Origin: Caulobacter sp. NIBR1757
GTDB taxonomy: Bacteria > Pseudomonadota > Alphaproteobacteria > Caulobacterales > Caulobacteraceae
Length of the DNA: 64,000 nt
Reading direction: 5' to 3'
Assembly (NCBI RefSeq): GCF_027912495.1
Contig: NZ_CP115463.1
Location: 2,007,501 to 2,071,500, forward strand
Position 1 is the stretch's first letter; every line of letters starts with the position of its first letter. The notes below the pieces were generated by a model. That model had not been told where the DNA came from. It saw only the letters and a list, made by a program, of their open reading frames with translations, and searched no databases. Below, in pieces: positions 1 through 64,000 of the stretch. Made by a program: the position numbers and the translations under genes.

Positions 1-2753
1 CGTAGCGACCGCTCCCGCCGGGCCGAGCCCAGGGCCAGCAGGCCGGCCCCGAACAGAGCCCAGAGCGCCGAATAGGTCCAGGTCTCCAGACCGATGCTGG
101 TCGTGGCCCGCAGGTCGGCCGGATGGAAGCCGAAGCAGGCCGCCAGGGTGACGGACACCAGGGCGAAGGCGGCTGCGATAACCAGGGCCATCTCGCGGCC
201 GCGGCCGGTCAGGGCGCGTGCGTTGAGGACGGCAAGGCCGGTCAGGGTGAGCAGGGCCGGGAAGGCGATCCAGGGCGCGCCGAACGGGACGCCGGCCAGG
301 CCCCACCAGGGCGCGTGCAGCACGCCGACCAGCAGGAAGACCAGCGGCAGGGCGACGAGGCTGATGACGCTGGCGGCCTGCCCGGCGTCGTTGCGGGCCG
401 GAGCGGGAGCGAAGCGGCGCAGGACCAGGGGCATGACGGCGATCAGCAGGCCGATGGTCGTCCATTCGGCGAAGCTGGTTTCGCCGGACCACAGCCGCGG
501 GCCGTGGAACAGATGGCGCAGCTCCAGCAGGGCCCAGACGAAGGCCATGACGGCGGCCGCCGCGCCATAGAGGCGGGCTGGCAGCAGTTCCGGCCGCCTG
601 TAGAGGCGGGTGGCGGCGACGCCGAGCACCGCGGCCGGGGCCATGTAGGCGAGCAACAGAGTGTTGATCAGCGGGACCGCCTCGATGGCCTGGTGGTCGA
701 CGCCCCACCAGGGGTTCAGCCAGAACAGCGGGCCGCTGAGGAAACTGGCCAGGGCCATGCCGATCAGCACATGCGGCCCGAAGCGGGCGATGACGCCCCT
801 GGCCTCGCGCAGCATCAGCAAGGCCGAGGCGCCGGCCATGGCCAGCAACAGGGTGCGCAGGGCCGATTCCATCAGCAGGCCGATGGCCGGGCTCTCGCCG
901 GCGGCGGCGAAGCGCAGGGCCAGGAAGGCGCCGATCAGGCCAAGCCCGATCCCGGCGGCGGCCAGCACCTGGCGCGCGGCGCTGATCGGCGGGGCGGGGA
1001 CCAGGCGCCAGGCGGCCAGGCCGCAGAGGGCGGCGCCCGACAGGCAGGCGGCGACGGCGCGGCCGGCCCCGCCGGCGCTCTCCAGGCCGGCGAGCACGAA
1101 GTCGGGAGCCAGGGCGGCGGAACTGGCCAGTCCGACCGCGGCCATGGCGGCGATCCCAAGGCCCAGCCAGTCAAGCCGACGCTGGGCGACGGCGAACCCC
1201 AGGGCCATGGCGGCGAAGGCGGCTGGACGGTTCCAGTCGGGCGCGGCGATGAAGACGGCCAGCAGCAGGCTGGCCGCGGCCGACAGGGTCCAGGCGTCCT
1301 GGTGACGGTCGGGAACCGCGCGCCGACCGAGCAGGATGGCGGCGCCGAGGGCGGGCAGGGCGCCCAGCAGAACCATCCCAGCGCCCGGCAGGCTGGGCAG
1401 GCCGAAGCCCGCCAACTGGGCCAGCAGGACGGCGCCGATGGCCAGCGGGGCCGGGGCGGCGTCCAGCCGGGGTTCGCGAAAGACGCTCAGCCCGGCGGCG
1501 GCGAGGCCTACGATCGCCAGCAAGGCGCCGATCCGGGCGACGATCACGACCGTCCCATGCGCCACGCCGATGTCGAGGGCGAGGCCGCCGACCAGAAGGG
1601 CGGTCGGCAGCGCCAGCAGCCAGCCGCTGGTCCAGCCGCGGCGGGCCGCGATGGCGACCATGGCGGTCAGGACAAGGGCGCTAGCGATGGCGCCGGCGAC
1701 GATGGCGGCGTCGCGGACCGCGCCGAACAGGACGAACAGGCCGAAGGTGGCGAGGCCGAAGGCGACAGGCAAGATGGCGGCGGTGAGGAGCCGCGACTCG
1801 CCGGTGCGCCGTTGCCGCCAGGCCAGGGTCAGGCCAACCAGCGCCAGCGGAGCCAGGGCCTGGCGCCAGGGCTCGCCCGCCCAACAGGTCGCCAGGTGCA
1901 GGACCAGGGCGCCGGCGCTGGCGGCGAGGGCGGTTGTCTCCCACTGACGGCGCTGGGCGACGACCAGGCCGGCGGCGGCGACGCCCAGGGTGTGCAGCAT
2001 CAGGGCGGCGTCGCCCCAGGCGTCGAAATCGGTGATCAGCGGGGCGATGAAGGCCCCAAGCAGGGCCATCAGGGCCAGCGGCTCACGCCGGTCCCGGGAC
2101 AGCGCCAGCAACAGGCCTGAAACGGCCAGCAGCAGCACGGCGGCCACCGCGCCGCCGATGTAGTGGTAGAGGGCGAAGGCCGCCCACAGGGTGGCATAAA
2201 GGGTGCTGGCCCCGGCCCCGGCCAGCACCGCCGAGGCAAGCGCCTGCTGGCGCGGTCCAGGCCGGCGGCGCAGGACCTCGGAGGCGGTGAGCATCAGCCC
2301 GGCCAGGCCGACCGCCGCGATCAGCCGCACGACCGGATTGAACCAGCCCTGCTGGGCCGCGTAACCGACCAGGAACACCCCGCCGAGCACCAGGGCGCCG
2401 CCGCCCAGCCAGGCCAGGCCGCGTTCGGCCAGCAGTTCGCCGAGGTTGATACGCGGGGGTTCGGGACGGACAGGGGCTGGCCTGGGAGGCGGCGGTTCCG
2501 GCTCCACATGGTCTCGCCAGGACGGCGGGCGCCGGGCGGCGAGGGGCGGCGTGGGGGCGGCGACTTCCGGTTCGGGCGCCGCGGCTTTCGGGGCCCGGTC
2601 TTCGCTCAGGCGGTCGAGGCGCGTCACCGTGACGGGGAACTCCAGCCGCTCCAGCCGCTCGTTCTGTTGGGAGACCTGCCGGCGAAGCCCCTTCTGCTCT
2701 TCCCAGAGCCGCCAGAGGGCGATGGTCAGGACGAATATGGCGACCCAGGTCAT
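1..2753 (-). CDS. DUF2339 family large multi-pass membrane protein (3' end outside the window)
   Basis: The frame is open from the ATG at 2753 to the left edge, 917 codons without a stop, so the C-terminus is missing. A GGAGGA ribosome site lies about 7 bases before the ATG and fixes the start. Residues 1-20 form a membrane anchor followed by a short coiled-coil-like stretch, then a Pro/Ala/Glu-rich linker to about residue 95. The rest is an almost unbroken series of hydrophobic Ala/Leu/Gly helices, well over twenty by eye. This order (anchor, proline-rich linker, giant polytopic domain) and the length of 900 residues or more match the DUF2339 family of inner-membrane proteins, whose role is unknown. 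The long open frames on the opposite strand are composition shadows. A palindrome lies in its promoter region. Confidence 0.8.
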   Translation of the reverse strand, partial: MTWVAIFVLTIALWRLWEEQKGLRRQVSQQNERLERLEFPVTVTRLDRLSEDRAPKAAAPEPEVAAPTPPLAARRPPSWRDHVEPEPPPPRPAPVRPEPPRINLGELLAERGLAWLGGGALVLGGVFLVGYAAQQGWFNPVVRLIAAVGLAGLMLTASEVLRRRPGPRQQALASAVLAGAGASTLYATLWAAFALYHYIGGAVAAVLLLAVSGLLLALSRDRREPLALMALLGAFIAPLITDFDAWGDAALMLHTLGVAAAGLVVAQRRQWETTALAASAGALVLHLATCWAGEPWRQALAPLALVGLTLAWRQRRTGESRLLTAAILPVAFGLATFGLFVLFGAVRDAAIVAGAIASALVLTAMVAIAARRGWTSGWLLALPTALLVGGLALDIGVAHGTVVIVARIGALLAIVGLAAAGLSVFREPRLDAAPAPLAIGAVLLAQLAGFGLPSLPGAGMVLLGALPALGAAILLGRRAVPDRHQDAWTLSAAASLLLAVFIAAPDWNRPAAFAAMALGFAVAQRRLDWLGLGIAAMAAVGLASSAALAPDFVLAGLESAGGAGRAVAACLSGAALCGLAAWRLVPAPPISAARQVLAAAGIGLGLIGAFLALRFAAAGESPAIGLLMESALRTLLLAMAGASALLMLREARGVIARFGPHVLIGMALASFLSGPLFWLNPWWGVDHQAIEAVPLINTLLLAYMAPAAVLGVAATRLYRRPELLPARLYGAAAAVMAFVWALLELRHLFHGPRLWSGETSFAEWTTIGLLIAVMPLVLRRFAPAPARNDAGQAASVISLVALPLVFLLVGVLHAPWWGLAGVPFGAPWIAFPALLTLTGLAVLNARALTGRGREMALVIAAAFALVSVTLAACFGFHPADLRATTSIGLETWTYSALWALFGAGLLALGSARRERSL

Positions 2754-2802
2754 GCGGGCATCCTCCGTTGCCGACACAACATCATACCGGAGTTGAAAAT
2801 GC

Positions 2803-2818
2803 AAGTGAGCGCTCACTT
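2803..2818. promoter_or_regulatory. 16-bp perfect palindrome, operator-like, upstream of the DUF2339 gene
   Basis: AAGTGAGCGCTCACTT reads identically on both strands, about 50 bases upstream of the DUF2339 start. A TATGAT hexamer on the minus strand (about 2783-2788) could be the -10 element, which would place the palindrome over or next to the -35 region. Perfect short palindromes of this form are typical operators for TetR-type dimeric repressors. No such regulator gene is in the window, so the identity of the binder is inference. Confidence 0.4.
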
Positions 2819-2957
2819 ACAATGTTCACATTGCTTGTGAGAGGCTTCCGCGCCGTTTTCAGCGCTGACGCATGGCGACGAGACTCGTCGGCCTTGGCCT
2901 GTCCTCCGGCGGGAGGCGCCAAGCCGATACAATGCGAACGTGTTCAGGGGAAAAATT

Positions 2958-3031
2958 TGGAGGCCCGACCCGGAATCGAACCGGGGTAAACGGATTTGCA
3001 GTCCGGCGCGTAACCACTCCGCCATCGGGCC
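2958..3031 (-). tRNA. tRNA-Cys (anticodon GCA)
   Basis: On the minus strand the 74 bases form a complete cloverleaf. The acceptor stem GGCCCGA pairs with TCGGGCC; the anticodon loop contains GACTGCAAATC with anticodon GCA; the T-loop is GGTTCGAATCC. The discriminator base is U73, the known identity base for tRNA-Cys, and the CCA end is encoded. It is the only tRNA gene found in the window. Confidence 0.96.
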
Positions 3032-3040
3032 TCACTTCCG

Positions 3041-3061
3041 CCGACGCTGGCGGAGCGTCGG
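3041..3061. other. 8-bp hairpin upstream of tRNA-Cys
   Basis: CCGACGCT and AGCGTCGG form a perfect 8-bp stem around a 5-base loop, 10 bases from the 5' end of tRNA-Cys. It could be a processing or transcription signal in the tRNA leader. There is no T tract on either side, so it is not a good intrinsic terminator. Confidence 0.35.
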
Positions 3062-3185
3062 GGAGGCGGTTCGCTATCAGAGGCGAGCGCCAAGAACAAG
3101 CATTAGCGATGCTTCCATTGCGTTCCCCTTAAGGCCGGACCTATAAGCCGCACCAGCAAACGCAGCGCTTTCTCCGAGGGATTCC

Positions 3186-3758
3186 ATGGCCGCCGATTTC
3201 GCCGCCGCGCGCGAGAACATGGTCGAGAGCCAGGTCCGCACCGCCGATGTCACCGACCTGACCATCACCGACGCGATTCGCCACGTCGCCCGCGAAACCC
3301 TGTTGCCGGCCGGCAAGGCCGCCGGGGCCTACGCCGACACGGAAGTCGAGTACGCCCCGGGCCTCTATCTGATGCGCCCGCGCGATGTCGCCAAGCTGCT
3401 GCAGACCCTCGGCCCCAAGGCCGGCGAGCGGGCCCTGGCCATCGCCGCCCCCTATGCGGCGGCGGTGCTGGAGGCCATGGGCCTCACCGTCACCCGCCTC
3501 GATGGCGAGGACCTGACGGCGGTCAGTGGCGGGCCCTATGACCTGATCATCAGCGAAGGCGCGGTCTCGACCGTGCCGGAAGCCTGGACCGGTGTGCTCG
3601 CGTTGCACGGGCGTTTGGGAATCGTCGAGCGGACGGGTCCCGTTGGCCGCGCGATGACCTATGTACGGTCGGAGGATGGTGTCGGTGGTCGGTCGGTGTT
3701 CGACTCGGCGGCCCCGCTGTTGCCCGGATTTGCGCCCAAGGCGGCGTTCGCCTTCTAG
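3186..3758 (+). CDS. Protein-L-isoaspartate O-methyltransferase-like protein (divergent, short)
   Basis: 190 residues. The N-terminus (ARENMVESQVRTADVTD) and the segment around GPYDLIISEGAVSTVPEAW resemble the Pcm isoaspartyl methyltransferase fold, in which SAM-dependent repair of damaged aspartates takes place. It is shorter than typical Pcm (about 210 residues), and the usual SAM-binding glycine-rich loop after the first strand is degenerate (EVEYAPGLYLMRPRDVAKLL). It may therefore be a divergent or inactive relative; alphaproteobacteria often carry such a gene just before tolC. It lies 160 bp before the TolC-family gene on the same strand. The ATG has a GAGGG-like ribosome site close upstream. 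Catalytic activity is uncertain. Confidence 0.7.
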   Translation: MAADFAAARENMVESQVRTADVTDLTITDAIRHVARETLLPAGKAAGAYADTEVEYAPGLYLMRPRDVAKLLQTLGPKAGERALAIAAPYAAAVLEAMGLTVTRLDGEDLTAVSGGPYDLIISEGAVSTVPEAWTGVLALHGRLGIVERTGPVGRAMTYVRSEDGVGGRSVFDSAAPLLPGFAPKAAFAF

Positions 3759-3918
3759 GGTCTGGCCTGCGACGGTTCGCGACTTTGGCGAGAACCCTGC
3801 GGTGCTGTAATCCTGCGGCAACGTTCGTGCGTGAAAAAAGCTTAACTGGCCGCGACTGGCGGCGAGACTTACAGGCGATCATATAAGGGCGGCGTCGTCG
3901 CCTCTGGGGATAGTTCTA

Positions 3919-5400
3919 ATGTTCAAGAGCCGTAAGGCCGGACTGTTGGCCGCCATCTGCACCGCCGGACTTCTCGCCGGCACGGCCGCGCCGGCGTTTG
4001 CCGAGTCGCTGGCCGACGCGATCGCGCTGGCCTACCAGACCAACCCGACGTTGCGCGAGCAGCGGGCCAACCTGCGCGCCCTCGACGAAACCGTCGTCCA
4101 GGCTCGCAGCGGCTACCGTCCCGACATCAGCGCCAGCGTCAACTACGGCATCAGCTACGACCGCTACGGCACCCCCCAGGGCAGCATCTTCACCGGCTTC
4201 AGCGATGACACCCGCGGCTCCTCGACCAGCGCCGCCATCACCATCGACCAGCCGCTCTACACCGGCGGCCGCGTCCGCTCGCAGATCAGCGCCGCCCAGG
4301 CCGACATCGAGACCGGCCGCCAGAACCTGCGCACGATCGAATCGAACATCCTGAGCCAGGTGATCCAGTATTACGTCGATGTCCGCCGCGACATCGAGTC
4401 GCTGCGCATCGCCGATGAGAACGTCGCCGTCCTGCAACGGCAACTGGACGAGGCCCGCGCCCGCTTCGAGGTCGGTGAAATCACCCGCACCGACGTCGCC
4501 CAGGCCGAAGCCCGTCTGGCCGCCTCCAAGGCGCAGCAGTCGAACGCCCGCGCCCAGCTGGCCATCAGCCGCGCCAACTACGCCCAGGTCGTCGGCCAGA
4601 ACCCGGGCGACCTCGACGCCGAGCCGTCGCTGGCCGAGCTGCTGCCCGCCAGCATCGAGGATGCCTTCGGCATGGCCGAGGAGAACAACCCCGGCCTGCT
4701 CGCCGCCAACTACGCCGAACAGGCCAGCCGCGCCCGCGTCGCCCAGGCCAAGGCCGCGACCCGGCCCAGCATCAACCTGCGCGCCCAGGCCGACGGCTCG
4801 GGCAGCTCGCCGACCAACGACCCCTTCGACGATTTCAGCCGCGGTGTCTCCGGCCAGCTGTCGCTGTCGGTGCCGCTGTTCACCGGCGGCCAGATCTCCT
4901 CCTCGATCCGTCAGGCCCAGGAGCAGAACAATGCTGACGCGGCCGCCATCGAAGGCGCCCGCCGCGCCGCCCAGCAGGATGTCGCCCAGGCCTGGAACCA
5001 ACTGCTCGGCGCCCGCGCCGCCCTGGCCAGCAACGAGGAACAGGTCCGCGCCGCCCGCATCGCCTTCGAAGGCGTGCGCCAGGAGGCCCAGGTCGGCCTG
5101 CGCACCACCCTGGACGTGCTGAACGCCCAGCAGGAGCTGCGCAACGCCGAACTGGCCCTGATCAACGCCCGCCGCGACGAATACCTGGCCGGCGCCTTCG
5201 TGCTGGCCGCGATCGGCAAGCTGGAAGCCCGCTGGCTGACCCCGGACCAGACGCTGTACGATCCCAAGACCTCGTACAAGAAGGTCTACCGCAGCTTCGG
5301 CTGGGTGCCGTGGGAACCGGCGGTCGCCGCCGTCGACCACGTTCTGGCGCCCAGAATCGGACCGGCGCCGGACGAAGCGGTAAAGACCGCGAACAAGTGA
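3919..5400 (+). CDS. tolC: TolC-family outer-membrane channel, RsaF-like, for type I secretion or efflux
   Basis: 493 residues with a classic signal peptide ending at about residue 28 (TAAPAFA, then ES). The mature part carries two tandem outer-membrane efflux repeats: ESLADAIALAYQTNPTL... with long Ala/Gln-rich helices, then the GQLSLSVPLFTGGQISSSIRQ type strand and the second helical half, with TTLDVLNAQQELRNAELALINARRD near the end. Both halves include a VPLF/QPLYTGG strand typical of TolC barrels. Such trimers link inner-membrane ABC or RND pumps to the outside; in Caulobacter relatives of this locus, RsaF proteins export the S-layer protein. No partner ABC/MFP genes are here, so the cargo cannot be told. 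A GGGGA ribosome site precedes the ATG. Confidence 0.9.
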   Translation: MFKSRKAGLLAAICTAGLLAGTAAPAFAESLADAIALAYQTNPTLREQRANLRALDETVVQARSGYRPDISASVNYGISYDRYGTPQGSIFTGFSDDTRGSSTSAAITIDQPLYTGGRVRSQISAAQADIETGRQNLRTIESNILSQVIQYYVDVRRDIESLRIADENVAVLQRQLDEARARFEVGEITRTDVAQAEARLAASKAQQSNARAQLAISRANYAQVVGQNPGDLDAEPSLAELLPASIEDAFGMAEENNPGLLAANYAEQASRARVAQAKAATRPSINLRAQADGSGSSPTNDPFDDFSRGVSGQLSLSVPLFTGGQISSSIRQAQEQNNADAAAIEGARRAAQQDVAQAWNQLLGARAALASNEEQVRAARIAFEGVRQEAQVGLRTTLDVLNAQQELRNAELALINARRDEYLAGAFVLAAIGKLEARWLTPDQTLYDPKTSYKKVYRSFGWVPWEPAVAAVDHVLAPRIGPAPDEAVKTANK

Positions 5401-5521
5401 GTTTGCGCGGCCTAAACGGACGCGTAAGACTTATCACCGCACCTATTTGCAGGAAGTGATGGCAGAGCTTACGCTTTGCCATCAGTCCGGATTCGCTCCG
5501 CTCAAGCCCAGGCCCGTCAAA

Positions 5522-6085
5522 ATGTCCGACCAGACCGCCCAGGAACCGACGATGGAGGAAATCCTGGCCTCTATCCGCCGCATCATCTCCGAAGATGACG
5601 CGCCGCCGGCCGAGGCCCAGGCAGCTCCCGAGCCGGCTATCGCGCCGGCCCCCGTCGAGCCGGAGGACGAGGACGTCCTGGAACTGACCGACGCCATCGA
5701 GGCCTCGGCCCCGCTGGAAACCCATGGCGACCTGGACGTCTACGAACCGGCCGAGCCGGAGCCGGCCTGGTCGCCGGAACCCGAGCCCGCGCCGGCGTTC
5801 AGCGCCCCGGAGCCGGAACCCGCGCCCTACACCCCGCCGCCCAGCTACAGCGCGCCGCATGAGGACGACGAGCTGATCGGCGCCGCCGCCGCCAGCGCCA
5901 CGGCTTCGGCCTTCGGTCGACTGGAAGCCGCCCTGGCGATGCCGGCCCCGGGCCGCAGCCTCGACGACGTCGTTCGCGAGCTGCTCAAGCCGCTGCTCAA
6001 GCAATGGCTGGACGAGAACCTGCCGCGCATCGTCGAGGCCAAGGTCGCCGAGGCGGTCGAGAAGCTGCAGCGCGGTCGAGTATAG
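5522..6085 (+). CDS. popZ: Polar organizing protein PopZ
   Basis: 187 residues. It begins MSDQTAQEPTMEEILASIRR, nearly the same as the Caulobacter PopZ N-terminal helix that binds client proteins. Residues 28-120 are an acidic, proline-rich, low-complexity linker (repeated PEPEPAP units). The C-terminal 60 residues (FGRLEAALAMPAPGRSLDD to the end) hold the helices that drive oligomerization, including DVVRELLKPLLKQWLDENLP. PopZ forms a polar microdomain that anchors the ParB-parS centromere and recruits cell-cycle kinases. A start 25 codons upstream (5447) is possible in frame but adds residues unlike the family, so 5522 is chosen. The gene lies between tolC and valS as in Caulobacter. A weak ribosome site precedes it. 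Confidence 0.95.
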   Translation: MSDQTAQEPTMEEILASIRRIISEDDAPPAEAQAAPEPAIAPAPVEPEDEDVLELTDAIEASAPLETHGDLDVYEPAEPEPAWSPEPEPAPAFSAPEPEPAPYTPPPSYSAPHEDDELIGAAAASATASAFGRLEAALAMPAPGRSLDDVVRELLKPLLKQWLDENLPRIVEAKVAEAVEKLQRGRV

Positions 6086-6092
6086 GAACTTT

Positions 6093-6253
6093 CCCTTCTC
6101 CCGCTCGTCGGGAGAAGGTGGCCGCGTAGCGGCCGGATGAGGGCAGCACCGGCTTATCCGGGCTGCCCTTAATTGCGTTCAACGTCCGGCTCCTGTGCTG
6201 CCCTCATCCGAGCCCCTTCGGGGCCCACCTTCTGCCGACAAGCGGGAGAAGGG
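6093..6253. repeat. Long palindromic intergenic repeat, family 1 copy 1
   Basis: About 160 bp with arms of roughly 55-60 bp that pair with each other: CCCTTCTCCCGCT...GGATGAGGGCAGCAC on the left and its near-complement on the right. A second copy is at 36860-37015. It fills the popZ-valS gap and would form a large cruciform or RNA stem. The upstream extension of the valS frame runs through it, which argues against that longer start. Confidence 0.85.
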
Positions 6254-6290
6254 CTTGAACGCGCCGCCCACAGCTACGATAGACACCGCC

Positions 6291-8948
6291 ATGCTTGAGA
6301 AGACCTTCGACCCGAAAACCGTCGAGCCGCGCCTGTACGCGGCCTGGGAACAGTCGGGCGCCTTTGCGCCGACCGATAACCCGAACGCCGAGCCGTTCAG
6401 CATCGTCATCCCGCCGCCCAATGTCACCGGCAGCCTGCACATCGGCCATGCGCTGAACAACACCCTGCAGGACGTGCTGATCCGCTTCCAGCGCATGCGC
6501 GGCAAGGCGGCTCTTTGGCTGCCCGGGACCGACCATGCCGGCATCGCCACCCAGATGGTCGTCGAGCGCCAGCTGGCCGAGGCCGGCAACATGGGCCGCC
6601 GCGACATGGGCCGCGACGCCTTCATCGCCAAGGTCTGGGAATGGAAGGCGGAAAGTGGCGGCACGATCGTCAACCAGCTGCGCCGCCTGGGCGCCAGCTG
6701 CGACTGGTCGCGTGAGCGCTTCACCCTCGACGAGGGCCTGTCCGCCGCCGTCCGCAAGGTCTTCGTCCAGCTGCACAAAGAGGGGCTGATCTATCGCGAC
6801 AAGCGCCTGGTCAACTGGGACCCCCACTTCCAGACCGCCATCTCCGACCTCGAGGTCGAGCAGAAGGAGGTCGACGGCGCCTACTGGCATTTCGCCTATC
6901 CGCTGGAGGATGGCTCGGGCGAGATCGTCGTCGCCACGACGCGGCCGGAGACCATGCTGGGCGACACCGCTGTCGCGGTTCACCCGGACGACGAGCGCTA
7001 CAAGGGTCTGGTCGGCAAGATGGTCCGGCTGCCGATCGTCGGCCGCCTGATCCCGATCGTCGCCGATGAGTACGCCGATCCAGAGAAGGGCAGTGGGGCG
7101 GTCAAGATCACGCCGGCGCACGATTTCAACGACTTCCAGGTCGGCAAACGGCACGGGCTTGAGGCGATCAACATCCTCGACGCCTACGGCAAGATCAACG
7201 AGAACGCCCCGGAGGAATTCCGAGGTCACGACCGTTTCGCCGCCCGCAAAATGATCATTGAGCAATTCGAGGCGCTCGAACTGCTGCGCGGCATCGAAAA
7301 GACCCGCCACCAGGTTCCCCACGGCGACCGGTCCGGCGTCGTGATCGAGCCCTGGCTGACGGACCAGTGGTACGTTGACGCCGAGACGCTGGCCAAGCCG
7401 GCGATCAAGGCCGTCGAGGACGGCAAGACCGTCTTCTCGCCGAAGAACTGGGAGAAGACCTACTTCGAGTGGATGCGGAACATCCAGCCCTGGTGCATTT
7501 CGCGCCAGCTGTGGTGGGGGCATCGCATCCCCGCCTGGTACGGGCCGGATGGCCAAATCTTCGTTGAGGAGACAGAGGAGGCGGCCCAGGCCAGGGCGGA
7601 CGCGCACTATGGTCAGCCAACAGCGCTGAGCCAGGACGAAGATGTCCTCGACACCTGGTTCTCGTCCGGCCTGTGGCCCTTCTCGACGCTGGGCTGGCCG
7701 GAGAAGACCTCGGACCTCGAGCGCTTCTATCCCACCCACACCCTGGTCACCGGCTTCGACATCATCTTCTTCTGGGTCGCCCGGATGATGATGATGGGCC
7801 TGCACTTCACGGGCGAGGTCCCGTTCCAGCGGGTGGTCATCAACGCCCTGGTCCGCGACCAGACCGGCGCCAAGATGAGCAAGTCCAAGGGCAACGTCAT
7901 GGATCCGCTGGTCCTCATCGACCAGTACGGCTGCGATGCGGTCCGCTTCACCCTGACCGCCATGTCGGGCCAGGCGCGGGACATCAAGCTCTCCGAGCAA
8001 CGCATTGAAGGCTATCGCAATTTCGGCACCAAGCTGTGGAACGCCACCCGCTTTGCGCAGATGAACGGCTGCGTCCGCGTCGAGGGTTTCGACCCCGGCG
8101 CGGCCGAACAGACGCTTGCCAAGTGGATCCGAGGCGAGACGGCGAAGACGGCGGCGGAAGTCACCGCGGCGCTGGAGGCCTGCGCCTATGACGAGGTCGC
8201 GAACGCCCTCTACCGCTTCATCTGGAACGTCTTCTGCGACTGGTACCTGGAGCTGGCCAAGCCGATCCTCAACGGCGCGGATGAGGCGGCCAAGGCCGAG
8301 ATCCAGGCGACCACCGCCTGGGTCCTCGACCAGTGCCTGCTGCTGCTGCACCCGGTCATGCCCTTCATCACCGAAGAGCTGTGGGAGAAGACGGCCGAGG
8401 AAGGCCCGGCCCGCGCCGGCTTCCTGATGACCGAGCCATGGCCTGACTACCCGGCCGACTACATCGATGCGACGGCCGAGGCCGAGATCGGTTGGGTCGT
8501 CGCGCTGGTCAGCGAGGTGCGTTCGCTGCGCGCCGAGATGAACGTTCCGCCCGGCGCCCGCGTGCCGCTGACCCTGGCCGGGGCCGGCGATGAGGCGGCG
8601 GCCCGCCTGGACCGCCACCGCGACCTGATCCTCAGCCTGGGTCGCCTGCAGAGCGCCGACCTGGGCGAGGCGCCGGCCGGCTCGGTGCCGTTCGTGATCG
8701 GCGAGGCCACCGGTTCGCTGGCGGTCGCCGACTTCATCGATCTGGCCGCCGAAAAGGCCCGCCTGACCAAGGAGATCGCCGGCCTTGATGCCGACATCGA
8801 ACGGGTCAACCGCAAGCTGGGCAATCCCGACTTCCTGGCCAAGGCCAAGGAAGAGGTGATCGAGGAAAACCGCACCAAGCTGGCCGACGCCGAAGCGGCA
8901 AAGGCCAAGCTGGGCGCGGCGCTGAAGCGGCTGGAAGGCGTCAGCTAG
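6291..8948 (+). CDS. valS: Valyl-tRNA synthetase
   Basis: 885 residues, usual for a bacterial ValRS. Class I signature HIGH is at residues 50-53 ([13 protein letters not shown]) and KMSKS at 528-532 ([14 protein letters not shown]). The editing (CP1) domain includes [19 protein letters not shown]. The C-terminal 70 residues ([24 protein letters not shown]...) are the coiled-coil tRNA-binding arm typical of ValRS. It charges tRNA-Val with valine in the cytoplasm. The open frame extends to 6195 through a palindromic repeat, but homology begins at [16 protein letters not shown], so 6291 is used. Its 3' end overlaps the convergent DoxX-like gene by 8 bp. Confidence 0.97.
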
Positions 8949-9420
8949 GCTTCACGACCTCGGTGACCCGGCGGATCAGCTCCACCAGGCTGGCCCGCCG
9001 GAAGCCGAGCAGCAGGACGGCGGCGAAGGCCAGGTTGGTGCAGGCGGCGGCGAACAGACCGCCGCCGTCGTTGTTGGGATCAATGCCCAGCGGCGTGAAC
9101 AGGTGGAAGCTGACCGCCCCCATCATCACCGGCAGTCCGGCCAGCGCGCCGCCGGCCTGCAGGTGCTTGAAGCGCGGGTGCAGGCCGAGGATCAGCAGGC
9201 CGGACGCCAGCAGTTCGATGCTGCCGATGACATACTGGCTGAACAGGCCCGTGTGGCCAAACAGGCCCGGCGCGCCGATGACGCCGGCCCAGCCGTCGAG
9301 CCGACCGAAGATCTCCTGGGTCTTGGGATGGTCAGTGAACTTGTAGCGCAGGCTGTCCAGGAAGATGACGGCCATGAAGACGGCCATGGCGTCGGGCAGG
9401 TATTTCCAGACCTTCTTCAT
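8941..9420 (-). CDS. DoxX-like small integral membrane protein
   Basis: 159 residues with four hydrophobic helices (about 10-27, 63-82, 93-110 and 122-140) and a short basic tail, as in DoxX-like and related quinone or respiratory-associated membrane proteins. The start [10 protein letters not shown] overlaps the stop of the upstream YHS gene by four bases (ATGA), so the two are translationally coupled. It is the last gene of a three-gene unit (AhpD-like, YHS, DoxX-like) transcribed away from a LysR regulator. Function is not established; an association with redox stress or thiol metabolism is inferred from neighbours only. Confidence 0.7.
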
Positions 9421-9893
9421 TGTCCCAGCACCTTCGGCCAGTTGGCGTTGCCCTTGGCGATGAAGCCGGGGATGTCCTTGGACCACTTGGCCTGAATGTC
9501 GTCGTTGTAGTTCAGGTACAGCTTGCCGCCGACGATCTTCCAGTTCCGGGGATCGCCCTTGGCCGTGTAGTTCTGGGCCACGGCCCAGGCGCAGTAGCCG
9601 CCGAACTGCGGGGCATAGGCCTTCGGATTGGCCTTGAATTTCGCCAGGTTGGCGGCCGAGCTGAACTTCCAGGTCGCGCCGTTCCAGTCGGTTTTAAAGG
9701 CGTCGGTTCCGACGACGGGTTTTCCCTGGGTAAAATAGGCGACGGTGTCGTAGCCGCCGACTGCCACGTTGTTGAGGGCCGGTGTGTAGACGGCCGGCTT
9801 GGCGGCGGCGGCGAGGGTGGGGGTCATCAGCGGACCTGCCAGGGCGAGGGCGGTGAGGGCCCCAACAACGATAGGGGGGGCGAGGCGTTTCAT
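9417..9893 (-). CDS. Exported YHS-domain protein
   Basis: 158 residues with a signal peptide (residues 1-30, ending LAAAAKP). The mature part has the YHS-type layout NVAVGGYDTVAYFTQGKPV...WNGATWKFSSAANLAKFKANPKAYAPQFGGYCAWAV, about residues 41-105. YHS domains occur in metal-handling and heavy-metal-linked proteins; exported single-domain forms are common in proteobacteria and have no proven reaction. It lies 11 bp downstream of the AhpD-like gene and overlaps the DoxX-like gene by four bases, so all three are probably co-transcribed and possibly controlled by the divergent LysR regulator. Confidence 0.85.
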   Translation of the reverse strand: MKRLAPPIVVGALTALALAGPLMTPTLAAAAKPAVYTPALNNVAVGGYDTVAYFTQGKPVVGTDAFKTDWNGATWKFSSAANLAKFKANPKAYAPQFGGYCAWAVAQNYTAKGDPRNWKIVGGKLYLNYNDDIQAKWSKDIPGFIAKGNANWPKVLGQ

Positions 9894-9904
9894 CGTGGTT
9901 CCTT

Positions 9905-10459
9905 TCAGGCGACCTGGGCGTCGTTGGCGAACGGGGGGTCCAACGGTGTTTCGGCCAGGTGGTTGACGTAGTTGCTCAGGGTCTTGAGGCCGACGGCGAG
10001 GACGACATCCAGCGCCTGGGCGCGGGTGAAGCCGGCGGCGGTGAAGGCGGCGATCTCGGCGTCGGAGAGGAAGCCGCGCTCGCGGACCATGCGGACCGTG
10101 AAGGCGCGCAGGGCTTCGAGGCGCGGGTCGGGCAGGGAGCGACGGTCGCGGATCGACCGGATGTCGGCCTCCGGCAGGGCGGCGGCGCGGGCCCGGTGGG
10201 CGTGGGCCGGGGTGCAGTAGTGGCTGTCATGCTCGACCGAAACGGCGAGAAGGACCAACTGCTGTTCGGCGGGCGTGAAGCTCGACTTGGCGAAGATGGC
10301 GGAGAGGGCGAAGTAGCCCTCGAGCAGCTGGGGGCTTTCGGCCATCTGGGCGGCGAGGGCGGGGACGTAGCCGACGGCCTTCTGCGCCTGCTCCAGGAAG
10401 GGCTTGGAGGCGAAGGGGGCGGTCGCGCGGCTGTGGAGTGTGAAATCGGCCATAGCCAA
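9905..10459 (-). CDS. Carboxymuconolactone decarboxylase / AhpD-like family protein
   Basis: 184 residues, all-alpha. The family active-site motif is EHDSHYCTPAHAH (residues 76-88). Cys82 and His86 occupy the positions of the AhpD peroxidatic Cys and its His partner, and Glu76 is present. The partner Cys of the CXXC pair is replaced by Ser79. This single-Cys form is frequent in the wider family and makes a classical thioredoxin-like peroxidase cycle unlikely. The start may be Met1 or Met3. It is the first gene of the AhpD-like/YHS/DoxX operon, 72 bp from the divergent LysR gene. Confidence 0.85.
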   Translation of the reverse strand: MAMADFTLHSRATAPFASKPFLEQAQKAVGYVPALAAQMAESPQLLEGYFALSAIFAKSSFTPAEQQLVLLAVSVEHDSHYCTPAHAHRARAAALPEADIRSIRDRRSLPDPRLEALRAFTVRMVRERGFLSDAEIAAFTAAGFTRAQALDVVLAVGLKTLSNYVNHLAETPLDPPFANDAQVA

Positions 10460-10531
10460 GGGATAGGCTCATCGCTGGCGCGTGATAATCCGGCGCTTGC
10501 GCATATGATCTATGCCGTGACAGCATGAATT

Positions 10532-11416
10532 ATGGACCGCCTCACCGCCCTGCGCCTGTTCCTGAGGGTTGCCGAAACCGGCAGCTTCAGCCGCGCCGCC
10601 GCCGAGGCCGGGGTCGGCCAGTCGGTGGCCAGCCGCGCGGTGGCGACCCTGGAGAGCGAGCTTGGCGGTCGGCTGATGAACCGCACCACCCGCAGCCTGG
10701 CGCTGACCGAGGCCGGGCAAAGGGTGCTCGAACATGCCCGGACCATGGTCGCCGAGTCCGAGGCGATGGAGGCGGCGGTGCGCGGCGCCGAGCGCGAGCC
10801 AGTGGGCCTGTTGCGGGTCTCTGCCTCGGTGGCCTTCACCCGGGCGGAGCTGGCGCCGGTGGCGGGCGATTTCCTGGCCGCCTTTCCGCGAATGCGGCTG
10901 GACCTGATGGCCCGTGACGACCGGGTGGATCTGATCGCCGAGGGTGTCGACCTGGCCCTGCGGCTGGGCGCCCTGGAGGACAGCCGGCTGACGGCGCGTT
11001 GGCTGGGCCGCTATCCCCGTATCGTCGTGGCGGCGCCGGGCCTCGAGACGGCGCACGGCGCGGTGGCCTCGCCGGCTGATCTGGCGGCCTGTCCGACGAT
11101 CAGCCTGACATCGTCGGCCTTTCCGACCCGCTGGCCGCTGGCCAACGGCCGGGAGAAGGCGGAGGTCGAGATCAGTCCAGTCATCCGCACCGCCAACGGC
11201 GATGTCCTCGCCGATCTGGCGCGCGCCGGTCTCGGCGCCGCCCTGGCCCCGGGCTTTCTGGTCAAGGCCGACCTGGAAGCCGGCCGCCTGGTCCGCCTGC
11301 TGCCCGGCTGGAGCGCGCCGCCCCTCGACCTGTCGGCCGTCTGGCACGGGCGCGGCCTGCCGCGAAAGGCCCGGGTGTTTCTCGACTTCATCGCCGCGCG
11401 GCTGGGCGTGAACTGA
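10532..11416 (+). CDS. LysR-family transcriptional regulator
   Basis: 294 residues. The N-terminal winged helix-turn-helix is clear: MDRLTALRLFLRVAETGSFS, then AAAEAGVGQSVASRAVATLE (helix-turn-helix about residues 18-38) and GGRLMNRTTRSLALTEAG. The remaining 200 residues are a periplasmic-binding-like co-inducer domain (RVSASVAFTRAELAPVAGDFLAAFP..., GVDLALRLGALEDSRL). It is divergent from the AhpD-like/YHS/DoxX operon with a 72-bp gap, the usual arrangement in which a LysR protein controls both itself and the neighbouring operon. The inducer is unknown. Confidence 0.93.
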   Translation: MDRLTALRLFLRVAETGSFSRAAAEAGVGQSVASRAVATLESELGGRLMNRTTRSLALTEAGQRVLEHARTMVAESEAMEAAVRGAEREPVGLLRVSASVAFTRAELAPVAGDFLAAFPRMRLDLMARDDRVDLIAEGVDLALRLGALEDSRLTARWLGRYPRIVVAAPGLETAHGAVASPADLAACPTISLTSSAFPTRWPLANGREKAEVEISPVIRTANGDVLADLARAGLGAALAPGFLVKADLEAGRLVRLLPGWSAPPLDLSAVWHGRGLPRKARVFLDFIAARLGVN

Positions 11417-11525
11417 GCAATCAAACAGGTGTTTGCATCGGCCGCTCGCCTGTGCTTCACCCAAGGTGAGCCCGCCGCCCAAGAAGCGAGGCCGCCCCCT
11501 GTGATTCACCTGAGGAAACGAGACG

Positions 11526-13271
11526 ATGACCGACGCCGCCGCGTCCACCTGGCCCGCCATGTCGATCCAGCAGGCCCACGCCCTGCTCACCGCGCCCGGG
11601 GCGCCGTGCGAGATGGAAGAGGTGGTCATCCGGGGCATCCCGACCCGGACCTGGAAAAACGTCCCGGCCACCCTGCGCGACACCCTGGTGGCGGCGCGCG
11701 CTCACGGGGAGAAGATCTTCCTCGTCCATGAGAACGAGCGAGTCAGCTTCGAAGCCTTCTACCGCGCCGTCGTCACCTTCGCCGAAGCGCTGAAGGAGAA
11801 GGGAATTTCCAAGGGCGATCGCGTGGCCATCGTCATGCGCAACCTGCCCGAATGGCCGGTGGCCTTCTATGCGGCGATGAGCCTGGGGGCCATCGTCACG
11901 CCCCTGAACGCCTGGTGGACCGGGGCGGAGCTGGAATACGGCCTGACCGACTCGGGCACCAAGGTCGCCGTCATGGACGTCGAGCGATTCGACCGCCTGG
12001 CCGAGCACCTGCCCAACTGTCCCGACCTGCAGCATGTCTTCGTCAGCCGCATGACCGACGAAAACCAGCACCCCTATGTGAGCAAGATCGAGGAGGTGCT
12101 GGGCGAGCCCAACAGCTGGAAGGACCTTGCGGAAATCCCGCTCTGCGACGTCGAGCTGGGGCCGGAGGACGACGCCACCATCTTCTACACCTCGGGCACC
12201 ACCGGCAAACCGAAGGGCGCCCTGGCCACCCATCGCAACATCAACTCCAACATCATGTCCTCGGCCAGCAGCGCCGCCCGCAGCTTCCTGCGCCGGGGCG
12301 AACAGCCGCCGGCCCCCGATCCGGACGCGCCGCAGAAGGCGATGATGATCTCGGTGCCCTTCTTCCACGCCACGGGATGCTTCGCGGTGCTGAACCCGGT
12401 GATGTTCGGCGGCGGCAAGATCGTCATGATGCGCAAGTGGGACGCCGAACTGGCCATGCAGTTGATCGAGCGAGAGAAGGTCACCGCCGCTGGCGGCGTG
12501 CCGACCATCGCCTGGCAGCTGATCGAGCATCCGGCCCGCGAGAAGTACGACCTCTCGAGCCTCGAAAGCGTCTCCTACGGCGGCGCCCCGAGCGCCCCGG
12601 AACTGGTCCGCAAGATCAAGGAAACCTGGCCCAAATCCGCCCCCGGCAACGGCTGGGGGATGACCGAAACCAGCGCCACGGCCACCCAGCACGGGGCCGA
12701 GGACTACGAGCACCGTCCGACCAGCTGCGGCCCGGCCGTGGCCGTCACCGACCTGAAGATCATGAGCGTCGAGGGCGACCGCGAACTGCCGGTCGGCGAG
12801 GTCGGCGAGCTGTGGTGCAAGGGGCCGCAGGTGGTGAAGGGCTATTGGAACAAGCCGGAAGCCACGGCCCAGACCTTCGTCGACGGCTGGGTGAAGACCG
12901 GCGACCTGGCGCGGCTCGACGAGGAGGGCTTCTGCTACATCATCGACCGGGCCAAGGACATGCTGATCCGCGGCGGCGAGAACATCTACTGCATCGAGGT
13001 CGAGAACGTCCTCTATGACCATCCGGCGGTGATGGACGCCGCCCTGGTCGGGCTGCCGCACAAGCAGCTGGGCGAGGAGCCGGCGGCCGTGGTCACGCTC
13101 AAGCCCGGCAGCCACGCCACCGAGCAGGAGCTGCGGGCCTTCGTCGCCGACCGGCTGGCGGCCTTCAAGGTGCCGGTCCGCATCGCCTTCTGGCACGAGA
13201 CCCTGCCGCGCAACGCCAACGGCAAGATCATGAAGCCCGAGGTGAAGAAGATCCTCGAGGCGATGAGCTAG
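11526..13271 (+). CDS. Acyl-CoA synthetase, AMP-forming (class I adenylating enzyme)
   Basis: 581 residues. The phosphate-binding loop TSGTTGKPKG starts at residue 222. The second core motif GNGWGMTETSATATQHG and the hinge and C-terminal motifs KTGDLARLDEEGFCYIIDRAKDML and NGKIMKPEV follow, with the catalytic Lys in the last. It activates a carboxylic acid to acyl-AMP and then acyl-CoA. It looks closest to medium- or long-chain or aryl acid-CoA ligases, but the pocket cannot be assigned from reading alone. It stands alone between a LysR gene and a DUF1801 gene, 109 bp after the former. The start ATG follows GAGGAAACGAG, a good ribosome site. Confidence 0.9.
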   Translation: MTDAAASTWPAMSIQQAHALLTAPGAPCEMEEVVIRGIPTRTWKNVPATLRDTLVAARAHGEKIFLVHENERVSFEAFYRAVVTFAEALKEKGISKGDRVAIVMRNLPEWPVAFYAAMSLGAIVTPLNAWWTGAELEYGLTDSGTKVAVMDVERFDRLAEHLPNCPDLQHVFVSRMTDENQHPYVSKIEEVLGEPNSWKDLAEIPLCDVELGPEDDATIFYTSGTTGKPKGALATHRNINSNIMSSASSAARSFLRRGEQPPAPDPDAPQKAMMISVPFFHATGCFAVLNPVMFGGGKIVMMRKWDAELAMQLIEREKVTAAGGVPTIAWQLIEHPAREKYDLSSLESVSYGGAPSAPELVRKIKETWPKSAPGNGWGMTETSATATQHGAEDYEHRPTSCGPAVAVTDLKIMSVEGDRELPVGEVGELWCKGPQVVKGYWNKPEATAQTFVDGWVKTGDLARLDEEGFCYIIDRAKDMLIRGGENIYCIEVENVLYDHPAVMDAALVGLPHKQLGEEPAAVVTLKPGSHATEQELRAFVADRLAAFKVPVRIAFWHETLPRNANGKIMKPEVKKILEAMS

Positions 13272-13330
13272 GGTCCGGGACTGGACCATCGCGAGGTCTC
13301 GCCCGTAATCTGCGGGTGAGGAGACGAGCC

Positions 13331-13705
13331 ATGGTCCAGTCCAGCGCCCCGACCGTTGACGCCTACATGCTGGAGGTCAGCCGCGAGCGGCTGCCCTACA
13401 TCCAGGCCCTGCGCGAAGCCTGCCTGAAGGCCCTGCCGGGCTGGGAAGAGAAGATGAGCTACGGCATGCCGGCCTATGGTCCGGTCGGTGCGCCCGACGT
13501 CGGCGTGGCGTTCAACAGTCAGAAACAGCACGTCGCCTTCTACGCCGGACAGGCGGCCATCCAGAAGTTCGCGGCCGAGCTGGCCGTGCCGGGGATCAGC
13601 TGCGGCAAGGGCTGCGTCCGCTACATGAACCCCAGGAAGATGGATTTCGCCGTCATCGAGGCGATGCTGCGGGACATCCACGACCGGCGCCAACCGGCCT
13701 GTTGA
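13331..13705 (+). CDS. DUF1801 (YdhG-like) protein
   Basis: 124 residues. The pattern LPYIQALREACLKALPGWEEKMSYGMPAYGPVG followed by VAFNSQKQHVAFYAG is the DUF1801 fold seen in small cytoplasmic proteins such as YdhG/YjhX-type iron or stress proteins; a proven role is lacking. ATG at 13331 has GAGGAG about seven bases upstream; the in-frame GTG at 13316 lies within that ribosome site and is rejected. It follows the acyl-CoA synthetase by 59 bp on the same strand. A second DUF1801 protein is at 46714, different in sequence. Confidence 0.8.
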   Translation: MVQSSAPTVDAYMLEVSRERLPYIQALREACLKALPGWEEKMSYGMPAYGPVGAPDVGVAFNSQKQHVAFYAGQAAIQKFAAELAVPGISCGKGCVRYMNPRKMDFAVIEAMLRDIHDRRQPAC

Positions 13706-13870
13706 GCCTCTCGCCGGCGGAAAATCGAACGGCCGATACAGAAAAGCGCGCCATCTCCTCATTTCGGGGCATGACCCCCTAGTAACCCGGATCGGGTCAG
13801 GTCAATGTCCGGCGGCGCGGGGGGAACGCGCGTCGAGGGGCCGGTCCGGGGGGACGGCCCCTCTTCCATT

Positions 13871-15367
13871 TCAGGCGCTGATCGGCGGCTTGCGGCCGGC
13901 CCAGGGTTGGGCCGCCTCCAGCTGATAGGCCAGTTCGAACAACAGCTTCTCCTGGCCGACGCGGGCGCAGATCTGGCTGCCGACCGGCAGGCCATCCTCG
14001 GTCCAGTCGAGGGGCACGCTCATCGAGGGGGCGCCGGCGACGTTCTGCAGCGGGGTGTAGCCGACGTAGTCGGTGAGGCGGCGGGACAGTTCCTCGAACG
14101 GAACGTCGCCGGACACATAGCCGAGCTCCACGGCGGGCGTGGCCAGGACCGGCGACAGGATGACGTCGTATCTGTCGAACCAGCTGTCGTAGCTGCGCAC
14201 GTCAGCCTCCAGCCGGCCGATGGCCGCTTGCAGCGCGCCGGGCGGCAGGGTGGCGATCAGCTGGGCCATGCCCAGGGAGAAAGGCTCAAGCAGGGTGGCG
14301 TCGGGAGCGCGGCCGATCGCCTTGCCGACCGCCTCGACCAGCATCGCCGCGCCGGAGGACCAGAGGGTCAGGAAGTCCTGGCCGAACTGGACGCTGTCCA
14401 TCGGCCAGTCGGTCGGCTCGACATGGTGGCTGAGGCCTTCCAGCAGGCGGCCGGTGCTTTGGATGGCGGCGGCCACCGCGGGGCCCGGCGCCTTGCCGCT
14501 GCCGCTGGTCATCAGCAGGCCGACCTTCAGCTTGCGGCGCAGCGGCGTGGTGACCATACCGATCGGGGGCAGGGGGCCGTCCTGGCGTTCGGTGGCGGCG
14601 AACAGGGCGGCCGAGTCGCGGACCGTGCGGGTGACCGCGTGGTTGACGCTGATATCGACGGCGCTCTTGCCCGGGTTGGGATCGATCAGCCGGCCGCGTG
14701 AGGGCTTCAGCCCGAACAGACCGCAGTTGCTGGAGGGGATGCGGATCGAGCCGCCGCCGTCGCTGGCGTGGGCCATGGGGATGACGCCGCTGGCCACCGC
14801 CACGGCCGCGCCCCCGGAGGAGCCGCCGCTGCTGCGGTCCGGGTTCCAGGGATTGCGGGTGGGGTTGTAGCCGATCGGCTCGGTGGTCGGCAGGAAGCCG
14901 TACTCCGGCGTCGCCGACTTGCCGAAGAAGACCAGGCCGGCCCGTTGGAACGAGTCGATATAGACATCCTGGGTCCTGGCCGGCGGGTGGCCTAGCGTCC
15001 AGCGGGAGCCCGACCGGGTGGGCATGCCGACATAGTCGTCGAGATCCTTGACCAGAAAGGGGACGCCGGCGAACGGTCCGGTCTGGCCGCCCTTCTTCGC
15101 CTGGTCGAGGGCGCGGTCGAAGTCGGAGTTGACGATGAAGTTCAGCTTGGGCTGCAGGGCTTCGGCCTTGCGGACGGTGGCTTCCATCAACTCGCCGGCG
15201 GTCAGCTCGCCCTTGCGGATGCGGCTCGCCCATTCGGTGGCGTCGGGGGTCCAGGGAGCGGCGTTGGCCGGAACGGTGACGGCTGTGTCGGTCGCGCAGC
15301 CGGCGGCGGTCAGCGCGCCGGCGCCGGCGGTGGCGGCCAGCAGGCCGCGGCGTGTCAGTTCGGTCAT
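13871..15367 (-). CDS. Amidase-signature family amidohydrolase, exported
   Basis: 498 residues. The N-terminus MTELTRRGLLAATAGAGALT has a twin-arginine-like TRRGLL motif followed by AAGC at residue 24, so the enzyme is probably exported and perhaps lipid-modified. The Ser-Ser-Lys triad of the amidase signature family is complete: Lys107 (FLVKDLDD), the GGSSGG loop at 181-186 and the nucleophile Ser207 in DGGGSIRIPSSNCG. It hydrolyses a carboxamide or cyclic amide (6-aminohexanoate-cyclic-dimer hydrolase and related peptide amidases share this layout); the substrate is unknown. It is divergent from nupC with about 210 bp between. Confidence 0.88.
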   Translation of the reverse strand: MTELTRRGLLAATAGAGALTAAGCATDTAVTVPANAAPWTPDATEWASRIRKGELTAGELMEATVRKAEALQPKLNFIVNSDFDRALDQAKKGGQTGPFAGVPFLVKDLDDYVGMPTRSGSRWTLGHPPARTQDVYIDSFQRAGLVFFGKSATPEYGFLPTTEPIGYNPTRNPWNPDRSSGGSSGGAAVAVASGVIPMAHASDGGGSIRIPSSNCGLFGLKPSRGRLIDPNPGKSAVDISVNHAVTRTVRDSAALFAATERQDGPLPPIGMVTTPLRRKLKVGLLMTSGSGKAPGPAVAAAIQSTGRLLEGLSHHVEPTDWPMDSVQFGQDFLTLWSSGAAMLVEAVGKAIGRAPDATLLEPFSLGMAQLIATLPPGALQAAIGRLEADVRSYDSWFDRYDVILSPVLATPAVELGYVSGDVPFEELSRRLTDYVGYTPLQNVAGAPSMSVPLDWTEDGLPVGSQICARVGQEKLLFELAYQLEAAQPWAGRKPPISA

Positions 15368-15578
15368 GGTCTCGCCCCTGAGCTTTCGTCCCCGTCCGGT
15401 GCGTCTGTTCGCGCCCCTGAACGCTGATCAGAGTGGCACAACGGGGCCCCGGCGCAACTGCACCGATTGAGTAGGGGGCGGGGCCGCCTCTTTCCTTGCG
15501 CCGGGGCGTCCATTCGTAGTCAATCGGCCTTTGGGGCGCGTGGAACCGGCGGGGAGTCGGGGCGCGCAGGAGTGGACC

Positions 15579-16934
15579 ATGTTTCGTCTGGAGAACGCCC
15601 AGAGCCTGATCGGGCTGGCGGCGACCCTGCTGATCTGCTGGGTGGTGTCCGAGAACCGCAAGGGCTTTCCATGGCGCCTGGCCATCGGCGCGCTGGCCGT
15701 GCAGGTCGGGCTGATCTTCCTGCTGTTCGGCGTGCCGGCCCTGCAGGGGGTGGTGCTGGGCATCAGCGGCGCGGTCGACGGGCTGGCGGCGGGCACCGCC
15801 AAGGGAACGCAGTTCGTGTTCGGCTACCTGGGCGGCGGCCCCTCGCCCTATCCGATCGACAACCCCGGCGCGGCCTTCGTCTTCGCCTTCCAGGTGCTGC
15901 CGCTGATCCTGGTGATCTCGGCCCTGTCGGCGCTGCTCTGGCACTGGAAGATCCTCAAGTGGATCATCAAGGGCTTCGGCTTCCTGTTCGAGAAGACCAT
16001 GGGCATGGGCGGCGCCTCGGCGACGGCGACAGCCGCCAACATCTTCGTCGGCATGGTCGAAACGCCCATCATCATCAGGGCTTACCTCGACAAGCTGACG
16101 CGCTCCGAACTGTTCATGATGATGGTCGTCGGCCTGGCCACGGTGGCCGGCTCGACCATGGTGGCCTATGCCCTGGTACTGAAGGCGACCCTGCCGAATG
16201 CGGCCGCCCACGTGCTCGTCGCCTCGGTGGTTTCGGCGCCGGCCGGGGTTCTGCTGGCCCGGATCATCGTGCCCGAGAAGAAGGGCGAGGGCGGGGTCAA
16301 TGTCGATTACACCTCGCTGCTGCGCTACGAGAGTTCCATCGACGCCATTTCCAAGGGCGTGGCGGACGGTCTGATGGTGGTGCTGAACATCAGCGCCATC
16401 CTGATCGTCTTCGTGGCCCTGGTGGCCATCGGCAACGAGATCCTCGGCCTGCTGCCCGCCGTCGGCGGTGAGAAGGTCAGTGTCGAGCGGATCCTCGGCA
16501 TCCTGTTCGCGCCGCTGGCCTGGTCGTTGGGCATCGACTGGAACGAGGCGGGCAAGGCCGGCTATCTGCTGGGGGTCAAGCTGATGCTGACCGAGTTCAT
16601 CGGCTTCATCCAGCTGGGCGCCATCCCGGCCGGCGAGATGAGCGAGCGGACCCGGATGATCATGACCTATGCCCTGTGCGGCTTCGCCAATGTCGGGTCG
16701 GTGGGGATCACGGTGTCCGGGTTGGGCGTGCTGATGCCCGAGCGGCGCGCCGAGGTGATCGGCATGGTCTGGAAGGCGCTGCTGGGCGGCTTCCTGGCCA
16801 CCTGCATGACCGCCGCCGTGGTCGGCGCCATGCCGCGCGAGCTGTTCGGCATCGCGCCGGACGCAGCCCCGGCCGCGGCCTCGGCGCCGACTGTCGAACA
16901 ACCCAAGGTGCCGGTCGACGCGCCGAAACCATAA
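15579..16934 (+). CDS. nupC: Concentrative nucleoside transporter, NupC/CNT family
   Basis: 451 residues with about ten membrane helices. Family segments are visible: VFAFQVLPLILVISALSALLWHW, GGASATATAANIFVGMVETP, MMVVGLATVAGSTMVAYA, GKAGYLLGVKLMLTEF and CGFANVGSVGI; the last ones contain the conserved nucleoside- and cation-binding residues. It imports nucleosides with H+ or Na+. Met at 15579 follows AGGAG and is chosen over an in-frame start at 15531. The C-terminal 30 residues are an Ala/Pro-rich tail. The gene for a GST follows after 19 bp, probably in the same transcript. Confidence 0.9.
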   Translation: MFRLENAQSLIGLAATLLICWVVSENRKGFPWRLAIGALAVQVGLIFLLFGVPALQGVVLGISGAVDGLAAGTAKGTQFVFGYLGGGPSPYPIDNPGAAFVFAFQVLPLILVISALSALLWHWKILKWIIKGFGFLFEKTMGMGGASATATAANIFVGMVETPIIIRAYLDKLTRSELFMMMVVGLATVAGSTMVAYALVLKATLPNAAAHVLVASVVSAPAGVLLARIIVPEKKGEGGVNVDYTSLLRYESSIDAISKGVADGLMVVLNISAILIVFVALVAIGNEILGLLPAVGGEKVSVERILGILFAPLAWSLGIDWNEAGKAGYLLGVKLMLTEFIGFIQLGAIPAGEMSERTRMIMTYALCGFANVGSVGITVSGLGVLMPERRAEVIGMVWKALLGGFLATCMTAAVVGAMPRELFGIAPDAAPAAASAPTVEQPKVPVDAPKP

Positions 16935-16953
16935 GACCAACGGGAAGAACGCC

Positions 16954-17577
16954 ATGAAACTCTACGACAGCTTCCGCGCGCCCAATCCGCGCCGTGTGCG
17001 CTGGTTCCTGGCCGAGAAGGGCAATCCGGCGGGCGTCGAGGTGGTCAACCTCGATGTCTTCAAGGGCGAGCACAGGACCGAGAGCTTCCTCGCCAAGGCC
17101 GGTCTGCCCAATGTGCCGGCCCTGGAGATCGACGACGACACGACGATCACCGAGTCGGTGGCCATCTGCCGCTATCTGGAGAGCCTCTATCCCGAGCCCA
17201 ACATGTTCGGCTGCGATCCCCGCGAGGCGGCCGTGTTCGAGATGTGGCTGCGGCGGGTCGAGATGATGCTGGCCACGCCCCTGATGCTGGCGGTGCGCCA
17301 CAGCCACCCGGCCCTGGCGGCGCTGGAAACCCAGGTGCCGGAGATTGCCGCCAGCAACCTGGCGGGCGGCACGCGGGCCATCAAGGTCTTCAACCGCCAG
17401 CTGAAGGACAGCGAATTCATCGCCGGCGACCGCATCAGCATGGCCGACATCGTCGCCGCCACGGCGATCGACTTCTCACGCATGGCCAAGTTCGCCATCC
17501 CCGAGGAGATGGAGGCGGCGCGGCGCTGGTACGATTCCATGATGGCCCGGCCGGCGGCGGCCGCGGGGGTCAAGTGA
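16954..17577 (+). CDS. Glutathione S-transferase
   Basis: 207 residues with an N-terminal thioredoxin-like domain (MKLYDSFRAPNPRRVRWFLAEKG, then LPNVPALEIDDDTTITESVAICRYLE, holding the cis-Pro and the glutathione-binding Glu-Ser) and a C-terminal helical domain (FIAGDRISMADIVAATAIDF with the N-capping box). It conjugates or reduces substrates with glutathione in the cytosol. It follows nupC by 19 bp. Two other GST genes in the window (20446 and 57079) are clearly different paralogues. Confidence 0.9.
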   Translation: MKLYDSFRAPNPRRVRWFLAEKGNPAGVEVVNLDVFKGEHRTESFLAKAGLPNVPALEIDDDTTITESVAICRYLESLYPEPNMFGCDPREAAVFEMWLRRVEMMLATPLMLAVRHSHPALAALETQVPEIAASNLAGGTRAIKVFNRQLKDSEFIAGDRISMADIVAATAIDFSRMAKFAIPEEMEAARRWYDSMMARPAAAAGVK

Positions 17578-17600
17578 TCGACCCCGGTGCTGTCACGCCG

Positions 17601-17720
17601 TCAGACGGTGCGCGACAGCGTCGTGTAGAGGCCGTCGTCGTGGGCGCTGCTGAGGCCCGCGACGGCTAGAGCGGTGGTCAGCACCACCGACGAACAGAAT
17701 ATGAGGAACAGTTTCCTCAT
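17601..17720 (-). CDS. Small exported peptide, 39 residues
   Basis: The minus-strand frame reads MRKLFLIFCSSVVLTTALAV, then AGLSSAHDDGLYTTLSRTV and a stop. The first 26 residues are a good signal peptide (basic start, hydrophobic core, ending GLSSA before HDD), so a peptide of about 13 residues could be released, or the whole could stay anchored. A GGGAG ribosome site lies eight bases before the ATG. It is an isolated gene between a GST and a thioesterase. The first 20 bases of the gene form an 8-bp stem (ATGAGGAA/TTCCTCAT), burying the start codon. No family is recognised; whether it is translated is not proven. Confidence 0.5.
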   Translation of the reverse strand: MRKLFLIFCSSVVLTTALAVAGLSSAHDDGLYTTLSRTV

Positions 17721-17830
17721 GGCGAAATCTCCCGTGTCCTTGAGCCTGTAGGTGGGAGACCGCCGGTCGGAATTCAACTTAACGCTACGTCATACAGCAT
17801 GAAGCTTTTGTCATGCCGCAATGAGCGAAA

Positions 17831-18289
17831 CTACAGGCGGCGGGCGACGCGTTTGACGACGCCTGAGAAGCTCATCATCGGGCTGTCGCCGGTGCGGATC
17901 AGGCCGCGCACGAAGACCATCGACTTGCCGGCCTTGGTCACCTCGCCGTTGCATTCGATCAGGTCGCCGACATGGGCGGGGCCGAGGAACTCGCCGCCCA
18001 GGCTGACGGTGACCGAATGGCCGCCCTCCAGCTCGCGGTGGGCGATGGCGAACAAGCAGAAGTCGGCGAAGGTCAGCATGCAGCCGCCATGCATGAAACC
18101 GCCGCCGTTCATATGGTTCTGCTCGGCCCGGAAACCGCAACGGACAGAACCGTCGGCCTCTTCCTTGAAGTAGAAGGGGCCGGACTGGTTCTCGAACGGA
18201 TCACTGCTCCAGGATTTCCACCCGGCCCACTCGCCCTCGGTGATCAGGCGCGGTCCGCTCGAACCCGTCTCAGTGCCGTCCGCCATCAT
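17831..18289 (-). CDS. PaaI-type hotdog-fold thioesterase
   Basis: 152 residues. The family core MNGGGFMHGGCMLTFADFCLFAIA contains the conserved H-G-G segment of PaaI/4HBT acyl-CoA thioesterases, followed by SVTVSLGGEFLGPAHVGDLIECNGEV, the long hotdog strand region. Such enzymes hydrolyse acyl-CoA or aryl-CoA thioesters. Start: two ATGs in tandem (18289 and 18286); the GGGGA upstream suits the second slightly better. The next gene downstream in the same direction, the tyrosinase, is transcribed from further right, so the thioesterase may be its operon partner (70 bp gap). Confidence 0.85.
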   Translation of the reverse strand: MMADGTETGSSGPRLITEGEWAGWKSWSSDPFENQSGPFYFKEEADGSVRCGFRAEQNHMNGGGFMHGGCMLTFADFCLFAIAHRELEGGHSVTVSLGGEFLGPAHVGDLIECNGEVTKAGKSMVFVRGLIRTGDSPMMSFSGVVKRVARRL

Positions 18290-18359
18290 CTGTCCCCTTG
18301 CTTTGCCGCAGGGAGTTAGACGGCGGCTCCGGGGGCATCAAGCCCCCGAAGCTGATGTC

Positions 18360-20030
18360 CTAGTAGCTGTGGACCGACACCGCCTTGAGGATCGGCGCGG
18401 CGGCGTCGCGGTCGTGGGCCGGGATGACCCGGATGTTGACGGCTACCGGCGCTGTCGCGCCGAGAAGGTTGAAGGCCTGCGGCCGTTGCGGCAGCGGCAC
18501 GGCGAAGGTGGTGTCGGCCGACATCTCCATGCCGCCGTGATCGCCATGATCACCGTGCATGGCCATGATCGGGCCGACGAAGGAGACCGTGCCGGCGTAG
18601 TATGGGCTGTCGGCCTCGACATGGGTGACACCAGGCGGGGCATTGATCAGCACGTCGAACTCCCGGGTCGTCGAATAGCCGCCGGGCCGGGCGATGGTCA
18701 CCTGGGCGATCAGCGGGGCGGGCAGGCGGTCGGCCAGGTGGTCGTCGATGACGCCGCGCGGGATGGCCGCCGTGGCCCCGGGGCCGTCGGGCTGGGCCAT
18801 GACCGCATAGGGGGCGGCGGCCTTGCGGCCCTTGAGCTTCGGCCTGGCGGTCAGCAGCAGGCCATCGTCGCGGGCCGGCTCGTAGCCGTAGTCGAAGGCG
18901 GCGGTGCTGAGATAGGCGCCGGCCTTGGAGTAGCCGACATATTCGCCCTGGCCGTTGACGAAGAACAGGAAAGGCTCCTCCGACAGGGTGCGCAGGTCGG
19001 GGCCGGTCGGCAGGATGGGCAGGCCCAGTTTCTCCTGCTTGCGGGTCCAGACGTCCCACAGCCGGTCCATGTTGGCGTGGTGCATGAAGAAGATCGGATC
19101 GACCGGCGACAGGAAGTTGGTCATCGACCCGTAGGGCCCCGGATCGACCGCGCCGACGCCGCCGATGCAGTTGTGGACCTTGTTGTGCGGGAAGCCCTCC
19201 AGCACCGAAAACTTGGTCGCGCCGCTGGGGGCGGTGTTGTGCGACGGGGTCTTGGAGCTGGTGAAGCTCTTGGTGTTGTCCTCGTTGTAGTAGTCGAGCG
19301 GCGACAGGCCGGCGGCGATCTTCCTGGGCGAGACGGCGTCGAGGGTCTTGGCGTCGAAGTTCGGGTTGTCCGGCGACAGGTAGCGAGAGCCGCAGGTGAT
19401 GGCGTAGGCCATGTTGCCGGAGATGCCGGCGTCGGCCGAGGGACTGTAGCCGGTGACGTCGTTCCACATCAGGTCGAAGGTCTTGTAGCCGCGCTTGATC
19501 AGCTGTGAGCGCTGGGCCGAACTGAGTTTGTCCCAGTAAGCCTTCATCGCCGGCTTCATCTTGCTGGTGAAGATGTTGAGGTTGCCGGTCGTCGGCGCGA
19601 AGGCGGCGTCGGTCGGGGTCAGCGGGCCGTCGAACAGGCCGGCGGGGATTTTCGGGGTCTCGGTCCAGTCCCAGTAGGGCAGGGCGAACTCCGGGTTGCC
19701 GCTGAGGTTGCGGATGGTCTCCTCGAAGTAGCCGATGAAGCCGCGATGCCAGACGTAGAACCACCAGTTGCCGTGCGGGCAGTCCATCAGGTGGACGAAG
19801 GCGTTGCGGAACCAGTTCTGCGGATGGTCGGCCGGCAGGGCCAGCATGGCGGCCACGCCCTTGGCGTAGCTCTTCAGCATCTCCTGGCCCTTGGGGCTGT
19901 TGAGATTGTAGCGGGTATATTTCGGCGCGGTCCTGGCCGGCGCGGCGGCGAAGGCCGTGGTCCCGGCGGCGGCGGCGGCGGCCGTCGTCGCCATGAAGAT
20001 CCGACGGGTCTGTTCGAACTGGCTCATCAT
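18360..20030 (-). CDS. Tyrosinase-family type-3 copper oxidase, Tat-exported
   Basis: 556 residues. A twin-arginine signal (QTRRIFMATTAAAA, residues 7-20) fits export of a folded copper protein. All six copper ligands of the type-3 centre can be placed: CuA His80 (AFVH), His86 (CPHGNW) and His95 (WHRG); CuB His282 and His286 (PHNKVHN) and His317 or 318 (DPIFFMHHANMDRLW). The C-terminal 170 residues are a beta-rich extra domain after the catalytic core, as in several bacterial long tyrosinases. It oxidises phenols to quinones with O2, possibly giving melanin. A GGGGG ribosome site precedes tandem ATGs. No caddie or copper-chaperone gene is adjacent. Confidence 0.9.
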   Translation of the reverse strand: MMSQFEQTRRIFMATTAAAAAAGTTAFAAAPARTAPKYTRYNLNSPKGQEMLKSYAKGVAAMLALPADHPQNWFRNAFVHLMDCPHGNWWFYVWHRGFIGYFEETIRNLSGNPEFALPYWDWTETPKIPAGLFDGPLTPTDAAFAPTTGNLNIFTSKMKPAMKAYWDKLSSAQRSQLIKRGYKTFDLMWNDVTGYSPSADAGISGNMAYAITCGSRYLSPDNPNFDAKTLDAVSPRKIAAGLSPLDYYNEDNTKSFTSSKTPSHNTAPSGATKFSVLEGFPHNKVHNCIGGVGAVDPGPYGSMTNFLSPVDPIFFMHHANMDRLWDVWTRKQEKLGLPILPTGPDLRTLSEEPFLFFVNGQGEYVGYSKAGAYLSTAAFDYGYEPARDDGLLLTARPKLKGRKAAAPYAVMAQPDGPGATAAIPRGVIDDHLADRLPAPLIAQVTIARPGGYSTTREFDVLINAPPGVTHVEADSPYYAGTVSFVGPIMAMHGDHGDHGGMEMSADTTFAVPLPQRPQAFNLLGATAPVAVNIRVIPAHDRDAAAPILKAVSVHSY

Positions 20031-20154
20031 CGCCCCCTTTGGTGTTGAACCGGAAGTATGTGGGCGGGGCGTACAACTTCAAAGGGAATAATTGACATCG
20101 CCCGCTTGGATCGACCGGGTTTGGCTTGCGGGCCGGGCGGTGTATTGCCTCCCC

Positions 20155-20442
20155 ATGACCTCGCCCATCGAAGACGCCATCCTCTCCCAGCTCGCCGACC
20201 TGCCGGCCGGCAAGAGCATCGACCCGGCCAATGTCGCCAAGATCATCCTGCCCGAGCGCTGGCAGCGGGCGCTGGGCCAAGTGCGTTCGACGGCCGTCGG
20301 CATGGCGCGGGCCGGTCAGGTGGTGATCCTGCGGCACAACAAGCCGGCCGATCCCGATACCTTCAAAGGTGTGTATCGGCTTAGACTGCCAATGGAAGGC
20401 GACGTCATTCCAAGCGGCGGCGCTGATAACGGGGAGGACTGA
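20155..20442 (+). CDS. DUF3253 protein
   Basis: 95 residues: MTSPIEDAILSQLADLPAGKSIDPANVAKIILPERWQRAL followed by VRSTAVGMARAGQVVILRHNKPADPDTFKGVYRLRL. The pattern is that of DUF3253, a small winged-helix-like family with no known function. The ATG at 20155 is preferred over an upstream in-frame TTG because homology starts here, though no strong ribosome site is visible. It ends three bases before the GST gene at 20446, so the two are an operon with the following glycosylase-like and hydrolase genes. Confidence 0.75.
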   Translation: MTSPIEDAILSQLADLPAGKSIDPANVAKIILPERWQRALGQVRSTAVGMARAGQVVILRHNKPADPDTFKGVYRLRLPMEGDVIPSGGADNGED

Positions 20443-20445
20443 ATC

Positions 20446-21075
20446 ATGATCGTCTATGGCGGGACACTGTCGCCGTTCGTGCGCAAGACCCTGGCGGCCG
20501 CGGCCGAGAAGGGCATCGAGGTCGAGAGCAAGCCGACGCGGTTCGGCCAGCCGGACCCGGAGTTCGACGCGGTCAGCCCCTTCCGCAAGATCCCGGCCCT
20601 GCGGGACGGGGATTTCACGGTCTGCGACTCCAGCGCCATCATCCACTATTTCGAGGCCACCAAGCCTGAACCGGCCCTGATCCCGGCCGAGGCCAGGGAA
20701 CGGGCCATGGTCATCTGGTTCGACGAGTTCGCCGACACCATCATGGTCGCGGCGGCGGGGCCGATGTTCTTCAACCGCGTCGTCGCGCCCCTGCTGAAGA
20801 TGCAGGGCGACGAGGAGGCGGCGAAGAAGGGCGAGAAGGCGCTGGAGCCGGTGCTCGACTATCTGGAGAGCCTCGCGCCCGAGCCGGGCGAGTTCCTGGT
20901 CGGCGGCAAGCTGAGCCTGGCCGACATCGCCGTGGCCAGCCCGTTCGCCAACCTGCGCCACCTGCAGTTCGACCTGTCGCGCTGGCCCAGGACCATGGCC
21001 TGGTCGGAGGCGATGCTGGCGCGGCCGTCGTTCGCGGCCATGGTGGCGCGCGAATCGAAGATGTTTGGCCGCTAG
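20446..21075 (+). CDS. Glutathione S-transferase
   Basis: 209 residues. The N-terminal thioredoxin-like half begins MIVYGGTLSPFVRKTLAAAAEKGIE and holds SPFRKIPALRDGDFTVCDSSAIIHYFE (cis-Pro and glutathione-binding Asp-Ser). The C-terminal half has FLVGGKLSLADIAVASPFAN with the N-capping box. Likely a cytosolic glutathione-dependent detoxification enzyme. It sits between DUF3253 (3 bp) and the uracil-DNA-glycosylase-like gene (15 bp), within a same-strand run from 20155 to 22679. Confidence 0.9.
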   Translation: MIVYGGTLSPFVRKTLAAAAEKGIEVESKPTRFGQPDPEFDAVSPFRKIPALRDGDFTVCDSSAIIHYFEATKPEPALIPAEARERAMVIWFDEFADTIMVAAAGPMFFNRVVAPLLKMQGDEEAAKKGEKALEPVLDYLESLAPEPGEFLVGGKLSLADIAVASPFANLRHLQFDLSRWPRTMAWSEAMLARPSFAAMVARESKMFGR

Positions 21076-21090
21076 CCGCGTTCGGCAGGG

Positions 21091-21675
21091 ATGAGCCTCG
21101 ACGCCGTTCTTGCCGATATCGCCGCCTGCCGCGCCTGCGCCGGTGAACTGCCGCATGAGCCGAGACCGGTGACCCGGGTCTCGGGCCGGACGCGCCTGCT
21201 GATCTGCGGTCAGGCGCCCGGGCGGCGGGTGCATGAGAGCGGGCTGCCGTTCGACGATCCGTCGGGCGAGCGGCTGCGGTCCTGGATGGGCATCGACCGG
21301 GCGACCTTCTATGGCCGGCCGGAGATCGGCGTGGCGGCCATGGCCTTCTGCTTTCCGGGGACCAATCCCAAGGGCGGCGACTTCCCGCCGCCGCCGCGCT
21401 GTGCCCAGCTTTGGCGGCCCCGGCTGATGGCGGCGCTGCCGAAGATGGAGCTAACCCTGCTGGTCGGCGGCTATGCGCAGGTCTGGGCGCTGGGCGACCG
21501 CGCCAAACGCAACATGACCGAGACCGTGGCGGCCTGGACCGAGTATCTGCCCCACTATCTGCCCATGCCGCATCCCAGCTGGCGCAACACGGCCTGGCTG
21601 AAGCGCAACCCGTGGTTCGAGGATGAGGTGACGCCCTATCTTCGCCATCGGGTCGCTGACATTCTGGCGGAATGA
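21091..21675 (+). CDS. Uracil-DNA glycosylase superfamily protein
   Basis: 194 residues. The uracil-DNA glycosylase fold motifs are present: RLLICGQAPGRRVHESGLPFDDPSG (motif 1, with the catalytic loop) and LPMPHPSWRN (motif 2, HPS). A CRAC pair near the N-terminus (Cys13, Cys16) is the only Cys pair there, so a family 4-type iron-sulfur cluster is not assured. It probably removes uracil or related bases from DNA, or is a specificity-changed homologue. The stop overlaps the start of the lipoprotein hydrolase by four bases. It is one of three members of this superfamily in the window (others at 30378 and 52068). Confidence 0.82.
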   Translation: MSLDAVLADIAACRACAGELPHEPRPVTRVSGRTRLLICGQAPGRRVHESGLPFDDPSGERLRSWMGIDRATFYGRPEIGVAAMAFCFPGTNPKGGDFPPPPRCAQLWRPRLMAALPKMELTLLVGGYAQVWALGDRAKRNMTETVAAWTEYLPHYLPMPHPSWRNTAWLKRNPWFEDEVTPYLRHRVADILAE

Positions 21676-22679
21676 ACCGCCGCCTGTTCCTGCTCAGCGC
21701 CGTCGCCGCCTCGGCCTTGAGCGCCTGCGCGCCGATGGCCCTGCAGTCGCCGCTGACGCCGACGGCGGAGTTTGCCGGACCTGGCTTCGACGGCGAGTGG
21801 TTCGTCAGTTTCGACGGGGCGCGGCTGGGGACGAGCCGCTGGCCGACGCAGGGCGAGCCGAAGGTGGTGCTGGTCGGTCTGCACGGCATGAACGACTACG
21901 CCAACGCCTTTCACATGGCCGCGCCCGACTGGGCGGCGCGGGGCATCGCCACCTATGCCTTCGACCAGCGCGGTTTCGGCCGCTCGGTCGGGCGGGGCAT
22001 CTGGGCCGGGCGTGAGTTGATGAGCGAGGACCTGCGGGTGTTCGTGGACCTGGTTAAGGCCCGGCATCCGGGCGTGCCCGTGGTGGTGGCGGGGGAGAGC
22101 ATGGGCGGGGCGGTGGCCATCTGCGCCTTCGCCTCGGACCGGCCGCCGGTGGCGGACCGGCTGCTGCTGCTGGCCCCGGCGGTGTGGGGCTGGTCCAGCC
22201 AGCCGCTGCCCTACAAGACCGTGCTGTGGATCACCGCCCGGATCACCCCGGACCGGCCGGTGGAGCCGCCCGGCTGGCTGACCAACACCATCCATCCCTC
22301 GGACAATCGCGAGGAGATGCTGGCCATGGGCCGCGACCGGCTGATGATCTGGGGCGCCCGGCCCGACACGATCAGCGGCCTGGTGGACCTGATGGAAGCG
22401 GCCTGGGCGGAGATCGGGGCGGTCAAGGTTCCGGTCGCCTACCTCTACGGGGCCAACGACCAGGTAATCCCGGAGGCCCCGTCGCGGCAGGCGGCGGCGA
22501 GGCTCAAAGCCGGCGACAGGACCGCCTTCTACGCCAAGGGCTATCACCTGCTGATCCGCGATCATCAGCGCCAGACGGTCATCGACGACGCCGCCAGCTT
22601 CATGCTGACCCCCGAGGCGCCGCTGCCTTCGGGCGCGCCGCGCATTCCCCCGCCCAGAGCGAAGCCTTCCCGCGTTTGA
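21672..22679 (+). CDS. Lipoprotein alpha/beta hydrolase, monoacylglycerol lipase-like
   Basis: 335 residues. The N-terminus MNRRLFLLSAVAASALSAC ends in a lipobox LSAC with Cys19, so the enzyme is a lipoprotein facing the periplasm. The hydrolase core shows VLVGLHGMNDYANAFHMAAPDW, the nucleophile elbow GESMGG with Ser143, and a late acid/His region (PVAYLYGANDQVIP; KGYHLLIRD). The fold and HGMND entry match lysophospholipase/monoacylglycerol lipase-type Hydrolase_4 proteins. It is translationally coupled to the glycosylase-like gene by ATGA overlap, although the two functions do not obviously connect. Confidence 0.87.
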   Translation: MNRRLFLLSAVAASALSACAPMALQSPLTPTAEFAGPGFDGEWFVSFDGARLGTSRWPTQGEPKVVLVGLHGMNDYANAFHMAAPDWAARGIATYAFDQRGFGRSVGRGIWAGRELMSEDLRVFVDLVKARHPGVPVVVAGESMGGAVAICAFASDRPPVADRLLLLAPAVWGWSSQPLPYKTVLWITARITPDRPVEPPGWLTNTIHPSDNREEMLAMGRDRLMIWGARPDTISGLVDLMEAAWAEIGAVKVPVAYLYGANDQVIPEAPSRQAAARLKAGDRTAFYAKGYHLLIRDHQRQTVIDDAASFMLTPEAPLPSGAPRIPPPRAKPSRV

Positions 22680-22755
22680 AGGGTTGTGAGGAAGGCTTGT
22701 GCGGCGTAGATCGCCTCTCGCGCATCGCTCTTCCCCCAAACGCGAAGTTCTTGGC

Positions 22756-23820
22756 ATGACCCTGTTCGATTCTCCGTCCTTTGAAGGCCATGAAGGCGTC
22801 CACGCCTTCTCCGATCCGGCCTCGGGTCTGAAGACCATCATCGCGGTGCATTCGACCACCCTGGGCCCGGCCGCCGGCGGCTGCCGCATGTGGCCGTACG
22901 AGAGCGCGGAAGCGGCGCTGGAAGACGCCCTGAAGCTGTCGCGGGCGATGAGCTTCAAGAACGCCATGGCCGGGTTGGACCTGGGCGGCGGCAAGTCGGT
23001 GATCATCGGCGATGCGCGCAAGGACAAGACTCCGCAGCTGTTCCAGGCCTTCGGCCGCGCCGTCGAGCGCGTCGGGGGCCGTTACTGGACGGCCGAGGAC
23101 GTCGGCGTCTCGCCGGCCGACCTCGAGGAGGCCCGCAAGGAGACCCGCTACGTCGCCGGCCTGGAAGGCCACAAGGCCGCCTCGGGGGACCCCAGCCCGG
23201 TGACCGCCGAGGGCGTGTTCCGGGGCGTTCGGCTCTGCGTCGAGCGGGCTTATGGCCGGGACCTGAACGGTGTCACCGTCGCCATCCAGGGGGTCGGCCA
23301 TGTCGGCGCCTACCTGGCCGACAAGCTGCACGCGGCCGGGGCCAGACTGATCATCACCGACGTCAACCAGCCGGCCCTGGACGCCGTCGCCGCCCGCACC
23401 GGCGCGCGGGTTGTGGCGCCCGACGCCATCTTTGACGTCGAGGCCGAGGTGTTCGCGCCCTGCGCCCTGGGCGGGGCGGTCAGCTTCGACACGCTTGGCC
23501 GGCTGAAGGGCCGGGTCGTGGCGGGCGGGGCGAACAACCAGCTGGCCTCGCCGGAAGTCGGTCAGGCCCTGTTCGAGAAGGGCATGCTCTACGCCCCCGA
23601 CTACGTCATCAATGGCGGCGGCATCATCAACGTGGCGGCGGAGATCCGCGGCCTTGAGTCCGATAGCGCCTTCGACCAGGCCTGGGTCGATACGAAGCTC
23701 GACACCCTGGCGCTGACCCTGGCGCAGGTGCTGGACCGCGCCGTGGCCGAAGGGCGGCCGACCCATGCCGTGGCCAACGAGATGGCGCGGGAGCGGATCG
23801 CCGCCGGGGCGCGGCGCTAG
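22756..23820 (+). CDS. Leu/Phe/Val dehydrogenase (NAD-dependent amino-acid dehydrogenase)
   Basis: 354 residues. N-terminal catalytic domain: HSTTLGPAAGGCRMWPY and FKNAMAGLDLGGGKSVI carry the two conserved lysine regions of Glu/Leu/Phe/Val dehydrogenases; the NAD domain has GVTVAIQGVGHVGAYLADKL. ANNQLASPEVG and YVINGGGIINVAAE are family signatures. It interconverts a branched-chain or aromatic amino acid and its 2-oxo acid with ammonia. The start at 22756 (MTLFDSPSFEGHEGVHAFSD) matches family N-termini; an in-frame start 19 codons earlier does not. The 76-bp gap upstream shows no clear ribosome site. A dispersed repeat follows immediately after the stop. Confidence 0.92.
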   Translation: MTLFDSPSFEGHEGVHAFSDPASGLKTIIAVHSTTLGPAAGGCRMWPYESAEAALEDALKLSRAMSFKNAMAGLDLGGGKSVIIGDARKDKTPQLFQAFGRAVERVGGRYWTAEDVGVSPADLEEARKETRYVAGLEGHKAASGDPSPVTAEGVFRGVRLCVERAYGRDLNGVTVAIQGVGHVGAYLADKLHAAGARLIITDVNQPALDAVAARTGARVVAPDAIFDVEAEVFAPCALGGAVSFDTLGRLKGRVVAGGANNQLASPEVGQALFEKGMLYAPDYVINGGGIINVAAEIRGLESDSAFDQAWVDTKLDTLALTLAQVLDRAVAEGRPTHAVANEMARERIAAGARR

Positions 23821-23827
23821 CGGTCGC

Positions 23828-24078
23828 CTATCGAAGCGGTCAACGACTATACCACGCGGCCGCCGAGGGAAGAGGGTGTTTTTGCGTAAGTGTCTGATCT
23901 GACGTGACATTGTGGTTGTCATGGGCGCGGTGAATGTAGGCGCCGGCGTTGACAGGGCGTTGGCGCCGGGGCGGGGAATGTTGACGTACTGGTGAGGCGT
24001 TGCGCCTACGCGGCCGTTGCCCGGCTCGAAAATGGCGGCGTCAGGCCGATTTTTCCGATGAATATGTCTAGACATATT
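23828..24078. repeat. About 250-bp dispersed intergenic repeat, copy A
   Basis: It begins CTATCGAAGCGGTCAACGAC, just after the dehydrogenase stop, and ends with the perfect 18-bp palindrome AATATGTCTAGACATATT (24061-24078). It is homologous along its whole length to 47099-47350, at roughly 70-75% identity by eye. The best kept block is around GAATGTAGGCGCCGGCGTTG followed by ACAGGGCGTTGGCGCC. Both copies follow the stop codon of a plus-strand gene. The rest of this 295-bp gap holds no gene. Confidence 0.85.
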
Positions 24079-24115
24079 CGTAAGCCATTGAACAAATTGG
24101 ATGTTTTTGGGGGTG

Positions 24116-25138
24116 TCAAACCTCGCCGGCGTTGACGATCGTGCAGAGCGCCGGGTCGAGGCGGACGTGGATGCGGTCGCCGACCCTGGGGGCGTTCAGG
24201 CTGGGGACGCGGGCGTTGATGGCGCTGTCGCCCGCGCGCAGCTTGAGGTCGCAGCGGGCGCCGGCGTAGTGGCGTTCGAGCACTTCGGCCTGGACGCCTT
24301 TCTCCGACAGCACGAAGGCTTCCGGGCGGGCGATGACGGTGTCGCCGCCATGGCCGGCGGGGAAGGCGCCCCAGGCGGTGACGGCCATGCCGTTTTCGAT
24401 GCGGGCCGGCAGGGCGTTGGCCGGGCCGAGCAGGCGGGCGGCGTCGAGGCTGGTCGGGCGCAGGTAGCAGTCCTCGGGGGTGCCCGACTGCAGGATGGCG
24501 CCCGCCTGCATGAGGGCCAGCTGGTCGCCCATGCGCATGGCCTCCTCGGCGTCGTGGGTGACGATCAGCACGGCGGCGCCGCTCTGGCGCAGGGTTTCGA
24601 GAGCGGCGTCGCGGACCTGGGCGCGGAGCATGCCGTCGAGGCCGGAGAAGGGCTCGTCGAGCAGCAGGACCGAGGGAGCCGGAGCGATGGCGCGGGCCAG
24701 GGCGACGCGCTGGCGCTCGCCGCCGGAGAGCTGGCCGGGGAAGGCGTCGCCGCGCTGTCCGATGTGGGCGCGGGCCAGGGCGTCCGCGGCCTGTTGCTTG
24801 CGCCGGGCGGGGGGCAGGGCCTGCAGGCCGAACTCGGCGTTGCCAAAGCCGCTGAGGTGGGGAAACAGGGCGTAGTCCTGGAAGACCAAGCCGATGCCGC
24901 GCCTTTCGGCCGGGACATGGACGCCGGGGCCGGAGACCAGGGCGCCGGCCTTGAGGATCTCGCCGCCATCGACCGGTTCGAGCCCGGCGATCAGGCGCAG
25001 CAGGGTGCTCTTGCCGCAGCCGCTGGGGCCCAGCAGGCAGGTGATGGCGCCAGGCTCAAGCGTCAGGGTGACGCCGCGCAGGGCCTGCACGGCGCCGTAG
25101 GCGCGGCGGACGTCGCGGACTTCCAGCGCCAGCGTCAT
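24116..25138 (-). CDS. ABC transporter ATP-binding protein, FbpC/PotA type
   Basis: 340 residues. Walker A GPSGCGKST, Q-loop VFQDYALFPH, signature LSGGERQRVALARAIA, Walker B VLLLDEPFSGLD and the switch His (VTHD) are all intact, followed by a C-terminal TOBE-like domain (RPEAFVLSEKG..., ending IHVRLDPALCTIVNAGEV). This arrangement is typical of ATPases for iron, sulfate, spermidine or putrescine importers. No permease or binding protein is nearby; instead the ATG overlaps the stop of an MFS exporter gene by four bases, so it is translationally coupled to that. The open frame upstream of the ATG is a shadow. Confidence 0.92.
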   Translation of the reverse strand: MTLALEVRDVRRAYGAVQALRGVTLTLEPGAITCLLGPSGCGKSTLLRLIAGLEPVDGGEILKAGALVSGPGVHVPAERRGIGLVFQDYALFPHLSGFGNAEFGLQALPPARRKQQAADALARAHIGQRGDAFPGQLSGGERQRVALARAIAPAPSVLLLDEPFSGLDGMLRAQVRDAALETLRQSGAAVLIVTHDAEEAMRMGDQLALMQAGAILQSGTPEDCYLRPTSLDAARLLGPANALPARIENGMAVTAWGAFPAGHGGDTVIARPEAFVLSEKGVQAEVLERHYAGARCDLKLRAGDSAINARVPSLNAPRVGDRIHVRLDPALCTIVNAGEV

Positions 25139-26598
25139 GCGTCCTCCCGTCGGCGGTGGCCGCTGATATTGGCGCCGGCCCGCGGATCGAGGGCAAGATA
25201 GACCGGCACGGCCAGCAGGGTCACAGCCCCGATGGCCAGGTAGGGCAGGGTGAAGCTGGCCGGGGTCAGGGCGTCGTGGCCGCCCAACCCGCGAGCGAGA
25301 TGCAGCATCAGGCCGCCGAAGCTGATGCCGAGCGCCAGGCCGATCTGCTGGCTGACCGCCTGCAGCGTGGAGGCCGCCGGGACCTTTTCGGTGGGGATTT
25401 CCGCGAAGGCGATGGTGTTGGCCGAGATGAACTGGCTGGCCCGCGAGAAGCCGGCGAGGAACAGCAGCAGCATGATGAGGGCGGCCGGGGTGGCGCTGGT
25501 GAAGAAGCCGGGGGCGGCGGTCAGGAGGGCGGCGATGACCACGAAGCTGGTCAGCATCACCCGAAAGCCGACGCGCCTGAGTACGAAGGCGGCGAAGGGG
25601 CGGGCGCCGAGCACGCCCAGGCCGCCGGCCAGGGTGACCGAGCCGGCCTGCAGCGGCGTCCAGCCGAGCGCCACCTGCAGCAGCAGGGGCATCAGGAAGG
25701 GTCCGGCTCCGACGCCCAGCCGGACGAAGGTCCCGCCGAGGATGCTGGCCCGGAAGGTCTGGTAGCGCAGCAGTCCGAGGTCGAGGATCGGGCGGGCCTT
25801 GGTCGCCGCCAGGCGCAGGTAGCTCCAGCCGCAGGCGAGGGCGGTGATGACCAGGGCGATCTGCAGGGGCCAGGGGATCAGGCCGACGCCGGCCGTCTCC
25901 GCCACGGCCACGACGCCGGTGATCGCCGCCGCCGACAGGGCAAAACCGCTCCAGTCGAAGCGGCCGGGGTCGGGGGTGCGGATATGGGGCACGAAGCGCA
26001 TGACGGCGATCATGCCGAGGAGGCCGACCGGCACGTTGAGCCAGAAGATCCACGGCCAGTCGGCGACCGACAGCACGAAGCCGGCCAGGGGCGGGCCGAT
26101 CAGGGGGCCGACGAGCGCCGGCATGGTGAACCAGCCCATGGCGGTGAGCAGCTTTTCCTTCGGCGTCGAGCCGACGACGATCAGCCGGGCCACCGGCGTC
26201 ATCAAGGCCCCGCCCATGCCCTGGATGATGCGGAAGAAGACCAGCTGCGGCAGCGAGGTCGCGAAGCCGTTGAGCACGGAGCCGGCCAGGAAGACGGTCA
26301 TGGCCACCAGGAACACCCGCCGCGCCCCGAACTTCTCGGCCGCCCAGCCGCTGACCGGCACGAACACCGCCAGGGCCAGGATGTAGCTGGTCAGGGCCAG
26401 CTTGAGATGGACGGGGTCAGCGTCGAAGGCCCTGGCCAGGGTCGGCAGGGCGGTCGAGAGGGAGGTGGAGTCGATGAACTCCATGAACAGGGCGCTGGCC
26501 ACGGCGAGCGAGGCGAGACGCGAACCGGTCGAGCCCGGCGGCGGCGCGGCGGGTTTGGCGGGGAGGGGGACGTCCTGAGCGGGGGGGAGGTCGGACAC
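25135..26598 (-). CDS. MFS transporter, DHA2 (EmrB/QacA) drug-export type
   Basis: 487 residues with about 14 membrane helices. N-terminal DHA2 hallmarks: ALFMEFIDSTSLSTALPTLARAF (motif D1-like), GWAAEKFGARRVFLVAM (motif A) and FFRIIQGMGGALMTPVARL (motif B). A 25-residue Pro/Ala-rich cytoplasmic tail precedes helix 1. Likely a proton-driven exporter of toxic compounds. It has no linked MFP; its stop overlaps the ATP-binding protein gene, an unusual pairing. A long palindromic repeat lies upstream. Confidence 0.87.
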   Translation of the reverse strand: MSDLPPAQDVPLPAKPAAPPPGSTGSRLASLAVASALFMEFIDSTSLSTALPTLARAFDADPVHLKLALTSYILALAVFVPVSGWAAEKFGARRVFLVAMTVFLAGSVLNGFATSLPQLVFFRIIQGMGGALMTPVARLIVVGSTPKEKLLTAMGWFTMPALVGPLIGPPLAGFVLSVADWPWIFWLNVPVGLLGMIAVMRFVPHIRTPDPGRFDWSGFALSAAAITGVVAVAETAGVGLIPWPLQIALVITALACGWSYLRLAATKARPILDLGLLRYQTFRASILGGTFVRLGVGAGPFLMPLLLQVALGWTPLQAGSVTLAGGLGVLGARPFAAFVLRRVGFRVMLTSFVVIAALLTAAPGFFTSATPAALIMLLLFLAGFSRASQFISANTIAFAEIPTEKVPAASTLQAVSQQIGLALGISFGGLMLHLARGLGGHDALTPASFTLPYLAIGAVTLLAVPVYLALDPRAGANISGHRRREDA

Positions 26599-26688
26599 GG
26601 GGTGTTAGTAGCCCCGTCGCGGCAATCATCAAGCCGTCAATCGGATTGTCTCAAGAACGCGCCTGTCTGGCGTCATGCGGCTGGTCAG

Positions 26689-26851
26689 CTCCTCTCCCGC
26701 GAGGGCGAGGAAGGGGCACGCGCGGCGAAGGCGCGTGGGAAGGAGAGGGTTTACGGTGGCTGCCGAGTTGGCGCGAAACCCCTACTGTCCCTAAACCCTC
26801 TTCCTCCCACCGCTTCGCGGCGGGCCCCTCCTTCTCCCTTAGGGAGAAGGG
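26689..26851. repeat. Long imperfect palindromic repeat, single copy in window
   Basis: A left arm (CTCTCCCGCGAGG...GGAGAGGGTTTA) is matched by its near-complement on the right (TAAACCCTCTTCCTCCCACC...GGGAGAAGGG). The arms are about 60 bp around a 40-bp centre. It fills the 336-bp gap between the MFS gene and the next minus-strand gene; outside it only a short tail at 26852-26934 remains, in which nothing else is seen. It resembles family 1 repeats in layout but not in sequence. Confidence 0.7.
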
Positions 26852-26934
26852 AAAGCATGGTCGGGTGCGGCAATTGATCAACGGCGCCGAACGGTGACAG
26901 TCATCCGGCCGCGCCGGAGGACAGTCACCCGGTG

Positions 26935-27873
26935 CTAATCGCCGCGCGGGATCCCGCGGCGGGCCTTCGGGGCGGGGAGGCGTTTGCCGCCGCTGACGGT
27001 GAAGGAGAGGCCGAAGACGGTGTCGTCGCGGCTGTAGCCGTAGGCGCCGATTTCGCGCTGGGTGGCGGCGGCGGAGATCTGCATCGGGCCCTTGCGCCAG
27101 CCGATGCCGAGCTGGACCTTGCCGTACTCGGCCAGTTTCTCGATCGACCAGCGCTGCTGCTTGCGGCCCTTGTCGCCGAAGTTGAAGCCAAGCGCGTCGC
27201 CGGAGGTGGCGGCGAAGGCGAACCAGCGGCCCTTCTTGGTTCGGGCCGGGGAGACATCGACCTGCAGGCCCAGGCGCTTGGCGTCGAACTGCCGGCCGCG
27301 CGGGGCGATCTGTTGGGCGGCGGGATTCTGGCGGCTGTCGCGGCCGCCGAAGGACAGGCCGGAGCCCGGGTTGAGGGGACTCTCGTTGGTCAGGCTGAAA
27401 CTGACCCGGCGCATGGGGTTGAGCAGGCCCATGGGGGTGGACGAGGGCGCCATGGCCTGGCGCACGGCGGGCCTGGCGTAGGCGGCGACGCGCGGCTCGG
27501 CATAGCCGGTGGGCGGCGGATCGCTCTTGGGGACAAAGCGGGCCAGCATGACGGCCTCGGCATTGGGAGCGGGCCGGGCGTCGGCGCTGGCCATCTCGAC
27601 GACCTGGGCCGGGTGGATGATCGGCTTGGCGGGGCCGCCGGCCAGTTCGACGGGAGCGACGGGCGTGTCGTCGAAGCGGGCGGTGCGGATCGGCGCGTCC
27701 GGATCCTCGGGCGCACGGGCCGTGCCGGAGAAGACGCCGGCGACGTCGGCATCCTTCATCATCCCGGTGTCGGTGAGGCCGTCGGAGCCGGCGCCGGTGA
27801 CCGAAACGGCCGACAGGGCCGCGATCGACACGGCGGCCAGGCTCGTCAAGGCTATCCCGGCAATTGGCCGCAT
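26935..27873 (-). CDS. Exported protein of unknown function with a C-terminal beta-strand-rich region
   Basis: 312 residues. The N-terminal 28 residues are a signal or anchor (MRPIAGIALTSLAAVSIAAL...). Residues 30-160 are a Pro/Ala-rich, low-structure segment. The last 110 residues alternate hydrophobic and polar residues (KGRWFAFAATSGDALGFNFGD, KVQLGIGWRKGPMQISAAAT, DDTVFGLSFTVSGG), which looks like the last strands of a small outer-membrane barrel, similar in style to LpxR-like or surface-exposed proteins. No family is certain. The ATG has GGGGGAG three bases upstream. It stands alone, with the 48-residue gene and the transglutaminase further upstream on the same strand. Confidence 0.7.
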   Translation of the reverse strand: MRPIAGIALTSLAAVSIAALSAVSVTGAGSDGLTDTGMMKDADVAGVFSGTARAPEDPDAPIRTARFDDTPVAPVELAGGPAKPIIHPAQVVEMASADARPAPNAEAVMLARFVPKSDPPPTGYAEPRVAAYARPAVRQAMAPSSTPMGLLNPMRRVSFSLTNESPLNPGSGLSFGGRDSRQNPAAQQIAPRGRQFDAKRLGLQVDVSPARTKKGRWFAFAATSGDALGFNFGDKGRKQQRWSIEKLAEYGKVQLGIGWRKGPMQISAAATQREIGAYGYSRDDTVFGLSFTVSGGKRLPAPKARRGIPRGD

Positions 27874-28011
27874 CTGCTCCCCCGAGCACGTCCCCGATTA
27901 AGGAAGGTTAACCTGCCCCGGAGCGCAAGCAAGCCCAGTCGCGGGGCAGGCGAGCCCGCCGCGATCACTTTTCGTATCGCGGGTCTTCGAGGTTACACGC
28001 AGTTTGGGCGG

Positions 28012-28158
28012 TCAATGGGCCGGGCGGCGCTTGGGGACGGGCTTGTCGGCCTTCCTGGCGGCGTCCTTGTCGGCTTTCTGGCCGTGCTGCGGCTCGGGGA
28101 CCGACTTGCAGAAGGCGTCCCGCCAGGACGGTTCCTGATGCTGGAAATTGGAGGTCAT
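28012..28158 (-). CDS. Small charged protein, 48 residues
   Basis: The minus-strand frame reads MTSNFQHQEPSWRDAFCKSV, then a Lys/Asp/Arg/Pro-rich tail and a stop. GGGAG lies nine bases before the ATG. It follows the transglutaminase gene by 40 bp on the same strand, so it may be co-transcribed. The C-terminal half is basic and likely disordered. No family is recognised. The call rests on the ribosome site, spacing and clean reading frame only. Confidence 0.45.
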   Translation of the reverse strand: MTSNFQHQEPSWRDAFCKSVPEPQHGQKADKDAARKADKPVPKRRPAH

Positions 28159-28198
28159 GACGCGCTACTCCCTGCGATGAAGGCCTCTTTCGGGCCCT

Positions 28199-29083
28199 TC
28201 AGGCGGCCGTCGCCAGGTCGTCGGCGGCCGAAACGGTGACATTGACAGTGAGGGTGCTCTTGCCCGGATCGCCGATCAGGGTGCCGCTGACCGGCGCGGC
28301 CTCGCGCGGGGTGCGGCTGACGGCGACAGGAATGAGATCGGGGGATTCGGCCAGGCCATTGGTCGGGTCGAATTCGGTCCAGCCGAGATCGGGCAGGAAG
28401 ACCTCGCACCAGGCATGGGTGGCGCCGGCCCCGCGCAAGGTGGCGCGGGGGCTATGCAGGTAGCCGGTGACGAAACGCGCCGCGTAGCCCGCCCGGCGCA
28501 GCACCTCGACCATCAGCCAGGCGAAGTCGCGGCAGGTGCCGGACTGGCCGCGCAGGGTCTCGGCCGGGGTCTGGACGCCTTCCTCGTAGCGGGCCTTGTA
28601 GCCGAAGCCGTCGATGGTGCGGTTGATGCGCAGCAGGAATTCCAGGACCGGCTCGTCGGGCTTGTCCATCTGGTCCTTGAGCCAGGCGTTGACGAGGACG
28701 TCGTCGTCGCTTTCGGGGATCATGTAGGGGGCCAGCGCCGCGCGGTCGTCGCGGCTGTAGACGATCGGCATGGCGGTGTGGGGGTTGTCGGGCTGGAACG
28801 GCAGCAGGGGGGCGGGGAACCGCTCGATGACCAGTTGGCTGATGATGACCAGTTCGGTGGACTCGCCGGCGGGGGTGAACCAGCAGACGCAGTTGCTGTA
28901 GGCGTCGTAGGTCCAGCGAAGGGCGCCGGGCGGGCCGACGGCGATCGAGGCCTTCTCGACCTTCAGCCCATGGCTGTCGCGCGGCCGCAGCATCAGGCGC
29001 TGGGGGCCGAAGGCTACCGGTTTTTCGTAGTGGTAGCGGGTTTCGTGCTGGATCATGAGGCGTGCCACGGTGGCGAAAGCCAT
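28199..29083 (-). CDS. Bacterial transglutaminase-like cysteine peptidase with N-terminal BTLCP-type domain
   Basis: 294 residues. The N-terminal strand-rich domain starts IQHETRYHYEKPVAFGPQRLMLRPRDSH, as usual for this family. The papain-like catalytic triad is in place: Cys in SGTCRDFAWLMVEVLRRAG, His in GATHAWCEVFLPDLGW and Asp in FDPTNG. Members cleave or cross-link peptides; bacterial roles are mostly unproven. Start uncertain: ATG at 29083 (weak AAAGG ahead) or the later ATG at 29056, which begins MIQHETRY. It is divergent from the radical-SAM repair gene, and a LexA-type box lies between the two. Confidence 0.88.
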   Translation of the reverse strand: MAFATVARLMIQHETRYHYEKPVAFGPQRLMLRPRDSHGLKVEKASIAVGPPGALRWTYDAYSNCVCWFTPAGESTELVIISQLVIERFPAPLLPFQPDNPHTAMPIVYSRDDRAALAPYMIPESDDDVLVNAWLKDQMDKPDEPVLEFLLRINRTIDGFGYKARYEEGVQTPAETLRGQSGTCRDFAWLMVEVLRRAGYAARFVTGYLHSPRATLRGAGATHAWCEVFLPDLGWTEFDPTNGLAESPDLIPVAVSRTPREAAPVSGTLIGDPGKSTLTVNVTVSAADDLATAA

Positions 29084-29131
29084 GCGGGAAGCCTTTGGTT
29101 CCAAACACCTTTTGTGACGCGGCCATTGTTA

Positions 29132-29146
29132 GAACAAAATGGGAAC
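29132..29146. promoter_or_regulatory. LexA (SOS) box GAAC-N7-GAAC before the radical-SAM/UdgX operon
   Basis: The 15 bases GAACAAAATGGGAAC are an exact instance of the direct-repeat LexA operator of alphaproteobacteria (GTTC-N7-GTTC read on the other strand). It ends 14 bases before the start of the radical-SAM gene and is 48 bp from the transglutaminase start, so it could control either or both. By chance such a site is expected only once or twice in a window of this size, and a repair gene directly behind it raises confidence. Confidence 0.75.
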
Positions 29147-29160
29147 ACTAGAGTGCGGTC

Positions 29161-30381
29161 ATGGCCGTGCTCGATCGCAAGCGTAAACTCTCCATCCTCT
29201 CCGACGCCGCGAAATACGACGCCTCCTGCGCCTCGTCGGGGTCGAACAAGCGCGACTCCGTGGGCGGCAAGGGGGTGGGGTCGACCGAGGGCATGGGCAT
29301 CTGTCACGCCTATGCGCCGGACGGGCGGTGCATCAGCCTGCTCAAGATCCTGCTGACCAACTTCTGCATCTACGACTGCGCCTACTGCATCAACCGGGTG
29401 AGTTCGAACGTGGCCCGGGCCCGGTTCACGGTACAGGAGGTCGTCGACCTGACGCTGGGCTTCTACAAGCGCAACTATATCGAGGGGCTGTTCCTCTCGT
29501 CGGGGATCATCAAGAGCGGCGACTACACGCTGGAAGAGATGGTGCGGGTGGCCAGGGCGCTGCGGCTCGACCACGATTTCCGGGGCTATATCCATCTCAA
29601 GCTGATCCCCGAGGCTTCGCCGGCCCTGGTGCTGGAGGCGGGGCTCTATGCGGACCGGGTGTCGATCAACATCGAGCTGCCGAGCGACGCCAGCCTGAGC
29701 CATTTGGCCCCGCAGAAGGACGTGCGGGTGATCAAGAAGGCGATGGGCGGGGTGAAGCTGGCCATCGACGAGGGCAAGGAAAAGGGGCGCAAGACGAAGC
29801 CGCCGCGCTTCGCCCCGGCCGGGCAATCGACGCAGCTGATCATCGGGGCGGACGCCTGCAGCGATGGTGAGATCCTGAACCGCAGCGCGCGGCTGTACGG
29901 CGGCTACGGCCTGCGGCGGGTCTACTACTCGGCCTTCAGCCCGATCCCTGATGCGTCGCGCAACCTGCCGCTGGAGCGGCCGCCGCTGATGCGCGAACAC
30001 CGGCTGTACCAGGCCGACTGGCTGATGCGGTTCTACGGCTTCGAGCGGCAGGAGATTGTCGGGGACGAGGGCAATCTGGACCTGGCCATCGATCCGAAGC
30101 TGGCCTGGGCCCTGGCCCATCGCGAGGATTTTCCGGTCGATGTGAACAGGGCCGACCGCGAGACGCTGCTGCGCACGCCGGGGCTGGGGGTGAAGACGGT
30201 TGACCGGATGATCGCGCTGCGGCGCCAGAAGCGGTTGCGGCTGGAGGATGTGAAGCGGCTGGCGCGGGGCGTCGAGAAGGTGAAGCCGTTCATCGTCACG
30301 GAGGACTGGACGCCCGGCTCGCTGACCGACCGGCTGGACCTTCGGGCCCAGGTGGCGCCGGAACAGCCGAGGCTGCTGTGA
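29161..30381 (+). CDS. Putative DNA modification/repair radical-SAM protein linked to UdgX
   Basis: 406 residues. The radical-SAM cluster motif CX3CX2C is at residues 69-76 (CIYDCAYC), in a family-specific setting LLKILLTNFCIYDC. The C-terminal part carries a helix-hairpin-helix DNA-binding motif (VNRADRETLLRTPGLGVKTV, near residue 330). This pairing with the following UdgX gene is a known conserved two-gene cassette (rSAM_link_UDG). The reaction is not known; action on damaged DNA is inferred from partner and motif. The stop overlaps the next start by four bases. A LexA-type box lies just upstream. Confidence 0.92.
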   Translation: MAVLDRKRKLSILSDAAKYDASCASSGSNKRDSVGGKGVGSTEGMGICHAYAPDGRCISLLKILLTNFCIYDCAYCINRVSSNVARARFTVQEVVDLTLGFYKRNYIEGLFLSSGIIKSGDYTLEEMVRVARALRLDHDFRGYIHLKLIPEASPALVLEAGLYADRVSINIELPSDASLSHLAPQKDVRVIKKAMGGVKLAIDEGKEKGRKTKPPRFAPAGQSTQLIIGADACSDGEILNRSARLYGGYGLRRVYYSAFSPIPDASRNLPLERPPLMREHRLYQADWLMRFYGFERQEIVGDEGNLDLAIDPKLAWALAHREDFPVDVNRADRETLLRTPGLGVKTVDRMIALRRQKRLRLEDVKRLARGVEKVKPFIVTEDWTPGSLTDRLDLRAQVAPEQPRLL

Positions 30382-31814
30382 GGCAGGTTCGGCTGGCGGG
30401 ACCCACCGACTTCGAGGGCTGGCGGCTCGCGGCGCGGGCCTTGCGGCTGGGCGGGGTGGAGCCGACGCGCGTCGCCTGGACGGTGGCGGGCGAAGGCGAT
30501 CTCTTCGCCGAGCCGGGCGGGGTCGAGGAGGCCTCGGACGCGGCCCCGGCCTTCCGCACGCCGCGGGCCTTCGTCGAGCTGGCGCAGGATGTCATCTGCC
30601 ACCGCGGCGGGGATCGGTTCGACCTGCTGTATCGGCTGCTCTGGCGGCTGGAGGCAGAGCAGAACCTGATGCTCGACATCACCGACGCGGACGTCGCCCG
30701 GGCCCGCGAAATGGCCAAGAACGTCTCCCGCGCCAGCCACAAGATGAAGGCCTTCGTGCGCTTCCGTCGGATCGAGGGGACCGAACCGGAGGCCTATGCC
30801 GCCTGGTTCGAGCCGGCGCACTACGTCGTCGAGCGGACGTCGGGCTTCTTCGTGCGGCGGTTCACGGGGATGCTGTTCTCGATCCTGACGCCTGACCTCT
30901 GTTGCCATTGGGACGGGGAGGCGCTGGCCTTTTCGCCCGGTGTTTCACGCGACCAGGCCCCGGCCGACGACGTGCTGGAGGAGTATTGGCGCACCTACTA
31001 CGCCGCGATCTTCAACCCGGCCCGGCTGAAGGTGAAGGCCATGCAAGCCGAGATGCCCAAGCGCTATTGGCGCAACCTTCCGGAGGCGCGGCTCATTCCG
31101 GAGCTGATCGCCAGCGCCGGGGAAAGGACCGCCGCCATGGTCGCCGCCGCGCCGACCGAGCCCTCCCGCCACGCCATCAAGGCCGCCCGCGCCGCCGCCC
31201 GCGATGCGCCGTTCGGTGAGGGCCAGCCGACCTCGCTCGAAGAACTGGTGGCCGGCGTCGATGGCTGCCGCCGCTGCGACCTCTGGAAGGACGCCACCCA
31301 GGGCGTGCCGGGCGAGGGGGCGGCGCGGGCCCGGCTGATGGTCGTCGGCGAGCAGCCGGGGGATCAGGAGGACCTGGCCGGTCGGCCCTTCGTCGGGCCG
31401 GCCGGGCAGGTGTTCAACCAGGCTCTGGAGAAGGCGGGGGTGCCGCGCGAGGCGGCTTACGTCACCAATGCGGTGAAGCACTTCAAGCACGAGCTGCGCG
31501 GCAAGCGGCGGATCCACAAGACGCCGGCGGCGCCGGAGATCGTCGCCTGTCGCTGGTGGCTGGACAGTGAGCGGCGGCTGATCCGGCCAAAGGTGATCGT
31601 GGCCCTGGGGGCGACAGCGGCGCAGGCGGTGTTCGGCAAGGCTATGCCGATCGCGGCGAGCCGGGGGCGGGCCATCCAGCTGGATGACCAGGCCCAGGGG
31701 GTGGTGACCTATCACCCGTCCTTCCTGCTGCGCGTGCCGGATGCGAAGGCCAAGGCGGAGGGGTTCGCGGCGCTGGTCGAGGACCTGGCGCTGGCGTGGC
31801 GGCTGGCGGCGTGA
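30378..31814 (+). CDS. udgX: UdgX uracil-DNA glycosylase fused to a DUF4130 (SAM_7_link) N-terminal domain
   Basis: 478 residues in two parts. Residues 1 to about 245 are the DUF4130/SAM_7_link_chp domain of the radical-SAM-linked cassette. Residues 285-478 are an UdgX-type glycosylase: GCRRCDLWKDATQGVPGEG (a Cys pair for the iron-sulfur cluster), VGEQPGDQEDLAGRPFVGPAG (motif 1) and TYHPSFLLR (motif 2). The UdgX-specific loop KRRIHKTP is at 376-383; its His380 matches the His that, in studied UdgX, forms a covalent bond with the abasic sugar. The gene overlaps the radical-SAM gene by four bases and shares its LexA-type box, so damage induction is likely. Confidence 0.93.
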   Translation: MRQVRLAGPTDFEGWRLAARALRLGGVEPTRVAWTVAGEGDLFAEPGGVEEASDAAPAFRTPRAFVELAQDVICHRGGDRFDLLYRLLWRLEAEQNLMLDITDADVARAREMAKNVSRASHKMKAFVRFRRIEGTEPEAYAAWFEPAHYVVERTSGFFVRRFTGMLFSILTPDLCCHWDGEALAFSPGVSRDQAPADDVLEEYWRTYYAAIFNPARLKVKAMQAEMPKRYWRNLPEARLIPELIASAGERTAAMVAAAPTEPSRHAIKAARAAARDAPFGEGQPTSLEELVAGVDGCRRCDLWKDATQGVPGEGAARARLMVVGEQPGDQEDLAGRPFVGPAGQVFNQALEKAGVPREAAYVTNAVKHFKHELRGKRRIHKTPAAPEIVACRWWLDSERRLIRPKVIVALGATAAQAVFGKAMPIAASRGRAIQLDDQAQGVVTYHPSFLLRVPDAKAKAEGFAALVEDLALAWRLAA

Positions 31815-31831
31815 AGGGACTGGGCGCTGTT

Positions 31832-32003
31832 CCTCCCTCCCCGAATTGGGGAGGGCAGGCGCGCGTTGCGCGCCGGGTGGGGAAGTGGGCCACCGCTGCC
31901 GGCCGGTTGGGCTTCTCAGTGCTTGCTCGGTGAAGTCAGTGACCGACTTCCCCACCCGACGCGCGTAACCGCGCGTCTGCCCTCCCCATTCGGGGAGGGA
32001 GGG
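31832..32003. repeat. Long palindromic intergenic repeat, family 2
   Basis: Left arm CCTCCCTCCCCGAATTGGGG continues to GGTGGGGAAGT; the right arm is its near-complement ending GGGGAGGGAGGG. The arms are about 60 bp around a 50-bp centre. It separates the convergent UdgX gene and the hexuronate transporter and may help terminate both. No second copy is seen in the window. Confidence 0.8.
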
Positions 32004-33287
32004 CTAGAGCTTCACTGGCTCCATCTTCGGGGTCAGCAGGTGGACGACGCCGAGGGCCAGCAGGTAGGCGCTGGCGGCGACCACGAAGATGGGCGTGTAG
32101 CTTCCGATCTTGTCGAGCACCCAGCCGGCGTACTTGGCCATGGCCATGCCGCCGAAGGCCCCGACCATGCCGCCGATGCCGACCACCGAGCCCACCGCCG
32201 AGCGCGGGAAGACGTCCGAGGGCAGGGTGTAGAGGTTGGCCGAGAAGCCCTGGTGGGCCGCCGTCGCCACGCCGATGATCAGCACCGCCATCCACAGGTT
32301 GTCGACCACGGCGCCGAGGCAGACCGGCACCGCCAGCAGGGCGCAGATCAGCATGGCCGTCTTGCGGGCGGCGTTGAGGCTCATGCCGCGCTTCATCATC
32401 GCCGAACTCATCCAGCCGCCGCCGACGCTGCCGACGTCGCTGAGCAGGTAGATGCAGACCAGCGGGATGCCGAAGGTCTTGAGGTCGAGGCCGTGCTTCT
32501 TGGACAGGAAGTCCGGCAGCCAGAAGAGGAACATCCACCAGATCGGATCGATCAGGAACTTGCCGAGCGCATAGGCCCAGGTTTCCTTGATGGTCAGCAG
32601 CTTCAGCCAGCCGACCTTCTCGACCGGGTCCGGGGCGTCCTGTTCGATCCAGGCCAGTTCGGCGGGCGTGAGGGCCTTCTGCTCGCGCGGACGGCGATAG
32701 ACGATCAGCCAGATCGGCAGCCACAGCAGGCCGGCGAGGCCGGTGACGACGAAGGCCGCCTGCCAGCCCCAGGCCAGCACCAGGGCCGGCACCACCAGCG
32801 GGGTGACGATGGCGCCGATGTTGGTGCCGGCGTTGAACAGGCCGGTGGCGAAGGCGCGCTCCTTCTTGGGAAACCACTCGGCCACGGCCTTGATGCCGCC
32901 CGGAAAGCCGCCGCCCTCACCGACGCCGAGCAGGACGCGGGCGGCGATCATGTGGCTGAGCGAGCTGACGCCGGCGTGGGCGATATGGCCGATCTGCCAG
33001 ATCAGGAAGGCGACGCCGAAGCCCCAGCGGGCGCCGATGCGGTCGATGAAGCGACCGAACAGCAGGTAGGAGACGGCATAGGCGGCCTGGAACCAGAAGA
33101 TGATGTCGGCGTACTGCGTCTCGGTCCAGCCGAACTCGGCCGACAGGGTGGGCTTGAGCACCCCCAGCATCTGGCGATCGACGTAGTTGATGACCATCGC
33201 CGCGAACAGCAGCGTACAGATCAGCCAGCGGTAGTTGCCCACCTTGATGGAAGGCGATGGCCCGTCAGCCTCGGTCGCGCTGCTCAT
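32004..33287 (-). CDS. MFS transporter of the hexuronate/ACS type
   Basis: 427 residues, about 12 helices. The family N-terminal core is WLICTLLFAAMVINYVDRQMLGVLKPTL, with LFGRFIDRIGARWGF (motif A) and RVLLGVGEGGGFPGGIKAVAEWFPKKERAFATGLFNAGTNIGAI, typical of ExuT-like anion:cation symporters for hexuronates. It probably imports galacturonate or a related sugar acid. ATG at 33287 with GAGGAAA ahead is chosen; the open frame runs further upstream into the hydratase gene. Its start region overlaps the hydratase 3' end by 23 bp, so both are one transcript. Pectate lyase is divergent. Confidence 0.88.
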   Translation of the reverse strand: MSSATEADGPSPSIKVGNYRWLICTLLFAAMVINYVDRQMLGVLKPTLSAEFGWTETQYADIIFWFQAAYAVSYLLFGRFIDRIGARWGFGVAFLIWQIGHIAHAGVSSLSHMIAARVLLGVGEGGGFPGGIKAVAEWFPKKERAFATGLFNAGTNIGAIVTPLVVPALVLAWGWQAAFVVTGLAGLLWLPIWLIVYRRPREQKALTPAELAWIEQDAPDPVEKVGWLKLLTIKETWAYALGKFLIDPIWWMFLFWLPDFLSKKHGLDLKTFGIPLVCIYLLSDVGSVGGGWMSSAMMKRGMSLNAARKTAMLICALLAVPVCLGAVVDNLWMAVLIIGVATAAHQGFSANLYTLPSDVFPRSAVGSVVGIGGMVGAFGGMAMAKYAGWVLDKIGSYTPIFVVAASAYLLALGVVHLLTPKMEPVKL

Positions 33288-34179
33288 GCGTGGTTTCCTC
33301 TTCCCCGATCGGCCCCGCCGGTTTCGCCCGGCACAGGATTTCGCCGAAAGCCCCAAAATCGATGCGCGCGGTCTGACCCGCGACGATGTCATGCACGCCG
33401 GTGACGGCGCCAGTGGTGACCAGGTCACCGGCTTTCAGCGGCCGGCCGCGCGCGGCGCAATGGCCGAGCAGCCAGGCGAAGGCCTCGGCCGGGCCGTCCG
33501 GAAGGTCGGCGGCCGAGCCGGTTCCGACCAGGGCGCCATCGATGGACGTGCGGCAGGTCAGGCTGTCGAAAGGGCGGCTGCGCCAGCCGTCGATGGCCGG
33601 GCCGAGGATCAGGCCCCAGTTGTTGCCGAAGTCGCTGGCCACGACGAGGGGGCCCAGCGCGTTGATGGTGGCCAGCGGGCTGCCGGCGATCTCGACGCCG
33701 ACGAACAGGCCATCGGCCAGGTCCAGCGCCTCGGCGGCGGTCCAGGCGGTCTTGCCGGCCGGGGCGTCGGCCCCCAGGCGATAGACGAACTCGCCCTCGA
33801 CGGCGGCGAACCCGCCGACGAAGACCGGCACGTCGAGCACCTGGCCGGGGATAGAGAGCCAGCGATTGCGGGCGAACACCGGGCCGGCGACGCGGGCTTC
33901 GCCGAGCCTGCCTTGCAGGTCCGGGGCGATGCGGCCGACCTTCCAGCCGACCGGGGCCTCGCCCCATTGATCGAGCGCCTGGTCCTGGATGGCGTAGGAG
34001 CCGGCGAGGTCGGCGGGGATGGCGCCGGGGAAGCCGGGCAGGGGCCTGGCGTCGCGCCGGGCGGTGGTGAAGGCGCGCGCGATCTCGGCGCTGTTGTCGC
34101 CGGTCACGGTGCTGGCCGCCGATCGCTTCAAGCCGATGGTCCTCCCCCAGAGCTTTCCCGGCCTTTGCCGGCGCCCCAT
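33265..34179 (-). CDS. 2-keto-4-pentenoate hydratase / FAH-superfamily hydratase
   Basis: 304 residues. The hydratase-type FAH fold is seen in YAIQDQALDQWGEAPVGWKVGRIAPDLQGRLG, VEGEFVYRLGAD (metal-binding Glu pair) and GDLVTTGAVTGVHDIVAGQTARIDFG. Family members hydrate 2-keto-4-pentenoate or decarboxylate 2-oxo-hex-3-enedioate type compounds. Here the neighbours (uronate transporter, pectate lyase) hint at a sugar-acid role, which is inference. Start uncertain: ATG 34179 lacks a ribosome site; the TTG 16 codons later has GGGGGAGGA eight bases ahead. It overlaps the transporter gene. Confidence 0.85.
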   Translation of the reverse strand: MGRRQRPGKLWGRTIGLKRSAASTVTGDNSAEIARAFTTARRDARPLPGFPGAIPADLAGSYAIQDQALDQWGEAPVGWKVGRIAPDLQGRLGEARVAGPVFARNRWLSIPGQVLDVPVFVGGFAAVEGEFVYRLGADAPAGKTAWTAAEALDLADGLFVGVEIAGSPLATINALGPLVVASDFGNNWGLILGPAIDGWRSRPFDSLTCRTSIDGALVGTGSAADLPDGPAEAFAWLLGHCAARGRPLKAGDLVTTGAVTGVHDIVAGQTARIDFGAFGEILCRAKPAGPIGEEETTHEQRDRG

Positions 34180-34276
34180 TGTCGGGGTCGGGATTGTCTC
34201 TAGAGGAAACCGGTGTCATTTTCAATCGGCAGGCGGCGAAAAGGCCGACGCGGTGACGCCATGGGGAGTGAAAGCG

Positions 34277-35632
34277 GTGTTTAAACAACGGCTTGTGGTC
34301 ATAGTTTTGGGTTTGGCGGTCTGTTTCGCGCCGCTCGGCGGCGTCACGGCGCAGACGCCTGAGTCGGCGTCGCCGCCGCTGGCCTTTCCGGGCGCACTGG
34401 GCTGGGCGGCGAAGACGCCGGGCGGCCGTGGCGGCGAGATCATCCGGGTGACGAACCTAAATGGCGACGGGCCGGGATCCTTCAAGGCGGCGGTCGAGGC
34501 CAAGGGGCCGCGCATTGTCGTCTTCGAGGTCGGCGGGGTGATCGACATGGGCGGCAAGACCCTGACGATTCGCGAGCCTTTCCTGACGATTGCCGGGCAG
34601 ACGGCGCCGTCGCCGGGTGTGACCCTGATCCGCGGCGGCATCGACCTGGCCACCCACGACGTGGTCGTGCAGCACATCCGCGTGCGGCCGGGCGACGCCG
34701 GCTTTCCGAAGAAGAGCGGCAAGGACTTCGACAGCATCTCCACCCAGGGGATCAGCTACAACATCATCATCGACCACTGCAGCCTGACCTGGGGCACGGA
34801 CGAGAACCTGTCGGCCTCGGGCCCCAGGTTCGTGGGCGAGACGCCGGACGACTGGCGGGCCGGCACCTCGCGCAACATCACCTTCTCGAACAACATCATC
34901 GCCGAGAGCCTGCGTTACTCGACCCATGCCAAGATCGAGCATTCCAAGGGCAGCCTGATCCACGACAACATCACCGGCATCCTGATCGTCGGGAACCTCT
35001 ACGCCCACAATTTCGAGCGCAATCCGCTGTTCAAGGGCGGGGTGCGCGGGGTGGTGGTCAACAACCTGATCTACAATCCGGGCCAGCGGGCCATCCACTA
35101 CAACCTGATGGCCGAGGAATGGGGCGACCATCCCTGGCAGGTGGGGCAGCTGGTGGCGGTGGGCAATGTGCTGCGCGGCGGCATGGACACGGCCGAGCAC
35201 ATCGCCTTCCTGGAGATCGGCGGCTACGGCGATCTGGAGTACTACGGCAAGGACAACATCGCCGTGGATCGCTATGGACGGCCGCTGGCGATGTTCGGGC
35301 GCTATACGACCAGCCCGGCGAAGATCATCCAGAAGGGCAAGCCGATGCTGTGGCCGGAGGGGCTGAAAGCCATGCCGGCGTCGGCGGTGCAGCAGTCGGT
35401 GCTGATCAGCGCCGGGGCCCGGCCCTGGGACCGCGACGCCAATGACGTGCAGCTGATCAGCGACACGGCCGAAGGGCGCGGGGCGATCATCGACAGCCAG
35501 GACGACCTGCACGGCTATCCGAACCCGAAGCCGACGGCGAAACCCTTCAATCCGGACGACTGGAACCTGTTCGACATGACGCCGAAGCGGCCGGACGTGC
35601 TTGACGCCGGGGCGAAGGCGAAGGGGACTTAA
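34277..35632 (+). CDS. Secreted pectate lyase-like polysaccharide lyase
   Basis: 451 residues from a GTG start with GGGGAG eight bases upstream. Signal peptide: residues 1 to about 27 (VVIVLGLAVCFAPLGGVTAQ). The mature protein is a right-handed beta-helix of PL1-like type: AFPGALGWAAKTPGGRGGEIIRVTNLNGDGPGSFKAAVEA at the start, IDMGGKTLTIREPFLTIAGQTAPSPGVTL, then DHCSLTWGTDENLSAS (the calcium-binding Asp region) and repeated N-rich ladder turns (ITFSNNIIAESL; VVVNNLIYNPG). It cleaves polygalacturonate-type chains outside the cell. Divergent from the hydratase/transporter pair, forming a small pectin-use locus. Confidence 0.88.
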   Translation: MFKQRLVVIVLGLAVCFAPLGGVTAQTPESASPPLAFPGALGWAAKTPGGRGGEIIRVTNLNGDGPGSFKAAVEAKGPRIVVFEVGGVIDMGGKTLTIREPFLTIAGQTAPSPGVTLIRGGIDLATHDVVVQHIRVRPGDAGFPKKSGKDFDSISTQGISYNIIIDHCSLTWGTDENLSASGPRFVGETPDDWRAGTSRNITFSNNIIAESLRYSTHAKIEHSKGSLIHDNITGILIVGNLYAHNFERNPLFKGGVRGVVVNNLIYNPGQRAIHYNLMAEEWGDHPWQVGQLVAVGNVLRGGMDTAEHIAFLEIGGYGDLEYYGKDNIAVDRYGRPLAMFGRYTTSPAKIIQKGKPMLWPEGLKAMPASAVQQSVLISAGARPWDRDANDVQLISDTAEGRGAIIDSQDDLHGYPNPKPTAKPFNPDDWNLFDMTPKRPDVLDAGAKAKGT

Positions 35633-35698
35633 GGGAAGTCTTCCCCTGTCGCGCCGCGTGCCGTATCGATCCCCGAACAAACGTTTGGGGACCTCGCC

Positions 35699-36847
35699 AT
35701 GGCGCTCGATGCTGAAACCCGCGACCAGCTGGTCGATACCGTCCGCCGGTTCGTCAGCGAGCGGCTGCGGCCGCTGGAGGCGCAGGTGGCGGAAGCCAAT
35801 GCGGTGCCCGAGCCGATCATCGGCGAGATGCGCGACCTGGGCCTCTTCGGCCTGTCGATCCCCGAGGAATACGGCGGCCTCGATCTGTCGATGGAAGACG
35901 AGTGCCTGGTGATCTTCGAGATGGGCCGCACCAGCCCGGCCTTCCGCTCGGAATTCGGCACCAACGTCGGCATCGGCAGCCAGGGGCTGGTGATGTTCGG
36001 CAACGATGAGCAGAAGGCCAAATGGCTGCCCGGTATCGCCGCCGGCACGACGGTGACCAGCTTCGCCCTGACCGAGCCGGAAGCCGGCTCCGACAGCGCC
36101 GCGGTCCAGACCCGGGCCCTCCTCGACGGCGACGCCTATGTGCTGAACGGCTCCAAGCGCTACATCACCAACGCCGCCAAGGCCGGGCTGTTCACGGTGA
36201 TGGCCCGTAGCAATCCGGACGTGAAGGGCGGCGGCGGGGTTTCGGCCTTCCTGGTGCCGTCCGACCTGCCGGGCATCACCGTTGGTCCGCCCGAGAAGAA
36301 GATGGGCCAGCACGGGGCGCAGATCCACGACATCACCTTCGACAACGTCCGGGTGCCGGTGGAGAACCGCCTGGGCGCCGAGGGCGAGGGCTTCAAGGTG
36401 GCGATGCAGGTGCTCGACAAGGGGCGGCTGCACATCGGGGCGCTGTGCGTGGGGGTGGCGGAACGGCTGATCGCCGACTGCGTGGCCTACGCTGGCGAGC
36501 GCAAGCAGTTCGGCCAGGCGCTGAGCAACTTCCAGCTGGTCCAGGCCATGATCGCCGACAGCAAGACCGAATGCATGGCGGCCCGCGCCCTGGTGCTGGA
36601 AAGCGCCCGCAAGCGCGACGGCGGCGCCAACATCGTGCTCGAGGCGGCGGCGGCGAAGTACTACGCCTCCGAGATGGTCGGCCGGGTGGCGGACCGGGCG
36701 GTGCAGATCTTCGGCGGGGCCGGCTATGTGGCCGACTACGGCATCGAGCGCCTGTACCGCGACGTGCGGATTTTCCGGATCTATGAGGGGACCAGCCAGG
36801 TCCAGCAGTTGGTCATCGCTCGAGAGACGATGAAGCGGGGCGGGTGA
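35699..36847 (+). CDS. Acyl-CoA dehydrogenase
   Basis: 382 residues, standard length. FAD-binding motifs: FALTEPEAGSDSAAVQTRA, YVLNGSKRYITNA. Substrate region: HDITFDNVRVPVENRLGAEGEGFKVAM; catalytic Glu in RIYEGTSQVQQLVIAR near residue 366. It oxidises acyl-CoA to trans-2-enoyl-CoA, passing electrons to ETF. It is a single gene between the pectate lyase and a palindromic repeat; substrate chain length is not predictable here. Confidence 0.94.
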   Translation: MALDAETRDQLVDTVRRFVSERLRPLEAQVAEANAVPEPIIGEMRDLGLFGLSIPEEYGGLDLSMEDECLVIFEMGRTSPAFRSEFGTNVGIGSQGLVMFGNDEQKAKWLPGIAAGTTVTSFALTEPEAGSDSAAVQTRALLDGDAYVLNGSKRYITNAAKAGLFTVMARSNPDVKGGGGVSAFLVPSDLPGITVGPPEKKMGQHGAQIHDITFDNVRVPVENRLGAEGEGFKVAMQVLDKGRLHIGALCVGVAERLIADCVAYAGERKQFGQALSNFQLVQAMIADSKTECMAARALVLESARKRDGGANIVLEAAAAKYYASEMVGRVADRAVQIFGGAGYVADYGIERLYRDVRIFRIYEGTSQVQQLVIARETMKRGG

Positions 36848-36859
36848 TTCACCACCGTT

Positions 36860-37015
36860 CCTTCTCCCGCTCGTCGGGAGAAGGTGGCCGCGAAGCGGTC
36901 GGATGAGGGCAGCGCCAGCCCTGGAAGGTTGGCGCTGGGACGCTCATCCACAGCCGGTGCTGCCCTCATCCGACCCCCTTCGGGGGCCACCTTCTCCCGA
37001 CAAGCGGGAGAAGGG
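36860..37015. repeat. Long palindromic intergenic repeat, family 1 copy 2
   Basis: Homologous to 6093-6253: both arms (CCTTCTCCCGCTCGTCGGGA... and ...GACAAGCGGGAGAAGGG) agree almost base for base, while the 45-bp centre differs. It fills the gap between the convergent acyl-CoA dehydrogenase and SnoaL-like genes. Arms conserved and centre free to vary suggest selection on, or recent spread of, the stem. Confidence 0.88.
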
Positions 37016-37020
37016 CGGTG

Positions 37021-37371
37021 CTACAGCAGCATGTGCACGTAGACTTCGTTCTCGATGATCAGATCACCCTCAAGGATCACCAGGTCGAAGCCGCGCATCT
37101 TTGTCACGCCGTCCGGCGTGGCGATGTCGCAGTACCACCGACCGCAGAAGCCGCCGTCGATGGCCCAGACCGTCTCGGGCGTGTAGGTCATCGGCGGGGT
37201 CGCGGCGAACAGGCCTTCCAGATACCCCTTCAACGCCGCGTGGCCGGTGATGCCGGCGGCAGTGTTGTTGTCCTTGTAGAGGCAGTCCTCGGCGTAGAAG
37301 CCGAGCAGGGCGGTGACGTCCTTGGCCGTCCAGGCGGCCAGCCAGCGGGCGTTGAAATCCTCGATATCCAT
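37021..37371 (-). CDS. SnoaL/NTF2-like small protein
   Basis: 116 residues: IEDFNARWLAAWTAKDVTALLGFYAEDCLYKDNNTA, typical for the cone-shaped NTF2-like fold, then GGFCGRWYCDIATPDGVTKMRGFDLVILEGDLI. Members serve as polyketide cyclases, isomerases or scaffold domains. The start overlaps the stop of the FAD monooxygenase by one base (TGATG), so the two are translationally coupled and probably work on the same substrate. Confidence 0.83.
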   Translation of the reverse strand: MDIEDFNARWLAAWTAKDVTALLGFYAEDCLYKDNNTAAGITGHAALKGYLEGLFAATPPMTYTPETVWAIDGGFCGRWYCDIATPDGVTKMRGFDLVILEGDLIIENEVYVHMLL

Positions 37372-38591
37372 CAGGGGGTCTCCAGCACGCGGGCGACGTG
37401 CGCCTCGGTGAAGATCTCGGCGGGCAGGGTCTCGGGCCCGGCCATGACCGCGAAGCCGTGGGCGCCCAGCATCGGATCTTCCGAGGTGCGCTCGAAGTGG
37501 TGGCGGCGGCGCGCCTTGGCGTCGTCGCCGAACTCGGCGTCGAGGGCGGAGGTGATCTTGGCCGCCACCCGCAGGCGGCGCAGGCGTTCGGCCCGCTCCT
37601 CGGCATAGGGCGCGAAGTTCCAGTCGTCGGTGGCCAGGATATTGCTGACGATGCGGACGTCGCGGTAGGTGATCGAGAGGCCGAGGCCAATGATCGGGTC
37701 GTTCCAGCCGGCGGCGTCGCCGACCAGGACGACACCCTCGGCGTAGGGGGTGTCGGTCCAGCTGTCGTTGTTGAAGTAGCTGAGCAGGGGCCCGGCCGGG
37801 ATCGCCTGGGCGATCGCCTCGTTCAGTGGGCTGCACTGCATGCGGAAGGCGTCGAGGAAGGCGCGCGGGCCGTCCGGGCCGGCGAAGCGGCGCTTCTGGT
37901 CCAGGTGATAGCTGCCGTAGAGGCGGATGCGGCCCTGGCCTTGCGGAAAGGCGAGGAAGGCGAAGTCGCCCTCGGTGCCGATGGCCTGCAGGTCGTCGGG
38001 CCAGGCGTGGGCGTTCTCGACCAACAGGCCGGCGAACCAGTGGTGCGGCCTGTCCTGGTGCAGGGCGACGCCGGATTTCTCGCGGACCTGGCTGGTGCGG
38101 CCGTCGGCGCCGACGATCAGGCGGCAGGAGATGGTCTTCTCGACGTCATCGTGGACGTAGGTGACCGTCGGGTTGGCGCCCGGCTTCACCTCGGTGACCC
38201 GCGCCCCGCGGAGGCCCCTGGCGCCCCGGCGGACCGCCTCGTCGAACAGGGTCTGGCAGTGGTGGGGATTGCCGATGCAGAGGGGGCCGGGCACGTCCGG
38301 CAGGAACATGCCGAGCGGCAGGGTCTTGGCCTCGGCCTCCTGCGGTGTGCGGCTTTCGTCGTAGGTGATGTGGCGGGTCAGGTGGTGACCGCCGGCCGCC
38401 ATCAGCACATCGTAGAGGCCCAGCCGCTGGGTCTCGGCGACGCCCCAGGGGGCGATCCATTCGCCGCGCACCCGGTCCTCAAACACCTCGCTCTGTTCGA
38501 GCAGCAGCACATCCATGCCGCGCGCCGCCAGCACCGCCGCCAGGGCCGAGCCGCCGATGCCGCCGCCGACGATGACGATCTCATGGTCCAT
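37371..38591 (-). CDS. FAD-dependent monooxygenase, PHBH-fold
   Basis: 406 residues. N-terminal FAD motif IVIVGGGIGGSALAAVLAARGMDVLLLEQ (GXGXXG), the middle DG-type motif RLIVGADGRTSQVR and the second FAD motif GVVLVGDAAGWNDPIIGLGLSIT near residue 295. It hydroxylates an aromatic or polyketide-like substrate using NAD(P)H and O2. The coupled SnoaL-like gene suggests hydroxylation followed by cyclisation or isomerisation, or use in breakdown of a natural product. It is the first of the two genes; upstream 90 bp show nothing notable. Confidence 0.9.
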   Translation of the reverse strand: MDHEIVIVGGGIGGSALAAVLAARGMDVLLLEQSEVFEDRVRGEWIAPWGVAETQRLGLYDVLMAAGGHHLTRHITYDESRTPQEAEAKTLPLGMFLPDVPGPLCIGNPHHCQTLFDEAVRRGARGLRGARVTEVKPGANPTVTYVHDDVEKTISCRLIVGADGRTSQVREKSGVALHQDRPHHWFAGLLVENAHAWPDDLQAIGTEGDFAFLAFPQGQGRIRLYGSYHLDQKRRFAGPDGPRAFLDAFRMQCSPLNEAIAQAIPAGPLLSYFNNDSWTDTPYAEGVVLVGDAAGWNDPIIGLGLSITYRDVRIVSNILATDDWNFAPYAEERAERLRRLRVAAKITSALDAEFGDDAKARRRHHFERTSEDPMLGAHGFAVMAGPETLPAEIFTEAHVARVLETP

Positions 38592-38683
38592 CTGGTCTCT
38601 CCCACGTCGAAGCCGGTCTGACGCCGCCCTTACGCGAACGTCAGCCTACGCAGGTTGCATCGGGTCGCAATGGTGACTTGGCG

Positions 38684-40798
<2,115 letters not shown>

Positions 40799-41028
40799 CC
40801 GCTTCCCCCGCTTTTTCGCCAGCCTAGCGGCGCCGGACATGATTGGCGACAGGCCGTCGGATCGCCCCCGTCCCCTTGGGTCACCCGTCGCCGTTTCATC
40901 ACATTTGCCCCTTTCGCCTTGCCCCACAGGCCCCTGGCGGGCTAGGCAGTCCCGGCGCAAGGGCGCGGACAGGGGCCACATCAGAGGGTTCCGGCGCGCC
41001 TAAAGTAACAAGATGGAGGACGCCGGTG

Positions 41029-42885
41029 ATGGACGGCGAAGTCTCGATTCCCGGTCTCGACCAGGCTCCCACCAACCATGCCAAGCTGATCGCCTGGGTG
41101 CGCGAGATCGCCGCCCTGACCAAGCCGGCGGCGGTTCACTGGTGCGACGGATCGGACGAGGAGTTCACCCTGCTCACCGACCGGCTGGTCGAGTCGGGCA
41201 CCATGAAGCGTCTGAATCCCGAAAAGCGTCCGGGCAGCTTCTACGCCGCCTCCGATCCGCGCGACGTCGCCCGGGTGGAAAGCCGCACCTTCATCTGCTC
41301 GAAAAACGAGATCGACGCCGGCCCGACCAACAACTGGTCCGAACCTGGCGAGATGCGCGAGCGTCTGAACGGCCTGTTCGACGGCTGCATGGCCGGCCGC
41401 ACGATGTATGTGGTTCCCTTCTGCATGGGTCCGATCGGCTCGCCGATCAGCGCCCTGGGCGTTGAGATCACCGACAGCGCCTACGTCGCCATCTCGATGC
41501 GGGTGATGACCCGCATGGGCAAGCAGGCGCTGGACATGATGGGCGCCAACGGCTTCTTCGTGCCGGCCGTCCACACGCTCGGCGCGCCGCTCGCCGAGGG
41601 CGAGAAGGATGTGCCGTGGCCCTGCAACGAGGAAAAGTGGATCGTCCACTTCCCCGAGAGCCGCGAGATCTGGTCCTACGGCTCGGGCTACGGCGGCAAC
41701 GCCCTGCTCGGCAAGAAGTGCTACGCCCTGCGCATCGCCTCTGTGATGGCCCGCGATGAGGGCTGGCTGGCCGAGCATATGCTGATCCTCAAGCTGACCA
41801 GCCCCAAGGGCGTCTCGAAGTTTGTGGCGGCCGCCTTCCCGAGCGCCTGCGGCAAGACCAACCTCGCCATGCTGCAGCCGACCATTCCCGGCTGGAAGGC
41901 CGAGACGGTTGGGGACGACATCTGCTGGATGCGCTTTGGCCCCGACGGCCAGCTGCGCGCCATCAACCCGGAAGCCGGCTTCTTCGGCGTGGCGCCGGGC
42001 ACCGGCATCGGCACCAACAAGAACGCCATCGACGCCCTGAACCGCGACTGCGTGTTCACCAACGTGGCCCTGACCCCGGACGGCGATGTCTGGTGGGAAG
42101 GCCTGACCGACGAGGCCCCGCCGCACCTGACCGACTGGCAGGGCAAGCCCTGGACGCCGGACAGCGCCACCCCGGCCGCCCACCCCAACGCCCGCTTCAC
42201 CGTCGCCGCCGACCAATGCCCGGTCATCGCCGACGAGTGGGCCGACCCGGCCGGCGTGCCGATCAGCGCCATCCTGTTCGGCGGCCGCCGCGCCAGCGCC
42301 GTGCCGCTGGTGACGGAAGCCTTCGACTGGGAGCACGGCGTCTTCCTGGCCTCCAACACCGCCTCCGAAGGCACCGCCGCCGCCGAGAACAAGGTCGGCG
42401 AGCTGCGCCGCGATCCCTTCGCCATGCTGCCCTTCTGCGGCTACAACATGGGCGACTATTTCAGCCATTGGCTGAGCGTCGGGGCAGGCGCCGATCCGGC
42501 CAAGCTGCCGGGCATCTACTTCGTCAACTGGTTCCGCAAGGACGGCGGCAAGTTCGTCTGGCCGGGTTATGGCGAGAACAGCCGCGTCCTGAAGTGGATC
42601 TTCGACCGCCTGGAAGGCGAGGCCGACGCCGTCGACACCGCCATCGGCCGCCTGCCGGCCAAGGGTTCGCTCGATGTCTCGGGTCTGGACCTGTCGGACG
42701 AGAAGCTCCATCTCCTGCTCAGCGTCGACGCCGATGTCTGGCGCGAGGAAGCCTCGCTGATCCCGGCCTTCTACGAACGCTTCGGCGACCGCATGCCGGC
42801 GGCGCTGTGGGGCCAGTACGAGGCGCTGATGACGCGGCTCGGGACCAAGGCCAGGGACGACGAGCGCGAGATGGCGCTGGCCTGA
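41029..42885 (+). CDS. pckG: Phosphoenolpyruvate carboxykinase (GTP)
   Basis: 618 residues, as expected for the GTP-dependent type. The active-site loop FPSACGKTN is at 270-278, with the Cys274 that marks GTP enzymes. Other matches: [52 protein letters not shown] and [15 protein letters not shown]. It converts oxaloacetate to PEP in gluconeogenesis. GGAGGA lies eight bases before ATG 41029; the open frame upstream (40843) is rejected. A strong palindrome, probably a terminator, follows. Confidence 0.95.
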
Positions 42886-42895
42886 TCCTCAGTTT

Positions 42896-42936
42896 CTGAC
42901 AAGGGGAAGGCGGGCTTCGCCAGCCCCCCTTGTCAG
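42896..42936. terminator. Likely bidirectional terminator between pckG and a convergent gene
   Basis: CTGACAAGGGG and CCCCTTGTCAG form a perfect 11-bp stem around a centre that itself can pair (GGCG...CGCC). It lies 10 bases after the pckG stop and includes the stop of the convergent minus-strand gene at 42933. No long T tract is present, so stem strength rather than a U-run would act. Confidence 0.55.
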
Positions 42937-43382
42937 TTCCGGTTGCCCAGCGGGGGACGCTCCGAGATCCCGTTGTTGCGAGGCAACTGGCTGGAGGGGC
43001 CCCAGGAACGGTACGGCTTGCGCTCATAGAGCCCGCCAAATCGGTTCTCGACTTTCACCGGCGCGCCGCCGCCGAAAGACCGATCCACCATCAGGGTGAC
43101 TGCCCTGTAGACGGGGCGGATTTCCTCGCGCGACAGAACGGTCATGCAGAGCTTGCGGCCCTTGCCGGATGTCTGGACGTCCTGGAACGACGAGATCTCA
43201 TCTGTCCGTTGAAGCCAGTGTTGCAGCCGCTCGTAGGAGCTGGTGTCGATGCTGCCCTTCCGAGCCTTGAAGACGACGCTGACGTCACAACCCGGCCTTG
43301 GATTCAGGTCCGCCGCCGTCGCGCTGACAGGACCGAGCGCGATCGCCACGACGGCGGTCCAAAGCCGGGTCGAAGATTTCAT
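42933..43382 (-). CDS. Small exported protein of unknown function (GCDVS family, paralogue 1)
   Basis: 149 residues. Signal peptide residues 1-24 (MKSSTRLWTAVVAIALGPVSATAA). The mature domain begins GCDVSVVFKARKGSIDTSSYERLQHWLQ and has a second Cys in RKLCMTVLSREEIRPVYRAVTLMV. The two Cys could form a disulfide. The next gene (43443) encodes the same domain: GCDVS...Y.R...WL...V..C.T...........PV. The C-terminal 25 residues are a polar tail. No known family is recognised. The ATG is preceded by only a weak ribosome site. Confidence 0.75.
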   Translation of the reverse strand: MKSSTRLWTAVVAIALGPVSATAADLNPRPGCDVSVVFKARKGSIDTSSYERLQHWLQRTDEISSFQDVQTSGKGRKLCMTVLSREEIRPVYRAVTLMVDRSFGGGAPVKVENRFGGLYERKPYRSWGPSSQLPRNNGISERPPLGNRN

Positions 43383-43442
43383 GTGATGATCCCCCCAGAT
43401 CGAATATCGGCACAGCGTCCGACCGTTTAGCGGCTGTCGAGC

Positions 43443-43838
43443 CTAGCCTGGCCCGCCCTTGGTATGGAAGTGGCCGCCCGTCTTGCTGAGCGCCGTGATC
43501 GGGGCCTTCTTGCCGATGGTCGGCAGCTGCTTCACCACGCCGCTGAACACGGGCTTGATGGCGGCCGGCGAAGTTGCGGTGACGCAGACGGTGCGTTCGC
43601 CCTCGCGGCCCCAGGGGGTGACCTTCACGTCGGCGACCAGGTCCTTGTGGCCGGCCAGCCAGGTTTCGACGCGGGCGTAGGCCTCGCCGTCGATGCCCAT
43701 GGCGTAGCTGCCGAAGGAGATGGAGACATCGCAGCCTTCGCCGCCCGGGCCCGGGGCCGGCGGCGGCTCGGCGCCGCTGTCGGTGGCGCAGGCGGTGGCG
43801 AGCAGGGCGGTGGCGGCGAGGGCGAGGAAGGGTTTCAT
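43443..43838 (-). CDS. Small lipoprotein of unknown function (GCDVS family, paralogue 2)
   Basis: 131 residues. The signal ends in a lipobox ([17 protein letters not shown], Cys17), followed by a Pro/Gly-rich linker. The domain [42 protein letters not shown] with [18 protein letters not shown] matches that of the neighbouring gene at 42933, including both Cys. The ATG overlaps the purL stop by four bases, so it is coupled to purL translation, an odd partner for a purine enzyme. Function unknown. Confidence 0.8.
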
Positions 43839-46045
43839 GCGGCGGTTCCCATGAAGGACGGCAGCCAGCCCTCGTGGGTGACTCGCAGCTTGTCCAACGC
43901 GATGGAGAAAAGCCCCTTCGAGGCAAAGGCGTTCCCGCCGGCCTGGCCGACGACGGAGGCGTGCAGGCCGGCGGACGCGGCGGCGGCCAGCAGCGGGGCC
44001 GGGTCGGCGACGGCGACCAGGTAGCGGGCCTGGTCCTCGCCGAACAGGAAGGGGTGGGCGTTGGTCGGGCTGGAGGCGTCGAGGGTGACTCCGACGCCGC
44101 TGGCCAGGGCCATCTCGGCGGCGCCGATGGCGAGGCCGCCGTCGGAGAGGTCGTGCACCACAGTCACCGTGCGGGCGACGATCTGGGCGCGGACGAAGTC
44201 GCCGGTGCGGCGTTCGAGGTCGAGGTCGACCGGCGGCGGGGCGCCGTCCTCGCGGTTCAGCAGTTCTCGCAGGTAGAGGCTGGCGCCCAGTTCCCCATGG
44301 TTGACGCCGATGACCACCAGGGCGTCGCCGTCCTTCATCGAGGAGAAGTCGGCGCGGTTGGCGTAGTCGACCAGCAGGCCGACGGCGCCGACGGTCGGGG
44401 TCGGCGGGATGCCCTTGCCGTTGGTCTCGTTGTAGAGGCTGACGTTGCCGCTCACGACCGGGAAGTCGAGGGCGCGGCAGGCCTCGGCCATGCCCTCGAT
44501 GGCCTTGACGATCTGGCCCATGATCTCGGGGCGTTCGGGATTGCCGAAGTTGAGGTTGTCGGTGATGGCGATCGGATCGGCGCCGACGGCGGTCAGGTTG
44601 CGCCAGGCTTCGGCGACCGCCTGTTTGCCGCCCTCGTAGGGGTCGTTCAGCACATAGCGGGGGGTGCAGTCGCTGGTCACGGCCAGGGCCTTGCGGGTGC
44701 CGTGGACGCGGACGATGCCGGCGTCGGCGCCGGTGGCGCTGTCTTCCAGGGTGTCGGCCATGACGTGGCGGTCGTACTGCTCCCACAGCCAGCGCTTGGA
44801 GGCGACGTCCGGGCAGCTCATCAGGGTGAGGACGGCGGCTTCCCAGTCGGCGGGGGCAGGCACCGTCTTGGGATCGATGTGGGGGTGTTTGACCGGCTCG
44901 GTCCAGGGGCGGTCGTACAGCGGGGCGTCGTCGGACAGCGGGCTGAGCGGCAGGTCGCAGACGACCTCGCCCTTGTGCTTCAGCACGATGTGGCCGGTGT
45001 CGGTGGTGACGCCGATGATGGCGGCGTCGAGGCCCCACTTTTCGAAGATGGCGTGGCCGTCGCGTTCACGGCCGGGCTTGAGGATGGCCAGCATCCGCTC
45101 CTGGCTCTCCGACAGCATCATCTCGTAGGCGGTCATGCCCTCTTCGCGCTGCGGCACCATGTCGAGGTCGAGCTCGATGCCGACGCTGCCCTTGCCGGCC
45201 ATCTCGACCGAGGAAGAGGTCAGGCCGGCGGCGCCCATGTCCTGGATGGCGGCGACGGCGCCGGTGGCCATCAGCTCGAGGGTGGCCTCGATCAGCAGCT
45301 TTTCGGCGAAGGGGTCGCCGACCTGCACCGTCGGGCGCTTCTCGTCGCTGTCCTCGTCGAACTCGGCGCTGGCCATGGTGGCGCCGTGGATGCCGTCGCG
45401 GCCGGTTTTGGAGCCGAAGTAGACGACCGGCAGGCCGGCGGCCGGGGCGGCCGAATAGAAGATCTTGTCGGCGTCGGCCAGGCCCACGCACATGGCGTTG
45501 ACCAGGATGTTGCCATCGTAGCCGCGGTGGAAGTTGGTCTCGCCGGCGACGGTGGGGACGCCGACACAATTGCCGTAGCCGGCGATGCCGGCCACCACGC
45601 CCTCGACCAGACGCTTGGTCTTCGGATGGCTGGGGTCGCCGAAGCGCAGGGCGTTGAGCAGGGCGATGGGCCGGGCGCCCATGGTGAAGACGTCGCGCAT
45701 GATGCCACCGACGCCGGTCGCCGCGCCCTGGTAGGGCTCGATGTAGCTGGGGTGGTTGTGGCTCTCCATCTTGAAGATGCAGGCCTGGCCGTCGCCGATA
45801 TCGACGACGCCGGCGTTTTCACCCGGGCCGCAGATGACGCGCGGGCCCGTGGTGGGGAATTTACCCAGGTGTTTTCGGCTGGACTTGTAGCTGCAGTGCT
45901 CCGACCACATCACCGAGAAGACGCCCAGTTCGACGAGATTGGGCTCGCGATTCAGACGCTTGAGGATGACCGCGTACTCGTCGGGCTTGAGCCCGAATTC
46001 GGCGGCGATTTCGACCATGGGCTTGGCGGGAGGAGAGGCGCTCAT
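43835..46045 (-). CDS. purL: Phosphoribosylformylglycinamidine synthase subunit PurL
   Basis: 736 residues, as expected for the small-PurL type that works with separate PurQ and PurS. Family motifs: [22 protein letters not shown] near residue 45, [40 protein letters not shown] and [18 protein letters not shown]. It carries out the ATP-dependent amidation of FGAR in step four of purine synthesis. Its partners purQ, purS and purC lie to the right on the same strand, but an IS element and two unrelated genes separate it from them. The 3' end overlaps a lipoprotein gene. Confidence 0.96.
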
Positions 46046-46094
46046 GGACTGGGCCTTCTAGAGTGCTGCGCCCCCGCTGTGAACCGTCCCCGTG

Positions 46095-46637
46095 CTACTG
46101 AGTGGCGGCGGTCGGGGCGGTGCGCATGCGCATCAGCGACCAGATCACTCCGATGGCGAACGGCAGGACCATCAGGCCGAACTGGATGGCGGCCCAGGCC
46201 GGTCCCGACAGGGTGTAATATTCGCCCAGCTGCAGGGCCATGTGCTTGCCCTGCAGGATGTCCTGCAGCCAGGGCCAACCGAGCACGGCGAGGAACAGGG
46301 CGCTGGTCACAGCGGTCAGCAGGGTGGCTTCGCGCGAGCCGCGCAGGGCGCTGAAGGCCCCGACCAGGGCGGTGACGAAGACGGCGGCGGCCATGGCCGA
46401 GACGGTCAGGCCCTTGTCGCCGTTCAGGAGTCCGAAGCCGTAGCCGACGTACTCCGGATCAACCAGGCTGCGGACCGGGGCGGCGCTGTTTAGGCAGGCG
46501 GCGAACAGGTGGGCGAAGCCGACCACCGCGCCGATGAAGCCCGTCCGTCCCCGGAACAGGGCGATCAGCCAGGCGATCAGGATCACGCCCGAGACGCCGC
46601 CCGCTACGTAGAGCCAGTTGACCTGACTGAAATCCAT
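46095..46637 (-). CDS. Integral membrane protein of unknown function
   Basis: 180 residues with five hydrophobic helices (about 8-26, 33-50, 78-97, 105-124 and 146-166) and a short tail. GGGGGAAG precedes the ATG at 46637. It stands 50 bp upstream of purL on the same strand and 76 bp from the divergent DUF1801 gene. No family is recognised; helix layout alone gives no role. Confidence 0.65.
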   Translation of the reverse strand: MDFSQVNWLYVAGGVSGVILIAWLIALFRGRTGFIGAVVGFAHLFAACLNSAAPVRSLVDPEYVGYGFGLLNGDKGLTVSAMAAAVFVTALVGAFSALRGSREATLLTAVTSALFLAVLGWPWLQDILQGKHMALQLGEYYTLSGPAWAAIQFGLMVLPFAIGVIWSLMRMRTAPTAATQ

Positions 46638-46713
46638 GGTCTTCCCCCGTTTCGTCGGCGAAGGTGCGGCCAAGCCGCCAGACGGCCAAGTTAATTCGCG
46701 CTCAGGTGGGTTT

Positions 46714-47097
46714 ATGGCGAAGTTTCAGATCAATACGGTGGAGGAATACCTCGCCGTCGTGCCCGCGCGGCAGCGGGAAATCCTCGAAACCGTGCGGGCG
46801 GCGATCGTCGCGGCCATCCCCGAGGCGGAGGAGGTGATCTCCTACGATATTCCGACCTTCAAGATCGGCGGGCGGGCGGTGATCTATTACGCGGGCTGGA
46901 AGCGGCATTTTTCGATCTATCCGGTCGGGGATGCGGTGAAGAAGACGCTGGCCGCCGAACTGGCGGGCCTGGAGATCAGCAAGGGGACGATCAAGTTCCC
47001 GCTCGACGAGCCCGTGCCGGTCGAGCTGATCGGGCGGATCGCCAAACTGCGGGCGGCGGAGGAGGCCGCGTACAAGCCGAAGAAGAGGCGGCCCTAG
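46714..47097 (+). CDS. DUF1801 (YdhG-like) protein
   Basis: 127 residues: VEEYLAVVPARQREILETVRAAIVAAIPEAEEVISYDIPTFKIGG followed by VIYYAGWKRHFSIYPVGDAV, the DUF1801/YdhG fold. ATG 46714 is preferred over an in-frame start 26 codons earlier because homology begins at KFQINTVEEYL. Cytoplasmic, role unproven. A dispersed repeat starts two bases after the stop, and an IS element follows; the gene is divergent from the membrane protein upstream of purL. Confidence 0.8.
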   Translation: MAKFQINTVEEYLAVVPARQREILETVRAAIVAAIPEAEEVISYDIPTFKIGGRAVIYYAGWKRHFSIYPVGDAVKKTLAAELAGLEISKGTIKFPLDEPVPVELIGRIAKLRAAEEAAYKPKKRRP

Positions 47098-47098
47098 G

Positions 47099-47350
47099 CT
47101 TATCGAAGCTGTCAACGATTGTACCACGGCGCGGGCCTGGGAAGAGGGCCGTTTGACGGAAGTCGCTGATCTTGCGTGACATTTCGGGTGAGGTGGGCGC
47201 GGGGAATGTAGGCGCCGGCGTTGACAGGGCGTAGGCGCCGAGGCGGGGAATGTTGATGCTCCGGTGAGACGTCATGCCCACGCGGGCGTCGCGGGGCGCT
47301 CAGATCGGCTTGTGGGCCCCAATTTCCAGATGAATATGTCTAGACATATT
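47099..47350. repeat. About 250-bp dispersed intergenic repeat, copy B
   Basis: Homologous to 23828-24078 over the full length: same opening (TTATCGAAGCTGTCAACGAT), same middle block (GAATGTAGGCGCCGGCGTTG) and the same terminal palindrome AATATGTCTAGACATATT (47333-47350). The minus-strand frame through the repeat is open in both copies, but the two predicted peptides differ at about 40% of positions, so the base changes do not favour silent sites; protein coding is unlikely. Confidence 0.85.
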
Positions 47351-47354
47351 GCTC

Positions 47355-47378
47355 AAACGCCCGGCGGGCGGGCGTTTT
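47355..47378 (+). terminator. Intrinsic terminator-like hairpin after repeat copy B
   Basis: AAACGCCC and GGGCGTTT pair in an 8-bp stem around a 7-base loop, and a further T follows (TTTT run at 47375-47378). It could end the DUF1801 transcript after it has passed through repeat B. Confidence 0.5.
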
Positions 47379-47485
47379 GGAGGGGTGCATTCCCTGCGCT
47401 GTCATCCTCCGGCCGCGAAGCGGACCGGGGGACCCATCCGTCCGCGTGAAAACCGCCAGGAGTCTTTCAGCCCCGGCTTGATGGG

Positions 47486-47498
47486 GTGGACGACCCCC
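47486..47498. repeat. Left subterminal inverted repeat of the IS
   Basis: GTGGACGACCCCC, perfect complement of 48819-48831. It lies five bases inside the left ATGGG. Confidence 0.85.
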
Positions 47499-47554
47499 GG
47501 CGGCATCGGTGTGCCAAGATGGGTTGTCTGAACTCATCTCAAGGAGGGCCGTCC

Positions 47555-48598
47555 GTGGAGCATCCTACGCGCATATTCATCGATACGTCCAAGCAGCTGT
47601 TTCAGCTGCACGGTGTGGACGCAGGCGAGAAGGTCGTCATTCGCCGGCAACTTCGGCGGCGGGAGATGATCCCGTTCTTCACCAGGCTGGCGCCGACGGT
47701 GATCGGACTGGAAGCCTGTGGAGGTTCACACCACTGGGCGCGGGAGCTGGCGGGGCTTGGCCATCAGGTGATGCTGCTGCCGGCCCAGTATGTGAAGGCC
47801 TATCTGAAGCGAGGCAAGAACGACGGTCGCGACGCCGAGGCCGGCTGCGAAGCGATGAGCCGGCCGACGATGAGGCCGGTGCCGGTCAAGACCGTTCAGG
47901 AGCAGGCGGTGCTGATGCTGCTGGCGACGCGGGACCGACTGGTGCGAAGCCGCACCCAGCTGACCAACGCCATTCGCGGCCATGCCGCCGAGTTCGGGCT
48001 GATCGCTCCGACCGGGCTTGACAAGATCGAGCCGCTGCTGGAGCGCGTCGCCGCCGACCAGGCTTTGCCCGACCTGGCCCGGGACCTGTTCGCGGGTCTT
48101 GGCCGCCAGCTCCTCGCCCTGCAGGCGCAGATCGTCGAGATCGACGCCCGGATGGCGGCGCATCATCGGGCCGATCAGACCAGCCGCCGGCTGGCCAGGA
48201 TCCCCAGCGTCGGGATCGTCGGCGCGGTCATGCTCGCCGCCAAGACCCCGGACCCCAAGGCCTTCCGCTCAGCGCGCGACTTCGCCGCCTGGCTGGGCCT
48301 CACGCCCAAGGACCATTCCACTGCCGGCAAGACCCGCCTTGGCGGCATCACCCGGGCCGGCGACGAGGCGCTTCGAGCCGTCCTGGTCTGCGGGGCCATG
48401 GCGGTGATCCAGAACGCCAAAGCGGGTCGAGGACAGCCGTGGCCATGGCTCAATCGGCTATTGGCCACAAAGCCGACCAAGCAGGTCGCCGTCGCCCTCG
48501 CCAACAAGACCGCCCGCATCGCCTGGCGCCTCATGGTCAGCGGACAGGACTACGATCCGTCTCGCCGCCTCGCCGCGCCTTCCCAACAACCTGCCTAG
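47555..48598 (+). CDS. IS110-family DEDD recombinase (transposase)
   Basis: 347 residues from a GTG with AAGGAGG seven bases ahead; an in-frame ATG 23 codons upstream lies next to the left inverted repeat and is rejected. RuvC-like catalytic residues are in place: Asp10 (FIDTSK), Glu53 (IGLEACGG), Asp90 and Asp93 (KNDGRDAEA). The C-terminal Tnp_20 domain is clear: RLARIPSVGIVGAVMLAAK, then AWLGLTPKDHSTAGKTRLGG with candidate catalytic Ser255. Family enzymes excise a circular intermediate and insert it at sites chosen by an RNA encoded in the element. No stop or frameshift is present. Confidence 0.95.
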   Translation: MEHPTRIFIDTSKQLFQLHGVDAGEKVVIRRQLRRREMIPFFTRLAPTVIGLEACGGSHHWARELAGLGHQVMLLPAQYVKAYLKRGKNDGRDAEAGCEAMSRPTMRPVPVKTVQEQAVLMLLATRDRLVRSRTQLTNAIRGHAAEFGLIAPTGLDKIEPLLERVAADQALPDLARDLFAGLGRQLLALQAQIVEIDARMAAHHRADQTSRRLARIPSVGIVGAVMLAAKTPDPKAFRSARDFAAWLGLTPKDHSTAGKTRLGGITRAGDEALRAVLVCGAMAVIQNAKAGRGQPWPWLNRLLATKPTKQVAVALANKTARIAWRLMVSGQDYDPSRRLAAPSQQPA

Positions 48599-48639
48599 CC
48601 GGCAGGCTCAACCCGTTCCTTGCAAGAGGCAGATGGTGT

Positions 48640-48780
48640 GATCGATCGATCAAATGGATGGGACACTCCGCGGGACCCAACGGCGTCACAGACCGCTGCC
48701 TTGATCGGAACCCATCCCGCGCAAACCATCTTGGCGACGGCCAATATCCAAGGCCGCCAGACCGGACATATGGGCGCAAG
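48640..48780 (+). ncRNA. Predicted bridge RNA/seekRNA of the IS element
   Basis: Two stem-internal loop units follow the recombinase gene. Unit 1: outer stem GGATGGG (48656-48662) with CCCATCC (48711-48717); inner stem CGGCG (48681-48685) with CGCTG (48694-48698, one G-U pair). Its internal loop holds GGGACCCA (48672-48679), complementary to the right insertion flank TGGGTCCC, and CTTGAT (48700-48705), identical to the left flank. Unit 2: outer stem GCGC (48719-48722) with GCGC (48774-48777), an inner GGCC stem, and ACATATGGG (48766-48774), identical to the right IS end (48830-48838). This is the layout of target- and donor-binding loops. Ends of the RNA are a guess. Confidence 0.65.
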
Positions 48781-48818
48781 CGACTACGATCAGATCAATC
48801 CGCGACGACTTGCAGGGT

Positions 48819-48831
48819 GGGGGTCGTCCAC
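48819..48831. repeat. Right subterminal inverted repeat of the IS
   Basis: GGGGGTCGTCCAC, perfect complement of 47486-47498. It is followed by ATATGGG at the junction with the repeat arm. Confidence 0.85.
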
Positions 48832-48890
48832 ATATGGGTCCCCCGGTTCCCGCTGCGCGGGCCCGGAGGATGACAGCTTTTGGGTAGGCG

Positions 48891-49553
48891 CTAGGCGCTG
48901 GCCAGGGCGCTCTGGAACAGCAGGGCCCCGTCGGCCGAGCCCAGTTCGGCTTCGAAGGCGCGGTCGGGGTGGGGCATCAGGCCGATGACGTTGCCGGCCG
49001 GGTTGATGATGCCGGCGATGTCGCGGGCCGAGCCGTTGGGGTTGTCACGATAGCGGAAGACAACCTGGCCCTCGCCCTCCAGCCGGTCGAGGGTGGCCTC
49101 GTCGGCGAAGTAGTTGCCCTCGCCGTTGCCGACCGTCATCACCGCCTCGCGGCGCCCCTGGTAGGCGGCGGTGAAGCGGGTCTGGCCGTTGACGATGTCG
49201 AGGGCGACCGGCTTGCAGACGTATTTCAGACCGGCGTTGCGGAGCAGCGCGCCCGGCAGCAGGCCGGCCTCGCACAGCACCTGGAAACCGTTGCAGATGC
49301 CGACGGTGGCGACGCCGCGTTCCACGGCCGCCTTCACCTCGGTCATGATCGGCGACAGCGAGGCCATGGCCCCGCAGCGCAGGTAGTCGCCGTAGGAGAA
49401 ACCGCCGGGCAGGACGATCAGATCGACCTTGTCGGGGAGCGCCGTGTCGCCGTGCCAGACCATATCGACGGAGGCGCCGGTCGAGCGCTCGACGGCGACC
49501 TTGCAGTCGCGATCGCAGTTGGACCCCGGGAAGACGATGACGGCGGCTTTCAT
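48891..49553 (-). CDS. purQ: Phosphoribosylformylglycinamidine synthase subunit PurQ (glutaminase)
   Basis: 220 residues. Class I glutamine amidotransferase: [21 protein letters not shown] at the N-terminus, nucleophile elbow [22 protein letters not shown] with the catalytic Cys, and the His/Glu pair in [11 protein letters not shown]. It supplies ammonia to PurL with PurS as a bridge. It lies downstream of purS with a palindromic repeat in between, and the IS-bearing repeat separates it from purL. Confidence 0.95.
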
Positions 49554-49650
49554 GGGCGGGGCCTTTAGCAGAGTCTGTTCCGCGTCGCGAGTGCGCCTTT
49601 TGGGAGATATTGACCGGTCCCGATGTGACCCGGACCGCGCTTTCCCTCAT

Positions 49651-49780
49651 CGTCATCCCGGCCGTAGCGAAGCGGAGAGCCGGGACCCAGGGGGTGCGGG
49701 GTCCACCCGTGCCGCCGCCGACCCTGAGCACGGCCGCCCCTGGGTCCCGGATCGTCCCTGCGGGCCGTCCGGGATGACAG
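49651..49780. repeat. Palindromic intergenic repeat, family 3-like, between purS and purQ
   Basis: Arms CGTCATCCCGGCCGTAGCGA...GAGCCGGGACCCA on the left and TGGGTCCCGGATC...GGCCGTCCGGGATGACAG on the right. It shares the GTCATCC...GGATGACAG ends and the GGGACCCA/TGGGTCCC inner arms with the repeats at 47398 and 51897. It occupies most of the 320-bp purS-purQ gap; the rest shows no gene. A transcript across purS-purQ would contain this large stem. Confidence 0.8.
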
Positions 49781-49873
49781 ACCGGGGGTGGACGAAATCG
49801 GAGCTTGAATGTTGATCGGCCCTGGCTGACGAAGCCTGGGCTCAGACCGTTCCGAACGCAGACAAGCCCGGTG

Positions 49874-50110
49874 TCACCCGATCTCGACCCGGTAGCTTTC
49901 GATAACCGTGTTGGCCAGCAGCTTGTCGCACATGGCCTTGACCTCGGCTTCGGCCGAAGCCTTGTCGCCGCCGACCTCGAACTCGAGGACCCGGCCGACG
50001 CGGACGTGGTTCACGTCCGCCCAGCCCAGCCCGTGGAGGGCGTTCTCGATCGCCTTGCCCTGCACGTCGAGGACGCCGGGCTTGAGGAAAACGTGGACGG
50101 TGGCCTTCAC
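49874..50110 (-). CDS. purS: Phosphoribosylformylglycinamidine synthase subunit PurS
   Basis: 78 residues: [46 protein letters not shown]..., the complete small PurS fold (GVLDVQGKAIENAL is the signature). It bridges PurL and PurQ. The start is GTG at 50110, sharing its G with the purC stop (TAGTG), so purC and purS are translationally coupled. Confidence 0.94.
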   Translation of the reverse strand: MKATVHVFLKPGVLDVQGKAIENALHGLGWADVNHVRVGRVLEFEVGGDKASAEAEVKAMCDKLLANTVIESYRVEIG

Positions 50111-50868
50111 TAGTGCAGTCCCCCCTGGATGACAGTCGGCATGTCTTTCATGATCCCGAGGCGACGGGCGACCTCGGTGTAGCTCTCGATGACGTCGCCC
50201 AGATCGCGGCGGAAACGGTCCTTGTCGAGCTTTTCGTTGGTCGTCGAATCCCACAGCCGGCAGCTGTCGGGGCTGATCTCGTCGGCCAGGATGATGCGCG
50301 AGAAGTCGCCTTCCCAGACACGGCCGAACTCGATCTTGAAATCGACCAGGGTGATGCCGACGGCGCCGAACATCCCGGTCAGGAAGTCGTTGATGCGCAG
50401 GGTCGAGGCCATGATGTCGTCGATGTCCTGGGTGGTGGCCCAGTTGAACGCCGTGATGTGCTCTTCGGCCACCAGGGGATCGCCCAGTTCGTCGTTCTTG
50501 TAGCAGAACTCGATGATCGAGCGGGGCAGGGGGGTGCCCTCCTCGAGGCCCAGGCGCTTGGACAGGCTGCCGGCGGCGATGTTGCGGCAGATCACTTCCA
50601 GCGGGATGATCTCGACTTCCTTGATCAGCTGTTCGCGGTGGTTCAGCCGGCGGATGAAGTGGTTGTGGACGCCGATGGCGGCCAGCTTGGTCATCACGAA
50701 CTCGCTGATGCGGTTGTTGATGACCCCCTTGCCCTCCAGCACCGCCTTTTTCTGGGCGTTGAAGGCGGTGGCGTCGTCCTTGAAGTACTGGATCAGGGTG
50801 CCCGGCTCGGGCCCTTCGTACAGGATCTTGGCCTTGCCTTCGTAGATCTTCTTGCGGCGGGTGGTCAT
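50110..50868 (-). CDS. purC: SAICAR synthetase (phosphoribosylaminoimidazole-succinocarboxamide synthase)
   Basis: 252 residues. [35 protein letters not shown] is the family N-terminal ATP-binding entry; [34 protein letters not shown] and [31 protein letters not shown] are signature 1 and 2 regions. It joins CAIR and aspartate using ATP. First gene of the purC-purS unit, with a one-base overlap to purS. Confidence 0.96.
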
Positions 50869-50989
50869 GGGTCTCCCCCGGTGGGGTGATATGCGGCGCG
50901 GCGGAACGAAAATCGCGCGCGGGCGGTGGGCCAGCGCGCGAGAATCCGACTCGCATCGCGAGGATGGATGGTCAGGCGCGTGAATACTC

Positions 50990-51427
50990 TCAAAGCGTCG
51001 GCAATGAAAGGCCGGGGCGCTCGTTGTCCCAGATCATCGAGATGATCTTCCAGGCGCCGTCCTCGCCCTTGAACAGCTGGATGGAATTGACGCCGCGCCG
51101 TTCCGGGACGAGGTCGAGCGGATCGCGCCTGGCCTCGTAATGGCTCCAGACGTGGGCCATGTTGCCGAACACCTGGACCCGGCGGGCCAGCTCGACCTCG
51201 AAAAAGGGGCCGGTGTCGAAGAAGGGCTGGGTGTCGCGGCGGTACTGCTCGAGGCCCATGATGGCGATCCAGGGCTTGCCGTCTTCGCCGACCCCGGTGC
51301 GCATCTGGCGGGCGTCGGGATGGAAGAGCTGCGCCTGCCTGGCCCAGTCTCGGGGGCCGGCCGGGCCGCTGATCATGGCGTACATGCCGTCGATCACGTC
51401 TCCGATAGCGGTGTCGTCGTTGACCAT
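50990..51427 (-). CDS. NTF2/SnoaL-like protein
   Basis: 145 residues: [103 protein letters not shown], the NTF2-like cone fold used in SnoaL and limonene-epoxide-hydrolase relatives. The ATG at 51427 follows a GGAGCAACC stretch. It lies 121 bp upstream of purC on the same strand, and is divergent from the DUF1476 gene. Function not assigned. Confidence 0.8.
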
Positions 51428-51503
51428 GGTTGCTCCGGTTGTGATTGCGGGCGGCGACGGCGCGCGGTATGGACCGCGCCGCAAAACAGGTTTCGGGATT
51501 TCT

Positions 51504-51818
51504 ATGACCACCTTCGACGATCGCGAAAAGGGCTTCGAGCGCAAGTTCGCCCTCGACGCCGAACAGGAATTCAAAGCCACCGCCCGGCGCAACCGGATGC
51601 TGGGTGAATGGGCCGCCGGCCTGATGGGCCTGGAGTCGCCGGAAGAGTACGTCCGCGCCGTCATCAAGTCCGACTTCGAGCTGCCGGGCGACGAGGACGT
51701 GCTGCGCAAGGTGGCGGGCGACCTGAAGGGGTCTGGCCTCGACACCACCGAGGGCGACGTGCGCATGAAGATGGACGAGCTGCTGGCCCAGGCCCGCGAG
51801 CAGATCAAGAACGGCTAG
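51504..51818 (+). CDS. F1-ATPase inhibitor zeta subunit (DUF1476)
   Basis: 104 residues: MTTFDDREKGFERKFALDAE followed by QEFKATARRNRMLGEWAAGLMG, then a helical bundle (YVRAVIKSDFELPGDEDVLRKVAGDL, MKMDELLAQAREQIKNG). This is the DUF1476 family, first known from Paracoccus as the zeta subunit, whose N-terminal helix blocks ATP hydrolysis by F1. It is specific to alphaproteobacteria. A strong terminator follows 27 bases after the stop. Confidence 0.93.
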   Translation: MTTFDDREKGFERKFALDAEQEFKATARRNRMLGEWAAGLMGLESPEEYVRAVIKSDFELPGDEDVLRKVAGDLKGSGLDTTEGDVRMKMDELLAQAREQIKNG

Positions 51819-51844
51819 GCTTCGTCGTTCGCGACGCGCCCGAG

Positions 51845-51880
51845 CGGCCGCCTGAGCGCAAGCTGAGGCGGCCGTTTTGC
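51845..51880 (+). terminator. Intrinsic terminator of the zeta-subunit gene
   Basis: CGGCCGCCT and AGGCGGCCG form a 9-bp stem; inside, AGC and GCT close a GCAA tetraloop after one G-G mismatch. TTTTGCGTTT follows. A closely similar sequence recurs at 52085-52135 within the 3' end of the deoxyinosine-glycosylase gene. Confidence 0.85.
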
Positions 51881-51896
51881 GTTTGATATCCCCATT

Positions 51897-52021
51897 CCTG
51901 TCATCCTCCGGCCGCGCAGCGGACCGGGGGACCCAGCGGGGCTCTGGATTGACTCCTGGCAATCTTCACGGGGACAGTTGGGTCCCCCGGCTCCCGCTTC
52001 GCGGGCCCGGAGGATGACAGG
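51897..52021. repeat. Palindromic intergenic repeat, family 3, intact copy
   Basis: CCTGTCATCCTCCGGCCGCG to GGACCGGGGGACCCA on the left, TGGGTCCCCCGGCTCCCGC to GGAGGATGACAGG on the right, around a 50-bp centre (ATTGACTCCTGGCAATCTTC). It is the intact form of the IS-split copy at 47398-48877. Confidence 0.88.
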
Positions 52022-52067
52022 AGAGGGGGGGGAAGCAGGACGGCAGCGGACCGCTTGTCGGCGGCCT

Positions 52068-52603
52068 CTAGTCCTGCTGAGCGAGCCCGAGCGGCCGCCG
52101 GAGCGCAAGCCAGGCGGCTGTCTTGTGTTCGAAGGGCAGTGAGGCGTGGGCCGAGCTGGAGGAGGGCAGGGCGATTCGCTCGATGTCCGGGCTGGCGGCG
52201 GCCACGGCCTTGAGGCCGAGCTTGGTCGCCGTGCCGCCGTTGAAGGCGATGGCTTTTAGCTCGGGGAGCGAGGCGATCAGGCCGACGAGGTCGTTGGTCC
52301 GCTCCTGGCGGATGGCGGCGTCGAGGCTGCCGGGGCGGTGGGCGTTGGCGATGACGTCCCACAGGGCGATGTGGTGGGCCTTGAGGGCCTCCAGACGCGG
52401 CTCGTAGTCCAGCGAGACCACATCGACGCCGATGACCTCGCCGACGAGGCGCCAGAAGCCGTTCTGGGGATGGCCGTAATAGCGGCTGCGGGCAATCGAG
52501 GCGTCGCCGGGCAGGCTGCCGAGAATCAGCAGGCGGGCGTCCGGGGCGAAGACCGGCGGGAAGCCGGCCTTTCTCGCTGCGGAGGGGCTGTCTGGGGACT
52601 GGC

Positions 52604-52607
<4 letters not shown>
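52068..52607 (-). CDS. DNA-deoxyinosine/uracil glycosylase-like protein (Mug/TDG-type), CTG start
   Basis: 179 residues if it starts at CTG 52607. The family entry GFPPVFAPDARLLILGSLPG followed by DASIARSRYYGHPQNGFWRLVGEVIG (residues 15-60) and the C-terminal LPSSSSAHASLPFEHKTAAW match hypoxanthine-DNA (deoxyinosine) glycosylases, which remove deaminated bases. No ATG, GTG or TTG occurs in frame between about 50 codons upstream and the glycosylase motif. The CTG overlaps the purB stop as CTGA, so re-initiation after purB is a likely route. A shorter GTG-started product would lack the motif and is rejected. Confidence 0.75.
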
Positions 52608-53914
<1,307 letters not shown>

Positions 53915-53959
53915 GGGCGGGCCGTGTCGCCCCGCCCATGTCCGGAGTCAAGTCACCGC

Positions 53960-55453
53960 TTAGGTGGCGGAGGCCTTCATGTGCTTCACAAGGCCGATGG
54001 CGGCCAGGAAGTAGTGGATCGAGGCCCAGGCGTAGAAGCAGATCGAGATGACGATCCCCTGGCGCGTCGATTGGGCGCTGGTGTCCAGGCAAAGCTTGGC
54101 TGCTTCGGCGGTGGCGCCCTTGGGCGGCACGCCGCCCGGACAGCTGGCCACAAAGCTGGAACCGGCCTCGCCGCCGCCGAACGAACCGAACAGCGATTCG
54201 AGCACGCCGTGGTGACCGGGGGCGTTGAAGTTGAACTGCGCCAGATGGTCGATCAGCCAGCCGGTGAAGACGGGCCCGCCGCCGAGCGCGATCAGGTTGA
54301 GGAAGAAGAACAGCAGCGCCGTCGCCGTCGCCCGGCGGTAGGTGGGCACCGAGTTCTGCACCACGCCGAAGGTCGGGCCGAGGTAGGTGTAGTGGAAGAT
54401 GCCGGGGATCAGGAGGATCAGGGCGGCGGTCTGCCAGTTGTTCTCCATGTAGGCCCAGATGTAGATCGGCGTGGCGATCAGCAGGCCGAAGGCTGGGGTG
54501 AGAGCGTACCATTTGGCGCTGCGCTTGCCGGCCCAGTCGGACAGGAAGCCGCCGACCAGGGTGCCGACGCCGGCCGAGAAGCCGCCGACCAGGCCGACGA
54601 TCAGGCCGACGGTGGCCAGGTCCAGGCCGAACTGGCGCACGAAATAGGGGGGCACAAAGGCGCCGGCGCCGTAGGAGCCGAAGGAGGCGATGGTGACGCC
54701 GAGCACCATGTTGACCACCGGCCATTTGGTGAACAGCACCTTGGTCACGGTCCACAGCTCGCGGAACTCGTCACCGAAGGAGAAGGGCGGCTTCACATAG
54801 ACCGGCGGGGCGACAACGCCTTCCTCGCTGATCGGCGCGACCGGGATGTCGGAGTGGCCGCGCGGCGGCTCCTTGACCAGCAGCTTGAAGAGGACGGCGA
54901 GCAGCAGGCCGGGGACGCCGACGATGATGAAGGCGATGCGCCAGCTGAACTCCTGGGCCAGCCAGCCGCCGGCCACGGCGCCGAACATGGTGCCGAGCGG
55001 GATGCCGAAGCTGTAGATCGACAGGGCGGTGGCCCGCTTCTTGGGTTCGAAATAGTCGCTGATCAGGCTGTGGGCCGGGGGCGAGCAGGCCGCCTCGCCG
55101 ATGCCGACGCCGAAGCGGAGCAGGGCCAGCTGGGTGAAGTTCTGGGCCAGGCCGCAGAGGGCGGTGAAGCCCGACCAGATGACCAGGCCGACGGTGATGA
55201 TGGTCACCCGGTTCTTGCGCTCGGCCAGGCGGGCGATCGGGATGCCGAGCAGGGTGTAGAGCAGGGCGAAATAGAGCCCGCCCAGCAGGCCCAGCTGGGT
55301 GTCGGTCAGCGACAGGTCGACCTTGATGGCCTGACCGATGGTCGAGATGATCGTCCGGTCGATGAAGTTGAAGGTGTAGGCCGCCACCAGCATGCTCAGC
55401 ACCGTGGCCTTGTAGCCGTTCGAATAGACCGGCTTGGCCGCCGCATCCGTCAT
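53960..55453 (-). CDS. MFS transporter of the spinster-like type (paralogue 1)
   Basis: 497 residues, 12 helices. Family core: VAAYTFNFIDRTIISTIGQAIKVDLSLTDTQLGLLGGLYFALLYTLLGIPIARLAERKNRV (motif A), GVGIGEAACSPPAHSLISDYFEPKKRATALSIYSFGIPLG. These residues are shared almost position for position with the next gene (55519). Substrate unknown; spinster-like MFS proteins carry lipids, sugars or steroid-like compounds. An insertion of about 40 residues before the last helix contains two Cys (CPGG, KLCLD) and may be an exposed loop. Confidence 0.85.
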   Translation of the reverse strand: MTDAAAKPVYSNGYKATVLSMLVAAYTFNFIDRTIISTIGQAIKVDLSLTDTQLGLLGGLYFALLYTLLGIPIARLAERKNRVTIITVGLVIWSGFTALCGLAQNFTQLALLRFGVGIGEAACSPPAHSLISDYFEPKKRATALSIYSFGIPLGTMFGAVAGGWLAQEFSWRIAFIIVGVPGLLLAVLFKLLVKEPPRGHSDIPVAPISEEGVVAPPVYVKPPFSFGDEFRELWTVTKVLFTKWPVVNMVLGVTIASFGSYGAGAFVPPYFVRQFGLDLATVGLIVGLVGGFSAGVGTLVGGFLSDWAGKRSAKWYALTPAFGLLIATPIYIWAYMENNWQTAALILLIPGIFHYTYLGPTFGVVQNSVPTYRRATATALLFFFLNLIALGGGPVFTGWLIDHLAQFNFNAPGHHGVLESLFGSFGGGEAGSSFVASCPGGVPPKGATAEAAKLCLDTSAQSTRQGIVISICFYAWASIHYFLAAIGLVKHMKASAT

Positions 55454-55518
55454 CGTGTGAAACCCTTCTTCTCGAACACAGTGTTGGTCGGTCCACTGAC
55501 GGGACCGTTTGGGATGGG

Positions 55519-56979
55519 CTAGCTGACCATCTCTTCGCGGATGGTCTTGCGGGCCATCCAGAAGAGGGCGAAGGCGATCACGTTGAAGCCCATCGAAACG
55601 ATGAGCGCCCAACGCAGGCCCTCGGCCTGAGCCACGCCGCAGGCCGCCTTGTTGGCCTCCAGCATGGCCTTGCCGCAGTCGGCGGCGGTCAGGCCCGATT
55701 GCTGCAGGATGCCGCCGGCCCACAGATCGCTGAGGATGCCGACGAACAGCGGCCCGAGGCCCAGCCCGACGAGGTTGATGATGAACAGCAGGACCGCCGC
55801 GCAGGTCGCCCGCATCTGCGGCTGCACGATGCTCTGGGCGGTGGCGTAGACCGGGCCGTACCAGAGGGAGCCGATGATGGCCGGCAGGGCCAGCAGGATC
55901 AGAGCGACCGTGGCGTTGGGGACCGAGACGGCGGTGATGTAGATCGGGATGGTGATCAGCGAGGCGATGGCCGGGACGATCACATAGGCCCGCAGGTCCC
56001 TGGCCCCCAGCTTGTCGGCGATGACTCCGCCGAGCCAGACGCCCAGCACGCCCGCCGTCCCGCTGACCACGCTGAGGGCGACGCCGACGGTGCCGATCGG
56101 GCCAATGGAGAAGCCGGTGACGCTGGTGATCCAGGCCGAGAGGTCGGCGATGTGACCCGCATGGCTGCGGAAGAAGAAGCTGGCCGTGAACGGGGCGTGG
56201 CCATAGCCGATGAAGGCCTTGATCGCGGCGGCGAAGGCGATCAGCCAGAAGGTCTTCTTCGAAAACAGCACGAGCATCGCCTCGCGCAGCGGCACGCTGG
56301 CCGTGGCCTTGGCGGCCATGATGGCGGTCAGCTTCTTGCGGGGCTCGGGCAGGGTGAAGAAGGTCAGCAGGGCAAAGAAGATGCCCGGCGCGCCGGCCAC
56401 CAGGAAGGCGGCGCGCCAGCCGTAGGCGTCGGCGATCAGACCGCCCATGGCCATGCCGATCAGGCTGCCGAGCGGGGTGCCGATCGAGTAGAAGGCGATG
56501 GCCGAGGCGCGCTTTTCCCGAGGAACATAGTCGGTGATCAGGGAGTGGGCCGGCGGGGTGCAGCCGGCTTCGCCGACGCCGACGCCGATCCGGGCGAGCA
56601 CCAGATGCCAGAAGTTCTGCGCAAAGCCGCAGAGCATGGTGAAGCCGCTCCACACCGCCAGGGCGCCGCCGATGATCATCGGGCGATTGGACTTCTCCGC
56701 CTTGCGGGCGATCGGAATGCCAAGGACGGTGTAGAACAGCGCGAAGGCGAGGCCGGTCATCATGCCCAGCTGCCAGTCGGCGAGGTGCAGGTCCTTCTTG
56801 ATCGGCTCGGCCAGGATGTTGACGATCTGCCGATCCAGGAAGTTCAGCGTGTAGATGATCATCAGGGTCCACAGCGCGTAGCGCCGGAACCCTTTGCTGA
56901 GAGGCTCGATGCCTGGACCGTCGTCGGCGCGATCGGCCAGCTTCGACTCGGGCGGCGCCGGAACTGCGGCGTCGGTCAT
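55519..56979 (-). CDS. MFS transporter of the spinster-like type (paralogue 2)
   Basis: 486 residues with the same layout: LMIIYTLNFLDRQIVNILAEPIKKDLHLADWQLGMMTGLAFALFYTVLGIPIARKAEKSNRP and GVGVGEAGCTPPAHSLITDYVPREKRASAIAFYSIGTPLG. GAGGAAA lies five bases before ATG 56979. A Cys-bearing insertion before the last helix (TAADCGKAMLEANKAACG) matches the one in its neighbour. The two genes lie 65 bp apart on the same strand and arose by tandem duplication. Confidence 0.87.
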   Translation of the reverse strand: MTDAAVPAPPESKLADRADDGPGIEPLSKGFRRYALWTLMIIYTLNFLDRQIVNILAEPIKKDLHLADWQLGMMTGLAFALFYTVLGIPIARKAEKSNRPMIIGGALAVWSGFTMLCGFAQNFWHLVLARIGVGVGEAGCTPPAHSLITDYVPREKRASAIAFYSIGTPLGSLIGMAMGGLIADAYGWRAAFLVAGAPGIFFALLTFFTLPEPRKKLTAIMAAKATASVPLREAMLVLFSKKTFWLIAFAAAIKAFIGYGHAPFTASFFFRSHAGHIADLSAWITSVTGFSIGPIGTVGVALSVVSGTAGVLGVWLGGVIADKLGARDLRAYVIVPAIASLITIPIYITAVSVPNATVALILLALPAIIGSLWYGPVYATAQSIVQPQMRATCAAVLLFIINLVGLGLGPLFVGILSDLWAGGILQQSGLTAADCGKAMLEANKAACGVAQAEGLRWALIVSMGFNVIAFALFWMARKTIREEMVS

Positions 56980-57078
56980 GGCGATTTCCTCAAACGCTTG
57001 TTCTAAACTGTTGGGCGCACTAGAGCCCGGATAGGGGGCGGCGCCAATACCGTTCGTTCCAACCTGCAGGGAGCCGAC

Positions 57079-57690
57079 ATGGAACTGGTCATCGGAACCA
57101 AGCGCTGGTCGACCTGGTCGATGCGGCCCTGGCTGGTGCTTAAAGCTACCGGCGCGCCGTTCACCGAGACCCTGATCCAGCTGCGCGAGGTCGAAACCTC
57201 GACCGCCGAGATTCGCCGGCATTCGCCGTCCGGCCTGGTCCCGGCCTTGAAGGACGCCGGTGTGGTCATCGTCGATTCGCTGGCCATCTGCGAATATCTG
57301 GCCGAGCGGTTCCCCGGACTGTGGCCGGCGGATCCCGTCGATCGCGCCCTGGCCCGCGCCGCCGCCAGCGAGATGCACAGCGGCTTTGGGGCCCTGCGCC
57401 GGGAATGCCCGATGGAGCTGGGGCTGCGGACCACGCAACCGATGTCGCCCGAGGTCGAGAAGGATGTCCGCCGCATCGTCGAACTGTGGATGGGCCTGCT
57501 CGATCGTTCGGGCGGGCCGTTCCTGCTGGGCGGCTGGTCGATCGCGGACGCCTTCTTCACGCCGGTCGCGACGCGATTCGAAAGCTATGGTCTCGATCTG
57601 AAAATCTGCGGTGACGACGGCCGGGCTCAGGCCTACGCAGAGGCCCTGTTGCAAACGCCCGAGTACCTGGCCTGGCTGGCCGACGCCTGA
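57079..57690 (+). CDS. Glutathione S-transferase-like protein
   Basis: 203 residues. N-terminal thioredoxin-like half: MELVIGTKRWSTWSMRPWLVLKATG, SPSGLVPALKDAGVVIVDSLAICEYLAE (cis-Pro and Asp-Ser for glutathione); C-terminal half with FLLGGWSIADAFFTPVATRF. The start TKRWSTWSMRPWL is typical of the YfcF/maleylacetoacetate-isomerase-like group. It precedes the quinone-oxidoreductase-like gene by 29 bp. Confidence 0.88.
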   Translation: MELVIGTKRWSTWSMRPWLVLKATGAPFTETLIQLREVETSTAEIRRHSPSGLVPALKDAGVVIVDSLAICEYLAERFPGLWPADPVDRALARAAASEMHSGFGALRRECPMELGLRTTQPMSPEVEKDVRRIVELWMGLLDRSGGPFLLGGWSIADAFFTPVATRFESYGLDLKICGDDGRAQAYAEALLQTPEYLAWLADA

Positions 57691-57719
57691 CTCACAAGAA
57701 CACAACGGGAGAAACGACG

Positions 57720-58838
57720 ATGACCACCGGTCTGGAACTGCGCTCGAAGATCACCTCGGACGGCAAGCTGGAGCTGTCGCTGGAAGAGGTCACGGTCCCC
57801 GAACCGGCGGCCGGACAGGTTGTCATCCGCGTCGAGGGTTCGCCCATCAACCCGTCGGACCTCGGCCTGCTGACCGGCCCGGCCGATCTGTCCACCCTGG
57901 TGGCCGGCGGAACCGCCGACCGCCCGACCCTGACCGCCAGCATACCGCCGGAACGGATGCCGATGGTCGCCGCCCGCCTGGACGAGTCGATGGCGGTCGG
58001 CAACGAGGGCGCCGGCACGGTGATCGCGGCCGGGGCAGGGGCCGAAGGCCTGATCGGCAAGAGGGTCGCGGCGCTCGGCGGCTCGATGTACGCCACCCAC
58101 AAGATCGCCCCGGCCGCCGCCTGCCTGCCGTTGCCCGACGACGCGACGGCGGCCGACGGCGCCTCCTGCTTCGTCAACCCGCTGACGGCGCTGTCCTTCC
58201 CCGAGACCATGCGAATGGAGGGCCACAAGGCGCTGGTCCACACCGCGGCCGCCTCCAACCTCGGCCAGATGCTGGTCAAGATCTGTCAGGCCGACGGCAT
58301 CCCCCTGGTCAACATCGTCCGCAGTCCTGCGCAGGTGAAGATCCTGAAAGACCTGGGCGCCAAGTACGTCCTCGACAGCACCACACCCACCTTCAAGGCC
58401 GACCTCGTCGACGCCCTGGCCGAGACCGGCGCCACCATCGGCTTCGACGCCATCGGCGGCGGCCCGCTGGCCGGCGACATCCTGGCGGCGATGGAGGTGG
58501 CGCTGAACCGCACGGCGACCACCTACAGCCGCTATGGCAGCGCCACCCACAAGCAGGTCTACGTCTACGGCGGCCTGGACCTGCGCCCGACCGAGATTCC
58601 TCGCAACGTCGGCCTGTCCTGGGGCATGGGCGGCTACCTGCTGACCTACTTCCTGCAGAAGGCCGGTCCTGAGGTCATGGCCCGCCTGCGGGCCCGCGTC
58701 GCCGCCGAGCTGAAGACCACCTTCGCCAGCCACTACACGGCCGAACTGTCCCTGGCCGAGGCCCTGAACCCCGACACCCTGAAGGCCTACAGCCGCAAGG
58801 CGACGGGCGAGAAGTACCTGATCAACCCGGCCAAATAG
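57720..58838 (+). CDS. MDR-family NAD(P)H oxidoreductase (quinone-oxidoreductase-like)
   Basis: 372 residues. GroES-like N-terminal domain (VTVPEPAAGQVVIRVEGSPINPSDLGLLTG) and NAD(P) domain (ALVHTAAASNLGQMLVKICQADGIPLVNIVR). No zinc-ligand Cys cluster is seen, so it is the zinc-free type. An AAAS-type loop replaces the usual GXXG of many members. It probably reduces an enone or quinone with NAD(P)H. Closely spaced behind the GST, suggesting a shared detoxification role (inference). Confidence 0.86.
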   Translation: MTTGLELRSKITSDGKLELSLEEVTVPEPAAGQVVIRVEGSPINPSDLGLLTGPADLSTLVAGGTADRPTLTASIPPERMPMVAARLDESMAVGNEGAGTVIAAGAGAEGLIGKRVAALGGSMYATHKIAPAAACLPLPDDATAADGASCFVNPLTALSFPETMRMEGHKALVHTAAASNLGQMLVKICQADGIPLVNIVRSPAQVKILKDLGAKYVLDSTTPTFKADLVDALAETGATIGFDAIGGGPLAGDILAAMEVALNRTATTYSRYGSATHKQVYVYGGLDLRPTEIPRNVGLSWGMGGYLLTYFLQKAGPEVMARLRARVAAELKTTFASHYTAELSLAEALNPDTLKAYSRKATGEKYLINPAK

Positions 58839-58844
58839 GCGACG

Positions 58845-59201
58845 CTACAGCGACGCCTCGCGGAAGGCCTGGATGGCCCGGATGCGGGCCAGGGCGTCCG
58901 GCGCCTTCTCATAGCGTTTGAGGAGGCGCGGCAGGGCCCTGGCCGAGCCGTCGCAATGGCGCCGGATCGCCGCCTCGATCTGGCGTCGACGGGCGGCGTC
59001 GTAGGGCTCCTCGCCGGCGAAATGGACGCAGGTTTCGACGTCGTCCTGGAACCCCTGGATATCGACCGGCCAGACCCTGGGCAGGCCGGTGGCCGGATCG
59101 ATGACCGGACAGACCTGCAGGTTGGCGTCGCACGGCGGCGCGGGGGCGTCGGCGGCCGGCTGGGCGAGCAGAAGGAAGGCGGTGAACAGGCCGGCGATCA
59201 T
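58845..59201 (-). CDS. Small exported protein of unknown function
   Basis: 118 residues. Signal peptide MIAGLFTAFLLLAQPAADA; the mature part has three Cys (CDANLQVC, ETCVHF) and a fourth in RRHCDGSA, so one or two disulfides are possible. The rest is helical and charged. GGAG is eight bases before ATG 59201. It is convergent with the oxidoreductase gene and lies 53 bp upstream of nothing known; radC is on the same strand behind it. No family recognised. Confidence 0.65.
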   Translation of the reverse strand: MIAGLFTAFLLLAQPAADAPAPPCDANLQVCPVIDPATGLPRVWPVDIQGFQDDVETCVHFAGEEPYDAARRRQIEAAIRRHCDGSARALPRLLKRYEKAPDALARIRAIQAFREASL

Positions 59202-59254
59202 GGCGATGGCTCCAGGGTCCAGCAGCAACCCTGCCACGGCGAGAGCGCGGGCGG

Positions 59255-60013
59255 CTACATCAAACCCAGAGACCGGAAGCTGGCGACGCCTTCCCGCCCG
59301 ACCACCAGGTGATCGTGCACGCCGATCCGAAGGGTGCGGCCGGCCTCGACGATCTGGCGGGTCATGTCGATGTCGGCGTGGCTGGGAGTGGGGTCGCCGC
59401 TGGGGTGGTTGTGGACCAGGATGACGTTGCTGGCCGACAGTTCCAGCGCCCGGCGCATGACCTCGCGCGGATAGACCGGGGCATGGTCGACGGTGCCGTG
59501 GTTCTGCACCTCGTCGGCGATCAGCTGGTTCTTCTTGTCGAGGAACAGCACCCGGAACTGCTCCCGCGGTTCATGGGCGAGCGCCAGCTTCACGTAGGCC
59601 AGCAGGGCGGTCCAGGACGAGATCACCGTCCGCTTGACGATCGGCTCACGGTGGGCCCGAAGCGTCACCTCGTGCAGCGCCGACAGGTCCAGGGCGACCG
59701 CCGGCCCGATGCCCTTCACCGTGCAAAGGTCCTCGACCGAGGCGGCCAGCACCGCCGCCAGGCTGCCGAAGCGGGTCAGCAGCGCCTTGGCGCGGGGCTT
59801 GACGTCGCCTTGCGGGACCGACCGAAACAGGAACAGCTCGAGCAGCTCGTAGTCGGGAAGCGCGCTTAAGCCCCCCTTACGGGCCCGCTCGCGCAGGCGG
59901 TCGCGGTGACCCGCGTTCGGGTTGGCTTCAGTCTCGACCGCGGGAGCCGACGCGAAATCAGCCCACAGCAGGGGGGTGGTGGCGATGTCTTCCAGGCTGG
60001 CGGCGTGGCGCAT
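59255..60013 (-). CDS. radC: RadC family JAMM-domain protein
   Basis: 252 residues. Helix-hairpin-helix-like first half (LPDYELLELFLFRSVPQGDVKPRAKALLTRFGSL, VKGIGPAVALDL). The second half is an MPN/JAMM domain with the metal motif HNHPSGDPTPSHADID (H-X-H-X7-S-X2-D). The fold is that of metal-dependent proteases or deubiquitinase relatives; despite the name, a repair role is not settled. ATG 60013 is chosen over an in-frame TTG 12 codons earlier. A LexA-type box lies just 11 bases upstream. Confidence 0.93.
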   Translation of the reverse strand: MRHAASLEDIATTPLLWADFASAPAVETEANPNAGHRDRLRERARKGGLSALPDYELLELFLFRSVPQGDVKPRAKALLTRFGSLAAVLAASVEDLCTVKGIGPAVALDLSALHEVTLRAHREPIVKRTVISSWTALLAYVKLALAHEPREQFRVLFLDKKNQLIADEVQNHGTVDHAPVYPREVMRRALELSASNVILVHNHPSGDPTPSHADIDMTRQIVEAGRTLRIGVHDHLVVGREGVASFRSLGLM

Positions 60014-60023
60014 GGGAAACAAT

Positions 60024-60038
60024 GTTCCGTAATTGTTC
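60024..60038. promoter_or_regulatory. LexA (SOS) box GTTC-N7-GTTC at radC
   Basis: GTTCCGTAATTGTTC is an exact GTTC-N7-GTTC direct repeat. It is 11 bases from the radC start and 59 bases before the divergent serine hydrolase start, so it could repress radC and possibly the other gene. In the longer in-frame reading of radC the box would be coding, which also supports the later ATG. Confidence 0.7.
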
Positions 60039-60096
60039 CAGCTTGGCAAGCCTCAACATGATTGACAGCGGCGGAGCCGGCACGCCCCATGGCCGC

Positions 60097-61527
60097 ATGC
60101 GTGTCGTGCTCCTCATTCTGTTGCTTGTGCTGGGCTGGCCGGTGATGGCTTTGGCCCAGCCGTTCACGGCCGACGAACAAAGGCGGGTCGACACCCTGGT
60201 GGAGGCTGCGCTCGCCAGATCAAAGGTTCCGTCCGTCTCGGTCGCTGTCGTGCGCGGCGGAGACCTGGCCTTCGTCAAGGCCTATGGCCAGGCCGCGCTG
60301 GAGCCGGCGCGGGCGGCGGATGCGAAGGCCCGGTACGATATAGGCTCGGTCTCCAAGCAGTTTACGGCCACCCTGTTGCTGAAACTGGTCGACGAGGGCC
60401 GGGTCGGACTCGACGATCCGGTGGGCCGGTACCTGCCCGGGGTGACGGCCGGCGGCCGGATTACGGTGCGCCAGCTCCTGTCGCAGATCAGCGGCTACGT
60501 GAACTACTGGCGCGTGGATTTCCTGCCACCGTCGATGCGTCAGGACACTGCGCCGCAGGCCATCGTCGACCGTTGGGGCCGCGCCCCGCTCGTCTTCGAG
60601 CCCGGGGCGCAATGGCAGTACAGCAATACCAACTACGTCCTGGCCGGCCGGATTGTGGAGGTGGTCGAGGGCCGGCCGCTGAGCGCCTTGCTGGAGGAGC
60701 GACTGTTCCGCCCGCTGGGGATGACCTCGGCCCGCTTTGGACCGCCCCGGCCGGAGGATGGCGATGCGGCGGGCTATACCCGCGTGCTCCTGGGGCCGAA
60801 CCGGCGGGCGGAGGTTGTGCCGCAGGGCTGGACCTTCGGCGCCGGCGGGCTGTCGATGACGGCCGAGGACCTGGCGCGCTGGGACCTGGGCATGTTGCGG
60901 AGGCGGCTGCTGTCGCCGGCCGGATACGCCGCCCAACAGGCCGAGGCCAGGCTCACGGACGGCTCGGGCTCAGGCTACGGACTAGGGGTCTATGTTGGCG
61001 ACGCCAATGGCCACCGGGTGATTTCGCACGACGGCGCGGCGATCGGGTTTGTCGCCCAGAACCGGGTTTATCCCGACGACGGCCTGGCCATCGTCGTTCT
61101 GGTCAACGCCGACTACGGCGGGGCCTCCCACGAGGTCGCCGAGGGACTGCAGGCGATGCTTCTCGGCCCGCCGCCCGCGCCGGTCACACCAACTGCCGCC
61201 GCTCCTCCGCGGACTAGGCCGGTGCATGCAGAGACCACCGGGCTGGCGCGGCGAATCTTCGATGATCTGGCGGCGGGGCGTTTGGAGGAGGCGCGCTTTA
61301 CCCCTGACGGGCTGAGCTACTTCACGGCCGAAAGGCGCGCCGACCTGACGTCGAGCCTGACGGCCCTGGGTCCACCCGCGCGATTCGACCTGGTGACGCA
61401 CGGGCCCTGGGCCGGGTTCGACGGCAGCATCCATGAGATCGGCTGGGCGGACCGGACGTTGATCCTGATCATGTTCCGCGCCGACGATGGACGGCTTGAG
61501 GAATACTACCTCTTCTCGCCGGACTGA
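60097..61527 (+). CDS. Class C beta-lactamase-fold serine hydrolase, exported
   Basis: 476 residues. Signal peptide MRVVLLILLLVLGWPVMALA (residues 1-20). Catalytic SXXK tetrad Ser84-Val-Ser-Lys87 (GSVSKQF) and YSN at 175-177 (WQYSNTNY); the third motif HDGAAIGF replaces the usual KTG. C-terminal 100 residues after a Pro/Ala/Thr-rich linker form an extra NTF2-like-looking domain (ARRIFDDLAAGRLEEARFTPD...). It acts in the periplasm as a peptidase or esterase. ATG 60097 fits the signal; earlier in-frame starts overlap the LexA-type box. Confidence 0.86.
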   Translation: MRVVLLILLLVLGWPVMALAQPFTADEQRRVDTLVEAALARSKVPSVSVAVVRGGDLAFVKAYGQAALEPARAADAKARYDIGSVSKQFTATLLLKLVDEGRVGLDDPVGRYLPGVTAGGRITVRQLLSQISGYVNYWRVDFLPPSMRQDTAPQAIVDRWGRAPLVFEPGAQWQYSNTNYVLAGRIVEVVEGRPLSALLEERLFRPLGMTSARFGPPRPEDGDAAGYTRVLLGPNRRAEVVPQGWTFGAGGLSMTAEDLARWDLGMLRRRLLSPAGYAAQQAEARLTDGSGSGYGLGVYVGDANGHRVISHDGAAIGFVAQNRVYPDDGLAIVVLVNADYGGASHEVAEGLQAMLLGPPPAPVTPTAAAPPRTRPVHAETTGLARRIFDDLAAGRLEEARFTPDGLSYFTAERRADLTSSLTALGPPARFDLVTHGPWAGFDGSIHEIGWADRTLILIMFRADDGRLEEYYLFSPD

Positions 61528-61530
61528 CGA

Positions 61531-62364
61531 TCAGTCGGCGAGGATTTCCGGCTTGAACTGGTCGGTCGGCGAGGCGGTGAAGATCTCGATCGTGCCGTCG
61601 TCCTTGACGCCGCAGCTGTGCTCGCACTGGGCCGACAGGGACTTGTCGCGGGTCACCGCCGTCCAGCCGTCGCTCAGCACCTTCACCTGCGGCTTGCCGA
61701 GGTTCACCATCGGCTCGACGGTGAAGAACATGCCGGGCTTCAGCACCGGCCCCGTGCCGGGGCGGCCGAAGTGCAGGACATTGGGGCTGTCGTGGAAGAC
61801 GCGGCCGAGGCCATGGCCGCAGAAGTCGCGGACGACCGAGCAGCGTTGACCCTCGACGTACTTCTGGATGGCATGGCCGACGTCGCCGAGCGTGGCGCCC
61901 GGCTTGATGGCGTCGAGGCCCAGGCGCAGGCCCTCATAGGTGATATCGACCAGGCGGCGGGCCCGGGCCGAGACCTTGCCGACGCCGTACATGCGGCTGG
62001 TATCGCCGTGCCAGCCGTCGACGATGACGGTGACGTCGATGTTGACGACGTCGCCCTCGCGCAGGGCCCAGTCGCCGGGGATGCCGTGGCAGACCACATG
62101 GTTGCGCGAGATGCAGACGGTGTGGCCGTAGCCCTTGTAGAACAGGCAGGCGGGCAGGGCGCCGCGCTCGAGGATGAACTCGCGGGCCAGGTCGTCGAGG
62201 TGAGAGGTCAGCACGCCCGGCACGACGTGCGGGATCAGCATGTCCAGGCACTGGGCGGCCAGCAGGCCGGCCTTGCGCATGCCCTCGAAGCCCTCGGCCC
62301 CGTGGATCTTGATCTCACCCGTGCGGGTCTCGAATTCGATGTCTTCGTCGACGGAATAGGTCAT
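61531..62364 (-). CDS. map: Methionine aminopeptidase, type I
   Basis: 277 residues. Metal ligands are in place: Asp in NIDVTVIVDGWHGDTSRMY, His in FCGHGLGRVFHDSPN and Glu in FTVEPMVNLG, then CEHSCGV for the last Glu. It removes the initiator methionine from new proteins. The C-terminal 25 residues (DDGTIEIFTASPTDQFKPEI) are an acidic extension. ATG 62364 (MTYSVDEDIEFETRTG) is chosen; the open frame upstream is not family-like. Convergent with the serine hydrolase, four bases apart. Confidence 0.95.
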   Translation of the reverse strand: MTYSVDEDIEFETRTGEIKIHGAEGFEGMRKAGLLAAQCLDMLIPHVVPGVLTSHLDDLAREFILERGALPACLFYKGYGHTVCISRNHVVCHGIPGDWALREGDVVNIDVTVIVDGWHGDTSRMYGVGKVSARARRLVDITYEGLRLGLDAIKPGATLGDVGHAIQKYVEGQRCSVVRDFCGHGLGRVFHDSPNVLHFGRPGTGPVLKPGMFFTVEPMVNLGKPQVKVLSDGWTAVTRDKSLSAQCEHSCGVKDDGTIEIFTASPTDQFKPEILAD

Positions 62365-62460
62365 GGCAGTCCGGTTCGGGGCCGCCGGCAGGCGACAGGT
62401 CAGGCGAGCGTTGAGAGCCCTATGTCGCAATCATAGCACGGAAGTTCAATGCGCGGGGCC

Positions 62461-63174
62461 TCAAGCGGGCGGTTTGGCCCATTCCATGAGCACGAACCAG
62501 GGCGCGCGGCGATGGCGAGCGATCTTCTGTGGATCGCCGCCGTGGGCCGGTGGCTCATCGAAATGGGTGAGGATCAGGCCCTGCTCCAGGCACAGGGTCA
62601 TGTAGGTCGACAGCGGCCTGTGCCAGTTGAGGATGCGGATGCCCTGCCAGGCGACCTCCTCGGCCTTCTCGTCCAGATAATCATCGAAGGCGTAAGCCCG
62701 CCGCCCGTCCGTGAGGTCGCTCCATCCGAGGGTCATGCCCGCCGAGGTGAAGCTGTTGAGGTTGGCGATCAGCAGCCGCCCGCCGGGCCGCAGAACCCGC
62801 GACATCTCGGCGATGGCGGCGCGGACGTCCGGGATGTCGATCAGGGTCAGATAGCTGACGACAAGGTCGAAGCTGGCCTCCGCGAAATCCAGCCCCTCGG
62901 CGCGGCCGGACCGGTAGTCGCCCGTCGGATCCAGCCGCCGCGCGGTATCCAGCAGGGCGGCGGTCGGGTCGACGCCAATGGCGGCCACGCCCGTGTCTCG
63001 CAGCATCCGGCAGAACCGGCCCTCGCCGCAGCCGACATCCAGGGCGTTGGCCGGCACGGTTGCGCGCACCCGGGCCAGCATGGGGGCGTCGAGCACATAC
63101 TCGCGACTCCAGTCGCCGCCCTGGCCCTGGCTTGCGACCCAGGCGTCCGCCGACTCGTTCCAGCCGTCGGACAT
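62461..63174 (-). CDS. Class I SAM-dependent methyltransferase
   Basis: 237 residues. SAM motif I NALDVGCGEGRFCRMLRDTG, motif II region VAAIGVDPTAALLDTARRL and post-I FDLVVSYLTLIDIPD, with motif III LRPGGRLLIANLN. Fold as in UbiE/Coq5-like enzymes. Substrate unknown. It lies 4 bp from the lytic transglycosylase gene on the same strand and is probably its operon partner. Confidence 0.88.
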   Translation of the reverse strand: MSDGWNESADAWVASQGQGGDWSREYVLDAPMLARVRATVPANALDVGCGEGRFCRMLRDTGVAAIGVDPTAALLDTARRLDPTGDYRSGRAEGLDFAEASFDLVVSYLTLIDIPDVRAAIAEMSRVLRPGGRLLIANLNSFTSAGMTLGWSDLTDGRRAYAFDDYLDEKAEEVAWQGIRILNWHRPLSTYMTLCLEQGLILTHFDEPPAHGGDPQKIARHRRAPWFVLMEWAKPPA

Positions 63175-63178
63175 GGGG

Positions 63179-64000
63179 TCAACGACTGGCGGTTGGATCG
63201 GTCGCGTACGGCTGCGGACCGTCGGGCAGATAGGGCTGGGGTCCGCTCGGCAGGTCGGGCGAGGGCATGACGCCGCGGCGCAGGTCGCTGGACAGGGTCA
63301 GCGGCGCCTGGCCGTGGTTCAGTCGTGCGCGGTAGACCTGAACGTTGGACAGCACGTTCATCACGTAGTTGCGGGTCTCGGCGAAGGGAATGCACTCGAG
63401 GAAGTCGAGCGGATCGCCGTTCGGGTCGCGCGGGTCGCCGCAGAACTGCACCCAGGCCACCGGCCGGCCCGGTCCGGCGTTGTAGCCCGCCGCCGCCATC
63501 GCATAGCTGCCGCCGAGGTTGGAGACCATCTGGCCCAGGTACCCCGAGCCCAGCTGCATGTTGTAGTTCGGCTCCCATAGCCGCTCTGGCTGCCAGTCGA
63601 CGCCGACCCGTTTGGCGGTGGCGCGGGCGGTGCTGGGCAGCAGCTGCATCATGCCGCGGGCGTCGGCGTGGCTGCGGACGCGGGGGTCGAACTGGCTCTC
63701 CTGGCGAACGATGGCCAGGACGAAGGCGTCCTCGGCGCCGCCATAGACCGGCGGCGGGCTGAGCAGCGGATAGCCGCGCTCATGCAGGATCAGGCCGCGC
63801 TGCGCGCCGCGGCGATAGGCGATCAGAGAGACTTCCTGTTCGCCGATGCCCCGCAGGGTGTCGACCAGCATGGCCAGCTCGACCGGCGTCTCAACGGTCT
63901 CGCCCATGTAGAGGCCGAACACCCGCACCAGATTGCGCTCACCGGCCGCCGACAGCAGGCGCAGGGCCCGCACCAGCTCGCCGGTCTCGAAGTCGGCCAG
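63179..64000 (-). CDS. Soluble lytic murein transglycosylase (5' part outside the window)
   Basis: The frame is open to the right edge; 273 residues are visible. The C-terminal catalytic SLT domain is complete: FVLAIVRQESQFDPRVRSHADARGMMQLLPSTA with the catalytic Glu in RQESQF, then YNAGPGRPVAW and FAETRNYVMNVLSNVQVYRARL. It cuts peptidoglycan to 1,6-anhydro ends in the periplasm. The N-terminal superhelical domain lies beyond 64000. The C-terminal 45 residues are a Pro-rich tail, longer than usual. Confidence 0.93.
   Translation of the reverse strand: MADFETGELVRALRLLSAAGERNLVRVFGLYMGETVETPVELAMLVDTLRGIGEQEVSLIAYRRGAQRGLILHERGYPLLSPPPVYGGAEDAFVLAIVRQESQFDPRVRSHADARGMMQLLPSTARATAKRVGVDWQPERLWEPNYNMQLGSGYLGQMVSNLGGSYAMAAAGYNAGPGRPVAWVQFCGDPRDPNGDPLDFLECIPFAETRNYVMNVLSNVQVYRARLNHGQAPLTLSSDLRRGVMPSPDLPSGPQPYLPDGPQPYATDPTASR

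Follow-up and report, generated by a model that had tools for sequence, protein, structure and literature searches.

A predicted seekRNA/bridge RNA in the non-coding end of a Caulobacter IS1111-family element matches the REP-like palindrome that the element occupies

How an insertion sequence found only within one kind of dispersed palindromic repeat selects its site is the question raised by a complete 1,356-bp element of the IS1111 family at 47479–48834 (plus strand) of the window, the whole 64,000-nucleotide stretch of the Caulobacter sp. NIBR1757 chromosome analyzed here; six copies are present in this genome. The element very probably carries its own address: the non-coding region (NCR) downstream of its transposase gene is almost certain to encode a structured guide RNA (seekRNA/bridge RNA) directing the DEDD recombinase into the REP-like palindrome. 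The direct evidence comprises the anatomy of the element, covariation of guides with targets, covariation of a donor guide with the element end, a conserved fold, and the choice of sites within one genome. A guide RNA had been proposed in a first-pass annotation made from the letters of the window; that interpretation is supported, and the observations beneath it are confirmed in part. The strings it had quoted are all in place, namely GGATGGG (48656–48662) and CCCATCC (48711–48717) as the arms of an outer stem, GGGACCCA (48672–48679) and CTTGAT (48700–48705) as loop strands, TGGGTCCC (48835–48842) at the right flank, and ACATATGGG (48766–48774) and CCATC (48726–48730) in a second loop.

The element contains a gene for a DEDD transposase/recombinase of 347 amino acids with a GTG start (47555–48598, plus strand), the product of which scores above cut-off for both PF01548 (38.1 bits) and PF02371 (72.7 bits). 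Four acidic residues picked by eye, D10, E53, D90, and D93, are candidate catalytic residues, and GLTPKDHSTA at residue 248 represents the rarer TA form of the IS1111 C-terminal motif, described as GL-P----S(T)G and occasionally TA (PMC11187229). A 13-bp left subterminal inverted repeat (sTIR; GTGGACGACCCCC, 47486–47498, plus strand) is 100% complementary to its right counterpart (GGGGGTCGTCCAC, 48819–48831, plus strand). Beyond the repeats lie a left terminal extension of 7 nt (TGATGGG, 47479–47485, plus strand), the first two bases of which are the core dinucleotide TG, and a right extension of 3 nt (ATA, 48832–48834, plus strand), in keeping with the end rule of 7 nt on the left and 3 nt on the right (PMC11187229, Introduction). 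The NCR 3′ of the transposase gene, source of the predicted guide RNA, spans 48599–48834 (plus strand) and measures 233 nt from the stop codon to the end of the sTIR. Assignment to an IS1111-type element, as first annotated, is upheld by the two Pfam domains, an sTIR within the usual 11- to 13-bp range, 7/3-nt extensions without target duplication, and a long downstream NCR; the traits of IS110 proper (IS621-like) are absent, the NCR lying downstream rather than upstream and the sTIR measuring 13 bp. The element is flanked by purL on one side (43835–46045, minus strand) and by purQ on the other (48891–49553, minus strand), with purC farther on past purQ (50110–50868, minus strand). A second, different IS110-type transposase, a 342-codon open frame, is also present in this genome in three copies of the same score (L001–L003).

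Beyond the 13-bp inverted repeats, the flanks of the element themselves form inverted arms. They are the left (47398–47478) and right (48835–48877) parts of an interrupted REP-like palindrome of ∼130 bp, the right part starting with the core TG and TGGGTCCC. Sequences matching the left flank are present at no fewer than ∼40 further genomic locations (71 hits when separate arms are counted; 40 of 75 candidates scored). Another copy of the palindrome lies within the window at 51898–52020 (chromosome 2059398–2059520), with arms GCTGTCATCCTCCGG...CCGGAGGATGACAGC. The center of the right arm is variable among copies, with CA, CT, CC, or other dinucleotides before TGGG, and the left arms, judged by eye, mostly read GTTGGGTCCC on the other strand. 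Comparison of 28 repeat loci, 3 occupied and 25 empty, together with the 7/3 end rule, sets the boundaries of the element at 47479 and 48834. The centers of the empty copies read CATGGGT in eight, CTTGGGT in five, CCTGGGT in five, and other variants in seven. The left flank ends in CT and is followed by the TG core common to the right flank, matching an empty target of the form C-T-TG-GGTCCC. CTTGAT, annotated at first as identical to the left flank, is present in none of the 25 empty copies; the empty targets and the end rule divide it into four bases of flank and core, CTTG, for which the identity holds, and two bases, AT, which belong to the IS. An empty target of CTTGATGGGTCCC was rejected as no exact site exists in the genome, and the target was accordingly corrected to CTTGGGTCCC.

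Relatives were gathered by an order-level search of 398 genomes, 64 of which (own genome included) had matches at E ≤ 1e-30, giving 30 loci including one own, and a class-level search of 385 genomes, 23 of which (own genome included) had matches at E ≤ 1e-60. A scan of genome_contigs returned only two relatives, both used as loci, and 15 plasmid loci were added; a scan of viral_contigs returned no relative, and a further search of just two genomes added none. Ten of the 81 loci processed gave no ends. From the remaining 71, eight were dropped (own copies L004, L005, L006, L009, and L124; L089 and L100, whose left flanks were truncated; L133, whose ends had been called wrongly) and four more were removed as redundant, leaving 59 non-redundant elements, the Caulobacter element and 58 relatives. 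At L140 (2360–2926), in pNGR234a, an annotated IS630-family transposase CDS starts inside the NCR of ISRsp4 and overruns the right end of the IS at 2519, as if ISRsp4 had inserted into an IS630 gene. The left extension and the right flank open with the same dinucleotide in 52 of the 59 elements (TG in 45, CG in 5, TA in 1, and AG in 1), which supports the TG-core reading, with 7 of 59 disagreeing.

The predicted target loop occupies 48656–48717 (plus strand) and is closed by a 7-bp outer stem (48656–48662 with 48711–48717). Its top-strand (right target) guide, GGGACCCAA (48672–48680, plus strand), is complementary to TTGGGTCCC of the empty target; the complementarity to the right flank reported at first is real, and the guide extends to 9 nt rather than ending with GGGACCCA. 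The bottom-strand (left target) guide, GCCTTG (48698–48703, plus strand), matches all six occupied targets through its CTTG and is a full match to the GCCTTG present at L009. Antisense and sense guides had been placed on opposite sides of the loop, and the order observed, a top-strand and then a bottom-strand target segment, the two overlapping, is that published for IS1111 seekRNAs (PMC11187229).

The first-pass annotation had asked whether such loop strands change together with the insertion flanks of related copies. Searched over the whole NCR with no limit on position, the elements matched their own flanks with a total score of 875.5, as compared to 709 ± 9.6 for permuted flanks, a total reached by none of 10,000 permutations, and 26 of the 59 gave their own target the top rank. 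Counted back from where the right inverted repeat ends, best matches mostly started at ∼150–175 nt for the top-strand guide and at 130–150 nt for the bottom-strand guide. When matching was confined to position windows, chosen after this unrestricted search and identical for own and swapped flanks, the two-strand match total was 826, versus 508.5 ± 12.4 for permuted flanks (maximum 568.5 in 20,000 permutations, which ignore relatedness), and the own target ranked first among 59 candidates, ties allowed, in 46 elements and within the top three in 55. The four elements with the own target outside the top three were L080, L088, L095, and L105; the flanks of L080, L088, and L095 resemble those of other members of the set. 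Across the 59 elements, the target-loop strands change with each element's own insertion flanks.

The fold enclosing these guides is likewise conserved. In an alignment of 55 of the 59 elements (L099, L117, L122, and L123 left out), RNAalifold placed the outer stem in exactly the columns first drawn. Of 18 pairs counted, all seven in the outer stem and all four in a donor hairpin exhibited two-sided change, with 89.6% and 92.7% of cells paired, respectively; over all counted pairs, 80.5% of cells were paired, as compared to 28 to 47% when partner columns were slid by 1 to 3. Cells with two-sided change numbered 181, versus 59 ± 8 in shuffles, and four of five shuffle measures were reached by none of 500 shuffles. 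The fifth measure was weak, 15 pairs with two-sided change versus 12.2 ± 1.4, and was reached by 26 of the 500. A hairpin between the two guides was counted separately because MAFFT alone mis-registers it (40% of cells paired). With its right arm fixed, this inner hairpin forms four of four pairs in 51 of the 55 elements (shuffled arms, 16.4 ± 3.1; maximum 25). The Caulobacter element is one of the four exceptions lacking the conserved inner hairpin, and the inner stem first annotated here (48681–48685 with 48694–48698) is therefore at best a local variant; it can be drawn, but the conserved 4-bp hairpin has its right arm in another register. Single-sequence folding energy was unremarkable (z −0.50; −1.15 for 48656–48717 and −0.08 for 48656–48783).

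To keep a covariance model small, 41 of the 54 alignment rows other than that of the window element were used, none of them from this genome. The model bears out the proposal of a structured NCR end: the conserved RNA element was detected at 48645–48784 (plus strand) with 77.3 bits (E 4.7e-20), the next-best match in the window scoring 14.1 bits. When 16 further loci were offered, the model detected IS4321 (52.4 bits), IS5075 (50.1 bits), an interrupted copy from the own genome (77.3 bits), and six of ten relatives lacking correctly called ends (58–126 bits). It missed the other four of these (no match in L102, L125, and L130; 7.4 bits in L132), and nothing above 9.8 bits was found in L001–L003, the other IS110-type element of this genome. 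Rfam contains no family for the guide RNA, and only two sub-threshold matches fell elsewhere in 47300–49000.

The second loop contains the candidate donor guides. ACATATG (48766–48772, plus strand), the predicted left-donor guide, exactly repeats the right IS end (AC-ATA) and the core TG: two bases from the close of the right inverted repeat come first, followed by the 3-nt extension and then the core. An exact copy of the own right-end 7-mer is present in 54 of the 59 elements, within the interval 40–80 nt upstream of where the right inverted repeat ends. The 7-mer takes 14 forms among the 59 elements, 12 of which are matched exactly, and mismatches total 5, as compared to 70.8 ± 4.4 after permutation (minimum 54 in 20,000). 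Exact matches occur with TG, CG, TA, and AG cores. In the seven elements with disagreeing cores (L078, L098, L111, L131, L123, L129, and L121), the core within the donor guide equals the left core in four, the right core in two, and neither in one; the right core is compatible with the target guide as well in three of them (L078, L098, and L111). The putative right-donor guide, CCATC (48726–48730, plus strand), would pair with GATGG of the left IS end and is the weakest part of the assignment. A CATC-like counterpart, the anchor motif needed for comparison, is recognizable in 52 of the 59 elements. In these 52, position 6 of the left extension covaries with the RNA (37 Watson-Crick pairs versus 22.3 ± 2.7 after permutation, maximum 33 in 10,000), position 7 exhibits no association (13 versus 11.6 ± 2.7), and position 3 is T in 11 elements, in all of which the RNA keeps T, a mismatch. 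The second donor strand covaries with the left IS end only in part, and "weak match," as CCATC was first described, is a fair term.

These data bear on whether the RNA reads the element ends at all. The target loop could be the sole guide, with ACATATG near 48766 acting in the DNA, as a direct repeat of the right end to which the transposase binds; we regard this as possible, though unlikely. It would accord with the poor covariation of CCATC, with the report that an 82-nt short seekRNA of ISEc11 is sufficient for transposition (PMC11187229), which argues that the donor loop is dispensable if that RNA ends before it, and with the statement in the same paper that the domain binding the IS ends was not known in 2024. 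However, the 7-nt segment follows the right end and core through 54 of 59 elements, the domain around it includes a covarying hairpin, and in IS621, which is arranged in the same way, experiments have demonstrated reprogramming of the donor (PMC11208160). We lean toward the view that IS1111 RNAs are full bridge RNAs, in which a strict 7-nt right-end donor guide co-evolves over at least 12 variants and the left-end partner is largely degenerate, such that the right end would be read by RNA and the left mostly by protein and sTIR. Sufficiency of the published short seekRNA does not explain this asymmetry of end recognition.

The six copies of the element lie on one 4.47-Mb chromosome. Beyond the start codon, the transposases of six of six copies agree at 346 of 346 residues, and the NCR is the same in the five uninterrupted copies, which lie in the same kind of host repeat. 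The sixth copy (L008, chromosome 3493600–3496600) is interrupted by 1,043 bp that start immediately downstream of the transposase stop codon; the insertion includes an IS630-family transposase gene and thereby separates transposase and NCR, ACATATGGGTCCC is retained at the right end, and over its first 200 nt the NCR is identical to that of the other copies. L008 represents a natural test of whether the guide RNA must be co-transcribed with the transposase. The interruption of L008 and the drift of the inner hairpin in the window copy would both suit a decayed, immobile relic in which the guide no longer matters, but that state is improbable for an element with six copies at different sites, an unchanged transposase, and an NCR preserved even in L008 over its first 200 nt.

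All six copies occupy the REP-like palindrome and carry identical guides, and the genome also contains sites that were left vacant. CTTGGGTCCC is present at 9 unoccupied places, five of them inside the repeat, and at the 6 occupied ones. [A/G/T]TTGGGTCCC is present at 49 places, 6 of which are the guide inside the IS copies; the 43 left fit the 9-nt top-strand guide perfectly and mismatch only at the bottom-strand-guide base. Occupancy of 6 of 15 full CTTGGGTCCC sites, as compared to 0 of 43 [A/G/T]TTGGGTCCC sites (Fisher p = 1.2e-4, six insertions counted as independent), indicates that both guide strands matter. Choice of the target by the transposase protein or by the cruciform shape of the palindrome, with the loop likeness due to chance or to captured target DNA, is highly improbable: a structural preference is conceivable with every copy in a palindromic repeat, and single-sequence folding is unremarkable, but the loops of the 59 elements fit their own flanks far better than swapped ones, mostly at the same place in the RNA, and sites differing by the single bottom-strand-guide base stand empty.

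Selection of the target by a guide RNA suggests the following course of events. The ends of the IS would join, and the junction would create a promoter, TTGCAG-17-TATGAT, from a −35-like TTGCAG (48810–48815) and the TA at 48833–48834 that completes a TATGAT −10 (48810–48834 overall, plus strand), with the 17-nt spacer arising only in the joined circular form; the resulting transcript would contain transposase and NCR. In 51 of the 59 elements, the score of the junction exceeds that of the integrated right end, with 6 equal and 2 lower, and a joined-end promoter has been described for the IS1111 family (PMC11187229). We infer transcription, RNA processing, recombinase binding with ribonucleoprotein formation, and strand exchange from published relatives, namely ISEc11, ISPa11, and ISKpn4 (PMC11187229) and IS621 (PMC11208160); in the relatives, the seekRNA co-purifies with the transposase and is essential (PMC11187229). 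The target guides would direct the DEDD recombinase to the right arm of the dispersed REP-like palindrome, at CTTGGGTCCC. In the second loop, ACATATG would pair with the right IS end and core, CCATC would form a weak pairing with the left IS end, and the guide RNA may thus be able to hold circular donor and target together. Antisense control, by pairing of the leader (47513–47526) with the NCR (48722–48735; 14 nt with one mismatch, 10 nt exact), was considered and rejected as chance because the longest complement lies elsewhere in the 29 relatives examined.

Interest in programmable RNA-guided recombinases is wide, and how evolution re-aims such systems is shown by natural pairs of guide and target. 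The mechanism has been known since 2024 as seekRNA/bridge RNA; what is new is this element, its target repeat, and its guide. It is a complete, readable case in one genome, with six insertions, nine empty full-match sites, and 43 sites mismatched at one guide base. The survey of relatives adds a count, the right-end donor strand being kept almost perfectly and the left-end strand not, and provides a natural collection for direct tests of how IS1111 elements recognize their donor ends. Such a count was not found in the portions of PMC11187229 and PMC11208160 consulted and may exist elsewhere. By title or abstract opening, a scope outside of which many subscription papers and all bioRxiv preprints fall, no other publication on IS1111 guide RNAs was found.

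IS1111 seekRNAs were demonstrated experimentally in 2024, with ISEc11, ISPa11, ISKpn4, and ISPst6 among the members (Siddiquee et al. 2024, PMC11187229), together with natural re-aiming between ISEc11 and ISXne4 and targeting of REP sequences by ISPa11. The Caulobacter element resembles these in its DEDD transposase, sTIR with 7/3 extensions, and downstream NCR, in the location of the top-strand match 5′ of the bottom-strand match, and in the overlap of the two matches in the target; like ISPa11, it has a REP sequence as its target. It differs from the IS1111 seekRNA elements described in that paper in its target repeat and guide letters, which here are read from sequence alone, and its donor-matching strand is the part left open by the ISEc11 short seekRNA result. 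The nearest named elements encountered are ISShsp1 and ISRsp4, with transposases 61% and 60% identical; both are in the RNA alignment with an exact left-donor guide each, and their targets and loop letters differ. In IS4321 and IS5075, with transposases ∼37% identical, the covariance model finds the same RNA, and both, judged by eye, contain AAAACGGAA, which complements the right flank, and ATAGATT, a copy of the right end together with the two bases that follow it; they target the terminal inverted repeat of Tn21-family transposons, according to a reference title in PMC11187229. With the IS110/IS621 bridge RNA (Durrant et al. 2024, PMC11208160), the predicted RNA shares target and donor internal loops and guides that overlap at the core dinucleotide. 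Unlike IS621 as described there, the Caulobacter element has its RNA at the opposite (right) end with the guide order reversed, a long sTIR, a core of TG rather than CT, and a weak right-donor guide.
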